Source of the DNA: a virus
DNA: 22,863 nt
IMG/VR virus record: IMGVR_UViG_3300017783_000227
Span: 1-22,863 of that record
Strand: one strand, 5' to 3'
In this document: one piece after another, positions 1 through 22,863 of the stretch
Position numbering within the stretch: the first letter of the stretch is position 1
Layout of the letters: every line of letters starts with the position of its first letter
Position numbers and translations under genes: made by a program
Notes under the pieces: model-generated
Databases searched by the model: none
Told to the model about the DNA's origin: nothing
The model's input: the letters and a program-made list of their open reading frames with translations, nothing else

Positions 1-240
1 CCATATAAGAAATATAGACTTATATGGGAAGATCCTACTGGAGATAGTGGATGGATGTCTGATAAAGATATGGAACATTTATCTCCAGCTATTATTACTA
101 CAGAAGCATACATTTATTCAAAGAATAAGAAGTATATCAAGACATTTGCAAGTTATATCAGGGAAAGCGATGGATCATACACATACGCTGATGTCAATGT
201 TTTTCCTGCATCTTGTCTTGTAAAGCTGACAAAAATATAA
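1..240 (+). CDS. 3' part of a small phage protein of unknown function
   Basis: The reading frame is open from the first base to the TAA at 238-240 and gives about 79 residues (PYKKYRLIWEDPTGDSGW...). An ATG at 55 lies inside this frame, but the residues before it (YRLIWEDPTGDSGW) look like genuine protein, so the real start is upstream of the window. The visible part is Tyr/Trp/Lys-rich with no membrane segment or cysteine pair and looks like a small globular protein. It sits just before the capsid gene, where scaffold or head-completion genes are common, but nothing in the sequence shows such a role. I do not recognise the family. Confidence 0.6.
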   Translation, partial: PYKKYRLIWEDPTGDSGWMSDKDMEHLSPAIITTEAYIYSKNKKYIKTFASYIRESDGSYTYADVNVFPASCLVKLTKI

Positions 241-241
241 T
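213..241 (+). promoter_or_regulatory. Possible sigma70-type promoter for the capsid gene
   Basis: TTGTCT (213-218; 4 of 6 to TTGACA) is separated by exactly 17 nt from a perfect TATAAT (236-241). It overlaps the end of the upstream gene and would start RNA near 248, leaving a leader of about 100 nt before the capsid ATG. In AT-rich DNA a TATAAT is not rare, so the correct spacing and the position before a highly expressed gene are the main support. Confidence 0.35.
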
Positions 242-267
242 ATATCTGAATTAACAAGCCGATTTAA

Positions 268-284
268 ACTGGACTTTGCCCAGT
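268..284 (+). promoter_or_regulatory. Small hairpin in the capsid-gene leader
   Basis: ACTGG (268-272) and CCAGT (280-284) can pair around a 7-nt loop in the untranslated stretch between the upstream gene and the capsid gene. No T-tract follows, so it does not look like a terminator. It could protect the 5' end of a capsid mRNA or be chance. Confidence 0.3.
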
Positions 285-346
285 AATGGATAACTAAGAA
301 ATGTTTATGACGACAACTTGGATTTAACAATGAAAGGTAAAACACA

Positions 347-1180
347 ATGACAGCAACAATAGATCAAGCATTTGTGAAACAGTTTGAAGCTGAAGTTCAC
401 ATGGCTTATCAACGTATGGGCTCAAAATTGAAGTCCATGGTACGTAATGTCAATGGTGTAAAAGGAAATACTGTTCAGTTCCAAAAAGTAGCGAAAGGTT
501 CTGCTTCAACTAAAGCAAGACACGCTGAGGTTGTCGCTATGAACTCAGTACACTCAAATGTAACTGCAACACTATCAGACTTTTATGCTGCTGATTACGT
601 AGACAAACTAGACGAATTGAAAGTAAATATTGATGAGAGAAACATTGTAGCACAAAATGCTGCATATGCTTTAGGTCGTAAGACTGATGAAATCATCACA
701 GATACTTACAATTCAGGTGCAACTGCACTAGCAAATAACTCTGCTGGTACAACTACTGGTATGAACTTAGACAAAGCTCAGAATGTTTTTGAAATCTTTG
801 GAAACAATGATGTTCCAGATGATGGACAAAGATACTGGGTAGTCGGTCCAAAACAGTGGTCTGACCTATTAGATATAGATCAGTTCTCAAGAGCTGAATA
901 TATCGGTGAAGCAGATCTACCTTATAAAGGTGGAATGACAGCTAAAAGATGGTTGTCTTTCATGTGGATGGGTTTTAGTGGTCTACCAACATCTGGTTCA
1001 ACAGATAGACACACTATGGCTTTCCATAAATCATCTCTAGGTATGGGTGTAGGTTCAGACGTAAGAACTGAAGTTAACTATATCCCTGAGAAAGTAGCAC
1101 ACCTTACAACTTCATATATGTCAATGGGAGCAGTCCTAATTGATGGTGATGGTGTAAGAATCCAGAAGTGTGCAGAGTAG
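347..1180 (+). CDS. Major capsid protein (HK97-fold type, podovirus)
   Basis: This 277-residue protein would form the icosahedral shell. Support is mainly order and character: it is directly followed by a small decoration-like protein and then the tail adaptor and nozzle genes. The sequence is rich in Ala, Asn, Gly and Thr, and its N-terminal helical stretch (about residues 6-35) leads into a region (FQKVAKGSAST..., VDERNIVAQNAAYALGRKTDEII) like capsid proteins of marine podoviruses with short coat proteins. AAAGG at 333-337, 9 nt before the ATG, is a suitable ribosome site. No scaffold or protease domain is fused to it. The specific subfamily cannot be fixed by eye, but the head-protein role is likely. 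Confidence 0.8.
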   Translation: MTATIDQAFVKQFEAEVHMAYQRMGSKLKSMVRNVNGVKGNTVQFQKVAKGSASTKARHAEVVAMNSVHSNVTATLSDFYAADYVDKLDELKVNIDERNIVAQNAAYALGRKTDEIITDTYNSGATALANNSAGTTTGMNLDKAQNVFEIFGNNDVPDDGQRYWVVGPKQWSDLLDIDQFSRAEYIGEADLPYKGGMTAKRWLSFMWMGFSGLPTSGSTDRHTMAFHKSSLGMGVGSDVRTEVNYIPEKVAHLTTSYMSMGAVLIDGDGVRIQKCAE

Positions 1181-1189
1181 GAGTAAATA

Positions 1190-1438
1190 ATGGCATACGC
1201 AACTTCAAATCCAATTAAGAAGATCTCTCAAATGGGAGATAGCAATTCCTTATGGTACTACTCTGACGGAGATGCTATAGGAACTATTGATGATGCAGAT
1301 TACTTTTTAGCAGCGACAGGCGACCTGAACGCTGGTGATGTAATCATTGTAAACAGTGGTGGATCAAATGGTGTTGTAGATATTGTAATAGTATCAGCAG
1401 CAACATCCTCTACAGTAACAGTCGCATTATTATCATAA
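1190..1438 (+). CDS. Small head protein, possibly decoration or head-fibre protein
   Basis: This 82-residue, acidic, beta-rich protein (Gly/Asp/Val/Thr repeats, no Cys, no membrane segment) starts 9 nt after the capsid stop behind GGAG. Its C-terminal half alternates hydrophobic residues (DVIIVNSGGSNGVVDIVIVS), as in a small beta-sandwich. A short beta protein immediately after the capsid gene commonly serves as a decoration or cement protein in podoviruses, so I infer that it binds the capsid surface. It is followed by a strong GC hairpin, so capsid and this protein may be the products of an abundant short transcript. Confidence 0.6.
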   Translation: MAYATSNPIKKISQMGDSNSLWYYSDGDAIGTIDDADYFLAATGDLNAGDVIIVNSGGSNGVVDIVIVSAATSSTVTVALLS

Positions 1439-1445
1439 TGATATT

Positions 1446-1467
1446 GGGGGGATTTATTCCCCCCTTT
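1446..1467 (+). terminator. G6/C6 hairpin with short T run, probable partial terminator
   Basis: GGGGGG (1446-1451), loop ATTTATT and CCCCCC (1459-1464) are followed by TTTAAAT. It is the most GC-rich stem in the window and lies in the 33-nt gap between the decoration-like gene and the tail adaptor. The T run is short, so termination would be incomplete, lowering tail-gene expression relative to capsid. The stem also ends only 7 nt before the next ATG. Confidence 0.6.
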
Positions 1468-1471
1468 AAAT

Positions 1472-2068
1472 ATGGCAAGTACTAAAGTAGACATATGTGC
1501 AAGAGCATTAATTATGATTGGTGCTCAACCAATATCTTCATTTTCAGATGGAAGTACAGAAGCTCTAGTAGCATCAAATATTTATGAGAATATTGTAGAG
1601 TCTACACTATCTAGACATAGATGGACCTTTGCTACAGAACAACAACAATTAAGTTTATTAACAGCAACACCAACTGGTAGATATGAATTTGCTTATCAGT
1701 TACCAACTTCACCAGATTTATTACAACTAAATACTTTAACTGTTGCTGATGTGCCTATTCAATATGCAAGATATGGTGATAAAATTTTTTTAAATGGATA
1801 TGGTTCTTCTTCTGCAGTTATTGCTGATTATGTATTCAGACAAGATGAATCACAGTTTCCAGCATACTTTCAACTATGTTTAGAATATCAATTAGCATCT
1901 ATCTTTGCAGGATCAGTAGCAAGAGATGCAGCTATGATAAAACAGTTTTCTGATTTAGCAGAAAGACAAATATTAATATCTAAGAATATTGAAAGCCAAG
2001 AAGTTTCTACAAAGAGATTAAATTCAAAAAGATTTATAACAAATAGATTAACGACCAGGGGGTACTAG
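1472..2068 (+). CDS. Tail adaptor protein (T7 gp11 / tail tubular protein A-like)
   Basis: The 198-residue protein has the typical N-terminus of the family: a helix with ICARALIMIGAQPISSF, then DGSTEALVASNIYENIVESTL and a basic HRWTFAT motif (about residues 8-53). T7 gp11 is of similar length and forms the dodecameric ring that joins the portal to the tail nozzle. It comes directly before the nozzle gene, as in T7. No purine-rich Shine-Dalgarno is seen. The region ahead of the ATG is the 3' arm of the 1446-1464 hairpin, so initiation may depend on readthrough or structure. The stop TAG overlaps the GTG start of the next gene. Confidence 0.8.
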   Translation: MASTKVDICARALIMIGAQPISSFSDGSTEALVASNIYENIVESTLSRHRWTFATEQQQLSLLTATPTGRYEFAYQLPTSPDLLQLNTLTVADVPIQYARYGDKIFLNGYGSSSAVIADYVFRQDESQFPAYFQLCLEYQLASIFAGSVARDAAMIKQFSDLAERQILISKNIESQEVSTKRLNSKRFITNRLTTRGY

Positions 2069-4260
2069 TGGCTAGTGTCCTAAGAACAGTATACACCAAC
2101 TTTTCAAGTGGTGAACTTAACTCATCACTTGTTACTAGAACAGATGCTAATGCATACTTCAATGGTGCTAAAACTTTGCGTAATTGGTATTTATTAGATG
2201 AAGGTGGTATTATGCGTAGACCTGGAACTACATTTAAATCTGTATTACCAGGCAAATCAAGAATCATACCTTTTATTTTTTCTAATGATGAACTAGCAGT
2301 TTTTGCATTATCAAATAATAGATTAGATATATTTGATAGTTCAGGTGCAAGTATACAAGCTAATATAACATCTAATTGTAATTGGACTACAGCTCAATTA
2401 TTTGAATTAAACTTTGCACAGTTCGGCGATACGGTATTTCTCACACATAGAAATAATCCTATTATTGAAATCAAAAGAACTAGTGCTAGTAATTTTACTG
2501 TTTCTTTATTTGAGTTTGAAGATGATGATACAGTACAAGTAAGTGGTATTAATAAAACTACACAGCCTTTTTACAAATATGCACCTACATCAGTAACAGT
2601 TACTCCTTCTGCTACAAGTGGAACAGGCGTTACACTTACAGCTAGTGCTAATACTTGGGATGTAAATCATAATGGTACGTATTTAACAATTGGTGGTAAA
2701 CAAGCAAAGATAACTGGATATACAAGTGCAACCGTAGTTACTATTACAATATTAGAAACATTAGCTGGAACTACTGCTGAAGCAGATTGGGAAGAACAAT
2801 TAATATCTGCTGTTAGAGGTTTTCCACAAGCAGTTACTTTCCATGATAATAGATTATATTTTGCTGGAGTAAGAGATGCTCCTGCTGCTGTAATAGGATC
2901 ACAAGTAGGTGGGTATTTTAATTTTGATGTAGGATCAGGTAATGCTGATGAAGCTGTAAATGTATTTGTGTCTGGCGATAGAGTAAACGAAATTAGACAT
3001 TTAGTATCTTCAAGAAACTTACAAGTATTAACAGATGGTGGTGAATATTTTGTGCCGACATCCACAGATACTTCTGCTGTAACACCAGCTAATATAACAT
3101 TTTTAAGACAAACACCATATGGATGTAGCAGAGCAAAGCCAATAGTATTTGATGGTGCAACTTTATATGCACAAAAGAATGGTAAATCTATTCGTGAATA
3201 TTTATTTAGTGATGTTGAAAATGCTTATGCATCTACATCTATTTCTATATTAGCATCACAGTTAATTAAATCACCAGTAGATATGACTATGATAACTGGT
3301 TCAACAACTAGACCAGAACAGTTTGCTTTCTTTACTAACAATGATGGAACACTTGCATTATTCCATAGTGTTAGAGCAGAAAAGATAGCAGGTTGGACAC
3401 AATGGGAAACAAAGACAGGAGATAAGTATACTAGTATAACTGCAATCAATGAAAATTTATTTTGTGTTGTTGAAAGAAATTTAGAAGGATCTACACAATA
3501 CACTTTAGAAAAATTTGCTGAACAAGATGATTTAACATTAGATTGTTCTGGAGCAACTACAGTCAATCAACAAGGCACTCCATTAGTCAATGGTGCTTCT
3601 CAATCAGGTTCAACATTAAATGTTGATGGATATACTAGTAGTCCAAACATAGGAGATAGAATTACTATTAATGGAGTTACTGGAACATATGAAATACTAA
3701 CAGTTACTGCTACATCTACTGGACATACATTAGTTTTAAATCAAGCACTAAATTCTTCACCTGCTGACGATGCTCCAATTACAATTACATCAGGTCGTGT
3801 CCATAACAGTCCATCTCATTTAACTGGGGAAACAGTTAATGCTGTTGATGGTACTTTTTCTTTAGGTAGTCTTACAACATCTGGAAGTGATACTATTACA
3901 TTTGAAGAAGCCCATAATGCAGGTGTTATAGTAGGATTTAATTATGATCCTAGTTTAGAAACAATGCCTATAGATAGAGAAGTTGCTACTGGTCCATTGA
4001 CTGGTGAAATAAAAAGAATATCTAGGGCAGTTATAGATGTATCAGATACACTAAATGTAGCTTTACAAGCAGCAGATAATACTGCTAAAAGTTTAGTTAT
4101 AAGACAGGTTGATTTTAGTATTGATAATCCAATCACACCTGTTACTGGTAAAAAGGAGTTTTTCTTTTTGGGATATAACAGACAACCAACATTAAAGATA
4201 ACACAAACAGCACCCTTGCCTTTGAAGGTTTTAGGTGTAGCATTAGAGGTAGTATACTAA
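2068..4260 (+). CDS. Tail nozzle protein (T7 gp12 / tail tubular protein B-like)
   Basis: This 730-residue protein has an N-terminal pattern (NFSSGELNSSLVTRTDANAY... GAKTLRNW... GGIMRRPGTTF, about residues 8-55) seen in many podovirus nozzle and central tail proteins: a start on G-E-L, a conserved R-D, and RPGT. The rest is beta-rich, as expected for a propeller-based nozzle, with Thr/Ser-rich inserts (about residues 170-220 and 500-580). Start is GTG at 2068, overlapping the adaptor stop (TAGTG), with a GGGGG-containing purine run at 2058-2062 as ribosome site. An ATG is not available nearby. It probably forms the hexameric tube that carries the fibres and conducts DNA. Confidence 0.78.
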   Translation: MASVLRTVYTNFSSGELNSSLVTRTDANAYFNGAKTLRNWYLLDEGGIMRRPGTTFKSVLPGKSRIIPFIFSNDELAVFALSNNRLDIFDSSGASIQANITSNCNWTTAQLFELNFAQFGDTVFLTHRNNPIIEIKRTSASNFTVSLFEFEDDDTVQVSGINKTTQPFYKYAPTSVTVTPSATSGTGVTLTASANTWDVNHNGTYLTIGGKQAKITGYTSATVVTITILETLAGTTAEADWEEQLISAVRGFPQAVTFHDNRLYFAGVRDAPAAVIGSQVGGYFNFDVGSGNADEAVNVFVSGDRVNEIRHLVSSRNLQVLTDGGEYFVPTSTDTSAVTPANITFLRQTPYGCSRAKPIVFDGATLYAQKNGKSIREYLFSDVENAYASTSISILASQLIKSPVDMTMITGSTTRPEQFAFFTNNDGTLALFHSVRAEKIAGWTQWETKTGDKYTSITAINENLFCVVERNLEGSTQYTLEKFAEQDDLTLDCSGATTVNQQGTPLVNGASQSGSTLNVDGYTSSPNIGDRITINGVTGTYEILTVTATSTGHTLVLNQALNSSPADDAPITITSGRVHNSPSHLTGETVNAVDGTFSLGSLTTSGSDTITFEEAHNAGVIVGFNYDPSLETMPIDREVATGPLTGEIKRISRAVIDVSDTLNVALQAADNTAKSLVIRQVDFSIDNPITPVTGKKEFFFLGYNRQPTLKITQTAPLPLKVLGVALEVVY

Positions 4261-4261
4261 A

Positions 4262-4792
4262 ATGGGCGTAGAAACAGCATTATTAATATCAGCAGGAGTA
4301 GGAGCAGTAAGTAGTGTAGCTAATGCACAAGCTGCAAATGCTGCTTTAAATAATGATATAGCAAGATATAAAGATGAAAAAAAATATGCAGAGCTTAGAG
4401 CTTTACAAGATGAAAATGCACGTAGACGTGTAATGGATGAAACACTTGCTGCTAATAGAGCTATTGCTGGAGCTGCTGGTATATTAGATGATAGTAGATC
4501 ATTTTTATCTATACAAGAAGATGTAGTATCAAATGCAGTAAAAGATATACAATCAATTAGATTAAATTCAAAGATAGCTAATTCAAAATATGATCAAGCT
4601 ATAATTAATTCTAAAATTGAAAAACAACAAGTAGCATATAATGCAATAGCTGATGTATCTAGTTATGCTGCAAATGGATGGAATTACTATAAATATTATA
4701 ATCCAGCACCAAAAACAAAAACAACAGGGATAGGTCCAGGAGAAAGTACAGCTAGATTTGGAACTCCACTAGCAGCAGGATTACAAAAATAA
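4262..4792 (+). CDS. Internal virion / ejection protein (T7 gp14-like)
   Basis: The 176-residue protein begins with a small-residue hydrophobic segment (ALLISAGVGAVSSVANAQAANAAL), followed by a long charged helical region with heptad character (residues about 30-135) and a Tyr/Pro/Gly-rich C-terminus. Position after the nozzle and before two very large proteins matches T7 gp14, which is ejected and lodges in the outer membrane. Its length is close to gp14. The stop overlaps the next start (TAATG). The function is inferred mainly from gene order and architecture. Confidence 0.65.
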   Translation: MGVETALLISAGVGAVSSVANAQAANAALNNDIARYKDEKKYAELRALQDENARRRVMDETLAANRAIAGAAGILDDSRSFLSIQEDVVSNAVKDIQSIRLNSKIANSKYDQAIINSKIEKQQVAYNAIADVSSYAANGWNYYKYYNPAPKTKTTGIGPGESTARFGTPLAAGLQK

Positions 4793-7635
4793 TGGTTTTA
4801 CAAAGAGGAGCAGAACTTAATAGAGGAAAAAGAAGAACACTTCTTGAGAATCCTTTTGGAGTTGTACAAACTAATACAGCCAGTCTTGGAACTATAGGTG
4901 GTAAGTTAGCAGAAACAGCTGAAAAGATAACTTTATTCCAAGCTGATATAATGGATAAAGAATGGCAAAATGATTTTGATACAAGCTCTAGTGCTTTTAT
5001 AGTAGAAGAAACTAGAAAAGAATTACAAAGCACAAATCCAGATTTAGTAGGATTACAACAAAAATTATTATCATACAAAGATAAAGCATTAGGAGAAGCA
5101 CCACAAAGGTTTGCAAACTATATTACAAACAAACTTGATGTAGCGTTTTCTGAAAACATTAACTTAGTTACAGATTATGCAAATGATTTGAAATACACAA
5201 ATTTACTTACAAAAACACAAGAACTAGAAACTAGCAATATTGCATCAACTACTAATTACATAGATCAGATTATTAAAAATAATCCTGGAGATATTGAAAA
5301 ACAAAATATGTTAATTGAAACACATTATACAAATGTTGTTACTCCTGCTATAAATAGAATAGCTAAAAACTACGAAACATTAAATCAACTTAAACCATTA
5401 AAGATTACACCAACAGACATAGAAGTTAATGTAAGAGCCTTACAAACAGATTATTCATCACAAAAATTTTACTCAAAAATGAAAAGTATTATTGGTGCGA
5501 TAGATTTTGACAACTCAACAACAGAAAGTTTATCAAGACAACTTATTGAAGCTAATGATGTTATTGATGATATGATTGAAAACTTTGTTACTAATCCAGA
5601 ATCTAGAGATATAAATAATTTATCTGATTCAGAGGTTGAATCTATTAGAAAAAATTATGTAGCTCAAAAAGAACAACTTTTAAACTTTAATAATAAAAGA
5701 ATTAAAATGGCTGAAATAGCAACAAACACTATTATAGCTGAAAAATCACAGTTTGTAATAGATACATATATTAATGATCCTCAGAAAGCATTGAACTCTA
5801 GTATATCAGATGTATTAGAAATAGTAGCCAATGATGATTATTTGTTTCAAAATCCAACTACAGCTATGGCTACAATACAAGAATCACTTAATGCAATAAG
5901 TATTCATAAATCACTAAAATCTATATATGACAAGTATAATGGTATTTTTCCAGAAGCAACTACTCTAAAAGAACTAATTAAAAATGATACTGATATTGAA
6001 CTAACAGATAAACAATTAATCCAATACAGAAATACTATGATAGGTGTTCCATCAAAAACTACTAACGAATATATGATGATGGTACAAGATGTAAAAACTA
6101 TTCCTGGATATGGTGAACCTATGGTAGGGAAAACTGTAGATCAAATAAATTTAGAAAAAGAAAATTTATATCAAATAAAAGCATTTGAATACAATATGAA
6201 GATGGGAAATATGCCCATGGATGGCAGAGATACCTTTGCTAAAGTAGATGCTATCATAAGTGCAAGTGGTGATGGTATTAGCAGTACAGATGCAGCACAA
6301 TTACAAAATACATTTGAATTTTACAGACTATCTAAAAGTTTAAATCCATTAGCTTTTTATGAAGCAGGATATGGTGAAGTAAGTGATTTCTTTTTGTATC
6401 TAGATAAAACAAGAGGTGAGCCATATTTAAATGTAAACATTACAGATATTGAAAATATTAGACGTTTGTATACAGAATATAGAGATAATGTAAAAGCAGG
6501 ATTTGACTTTGATAAAGCAAATGAATTTGTAAACAAAAGTGGATTAGATGCTATGAACTCAAGTTTTATAGAAAGTAGAGTTATTGATGATGCACAAACA
6601 CAATATGGTCCAGTTGCATTATTTAACTGGGTAAGAAATAAAATACCAAGTTATTTACCTTTTGGTCTAGATGAAGATGATAAGAAACAAAAGACTAGTA
6701 GTTATACAGATTTGTTTGGATTATCAGAGTTTGAAAAATTATCACTAGCAATAACACAACCAGTGTTTTTTAAAAGTGATGCATCAGAAGCAGCAGAAAC
6801 AAGACTTATAAACTTACCTCCAGATATAGAAGCACAATTAAATTCTATATATACAACCTCATTAAATAAGTTAGTAGACTTTAGTTTGGTAGATAGTAAT
6901 CCTGATAAATTAAGAAAAGATATAGAGAATAATCAAAAACTAGCTATGGATATGACTATAAGAAAATTAAGAGATGAAGGTTTTGGAGTTAGTAAGTATG
7001 AATCATCAGGTCCAGGTTTAACATTAGCATATCAACCTGTAGACGATAAAATTATTTATGAAAGATTAGAAGATAAAGATATGTACATAGCAGTGCATTT
7101 TTACAATCGTGTAAAAGATATGGAAGCAAAATATAATACAGAAGATTATAATTACATGATGGAAAACTATCCTCAGTTTTACATTAATAATTTTGGAACT
7201 GATCAAGAAAACAAAGTTGAATTTAATTTAGCAAGAGCATATGAAATAGCTATTGAAAAAGATGGAGTATTTTTAGAAAGAGTACCTGGCACTGATGTAT
7301 ATAGATATAACTTAGATCCTAATTATTTTTACGCACAAAACCAAAGACTTGAGTTAGATGGAGATATTGATGAAGCACAATACTTTAGTCCAACAGGAAC
7401 ACTAGTTACTGAAAAAGGAGAAATAATCAGTAATGCAAATATTATAAGTAATGCAATAAAAAGATATCTAGATGAAAACCCATTAGATTTTGCACAAGAT
7501 CTTGGTATTGACCAAGAAACTTTAGAATCAATTTTTACAAAGGTTATGTATCCAGGTGTTAAATTTATGACTAGTGAAGAAGAAATTATGAACTACATTG
7601 ATAAACAAAGTGTTCATACTTTTAATATACAGTAA
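4792..7635 (+). CDS. Large internal virion / ejection protein (gp15-like position)
   Basis: This 947-residue protein is almost wholly alpha-helical in appearance: charged, Asn/Lys/Glu/Asp-rich, with no clear enzymatic motif, no signal peptide and no cysteine-rich cluster. Lying between the gp14-like protein and the 1087-residue protein, it takes the place of T7 gp15, part of the inner core that is ejected into the periplasm and forms the DNA channel. I see no lysozyme or transglycosylase motif, so cell-wall opening must come from elsewhere. Translational coupling is by TAATG on both ends. The fold family is not recognisable by eye. Confidence 0.6.
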   Translation: MVLQRGAELNRGKRRTLLENPFGVVQTNTASLGTIGGKLAETAEKITLFQADIMDKEWQNDFDTSSSAFIVEETRKELQSTNPDLVGLQQKLLSYKDKALGEAPQRFANYITNKLDVAFSENINLVTDYANDLKYTNLLTKTQELETSNIASTTNYIDQIIKNNPGDIEKQNMLIETHYTNVVTPAINRIAKNYETLNQLKPLKITPTDIEVNVRALQTDYSSQKFYSKMKSIIGAIDFDNSTTESLSRQLIEANDVIDDMIENFVTNPESRDINNLSDSEVESIRKNYVAQKEQLLNFNNKRIKMAEIATNTIIAEKSQFVIDTYINDPQKALNSSISDVLEIVANDDYLFQNPTTAMATIQESLNAISIHKSLKSIYDKYNGIFPEATTLKELIKNDTDIELTDKQLIQYRNTMIGVPSKTTNEYMMMVQDVKTIPGYGEPMVGKTVDQINLEKENLYQIKAFEYNMKMGNMPMDGRDTFAKVDAIISASGDGISSTDAAQLQNTFEFYRLSKSLNPLAFYEAGYGEVSDFFLYLDKTRGEPYLNVNITDIENIRRLYTEYRDNVKAGFDFDKANEFVNKSGLDAMNSSFIESRVIDDAQTQYGPVALFNWVRNKIPSYLPFGLDEDDKKQKTSSYTDLFGLSEFEKLSLAITQPVFFKSDASEAAETRLINLPPDIEAQLNSIYTTSLNKLVDFSLVDSNPDKLRKDIENNQKLAMDMTIRKLRDEGFGVSKYESSGPGLTLAYQPVDDKIIYERLEDKDMYIAVHFYNRVKDMEAKYNTEDYNYMMENYPQFYINNFGTDQENKVEFNLARAYEIAIEKDGVFLERVPGTDVYRYNLDPNYFYAQNQRLELDGDIDEAQYFSPTGTLVTEKGEIISNANIISNAIKRYLDENPLDFAQDLGIDQETLESIFTKVMYPGVKFMTSEEEIMNYIDKQSVHTFNIQ

Positions 7636-10600
7636 TGGCAAATGTAGTATACAAAGGTTTTCATAAGAATCACGTTTCAAGAACAGTAGATAATGAATCT
7701 AGTTTAGATAAGTTTTTTTCTAGACCAAAAATGGAAGGAATCCAAAAAGGATTTGTTGATGAAAATAGTGTAGCTTTATCATACACAACATTCACAGAAA
7801 GAAATAGAAAGAACTTTACACCTGATCCAGAGTACAACCCATTCTATGATAAAAGTTTAGCTCCATTTGTAAATAATATGGACTATTTTCAATTTTCAGA
7901 AAGTGCAAATGAAACCAAATATTTAATGACTAAACTGCAAGAAGAAAATGACATTATACAAGCAAACCCTGGAGCATATTTTATTGGAAGATTAACAGGT
8001 GCTATATTAGATCCTATTAGTTTATTTGCTTTTAGTGCAAAAGCATTTAGAACAACGCAAGGTGCTTTAAATGTAAAAAAGGTAACAGGAGTTATGGCAG
8101 CTGAGGAGCTATATAAACAAACAATAGATAAAACAAGAGAACAAGAACTAACATATATAGTTCCTTTTGGTACACTTATAACAACAGGATTACTTAGTGG
8201 TATATCAAGACTTAGAAACAAAGAAGGTGGTGAGGCTATTGCTAAATACAATAGAGATATGGATAGGCTTGATAGAAAAGAAACTGAGGTTGCAAGTACA
8301 AAAATTGTAGATCAAGATGATATAGATACTAGAATTTTTGATCCTAATAAAAAAGTTAAACCACAGTCTGTAGGAGCTAGTGCTTCTGCTGAATCAAAAG
8401 GTGTGTCTTATAATGATGATTTATGGGATGAGGCTTTTGTTAAAACCTATACAGGATTAGAAGATACTCCTATTACACCTATGTTTAGAGCCATACAATC
8501 TAAACTATTATCAGTTAGACAAATAGCTACAGATATGATGGATACAAAGTTAATACAAAATAAAAATTTAAAAGGTATAGAAACAACAAGATCTATAGAA
8601 TCAAATATTGCAAGAAAAAATTTATATGTAGTAGATAATATTCGAGCAGTTAAAGATGCATATAAACAATATTTAAAAAGAGTTTATGAAGAAAACAACC
8701 TCGGCACACCAAACTTAAAAAATAGAGCTAAGAACTTTTTTAAGAAAAATAATATTATGTCAGAAGTAGAATTTAGAAAACAAGTATCTAAATCTTTGAT
8801 AGCTAGTAATTTTGGACAAGGTAGATTATTGCCAGAAGCAGTAAATGTAGCCAGAACAGTAAGAGAAAATTTCTTTACGTTAATTGGTAGAGAAGCAGAT
8901 GCAGAAGAATTATTTAGTTTATATTCAAAACTTATTATAGCAGGTTTGAAAAAAACTAGAGATGGAATGAGAAGTAGAGGTGAAACAAAGGTAGTTCAAA
9001 AAAATAAAGAATACTCATTACAAGATATAATGAAAAGAATAGATGATGAACAAGCTAGATTAGACACAATAAATGCAACTGGTCCTTTAAGAAAAGATTT
9101 TTTACCTAGATACTGGAGAAGAGATCTAATTAGAAAAGATATAAATCAGTTTAAAAAAGACTTACTTATTGCATTTAAAAACAAAGGTATACAAATGACA
9201 TCTAAAGAGTTAGATGAGGTAGCAGATGACATATTAACATCTATGCCATTTAACAAATTACCAAAAAATCCAATAGGTAAAGATGATACATTTGATTTAG
9301 AGTTTGCTTTTCAAGCATCAGGTATATCTAAACATTTAAGAAATAGAGTTTGGAATTTTGATGATGAGCATCTATTAGCAAGAGGATATATGGAAGATGA
9401 TATTAGTTTGATTATGAAACAGTATTTTAATTCTATTATGCCTGATATTGAAATATCTAAAGTATTTGGTGATGTTGCCATGATGGGTATTAGAGGACCT
9501 GGATATAAACCAGGCATAGCACAATTAAGAATAGAGTGGGATAATTTTATAAATAAAACTGCACCAAAGAAAACTAAACCAGAATTAAGAAAAAAGTTAA
9601 TTGGTGAAAGAGATCAAGATTTAAGAGATATAGAAGCATTAAGAGATTTGCTTAGAGGTACACGTGGATTACCATCAGATCCAAGTGCTGCATTACCAGC
9701 TGCTATTAGAACATTAAAGAATGTTCAAAACATGATTTTTTTACAAGGAGCATTATCAGCTGTTCCTGACATGGCAAGATTAATTATGCAAAATGGTTTG
9801 AAAAATACTTTTGGTCAAATACTAGATACAGGTTTTTCTGGAATGTCTAGACAAGTTATGAAGCTATCAAAAAGAGAAGCTGAAATGGCAGGTGAAGCAT
9901 TAGATTTATTATTTGCAGGTAGAGCATCTATTATTGGTAACGTAGATGATATGGTTTTTGGAATGAATAGTATTGAAAGAGCAACATCCAGCGCCAACTC
10001 GTTATATTTTACCTTTATTAACATGATGAATGTTTGGAATACAGGAGTAAAAAGAGGTTCTGCATTTATAGGAAGCACCAAAATATTACAATTATCAGAG
10101 AGATATATAAAAGGTACTATAGGTAAAAGAGAATTAGCTAAACTTACAAAAATTGGAATAAATAGAGATATGGCTAAAAGAATATTTGAACAATACAAAG
10201 AGTTTGGTTTAGGTGTAAAAGCAAAAGAAACTGGTGGTATGAAAATAAATAGAATAGCTAGATCAGATACTTGGGCAGATAGAGAAGCTGCTAACGCTTT
10301 TAGTAATGCACTTAGACAAGAAATTAGAACTACTATTGTTACTCCAGATAAAGCAGATGTACCATTATGGATGAACTCACAATTAGGTGGTGTATTATCA
10401 CAATTCAAAAAATTTGGTATGGCTGCTACACAAGCTATTTTGATGAGAGGTTTACAAGAAAGAGATCAAAATTTCTTTACTGGAGTTATATTCTTAGTAG
10501 GGTTAGGAGCTATGGTTGATATGTTAAGAACAAGAGCATTTGATAGAGATTACAGCAAAAAGAAACTAGGTGATAAAATAGCTAGTGCGATTGATAGATC

Positions 10601-10898
10601 TGCAGTTATTGGTATATTTAGTGATGTAAACAGAATGATAGAAGTAGCAAGTAATAATGAATATGGTATAGCTCCTGCATTAGGTGCAGGTAAGCCTTAT
10701 GATTCAACATATAAACAAAAAATGGGATTAGTTGGACCAAGTGGTAGTTTAGCAGCTAATTTATATGAAATAATGTTAGATACAGGTAGTGGTAATTATG
10801 ATTACACTACAGCCAGAGCAATACGAAGGTCTTTACCTTTGCAAAATATATGGTATTTAGATGGTATCTTTGATAGGTTTGAAAAAAGTATAAGATAA
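7635..10898 (+). CDS. Large internal virion / ejection protein (gp16-like position)
   Basis: This is the largest protein in the window (1087 residues). It has several hydrophobic stretches in an otherwise basic helical protein: about residues 112-135 (GAYFIGRLTGAILDPISLFA), about 172-190 (YIVPFGTLITTGLLSG) and about 943-962 (FFTGVIFLVGLGAMVDML). Such segments suit a protein that inserts into or crosses the inner membrane during DNA ejection, as proposed for T7 gp16. No N-terminal transglycosylase motif is visible, unlike T7 gp16. Gene order supports the role, but direct homology is not shown. It overlaps both neighbours by TAATG. Confidence 0.6.
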   Translation: MANVVYKGFHKNHVSRTVDNESSLDKFFSRPKMEGIQKGFVDENSVALSYTTFTERNRKNFTPDPEYNPFYDKSLAPFVNNMDYFQFSESANETKYLMTKLQEENDIIQANPGAYFIGRLTGAILDPISLFAFSAKAFRTTQGALNVKKVTGVMAAEELYKQTIDKTREQELTYIVPFGTLITTGLLSGISRLRNKEGGEAIAKYNRDMDRLDRKETEVASTKIVDQDDIDTRIFDPNKKVKPQSVGASASAESKGVSYNDDLWDEAFVKTYTGLEDTPITPMFRAIQSKLLSVRQIATDMMDTKLIQNKNLKGIETTRSIESNIARKNLYVVDNIRAVKDAYKQYLKRVYEENNLGTPNLKNRAKNFFKKNNIMSEVEFRKQVSKSLIASNFGQGRLLPEAVNVARTVRENFFTLIGREADAEELFSLYSKLIIAGLKKTRDGMRSRGETKVVQKNKEYSLQDIMKRIDDEQARLDTINATGPLRKDFLPRYWRRDLIRKDINQFKKDLLIAFKNKGIQMTSKELDEVADDILTSMPFNKLPKNPIGKDDTFDLEFAFQASGISKHLRNRVWNFDDEHLLARGYMEDDISLIMKQYFNSIMPDIEISKVFGDVAMMGIRGPGYKPGIAQLRIEWDNFINKTAPKKTKPELRKKLIGERDQDLRDIEALRDLLRGTRGLPSDPSAALPAAIRTLKNVQNMIFLQGALSAVPDMARLIMQNGLKNTFGQILDTGFSGMSRQVMKLSKREAEMAGEALDLLFAGRASIIGNVDDMVFGMNSIERATSSANSLYFTFINMMNVWNTGVKRGSAFIGSTKILQLSERYIKGTIGKRELAKLTKIGINRDMAKRIFEQYKEFGLGVKAKETGGMKINRIARSDTWADREAANAFSNALRQEIRTTIVTPDKADVPLWMNSQLGGVLSQFKKFGMAATQAILMRGLQERDQNFFTGVIFLVGLGAMVDMLRTRAFDRDYSKKKLGDKIASAIDRSAVIGIFSDVNRMIEVASNNEYGIAPALGAGKPYDSTYKQKMGLVGPSGSLAANLYEIMLDTGSGNYDYTTARAIRRSLPLQNIWYLDGIFDRFEKSIR

Positions 10899-13426
10899 TG
10901 GCATTACAAATAAGTGATACAACACCTAAAAATCAATATACAGCTACGTCTGGACAGACTACATTTGCTGTTAGTTTTGAATTTTTTGACGTAGCAGATT
11001 TAAAAGTTTTCAATGGTACGACACTCCTTACTTATGACAACTCACCTTCATCTGCATCACAATACAGCGTAATTGGTGCAGGTGTAACAGGTGGGGGATC
11101 TATAACACTAGGTGGCTCAGGTGCTACCCTGAATGATGTTATTACCATTATTAGAGATGTAGCTATTGCTAGAACTTCTGACTTTCCAGTATCTGGTAAT
11201 TTTCCAATACAAACTCTAAATACAGAATTAGACAAGATTGTTGCTATGATGCAACAGTTAGAAGAAAAGTTTTTAAGAACATTACAATATCCTGTAACTA
11301 GTACTACAACCTTCAATGCAGATTTACCTGGAGAGCTGATTGCAAACAAAGTCCTTGCTATTAATAGTTCTGGTGATGGATTTGATGCTACTCAAGAACT
11401 GGGTGTATTTAGAGGTAACTGGGCTGCAAGTACAAGTTATAACAAAAGAGATTTAATTAAAGACACATCCACAAATAATGTATTTATTGTATTAGAATCA
11501 CACACATCATCTGGTTCTCAGCCTCTTACTACAAATGCAAATAGTGCAAAATATGAATTAGTAGTAGACGCTGCAACAGCTACTACGTCAGCTACAAACG
11601 CTGCTAGTTCGGCATCTGCAGCATCTACTTCAGCAAGTAACGCAGCGGCATCAGCCACAACTGCTACAACTAAAGCAACTGAAGCTGCTACATCAGCAAC
11701 TAATGCAGCGACATCTGAAACTAATGCAGGAACATCTGCAACAACTGCTGGTACACAGGCTACAAATGCAAGTAACTCAGCGACAGCGGCTGCTTCGTCT
11801 GCAACAACTGCATCTACACAAGCCTCTACTGCAACTACAAAGGCTTCTGAAGCATCTACATCTGCTACAAATGCAGCAACTTCTGCCTCTACAGCTACAA
11901 CTCAAGCTACTAATTCTGCTAACTCAGCTACTGCTTCTGCTACTTCTGAAACTAATGCTGGTAATAGTGCGACTGCCGCAGCTACATCAGCAACTAATGC
12001 TAGTAATTCTGCGACAGCTGCCGCAAATAGTGCAAATGCTTCAGCCACAAGTCAAACTGCTGCTGCTTCAGCACAAACTGCTGCTGAATCTGCAAGAGAT
12101 AGTGCTTTAGCTTCTTTTGATAGTTTTGATGACAGATACTTAGGACCAAAGAGTTCAGATCCTACTGTAGATAATGACGGAAATGCTTTGGTTGCTGGTG
12201 CTTTATATTTTAATTCTAGCTCTGGAGCTATGAAAGTTTACACAGGAAGTGCATGGGTAGATGCTTATAGTTCAGGAACTACTTTCTTAACAAAGTCAAA
12301 CAATTTATCTGATTTACCAAATGCAGGAACTGCTAGAACTAATATGGGTGTAGCTATTGGATCTGATGTCCAGGCTCATAGTTCAGTATTAGATGCAACT
12401 ACTTCTTCTTATACTACAGCTTTAAATACAAAGTTAAGTGGTATTGAAACAGGAGCAACAGCAGACCAGACTGCTAGTGAGATAAGAACACTTGTAGAAA
12501 GTGCCAGTGATAGCAACGTGTTTACTGATGCTGACCATACAAAATTAAATGCTATAGAAGCAAGTGCAACTGCCGATCAAACAGGTGCAGAGATCAAAAG
12601 TGCATACGAAGGTGAATCTAATACTAATGCTTTTACTGATGCAGAAAAAACAAAATTATCTGGTATAGAATCTTCTGCTACAGCAGATCAAACTCAATCA
12701 GAAGTAACTGCTTTAGTAGAGTCAGCTGCTCTAGATATGGGTAGTAACGATATTACAACTACAGGTAAAATTAAGTTTGCAAATATGTATGCACAACTTA
12801 GTGATTTACCTAGTGCTACTACTTATCATGGTATGTTTGCACACGTTCATGCAACAGGTAAAGGTTACTATGCTCATGGTGGTGCATGGATTGAACTAGC
12901 AAATAACAGTCAATTAGGTGCATATCAAACAACATCTGGTTTAAATGGTGCGGTTGATACACATTTAAATCAATCAACTGCAGCAACTGGTGAAGTTCTT
13001 AGCTGGAATGGTAGTGATTATGATTGGATTAGTAATGCAGGTTTTTCAAATTCAGATTTCGATAATAGATTAGCAACCAAAACAACAGCAAACTTAACAG
13101 AAGGTTCTAATCTTTATTATACTGATGAAAGAGTAGACGATAGAGTATCTAGCTTAATAGTAGCAGGAAACAATATTACTACTGCTTACAATGATACTGC
13201 AGGAACTCTTACTATTAACTCAGCAGGAAGTGGCAACACATCAAGTCCTGAAATTTATGGGTTTGTAGTAGATCAAGCTACAGGTAGTTTATCAGTAACT
13301 ACAACAAATGGTGGACAAGATAATATTAGTTCATCAACGTATGCAACATTTGATGATGTTGTGTATGCATCAACAGGTTTTACTTGGTCTGTAACAGCAT
13401 CAGGTGAATTAAGAGCAACAATATAA
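10898..13426 (+). CDS. Tail fibre protein with T7-type N-terminal attachment domain
   Basis: The 842-residue protein starts with the T7 tail-fibre N-terminal domain (about residues 1-130: a Tyr/Thr-rich start, FEFFDVADLKV, GGSITL, IIRDVAIARTSDF, then LNTELDKIVAMMQQLEEK), which fixes the fibre to the tail. A small W-x-x-x-T-x-Y module follows (about residues 172-220, GNWAASTSYNKRDL). Then comes a long Ala/Ser/Thr stalk (about 225-405), three copies of a 37-residue repeat containing ATADQT (about 512-611), and beta-rich C-terminal modules. It probably forms a trimer that contacts the host. It is the last gene coupled by TAATG to the ejection cassette. Confidence 0.85.
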   Translation: MALQISDTTPKNQYTATSGQTTFAVSFEFFDVADLKVFNGTTLLTYDNSPSSASQYSVIGAGVTGGGSITLGGSGATLNDVITIIRDVAIARTSDFPVSGNFPIQTLNTELDKIVAMMQQLEEKFLRTLQYPVTSTTTFNADLPGELIANKVLAINSSGDGFDATQELGVFRGNWAASTSYNKRDLIKDTSTNNVFIVLESHTSSGSQPLTTNANSAKYELVVDAATATTSATNAASSASAASTSASNAAASATTATTKATEAATSATNAATSETNAGTSATTAGTQATNASNSATAAASSATTASTQASTATTKASEASTSATNAATSASTATTQATNSANSATASATSETNAGNSATAAATSATNASNSATAAANSANASATSQTAAASAQTAAESARDSALASFDSFDDRYLGPKSSDPTVDNDGNALVAGALYFNSSSGAMKVYTGSAWVDAYSSGTTFLTKSNNLSDLPNAGTARTNMGVAIGSDVQAHSSVLDATTSSYTTALNTKLSGIETGATADQTASEIRTLVESASDSNVFTDADHTKLNAIEASATADQTGAEIKSAYEGESNTNAFTDAEKTKLSGIESSATADQTQSEVTALVESAALDMGSNDITTTGKIKFANMYAQLSDLPSATTYHGMFAHVHATGKGYYAHGGAWIELANNSQLGAYQTTSGLNGAVDTHLNQSTAATGEVLSWNGSDYDWISNAGFSNSDFDNRLATKTTANLTEGSNLYYTDERVDDRVSSLIVAGNNITTAYNDTAGTLTINSAGSGNTSSPEIYGFVVDQATGSLSVTTTNGGQDNISSSTYATFDDVVYASTGFTWSVTASGELRATI
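11570..12108 (+). repeat. Ala/Ser/Thr low-complexity stalk region in the fibre gene
   Basis: About 180 residues consist almost only of Ala, Ser, Thr and Asn, in short heptad-like units such as ATSATNAATS and ETNAGTSATT. The DNA is correspondingly repetitive but imperfect, with synonymous drift between units. This resembles stalk regions of lambda Stf-type side fibres, which form elongated trimeric coiled coils. Unit number is likely to vary between related phages. Confidence 0.7.
12431..12730 (+). repeat. 111-nt (37-residue) tandem repeats in the fibre
   Basis: Three units start at 12431, 12542 and 12653, exactly 111 nt apart. Each opens with KL(S/N)(G/A)IE followed by ATADQT; the first two units end with FTDAD/EKT and the third stops after about 26 residues. 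Similar ATADQT units are common in tail fibres of unrelated phages. The nucleotide sequences have diverged, so this is an old duplication or one shuffled in as a block. Confidence 0.8.
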
Positions 13427-13439
13427 TGGAGAATAAAAT

Positions 13440-14381
13440 ATGGCTACAATAGACTTAGGCAAAATATCTTTTGTCAACAAAGGCACTTGGTCTAGTTCTA
13501 CTGCCTATACTGAAAGAGATGTCGTTCAGTATACCGACAATGGTATACTTTCGTCTTATGTAGCAGTAGCAAATTCCACAAACCAAGTACCCTCAACAAG
13601 TGGAACAGTTAATAGTTCTAATTGGAACTTTTTAGCAAAAGGTGGAGCATCAGGTGATTCATTTGGATTATCTAATAATCAAATCCCATTGAAAGATAAT
13701 AGTGGTAATCTAGGTGGATTATCAATTGGTACTGCAGGTCAAGTATTGAAAGTAAACAGTAATGCAAATGGTTATGAGTTTGGTGCTGCAGGTGGTAGTA
13801 GTGATATAGTTGAGATAGGTTCAGCAACTGTATCTGGTCAATCATCTGGTAGTGTAACCGATATTGATATACAGCCTACATATAATAGCAGTTTATATTA
13901 TATGTATAAGGTTGTTGGTTGGATAGATACTCATTCTGCAGATGCTTTAAGATGTAGACTTCTAGATACTAGTGGAAATCCTGTAACAACTAGTAGCTAT
14001 AAGTTTATAAAGCACTGGGCAAAACAAACCACAGTAAGTGGTGGAGGTAGCGTAGGTGGTCAGAAACAAGGAAACGGAGGAGGTGATAATAAGTGGGATC
14101 TTAGTGTATTTGCACCTACTTTTTTCCAAGGTTATGCTTTATCAAACTTTGTTTATTACCACACTCCTCAAGGTTGGGGTAGTGGTTGGAGTAACAATGG
14201 TTACAAAAGTATGTGGGGATGGCATACTGTACAAGGTTCAGGTAATGATATGCCAACACCACAAGCATTTAATGGTAGATTTGATGGTAGTGCAGCCCAA
14301 CATAACGGACTCAGATTTTCTTTTCTCTATGCAGGATCAGTTAAAGATGCAGTAATTAAATATTATGGGTTCAAGAAATAA
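13440..14381 (+). CDS. Second tail fibre / tip protein, candidate receptor-binding protein
   Basis: The 313-residue protein begins with a W-x-x-x-T-x-Y module (GTWSSSTAYTERDVV, about residues 15-30), like the one in the preceding fibre. A Gly/Ser/Asn-rich region (about 65-125) and a beta-rich, aromatic, Gly-rich C-terminal domain follow (QGWGSGWSNNGY, SMWGWHTV), ending YYGFKK. Such Trp/Gly-rich tips after a T7-type fibre typically bind the host surface. GGAG lies 9 nt before its ATG. It is separated from the fibre stop by 13 nt rather than overlapping, so it may be an independently exchanged unit. The exact target is unknown. Confidence 0.65.
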   Translation: MATIDLGKISFVNKGTWSSSTAYTERDVVQYTDNGILSSYVAVANSTNQVPSTSGTVNSSNWNFLAKGGASGDSFGLSNNQIPLKDNSGNLGGLSIGTAGQVLKVNSNANGYEFGAAGGSSDIVEIGSATVSGQSSGSVTDIDIQPTYNSSLYYMYKVVGWIDTHSADALRCRLLDTSGNPVTTSSYKFIKHWAKQTTVSGGGSVGGQKQGNGGGDNKWDLSVFAPTFFQGYALSNFVYYHTPQGWGSGWSNNGYKSMWGWHTVQGSGNDMPTPQAFNGRFDGSAAQHNGLRFSFLYAGSVKDAVIKYYGFKK

Positions 14382-14390
14382 GGAGTAAAT

Positions 14391-14615
14391 ATGTCAAAAA
14401 AAATATTAGTAAATAATGTTCTAAGAGATGCTACTGATGAAGAATTAACTCTGGCGGAAGCAGATAAAATACAAGCAGAAGAAGAAAAAGCTGCATATGA
14501 TGCAGCTGTATCTGCAGAAAATTCTGCATTAGCAAGTGGTAATACTAAGTTATTAGACTTAGGTTTAACACAAGAAGAAATCACTGCTCTTACAGGTTAT
14601 GCACCTTCTGAATAA
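14391..14615 (+). CDS. Small acidic protein after the fibre genes
   Basis: This 74-residue protein has an N-terminal VNNVLRDATDEEL element, a central Ala/Glu-rich helix and a C-terminus LGLTQEEITALTG that resembles a helix-turn-helix-like end found in many small proteins located after tail fibre genes. Some of those assist fibre assembly, but no evidence for this is seen here. AAGGAG lies just upstream of the ATG. The stop TAA overlaps the ATG of a 12-codon ORF (TAATG). Confidence 0.55.
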   Translation: MSKKILVNNVLRDATDEELTLAEADKIQAEEEKAAYDAAVSAENSALASGNTKLLDLGLTQEEITALTGYAPSE

Positions 14616-14653
14616 TGTGTGAATTTTGTAATGGCGAATGTGTTTGTAGGTAA
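14615..14653 (+). CDS. 12-residue four-cysteine micro-ORF, coupled at both ends
   Basis: The frame reads MCEFCNGECVCR then TAA. Its ATG shares the A of the preceding TAA, and its own TAA shares its last A with the ATG of the following gene, so it fills the gap between two genes exactly, with no untranslated base. The cysteines are arranged C-x2-C-x3-C-x-C, which could bind one zinc or other metal ion. No Shine-Dalgarno is present, so translation would rely on re-initiation. The coupling on both sides is the argument that it is translated. No function is assigned. Confidence 0.45.
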   Translation: MCEFCNGECVCR

Positions 14654-15018
14654 TGCCTAGTCTTTCAGATAAAACTGAAATAGGCTTACCTCTCAAAAAT
14701 CTATTAGGATTATTAGGTGTTACTGCAACTGCAGTATGGGCATATTTTGGTGTCATTGAAAGACTTAATAATATAGAAACTAGAGCTACTCTATTTGAAG
14801 CTGATCTGGTAAAAAATGCAGATCAAACTCCTATAGATCAGGAACAGTTTATGCTTTTAGAATTTGTATCAGAACAAGTAGAAGGTATGTCTGAAGATCT
14901 AGAAAACATGGCACATAATAAGGTTAATATTATGAGATTACAAACTGATGTAGAGAAAGCCCTGGAAGATATAGAAGAACTAAAAGATAAAGTAAGAGCA
15001 AACGGATATGATAACTAA
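14653..15018 (+). CDS. Membrane-anchored coiled-coil protein of the lysis cluster
   Basis: The 121-residue protein has one hydrophobic segment (about residues 13-34, LPLKNLLGLLGVTATAVWAYFGV) followed by a long acidic helical region with heptads (about 35-117). One N-terminal membrane anchor plus a periplasmic coil is the layout of an inner-membrane spanin (Rz-like). It is also compatible with a holin-associated protein. It lies in a run of small membrane and secreted proteins before the lysozyme, and overlaps the next gene, which has a signal-like N-terminus, by 11 bp. The spanin role is inference only. Confidence 0.55.
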   Translation: MPSLSDKTEIGLPLKNLLGLLGVTATAVWAYFGVIERLNNIETRATLFEADLVKNADQTPIDQEQFMLLEFVSEQVEGMSEDLENMAHNKVNIMRLQTDVEKALEDIEELKDKVRANGYDN

Positions 15019-15226
15019 AGTAATTATAGCATTATTATTGTTTTCACAAGGCACTATGATTGAACACACTGTAACAGATGGTATTAAAGATTGCCTTGAA
15101 AAGAAAAGAATCATTGAACGCAATATGCAATCAGATACTGCAAGAGTATCATGTGCTAAAGTTGAAGCACAAATAGAAACTATAGAAGGTGTTGAATTTA
15201 TAAGATCAATGAGTAAAGTAAAGTAA
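15008..15226 (+). CDS. Small exported protein with a cysteine pair
   Basis: The 72-residue product starts with a signal or anchor-like segment (MITKVIIALLLFSQGT) and then has a charged helical body with only two cysteines, C29 and C49, in the pattern DCL-x18-C. If exported, these could form a disulfide. No lipobox is visible, so it is not a typical lipoprotein o-spanin. It overlaps the 121-residue gene before it by 11 bp and the next gene by TAATG. A later gene in the same cluster (15688-15894) has a similar layout. Confidence 0.5.
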   Translation: MITKVIIALLLFSQGTMIEHTVTDGIKDCLEKKRIIERNMQSDTARVSCAKVEAQIETIEGVEFIRSMSKVK

Positions 15227-15525
15227 TGGCTACACTACAAGAAGTACAAAAAGAACTTAGATCTCTTAAGAAAGAAGTAAGAGAACTAAGAACACATAAC
15301 AAGTTTTTATTAGATAGACTTGATTTAGCACATGAAAAAAATGCTAAATTAAGAGAAGAAAAAAACAACATGACTGTAGATGATGTTGTGTTAATGCAGA
15401 AATCTAAAGCTGAATATGCTGCATCTCTAGAAAAATCAATTAGTGAACAATTATCTATGCAAGAAAAAGTACATTTAAATTCATCAGGATTACCCAATGG
15501 TAACACAGTCAGAGAGAATAAATAG
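15226..15525 (+). CDS. Coiled-coil protein of unknown function
   Basis: This 99-residue protein has a strongly basic and acidic heptad region (about residues 1-50, VQKELRSLKKEVRELRTHNKF...LREEKNN), then a less charged C-terminal half. There is no signal peptide, membrane segment or cysteine. It could be cytoplasmic and self-associating. It overlaps the next gene by 29 bp in another frame. Its place in the lysis cluster is the only hint of a role. Confidence 0.5.
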   Translation: MATLQEVQKELRSLKKEVRELRTHNKFLLDRLDLAHEKNAKLREEKNNMTVDDVVLMQKSKAEYAASLEKSISEQLSMQEKVHLNSSGLPNGNTVRENK

Positions 15526-15691
15526 ATTAGATAAAGATATCCTATTAATCAAAAAGGATATCGAAGTTATTAAAAATAATCATCTTAAACATATTGAATC
15601 TGATGTATCTATGATTAAGAAAGTCATGTGGTCTGTTGGTTTCCTAGTATTTTCTAACTTACTAGCTATTATAATGACACAAATAAAGTGA
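15497..15691 (+). CDS. Short coiled-coil plus C-terminal membrane segment (XhlA-like layout)
   Basis: The 64-residue protein has a helical coil (about residues 7-42, INRLDKDILLIKKDIEVIKNN) followed by a C-terminal membrane segment (about 43-61, VMWSVGFLVFSNLLAIIMT). Bacillus XhlA and related holin-associated proteins have this order, and they assist lysis. Similarity is in layout only. Its TGA stop overlaps the GTG start of the next gene (GTGA). Confidence 0.5.
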   Translation: MVTQSERINRLDKDILLIKKDIEVIKNNHLKHIESDVSMIKKVMWSVGFLVFSNLLAIIMTQIK

Positions 15692-15894
15692 AGTTTTATT
15701 TAATTATTTTATTCTGTGTTCAATCATTAACATCCCCTTTAGAAGAAAGTTGTGTAGCAGAACCGCTATATGAACCATTTAATAGTATACCAGATTGTCT
15801 TGCATATGTGGATAACTTTAGATACAGTTTAAGAAATAACGAGGATTTGTATGTAACAGGTTTCTGTACACAAAAGGATTATGACACAATATAA
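15688..15894 (+). CDS. Small exported cysteine protein
   Basis: The 68-residue product starts at GTG 15688, overlapping the preceding stop. It opens with a signal-like segment (MKFYLIILFCVQSL). The mature part has cysteines C22, C37 and C60, with a DCL-x21-C pattern recalling the 72-residue protein at 15008-15226. It probably reaches the periplasm and may carry a disulfide. The hydrophobic stretch ends in LFC, which is a poor lipobox. It overlaps the lysozyme start by 14 bp, so a lysis role such as an outer spanin component is possible but unproven. Confidence 0.45.
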   Translation: MKFYLIILFCVQSLTSPLEESCVAEPLYEPFNSIPDCLAYVDNFRYSLRNNEDLYVTGFCTQKDYDTI

Positions 15895-16306
15895 TAATTT
15901 AAAAGAGAGGATTAAAGAGCATGAAGGATATTGCGAAACTGTTTATAAAGATACACTGGGATTTGAAACTGGTGGCTATGGACATAAGATCATACCTGGT
16001 GAGGATATACCGACAGACAGAGATGGATGGGAAAATTTATTTGAGAAAGATTTTCAAAATGCAGTTGATGGTGCTTCGAGGATTCTTGATGGTTATGATA
16101 TTAATAACACAGCTCGTGAAGTTATTATCGAAATGGTTTTTCAAATGGGTGAAGGTGGTGTATCTAAATTCAAAGGTGCTTTATCTAATCTTAAAGAACA
16201 AAGGTATTCAGAATGTGCCACAGAAATGTTAGACTCAAGATGGGCAAATCAAACACCGAACAGGGCAAAAGCTCTAGCCTCAGTAATGGAAGAGATCAAT
16301 GCTTAA
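15881..16306 (+). CDS. Endolysin, T4-type lysozyme (GH24)
   Basis: This 141-residue muramidase should cleave the glycan strands of the host cell wall. The catalytic triad of T4 lysozyme (E11, D20, T26) is matched with identical spacing by E15, D24 and T30 in KEHEG-x7-DTLGFETGGYGHKI, followed by the G-x-G-H of the family. The C-terminal helical lobe contains the expected MVFQMGEGGVSKFK and a typical SRWANQTPNRA end. It has no signal peptide, so release requires a holin; the next gene, overlapping by 8 bp, supplies a candidate. It is somewhat shorter than T4 lysozyme (164 residues). Confidence 0.93.
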   Translation: MTQYNNLKERIKEHEGYCETVYKDTLGFETGGYGHKIIPGEDIPTDRDGWENLFEKDFQNAVDGASRILDGYDINNTAREVIIEMVFQMGEGGVSKFKGALSNLKEQRYSECATEMLDSRWANQTPNRAKALASVMEEINA

Positions 16307-16682
16307 TTTACTCGGACCTGTCGCTGGAGCAGTCTTTAAAACAATTGATAAAGTTGTCGATAATAAGGGAGAGGCTGACAAACTTAAAGCTAAAGTACAA
16401 GAAAAGATTATTGCAGGAGAACTAGCACACTTAGAAGGTGCTGCTAAAATTATACAAACAGAAGCACAAGGAGGATTCTTACAAAGAAACTGGCGACCAA
16501 TAATGATGTTGGTCTTTGCTGGTTTAATGGTAGCTCATTGGTTTGGATTTACTGCACCCAACATACCTGAATCTGTACAGAACTCTCTATTGAATATTAT
16601 TTTAGTGGGAATCGGAGGGTACACTGTTGGAAGATCAGCCGAAAAAGTTGCAGACAGATTTAAAGATAGTAAAAAGGGGTAG
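16299..16682 (+). CDS. Holin-like membrane protein (Holin_3TM-type)
   Basis: The 127-residue protein has an N-terminal LLGPVAGAVFKTIDKVV segment, a charged helical middle, and a WRPIMMLVFAGLMVAHWFGF membrane segment (about residues 64-85). A second membrane segment follows (about 95-117, LLNIILVGIGGYTVGRSAEKV). The R-x-W-R-P element before a membrane helix and the G-Y-x-x-G-R-S-x-E-K end are typical of the 3TM holin superfamily found beside phage endolysins. It should form pores that release the lysozyme. GGAAGAG lies before the ATG. The last 56 bp overlap the phosphoesterase gene. Confidence 0.75.
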   Translation: MLNLLGPVAGAVFKTIDKVVDNKGEADKLKAKVQEKIIAGELAHLEGAAKIIQTEAQGGFLQRNWRPIMMLVFAGLMVAHWFGFTAPNIPESVQNSLLNIILVGIGGYTVGRSAEKVADRFKDSKKG

Positions 16683-17439
16683 GGGTAGACCTAGGAAGGA
16701 TGAAATTACCCCTTCTACGGCTCTTAAAAGAGAAAAAAACGCTAGAATTCTTGTTATCTCTGACCTTCATGTTCCTTATCATCACAGTGATAGTTATAGG
16801 TTCTTGGAGTCTTTGGCTGCTAAGTATAATCCTACGAATGTTATTCATATCGGAGACGAAATGGATTGGCACTCAATTAATGTTTCTCACATAATCAATC
16901 CAGATCTACCTAGTCCTGCTGATGAACTAGAAATCGGTAGATATCATATGAAGAAACTAGAGTCTATGTTTCCTGTAATGACTATACTAGAATCTAATCA
17001 TGGATCTATGATACTTAGACGTGCTATGGCAAAAGGTATGTCTAAGTTCTTTCTCAAAGACTATAATGAAATACTAGATGTAGGTCATGGTTGGGTATGG
17101 AAAGAATCTCATTGGGAAGATACTGATATGGGTAGAGTTTACTTTGCACATCAAGTATCTAAGAATATTGTAAAGGCAGTACAGATGATGTCTGCTTCAG
17201 TTGTCCAGGGGCACTATCATACCCAGTCAAATATAGAGTATGTAGGTAACGACTTTCATCTTAACTGGGGTATGTCTGTAGGTTGCCTTGTAGATAAAAA
17301 ATCTATGGCTATGGCTTACATGAAAGTAAACATGGCTAAACCAATCTTATCTTGTGGTATTATTACTAATGGTGTACCATCTATAGTTCCAATGTTATTG
17401 AGGAAAGATGGTTCATGGGATGGCAAAGTATACATCTAA
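16627..17439 (+). CDS. Calcineurin-like metallophosphoesterase with AT-hook-like N-terminus
   Basis: The 270-residue protein shows all metal-binding motifs of the family in order: D46-x-H48 (SDLHVPYHH), G76-D77 (HIGDEMDWH), N124-H125 (ESNHGS), H175 (FAHQ) and G-H196-x-H198 (QGHYH). It should hydrolyse phosphoesters with two metal ions; the substrate may be nucleic acid or nucleotide. Residues 16-24 (KRGRGRPRK) match an AT-hook core. Start is TTG at 16627, preceded at 7 nt by GGAGG (16615-16619), inside the holin gene; a second TTG at 16648 is less well placed. No ATG occurs before the AT-hook. Confidence 0.88.
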   Translation: MEDQPKKLQTDLKIVKRGRGRPRKDEITPSTALKREKNARILVISDLHVPYHHSDSYRFLESLAAKYNPTNVIHIGDEMDWHSINVSHIINPDLPSPADELEIGRYHMKKLESMFPVMTILESNHGSMILRRAMAKGMSKFFLKDYNEILDVGHGWVWKESHWEDTDMGRVYFAHQVSKNIVKAVQMMSASVVQGHYHTQSNIEYVGNDFHLNWGMSVGCLVDKKSMAMAYMKVNMAKPILSCGIITNGVPSIVPMLLRKDGSWDGKVYI

Positions 17440-17710
17440 AGATAAAAAATATTTTATAAAAATAATTGAACACGGATGTTGTGTTCCAGGTTGTATGTCA
17501 AATACACCAATGAATGTTCATCATCTACGTGGTAGCCAGGTTCAACATAATAGATCTAATCAGCTTGTAGTACCATTGTGTTTTGAACACCATTCAGATC
17601 TGACATGGGGTAAGTATAAACCAGAACATAAGTTTTGGGAACATCATAATTTTGATGCAGTGGAATATGCTAATGAATTGTACTTGAAGCACGAACCTGA
17701 ACAACATTAA
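17408..17710 (+). CDS. HNH-like endonuclease (Ref/DUF968-like)
   Basis: The 100-residue protein carries C25-x3-C29, then VHH (H38-H39), and PLCFEHH (C58, H61, H62), the arrangement of zinc-binding HNH nucleases of the Ref/DUF968 type. A His-rich C-terminus follows. Phage enzymes of this kind may nick or cut DNA; P1 Ref does so together with RecA. Start could be 17408 (GAGG 4 nt upstream) or the ATG at 17420, which gives MAKYTSKDKK. The gene overlaps the phosphoesterase end by 32 bp and converges with a minus-strand gene, overlapping by 41 bp. Confidence 0.75.
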   Translation: MVHGMAKYTSKDKKYFIKIIEHGCCVPGCMSNTPMNVHHLRGSQVQHNRSNQLVVPLCFEHHSDLTWGKYKPEHKFWEHHNFDAVEYANELYLKHEPEQH

Positions 17711-17903
17711 GTTCAGTCATACGTTCTTTGATAGCATCTGTAGTTTGATTCTTTTTTATTTTTTTGCCTGATAGCGAAGCTGCCATGATGGCATATGCTG
17801 CAAAAATAGTATCGGTATCATAACCGAATTGTTTTAAGTAGACACTGTAATCATTGAGTGTGTCTACAAGTTCGTCAAGTTCTCCTTTAACAATCATTGT
17901 CAT
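17670..17903 (-). CDS. Small protein of unknown function, end of minus-strand unit
   Basis: The 77-residue protein starts ATGACAATG at 17903 behind AAAGAG. It has an acidic helical N-terminus, a hydrophobic patch (TIFAAYAIMAASLS, about residues 32-45) and a basic segment KKIKKNQ. It could be a small helical, perhaps DNA- or membrane-associated protein; no family is recognised. Its 3' 41 bp overlap tail to tail with the HNH gene, so the two mRNAs are antisense there. It lies after ssb, separated by the structured 139-nt gap. Confidence 0.5.
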   Translation of the reverse strand: MTMIVKGELDELVDTLNDYSVYLKQFGYDTDTIFAAYAIMAASLSGKKIKKNQTTDAIKERMTELNVVQVRASSTIH

Positions 17904-17925
17904 TTACTCTTTCTATCATTTTACA

Positions 17926-18038
17926 GGTGGCAATACTAGGAGTCATTATTTGCGAAGATAACAATTGAAAAAGTATCACCACCTTATTCCCCAACAACCT
18001 AGCTAGGTGAAGGTTTTACCTTACATAACGCAGGGGAA
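17926..18038 (-). other. Structured intergenic segment downstream of ssb
   Basis: Four helices can form. P1: GGTGG/ATAC (17926-17936) pairs with GTAT/CCACC (17973-17983) around a 2-nt internal loop on each side. P2: TTCCCC (17987-17992) pairs with GGGGAA (18033-18038). Inside P2 lie a perfect palindrome ACCTAGCTAGGT (17997-18008) and a hairpin AAGGT-TTT-ACCTT (18010-18022). No ORF fills the segment. It could be a leader of the 77-residue gene, a processing or termination site after ssb, or a replication signal. It is drawn on the minus strand because the flanking genes are, but the pairing is possible on both. Confidence 0.4.
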
Positions 18039-18042
18039 ACTT

Positions 18043-18450
18043 TTAAAATGGTATTGGATCATCTGGTAGATCATCATTGATGTCTTTAGTAGGTGCTTGT
18101 TTAGCATCACCTTTACCACCTAACATCTTCAAAACACCAGTTACTCTTGGTATAATGATAGAAGTATTATACTTTTTGTTACCACTTTTATCTGTGTATT
18201 CAGACACATCTATCTCACCTTCAAGATACAACATAGTACCTTTCGATACATAGGTCTTGATAGTGTTTGTTAAATTAGGATCAAAGGTAGTAATCTTGTG
18301 CCAAGTAGTTTTCTCTTGCCACGTACCATCTTTGGTCTTGATCTTCTTTGATGTAGCTAAACTAAAGTTAGCATATTCATCACCTTTACTGGTAGCTTTG
18401 ATCTCTGGATCGACACCCAATCTACCTACTAATATTACTTTGTTAATCAT
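18043..18450 (-). CDS. ssb: Single-stranded DNA-binding protein
   Basis: The 135-residue protein has the OB-fold SSB pattern: MINKVILVGRLGVDPEIKAT at the start, ANFSLATSKK, W-x-E-K-T-T-W-H-K-I, VSKGTMLYLEGEI and the NTSIIIP strand. It has a short linker and an acidic C-terminus DDLPDDPIPF, the form used by bacterial SSBs to recruit partner proteins. It coats single-stranded DNA in replication and recombination. A strong AGGAGG lies 4-5 nt before the ATG. It follows the exonuclease and annealing-protein genes in the same direction, which fits a joint recombination role. Confidence 0.93.
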   Translation of the reverse strand: MINKVILVGRLGVDPEIKATSKGDEYANFSLATSKKIKTKDGTWQEKTTWHKITTFDPNLTNTIKTYVSKGTMLYLEGEIDVSEYTDKSGNKKYNTSIIIPRVTGVLKMLGGKGDAKQAPTKDINDDLPDDPIPF

Positions 18451-18451
18451 A

Positions 18452-18763
18452 TTACCTCCTTAATTGTACTAGATTATCTTCTTCAGGCTTAACCTTTGGT
18501 TTAGGAAAAGCCTTATCAATCTTCTTAATGATATCATTCATTAATAGATTTTCACACATTCTAATTGCTTTCCTCTTAGCAGTTGAGTAAGAATCCCAAT
18601 CAGATTTATGTTGATTCTTGATGAGAGTATCATCAATAGTCAATCTCCATTTAGTAACAGAGTCTTGAAAGCGAGGTGTTACCTTCACTATATTCACTAT
18701 AATGTTTAGGCTATGCCCATACGCTATAGTTGTTTGGTAATGTCCAGCTCTTATACACTTCAT
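18452..18763 (-). CDS. Unknown protein between annealing protein and SSB genes
   Basis: This 103-residue basic protein starts ATG 18763, overlapping the previous stop by 4 bp (ATGA), with AAGGAG upstream. The N-terminal half is beta-like (HYQTTIAYGHSLNIIVNIVKV...WRLTIDD). The C-terminal half is a basic helix followed by a Lys/Pro tail. No motif is recognised. Its position in a recombination and single-strand DNA operon hints at DNA binding, but this is inference. Confidence 0.5.
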   Translation of the reverse strand: MKCIRAGHYQTTIAYGHSLNIIVNIVKVTPRFQDSVTKWRLTIDDTLIKNQHKSDWDSYSTAKRKAIRMCENLLMNDIIKKIDKAFPKPKVKPEEDNLVQLRR

Positions 18764-19239
18764 GCAATCTCCTTAACTTTTGATTTATCAACATTAGATT
18801 TAATATCTGATTTGATTTTCTCAACATACTTACTGTTGTCATGCATACCTAAGAATACATCTGCACTTACACCAACATGAGATAATGCTTTAGTCAATGC
18901 ATCAGTCATAGCTTTCTTAGTACATTCATCATCTAACTTACCATTAGTTTTATGTAATGATTGTACAGATGATACTGGTCCATAAGTTTGGATTGGTGTT
19001 TCTAACCATACACCTACCTCTGCAAATACATTTAAATCAGTATATGTATAGTTACACGTCCAACCCCAACCAATACCACATGGACCGAACACTTCAGTCA
19101 TCTTCATAATCTGATACATTGGATCAATGGTAGTTAGTTCACCAAAGCCTTTGTTGATTCTTTTAGTGAATCTAGGATCAGTAGTTTTTAGTTGATCCCA
19201 GTATCTTTTGTTTGGTTCGTTTAGTATTTTATCAGTCAT
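18760..19239 (-). CDS. Single-strand annealing protein (Rad52/Sak-like)
   Basis: The 159-residue protein carries KRINKGFGELTTIDPMYQIMKMTEVFGPCGIGWGW (about residues 26-60; only the flanks are needed to recognise it) and the C-terminal signature KKAMTDALTKALSHVG with ADVFLG (about 114-138). Both are typical of phage Rad52/Sak-type recombinases that anneal complementary single strands. It lies directly after the exonuclease gene, overlapping by 8 bp, as in exonuclease/annealing pairs such as lambda exo/beta. A strong AGGAGG precedes the ATG. The exact subfamily (Sak, Sak3 or Rad52-like) cannot be settled by eye. Confidence 0.72.
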   Translation of the reverse strand: MTDKILNEPNKRYWDQLKTTDPRFTKRINKGFGELTTIDPMYQIMKMTEVFGPCGIGWGWTCNYTYTDLNVFAEVGVWLETPIQTYGPVSSVQSLHKTNGKLDDECTKKAMTDALTKALSHVGVSADVFLGMHDNSKYVEKIKSDIKSNVDKSKVKEIA

Positions 19240-19828
19240 TAGTTCCTCCTATGCTGTCGAAGTCTACAAGATCTGCAGGTACTTCATTATTAGTTATATG
19301 TTGCCAAAACATTTCCTCTGCCTTGATTAGTTTCTTTTGAAACTTCTTGTCAGCTTGTACATGAAATGATTTCCATTTGTTATTACCAAAGATAATAGAC
19401 AACCATGCTTGAGGTAAATTACATACGATCATATAGTGTTGTATCTGTGGGTAATATCTTTCAAGTATAGTATCATCTTTAGTAAATGCGTGTACGTGTT
19501 TGGCTTCAAATACACCTAATGGTTTTAGATTCTCATTCAATACATATCCGTCAATGTTAGCTAACATGAATGGATATTTCTTGATAGTGATAGTTTCATT
19601 TGATTCTTTGACTGGTAAATCTGTGTTTGCAGCAAACCAATCTCTATTGAAATCCTCGGTATATATACCAAGTTGTACTGGTAGTACAAAAGAAAGATCT
19701 TCGTTTTCTTTTATACCTTTCTTGATTTCATATAGTTCTTTCCAATTACCAGCAACTATTTTACCAGCATCACTTCCTCCTAGTCCTGAGTTTCTGTCTA
19801 TAAGTTTCTTTTGCTTGTGTATATTCAT
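19232..19828 (-). CDS. YqaJ/RecB-type phage exonuclease
   Basis: The 198-residue protein has the motif series of the YqaJ (lambda exonuclease-like) family: an N-terminal GLGGSDAGKI (residues 15-24), E58 in LGIYTED, D93 in ANIDGY, E108-x-K110 in VFEAKH, and Q127-x3-Y131 in PQIQHY. These form the PD-(D/E)xK active site. It should resect double-stranded DNA 5' to 3' and hand the strand to the annealing protein encoded next. GAGGAGGA lies 4 nt before ATG 19828, fixing the start even though the gene overlaps the previous one by 59 bp. Confidence 0.88.
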   Translation of the reverse strand: MNIHKQKKLIDRNSGLGGSDAGKIVAGNWKELYEIKKGIKENEDLSFVLPVQLGIYTEDFNRDWFAANTDLPVKESNETITIKKYPFMLANIDGYVLNENLKPLGVFEAKHVHAFTKDDTILERYYPQIQHYMIVCNLPQAWLSIIFGNNKWKSFHVQADKKFQKKLIKAEEMFWQHITNNEVPADLVDFDSIGGTND

Positions 19829-20111
19829 TCGTCCTCCTCGTTATTATTTCGTCAAATCGTATCTTATCATTCCATAGTTCTTTCGCCATAGCTCTCGCTG
19901 TAGGGTGTACATATGGTTTAGTAAGTTCTATACGTAATGCTTGGGCAGTTTCTTTGTCATGCTTGAGATAACAAAAGTAACAAACTTTATCAATCCACCA
20001 CTGCTTACGTTGCATTGGGTCTGACATATTATAATTTTTTTTAGGTTTATTACGTAGTTTATTATCACTTGCAAATTTCCTGACTAAAAGTTTAACGTCT
20101 ATCGTAGTCAT
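19770..20111 (-). CDS. Basic protein of unknown function
   Basis: The 113-residue protein is strongly basic (many Lys/Arg, ending KLRTRRK) with WWIDKVCYFCYLKHDKE near the middle, including a C-x2-C. It is helical in appearance. It lies between DUF3310 and the exonuclease, overlapping both (20 bp and 59 bp). Such basic proteins may bind nucleic acid, but no family is recognised. The ribosome site is weak (GAGCGAT), so coupling to the upstream gene is likely. Confidence 0.5.
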   Translation of the reverse strand: MTTIDVKLLVRKFASDNKLRNKPKKNYNMSDPMQRKQWWIDKVCYFCYLKHDKETAQALRIELTKPYVHPTARAMAKELWNDKIRFDEIITRRTNEYTQAKETYRQKLRTRRK

Positions 20112-20292
20112 CTATCGCTCGTTGTAGATACCACATAGCTTTCTGTAGATCTACAACTCCTCCTTTATGATTGTGTCTTACAATATATTTCACAACATTA
20201 CCAAGAGGATATGATAGTTTTTTATCCATTATAAAATCATATGTTTCAATTGTTCCTTGTTTGTAATGACTCGGATTTATTTGATCTGTCAT
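20092..20292 (-). CDS. DUF3310 protein
   Basis: The 66-residue protein shows the DUF3310 signature from end to end: INPSHYKQGTIETYDF, LSYPLGNVVKYIVRHNHKGG and DLQKAMWYLQRAID. The family is frequent in phages; its biochemical function is not established. GAGGTGG is placed about 8 nt before the ATG. It overlaps the end of the preceding gene by 47 bp and the following one by 20 bp. It is close to full length for the family's short members. Confidence 0.85.
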   Translation of the reverse strand: MTDQINPSHYKQGTIETYDFIMDKKLSYPLGNVVKYIVRHNHKGGVVDLQKAMWYLQRAIDDYDRR

Positions 20293-20530
20293 ATGGATTC
20301 CACCTCACATCTATTAATCTATAAGACTTACCACTATATACTGATTTTTGTGGTGTGCCTATACTTAAATCAATATCTTTTAATCTACTTGGTGTAAGCA
20401 TCATTACTTCACCTTTATGTACTGCCTGGATAGTATAGTTCTTATCAATGGCTTGTTGTATTTCATAATCTCTAAGTGAGATATACATTCCTTTCCATAG
20501 TTTCTTAACGACTCTTGTTTTTGTTTTCAT
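20246..20530 (-). CDS. Unknown protein
   Basis: This 94-residue basic protein starts ATG 20530 after AGGAG. It has a basic N-terminus (KTKTRVVKKLWKG), a helical YISLRDYEIQQAIDKN segment and a beta-like middle (YTIQAVHKGEVMML) and no cysteines. No known motif is recognised. It overlaps both neighbours (26 bp and 47 bp), consistent with one polycistronic message. Confidence 0.5.
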   Translation of the reverse strand: MKTKTRVVKKLWKGMYISLRDYEIQQAIDKNYTIQAVHKGEVMMLTPSRLKDIDLSIGTPQKSVYSGKSYRLIDVRWNPYDRSNKSESLQTRNN

Positions 20531-20675
20531 ATCTACTCCTATTAAAACATCTTATACATTGTTTCTCTTTAGTATAATGATCTAGTTGTATCATCATATA
20601 CATAGTGCTCCATTTCTTACAAGAGGTACACTTATGTAATTGTTTTTCTTCTTCACTAATAAATATTTTTTTCAT
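20505..20675 (-). CDS. Small two-CxxC zinc-finger-like protein
   Basis: From ATG 20675 the product has 56 residues with C-T-S-C (about residues 16-19) and C-I-R-C (about 40-43) separated by 20 residues, a probable zinc ribbon or treble-clef knuckle, and a basic C-terminus. The same frame is open upstream to an ATG at 20789, which would add 38 residues with another CLTC but would run through a hairpin and the end of the DUF932 gene. I favour the short form because ATG 20675 overlaps the stop of the micro-ORF upstream (ATGA). Confidence 0.5.
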   Translation of the reverse strand: MKKIFISEEEKQLHKCTSCKKWSTMYMMIQLDHYTKEKQCIRCFNRSRYENKNKSR

Positions 20676-20728
20676 TGATTGAATGATGGGAGTACGAGGA
20701 GGAGGAAGATGAAGAAGTGTACTCCCAT
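20672..20728 (-). CDS. 18-residue hydrophobic micro-ORF
   Basis: The frame reads MGVHFFIFLLLVLPSFNQ and then TGA, whose bases overlap the ATG of the zinc protein (ATGA, 20672-20675). It begins 8 nt after the DUF932 stop, so it fills the gap between the two genes. The peptide is a plausible single membrane helix. Its start codon lies in an inverted repeat. A weak GTAGAG is present upstream. The pyrimidine-rich loop would by itself produce Phe and Leu codons, so translation is uncertain. Confidence 0.3.
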   Translation of the reverse strand: MGVHFFIFLLLVLPSFNQ

Positions 20729-20729
20729 C
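20685..20729 (-). repeat. Perfect 11-bp inverted repeat with 23-nt polypurine/polypyrimidine loop
   Basis: GATGGGAGTAC (20685-20695) and GTACTCCCATC (20719-20729) are exact reverse complements. The loop is almost pure purine on the plus strand, and so nearly pure pyrimidine in the minus-strand RNA. There is no T run after it, so a terminator is unlikely. The stem covers the start codon of the micro-ORF and sits between DUF932 and the zinc protein. Confidence 0.8.
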
Positions 20730-20736
20730 TAAATCT

Positions 20737-21540
20737 CTACGCTGCTTGGCTAAACCAAGACATGTTAGACACTTTCCTCTCTCTATCATAGCGAGTATTT
20801 ACTGAATCGCTAGGATAATGTGTACTCCAGTGTGTAATTGCTTGATATGCACTGAATTTATTAGGTCCAAATTGTTGTGCATAGTTACCATTGTACTCAT
20901 CAAGAATATAATTCTTGTGCTGCTGATTGACATGACTCTTGTCAGTACGTGTTGGTTGAAAGCATAGTCTATCTACCTCAGCGTGTAACTGGTTGTCATC
21001 TACTGGTACATCTAACCAGTTAGTCATGTAGTTATGTACAGTATGTAGTCCATCCATAGCTGAATATAAACCAGGTAATGCTAGTTTAATTTCATTATTA
21101 CCTTTATGTGCAGTATTCAAACTGATATCCCATACTGAACTCTTAAGTCCATTAAGACATAACCATAGGTAGAAACCTAGATCAAATCTGAATGAACGCA
21201 TACCATTGTAGCTGTTCCATATCACAGCTTCTAGACCAATGGATGTATCTTTGAATGGTATCTGATACTCTGGTAAAGTAAATCTGGTAGCCATAACAGC
21301 ACCATGATTTGACCACTTGTGTTGCTCAGTCATACCATTGGTATCAAAATGTTCATTAAGAAAATCATTAGCTTTATCATATGCTGTGTCATGTGATATA
21401 ACTCGATATGTATTTTTATGAACTGCAATCAGTTCATTGTTCTCGTCTTTAACCAACTGCTTGTAGCCATCTAGCCTTGAGCCATGCTGGTTGTATACAG
21501 GTTCTTCACGTACCTGAAACATTAGTTCTTGTGGTAACAT
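20737..21540 (-). CDS. DUF932 phage/plasmid protein
   Basis: The 267-residue protein fits the DUF932 (TIGR03299-like) family. It has a YKQLVKDENNELIAVHKNTYRVISH segment with the typical N-x-Y-x-V-I (about residues 27-50), FLNEHF, a GAVMATRFTLPEY strand, and the central SYNGMRSFRF motif (about 111-120, N-S-Y-N-G). The C-terminal part has FSAYQAITHWSTH. Members are widespread in phages and plasmids and usually near DNA-metabolism genes; function is unknown. A very strong AAGGAGG precedes the ATG, and a 222-nt leader separates it from the upstream gene, suggesting its own control. Confidence 0.8.
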   Translation of the reverse strand: MLPQELMFQVREEPVYNQHGSRLDGYKQLVKDENNELIAVHKNTYRVISHDTAYDKANDFLNEHFDTNGMTEQHKWSNHGAVMATRFTLPEYQIPFKDTSIGLEAVIWNSYNGMRSFRFDLGFYLWLCLNGLKSSVWDISLNTAHKGNNEIKLALPGLYSAMDGLHTVHNYMTNWLDVPVDDNQLHAEVDRLCFQPTRTDKSHVNQQHKNYILDEYNGNYAQQFGPNKFSAYQAITHWSTHYPSDSVNTRYDRERKVSNMSWFSQAA

Positions 21541-21762
21541 ATTGTTCCTCCTTTGTTACTTCCGCTAAAGGCGTGGGATTATTTTATCACCCACAAGCTT
21601 TCGACTACAGATAGAATTTTGCTCATTGTCTACTCACAACCACCCTTGATTACCTCATGCATTTGCACATACTTCATCTCAAGTGTACCTTACCCCTCTG
21701 ATAAAGAGTTGTTCAGTCAGCCGATAGGGGAAGCTATACCCCTACCACGAAACTTTTTAAAC
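21541..21762 (-). promoter_or_regulatory. 222-nt leader of the DUF932 gene with GC stems and two 15-codon ORFs
   Basis: This is the longest gap in the minus-strand unit. TAGGGG (21725-21730) can pair with CCCCTA (21739-21744). On the minus strand the CCCCT formed there could instead pair with a downstream AGGGG (21693-21697), giving alternative structures. Near the gene, GTGGG/CCCAC (21586-21590 with 21573-21577) forms a short stem. Two small ORFs follow each other: 21630-21677 (MKYVQMHEVIKGGCE) and 21579-21626 (MSKILSVVESLWVIK), 3 nt apart. AAGGAGG at 21547-21553 serves DUF932. I see no convincing promoter here. Confidence 0.4.
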
Positions 21763-22173
21763 TTATAATTCTGCTCTAAATGAACAGAACTTATTTGACT
21801 TAACACGATCTAGTATTTTCACACCAAGTTCATATCGTGCATACCATTCTAAATAATATTGGTATTTACTTTTCTTATGTTCCTCTAACGACATACTTGG
21901 TATCGGTACAGGAATATCTAATAACTCACATATTTCTTCCCTTGTATAACCATTAGCTTTTGTAAAGAAATCATCTAACAATTCTTTTTTAGATCCAAGA
22001 TGATCTAAACATTGAGCTAGTCCATGTTCTATTTTGTTTATATCTGATTCTTCATAGTAATATTCAAGATAGTCTGGTTGAAATCCTTGTGATCCAAAGA
22101 AGTCTGCATCATCACTTGATTGTATACCAAACCAAAACTTACCTTCTATATCTCCTTCGTAATATCTACCCAT
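21763..22173 (-). CDS. Conserved-looking acidic phage protein, unknown function
   Basis: The 136-residue acidic protein begins MGRYYEGDIEGKFWFGIQSSDDADFFG, an aromatic start resembling hypothetical proteins of marine podoviruses. A helical middle (YYYEESDINKIEHGLAQCLDHLG) and a region YTREEICELLDIPV follow, the latter looking like a short helix-turn-helix-type segment. The C-terminus has several Tyr residues. AGAGGA precedes the ATG. It overlaps the gene upstream by 8 bp and is the last gene before the 222-nt leader. Confidence 0.6.
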   Translation of the reverse strand: MGRYYEGDIEGKFWFGIQSSDDADFFGSQGFQPDYLEYYYEESDINKIEHGLAQCLDHLGSKKELLDDFFTKANGYTREEICELLDIPVPIPSMSLEEHKKSKYQYYLEWYARYELGVKILDRVKSNKFCSFRAEL

Positions 22174-22423
22174 TTATATCCTCTCTAAGTTTTGATATTG
22201 CTTCATTCATATACTTGATTGTATGAGCTGTTTGTACAAGCTCTGCTTCTATTTGATCTGATATATTAGTAAGTGTTTTTACCATTTCAATATGTACTAA
22301 TACAACATCATCAAACTTATGCTTGACATCAAATTGTACTACATCTTTATCAAGAGCATCATACATCTTTTGGCATGATTCAATCCATCTTAGTTGTAAT
22401 ACTTTTATTGATTCACTATTCAT
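22166..22423 (-). CDS. Small helical protein, unknown
   Basis: This 85-residue protein is predicted to be almost wholly helical with heptad-like hydrophobics (FDDVVLVHIEMVKTLTNISDQIEAELVQ and IKYMNEAISKLRED). It has one cysteine and no membrane segment. AGAGGAT lies upstream of ATG 22423. It overlaps both neighbours by 8 bp, typical of an operon of small early genes. No family is recognised. Confidence 0.5.
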   Translation of the reverse strand: MNSESIKVLQLRWIESCQKMYDALDKDVVQFDVKHKFDDVVLVHIEMVKTLTNISDQIEAELVQTAHTIKYMNEAISKLREDING

Positions 22424-22598
22424 TACTATCCTCTTTCTTTTTTACTACCTCTAGCCATTCACCATGTCCTTCACATTCATCACAGGGATCTGATTCATCT
22501 GGTGCATCACCCCAAGGTATAACACCAAGTCCATTACATCTCATACACTCTACTCTAGCTTTCATTGTATCCTTTGATATTTCTATTTCTATTTCCAT
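22416..22598 (-). CDS. Mini-protein with a DnaJ-type zinc centre
   Basis: From ATG 22598 (a TGATG overlap with the preceding stop, GGAGG 5 nt upstream) it has 60 residues. A GTG at 22601 is less likely. It contains two C-x2-C-x-G-x-G units: CMRCNGLG (about residues 18-25) and CDECEGHG (about 39-46), the repeat found in the zinc domain of DnaJ. One zinc would be bound by four cysteines. No J domain exists. In cells this module binds unfolded proteins; in phages such free-standing mini-domains have no settled role. Confidence 0.65.
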   Translation of the reverse strand: MEIEIEISKDTMKARVECMRCNGLGVIPWGDAPDESDPCDECEGHGEWLEVVKKKEDSNE

Positions 22599-22783
22599 CA
22601 CTCCTCCAAGTTCTCTTGTATTAATTTATTTACTCGATCTCCTATGTCTTTGATTCTTCTATCTAAATCCATAGATGCTTCATGTATATACTTAGCGTCA
22701 GTCATAATGACTCCAGCTTCCTCTTGACATTTAATGAGATCTTTTAGTATAGCTTCACACTTTGATACTTCTAATAGCTTCAT
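22598..22783 (-). CDS. Small helical protein, unknown
   Basis: The 61-residue acidic protein is helical (LLEVSKCEAILKDLIKCQEEA, then MDLDRRIKDIGDRVNKLIQENLEE), with two cysteines and a coiled-coil-like C-terminal half. Its ATG overlaps the stop of the preceding gene (TAATG), and its TGA overlaps the next ATG. It looks like the 85-residue neighbour in overall composition but I cannot align them. Confidence 0.5.
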   Translation of the reverse strand: MKLLEVSKCEAILKDLIKCQEEAGVIMTDAKYIHEASMDLDRRIKDIGDRVNKLIQENLEE

Positions 22784-22863
22784 TACTTTTTCTTTCTCTT
22801 GGTTGTTGGATTACTATCAACATCCTTTAGATGTACTGCTATCTTTGTTAGATTGTTAGTTAG
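22783..22863 (-). CDS. C-terminal fragment of a gene running off the window
   Basis: The frame is open from the window edge to the TAA at 22783-22785 and gives 26 residues ending in a basic tail (SNPTTKRKKK). The TAA shares its A with the next ATG (TAATG), which supports it as a real gene end. A basic tail may suggest nucleic-acid binding. The rest lies outside the window. Confidence 0.5.
   Translation of the reverse strand, partial: LTNNLTKIAVHLKDVDSNPTTKRKKK

Follow-up and report, generated by a model that had tools for sequence, protein, structure and literature searches.

The window, which is the whole 22,863-nucleotide stretch of viral DNA analysed here, carries on its forward strand a 12-codon micro-gene (ATG TGT GAA TTT TGT AAT GGC GAA TGT GTT TGT AGG TAA) at positions 14615-14653, recognized by reading of the open reading frames and by its conservation in relatives. 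The ATG occupies 14615-14617, the TAA occupies 14651-14653, and the product is MCEFCNGECVCR. A first-pass annotation had described a four-cysteine 12-mer here that shares one base with each neighbour and leaves no base of 14391-15018 outside a coding sequence, and the frames bear this description out. The upstream gene (14391-14615, forward strand) encodes a protein of 74 amino acids with no assigned function, and most relatives have other genes in its place; its TAA lies at 14613-14615 and forms a TAATG stop-start joint (14613-14617) with the micro-gene. A second joint of the same kind (14651-14655) leads into the downstream gene, c1 (14653-15018, forward strand), whose ATG starts at 14653 and whose product of 121 amino acids belongs to phrog_20984, a family of unknown function; by eye, it has a likely N-terminal membrane segment and a coiled coil.

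Further along the same strand lie the lysozyme-like gene of the neighbouring lysis cassette (15881-16306), read as an ORF and annotated as lysozyme in H16, and a gene for a holin with three trans-membrane segments (16299-16682; matches to GTA_holin_3TM, PF11351, and phrog_3427). Beside the lysozyme and holin genes, two frames (15008-15226 and 15688-15894) encode small proteins of no assigned function that appear to be secreted and contain two to four cysteines, and a tail-fibre-like protein at 10898-13426 contains long near-repeats rich in Ala, Ser and Thr (ATSATNAATSETNAGTSATTAG..). Of the 45 phage records matched by the c1 protein, 40 are Pelagibacter phages, and the window therefore most probably derives from a SAR11-type phage. 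SAR11 bacteria are among the most abundant in the ocean and depend on reduced sulfur, which is scarce there.

Among the 17 further joints inspected in the window, 5 overlap by one base in the same way, and a double TAATG joint would be expected by chance alone in roughly 9% of cases. With overlaps this frequent, the double joint says little on its own, and the case for a real gene rests on conservation rather than on the joints. The earlier argument that the arrangement would be rare by chance is thus weaker than claimed as far as it relies on the double coupling. A Shine-Dalgarno sequence is absent before the micro-gene in the window, and its translation is therefore presumed to start by coupling. 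At 12 codons the gene is well under the length limit of standard gene finders, which miss it.

Conservation of the micro-gene in viral contigs

We scanned IMG/VR viral contigs with a DNA pattern that fixed Met1, the four cysteines, Glu8 and a hydrophobic codon 10, leaving codons 3, 4, 6, 7 and 12 and the stop at codon 13 free. At least 119 matches were obtained, and 113 of the 119 listed are complete ORFs with a length of exactly 12 residues. Among the matches listed, these define family A, with the consensus MC[ED][YFLHV]C[NGS]GEC[IVL]C[RK]-stop, in which three features from outside the pattern are kept, namely Gly7, Lys/Arg12 and a stop as codon 13. In 257 Gb of bacterial and archaeal genomes the identical pattern matched 46 times, in ORFs ranging from 2 to at least 200 residues in length; only two of these ORFs are 12 residues long and none of the 46 matches has the family A motif, while a stricter pattern for the full family A ORF had no match in the same 257 Gb. 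The difference in 12-residue ORFs between listed viral matches and control corresponds to a Fisher test value of 6e-31, which is indicative, as are p-values here generally, since the loci are not fully independent. Large viral proteins with the segment CDPCEGECLC (L264, L272, L281, L285) were set aside, as they belong to long repeat proteins and the resemblance looks coincidental. A pattern search combined with a bacterial-genome control can find micro-genes of this kind.

The matches listed comprise 51 distinct DNA versions, for which pN/pS is 0.149 overall and 0.245 on the pattern-free codons 3, 4, 6, 7 and 12, both values being pairwise counts made without a tree rather than formal dN/dS. 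Across these versions, Gly7 is encoded by GGC, GGT, GGA and GGG while the amino acid remains invariant, and the residues conserved besides cysteine are Glu3/Asp3, Gly7, Glu8 and Lys/Arg12. The synonymous bias for which the first-pass annotation had proposed a test is therefore present, and no frameshifted copy, which it had named as grounds for rejection, was seen; relatives that lack the gene lack it cleanly. Within the ORF, alifold found no consensus RNA structure and synonymous recodings have the same folding energy, which rules out an RNA element. As change is mostly synonymous and RNA structure is absent, conservation acts at the level of the peptide. Comparison of the copies shows a reading frame, a stop position and cysteines that are conserved across unrelated contexts under peptide-level selection, and we consider it almost certain that the micro-gene is a real gene under selection.

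Variants, genomic placement and occurrence in phages

The cysteines were preset in the pattern searches; only the analysis of the slot immediately before c1, which used c1 alone as bait, did not require the motif. A micro-ORF with a cysteine quartet is present in 27 of 63 non-redundant slots before c1, where it encodes 22 different peptides, and at only 2 of 659 ORF starts elsewhere in these loci. The 5' slot of c1 is a hot spot for cysteine micro-genes. Alongside family A we recognized a sister family B of 13 residues, MC[EK]C[CN]E[GDE][YF][DEN]C[IV]CK (for example MCECCEGYDCICK), and the two occur together in tandem, overlapping, or as fusions in one frame (MCECCEGYDCICKQKLICGCNGECVCGK, MCKCNEDYDCICKGKTMCEYCGGECICR, MCECCEDYDCICKGVIMCEYCNGECVCR). 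The fused form has 28 residues and the variants span 13-28 residues, in addition to an N-terminally extended form (MCTCCEHCNGECICR). Peptides of other sequence also occupy the slot before c1 (MINPKCDCGKDECVCQ, MDCKCEGSCVCGK, MINPCPDCGATTKADCKCPDECESCGA). Slot peptides contain four to eight cysteines, with two or more cysteine pairs in all of them, and mostly carry an acidic-C-x-C-basic end or CPxCG-like pairs, CPDCG and CESCG both being represented. At least two CxC or CxxC pairs are found in every variant, and among the 51 listed DNA versions the CxxC pair is followed by N in 33, by G in 17 and by S in 1. In L060 (2844-3000) three cysteine-rich frames lie head to tail before c1, namely B, A and then ..DNCIVCGCNPCTCDDECDSCGA, the last without an ATG.

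Family A is not confined to this slot; it is also encoded before a tail-completion/neck gene (phrog_26), a gene with a weak FmdB-like match, a gene for a secreted lysis-region protein and a small-terminase-like gene (by eye), as well as after tail-fibre-assembly or lysozyme-like genes. The first-pass annotation had proposed looking in related phages for an ORF of 10-20 codons with the same cysteines and joints; the relatives keep both, and their joints are mostly TAATG or ATGA. The stop of the micro-ORF is at -1, -4 or 0 from the next start in 132 of the 159 listed cases with a downstream ORF, and an AAGGAG-type site with five or more matching bases precedes 62 of the 96 near-adjacent listed cases that are not coupled upstream. 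In the neck slot, the micro-gene is present in L306-L310 and absent from their close relatives L311-L325, in which the flanking genes are mostly joined by one TAATG, a pattern that we read as clean gain or loss. Each of 15 viral records searched whole has one copy of family A; L195 has the neck slot filled and the c1 slot empty, as does the contig common to L032 and L119. Copies with identical 39-nucleotide sequences occur in unrelated contexts (the window/L001 and L158; L008 and L115), which suggests transfer of the micro-gene alone, but we do not claim this as proof because, with codon bias this strong, two copies could plausibly be identical by chance (roughly estimated at about 3% per pair).

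Family A recurs in many uncultured ocean phages related to SAR11 phages. A search of 12 cultured records over their whole length did not find the 12-mer, and neither blastn of the 42-nucleotide consensus nor tblastn of the 28-residue fused form against 50,697 phage records returned anything relevant. Given its absence from the cultured records and from the nucleotide search of the phage collection, the 12-mer is not essential for SAR11 phages. A tblastn search with a 27-residue form beginning MINPCPDCG gave only chance matches, in DNA polymerase and thymidylate synthase genes. In the cultured phages HTVC105P (L286 2879-2998) and HTVC021P (L289 2813-2935) the c1 slot encodes an annotated hypothetical protein of 39-40 amino acids that ends in CKCKGKCKCK or CKCKDKGKCQCK; matching proteins in Skadi and HTVC024P are without those cysteines. 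HTVC027P gp12 (L406 405-563) is small and zinc-ribbon-like, and its cysteine part begins MCEFCGH in the pattern MCEFCGH..CAHCDC. Infection by HTVC027P raises host cysteine/methionine, DMSP, sulfur and iron genes (PMC12753301), a response that is no more than suggestive context for the role of the peptide.

Predicted function of the peptide

Taken together, the family is real and, as far as our database and literature searches reach, previously unannotated: a literature search found no description of the peptide, Pfam has no match for the 28-residue fused form or for relatives of 33-45 amino acids (the 12-mer is too short to scan), and PHROGs have none at threshold for the fused and longer forms scanned. 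In the PDB, matches of the fused form to arthropod toxins and a protease inhibitor (E 0.9-6) were judged to reflect chance similarity in cysteine composition, and a search with the 33-residue form gave no match. Predicted families of small phage genes have been catalogued (Fremin et al. 2022, as cited in PMC11323111), and the micro-gene is likewise a small phage gene that length filters miss.

We propose that MCEFCNGECVCR is a putative cytoplasmic metal-thiolate peptide, with a probability of roughly 0.6. N or G after a CxxC pair, followed by G, has the shape of a zinc-knuckle turn. The metal knot suggested in the first-pass annotation gains support only indirectly, from the two cysteine pairs per variant, the N/G after CxxC and the lack, by eye, of an export signal. 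Of the short peptides compared in PMC8028610, those with CXC and CXXC give thiolate complexes of the greatest stability, and the same paper cites tetracysteine peptides of 13 residues that bind Zn and Ni. The peptide would be made late in infection with the structural and lysis operon, its translation starting either at a ribosome site of its own or through stop-start coupling, and would stay in the reducing cytoplasm; because no export signal is apparent by eye, its thiols would be reduced and free for metal. The C-x2-C and C-x-C pairs, linked by the N/G-G turn, may then fold round a single metal ion, with Zn(II) the likeliest, to give a two-knuckle tetrathiolate of minimal size. The fused 28-residue forms, and the longer relatives that occupy the same slot, would be versions of this design with two sites or a larger build. 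The least certain step is the role, which could be late metal/thiol buffering or that of a cofactor that carries metal for a membrane or assembly protein encoded nearby; a specific part in metal/thiol buffering is unlikely on present indications, and so, to the same degree, is one in lysis or assembly.

The peptide resembles a minimal metallothionein or zinc knuckle, but profile tests fail and membership is not established. Like metallothioneins it is very rich in cysteine (4 of 12 residues), carries CxC and CxxC pairs and has no obvious export, and the 12-mer lies within the metallothionein range of at least about 30% cysteine in CxC, CxxC or CC motifs. However, it is a quarter to a fifth of their length, probably has a single metal site instead of a cluster, and has fixed N/G-G and K/R-stop features. 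The CxxC-[NG]-G half resembles a knuckle of the CPxCG, rubredoxin-type ribbons (Pfam Zn_ribbon_3, DZR), and the first pair, C-x2-C-[N/G/S]-G, fits a CPxCG-type turn. The second pair, however, is C-x-C, only three residues separate the pairs, and there is no beta-ribbon; none of the zinc ribbon or knuckle profiles reaches threshold, and the sub-threshold matches are confined to HTVC027P gp12.

Conservation of the cysteines would also be expected from redox activity or from binding to a protein partner. A peptide that works without metal, through reversible disulfides or by docking on a phage or host protein such as the membrane/coiled-coil product of 14653-15018, would account for the strong preference for the slot before c1 and for the isolates in which a likely helical protein in that slot has a CKCKGKCKCK tail, and any tetrathiol is redox-active. 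Nevertheless, the same peptide precedes neck, FmdB-like and small-terminase-like genes, so that no single partner is shared, and the lack of an apparent export signal makes stable disulfides unlikely; we regard this reading as rather improbable.

It is less probable still that translation of the micro-ORF, and not its product, controls the next gene through stop-start coupling, by cysteine-starvation attenuation or as an arrest peptide. Leader uORFs of cysteine attenuation are likewise very short and cysteine-rich, and they directly precede a gene to which they are coupled; the tight coupling to the next gene, the need of SAR11 for reduced sulfur and the rise of cysteine/methionine and DMSP genes in HTVC027P infection are in keeping with such control. 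Unlike those leaders, the micro-gene has conserved residues other than cysteine, no run of Cys codons and no conserved RNA structure; it precedes unrelated genes that differ between contexts and are phage genes, with no fixed sulfur gene among them, and fused 28-residue and 13-28 residue variants exist. That random sequence happened to spell four cysteines between two genes can practically be dismissed: TAATG joints are indeed common in this genome, but the 113 of 119 listed ORFs of exact length, the empty full-ORF search, the pN/pS values and the 27 of 63 filled slots refute it.

The conserved 12-codon gene is a clear and testable case in phages related to those infecting an abundant ocean bacterium. 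Should its product indeed bind a metal, that product would rank among the smallest metal-binding proteins encoded by a gene, with a bearing on phage metal and sulfur handling in a host for which reduced sulfur is both necessary and scarce. More tentatively, and with more doubt than confidence, the 39-bp gene may be one of the smallest protein genes known to move independently, present as one copy per genome, gained or lost as an exact unit at TAATG joints, hosted by unrelated operons, and encoding a one-metal thiolate peptide for late metal/thiol handling in SAR11 phages.

Other small frames were observed in related material. Metallothionein-like ORFs of 33-59 amino acids with many cysteines (e.g. 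MKICIKCQCACHCDTSCIWCGCVGCTHEETKSE) are present in related SAR11 phage contigs (L003 1849-1950, L023 1789-1899, L029 3902-4039, L031 1747-1848, L033 1350-1505 and L035 1614-1793). Another conserved micro-ORF, MCDCKTDEDCVCRLR, is preceded by a clear ribosome site in L019, L022, L026, L029, L033 and L035, phages in which the c1 slot is empty.
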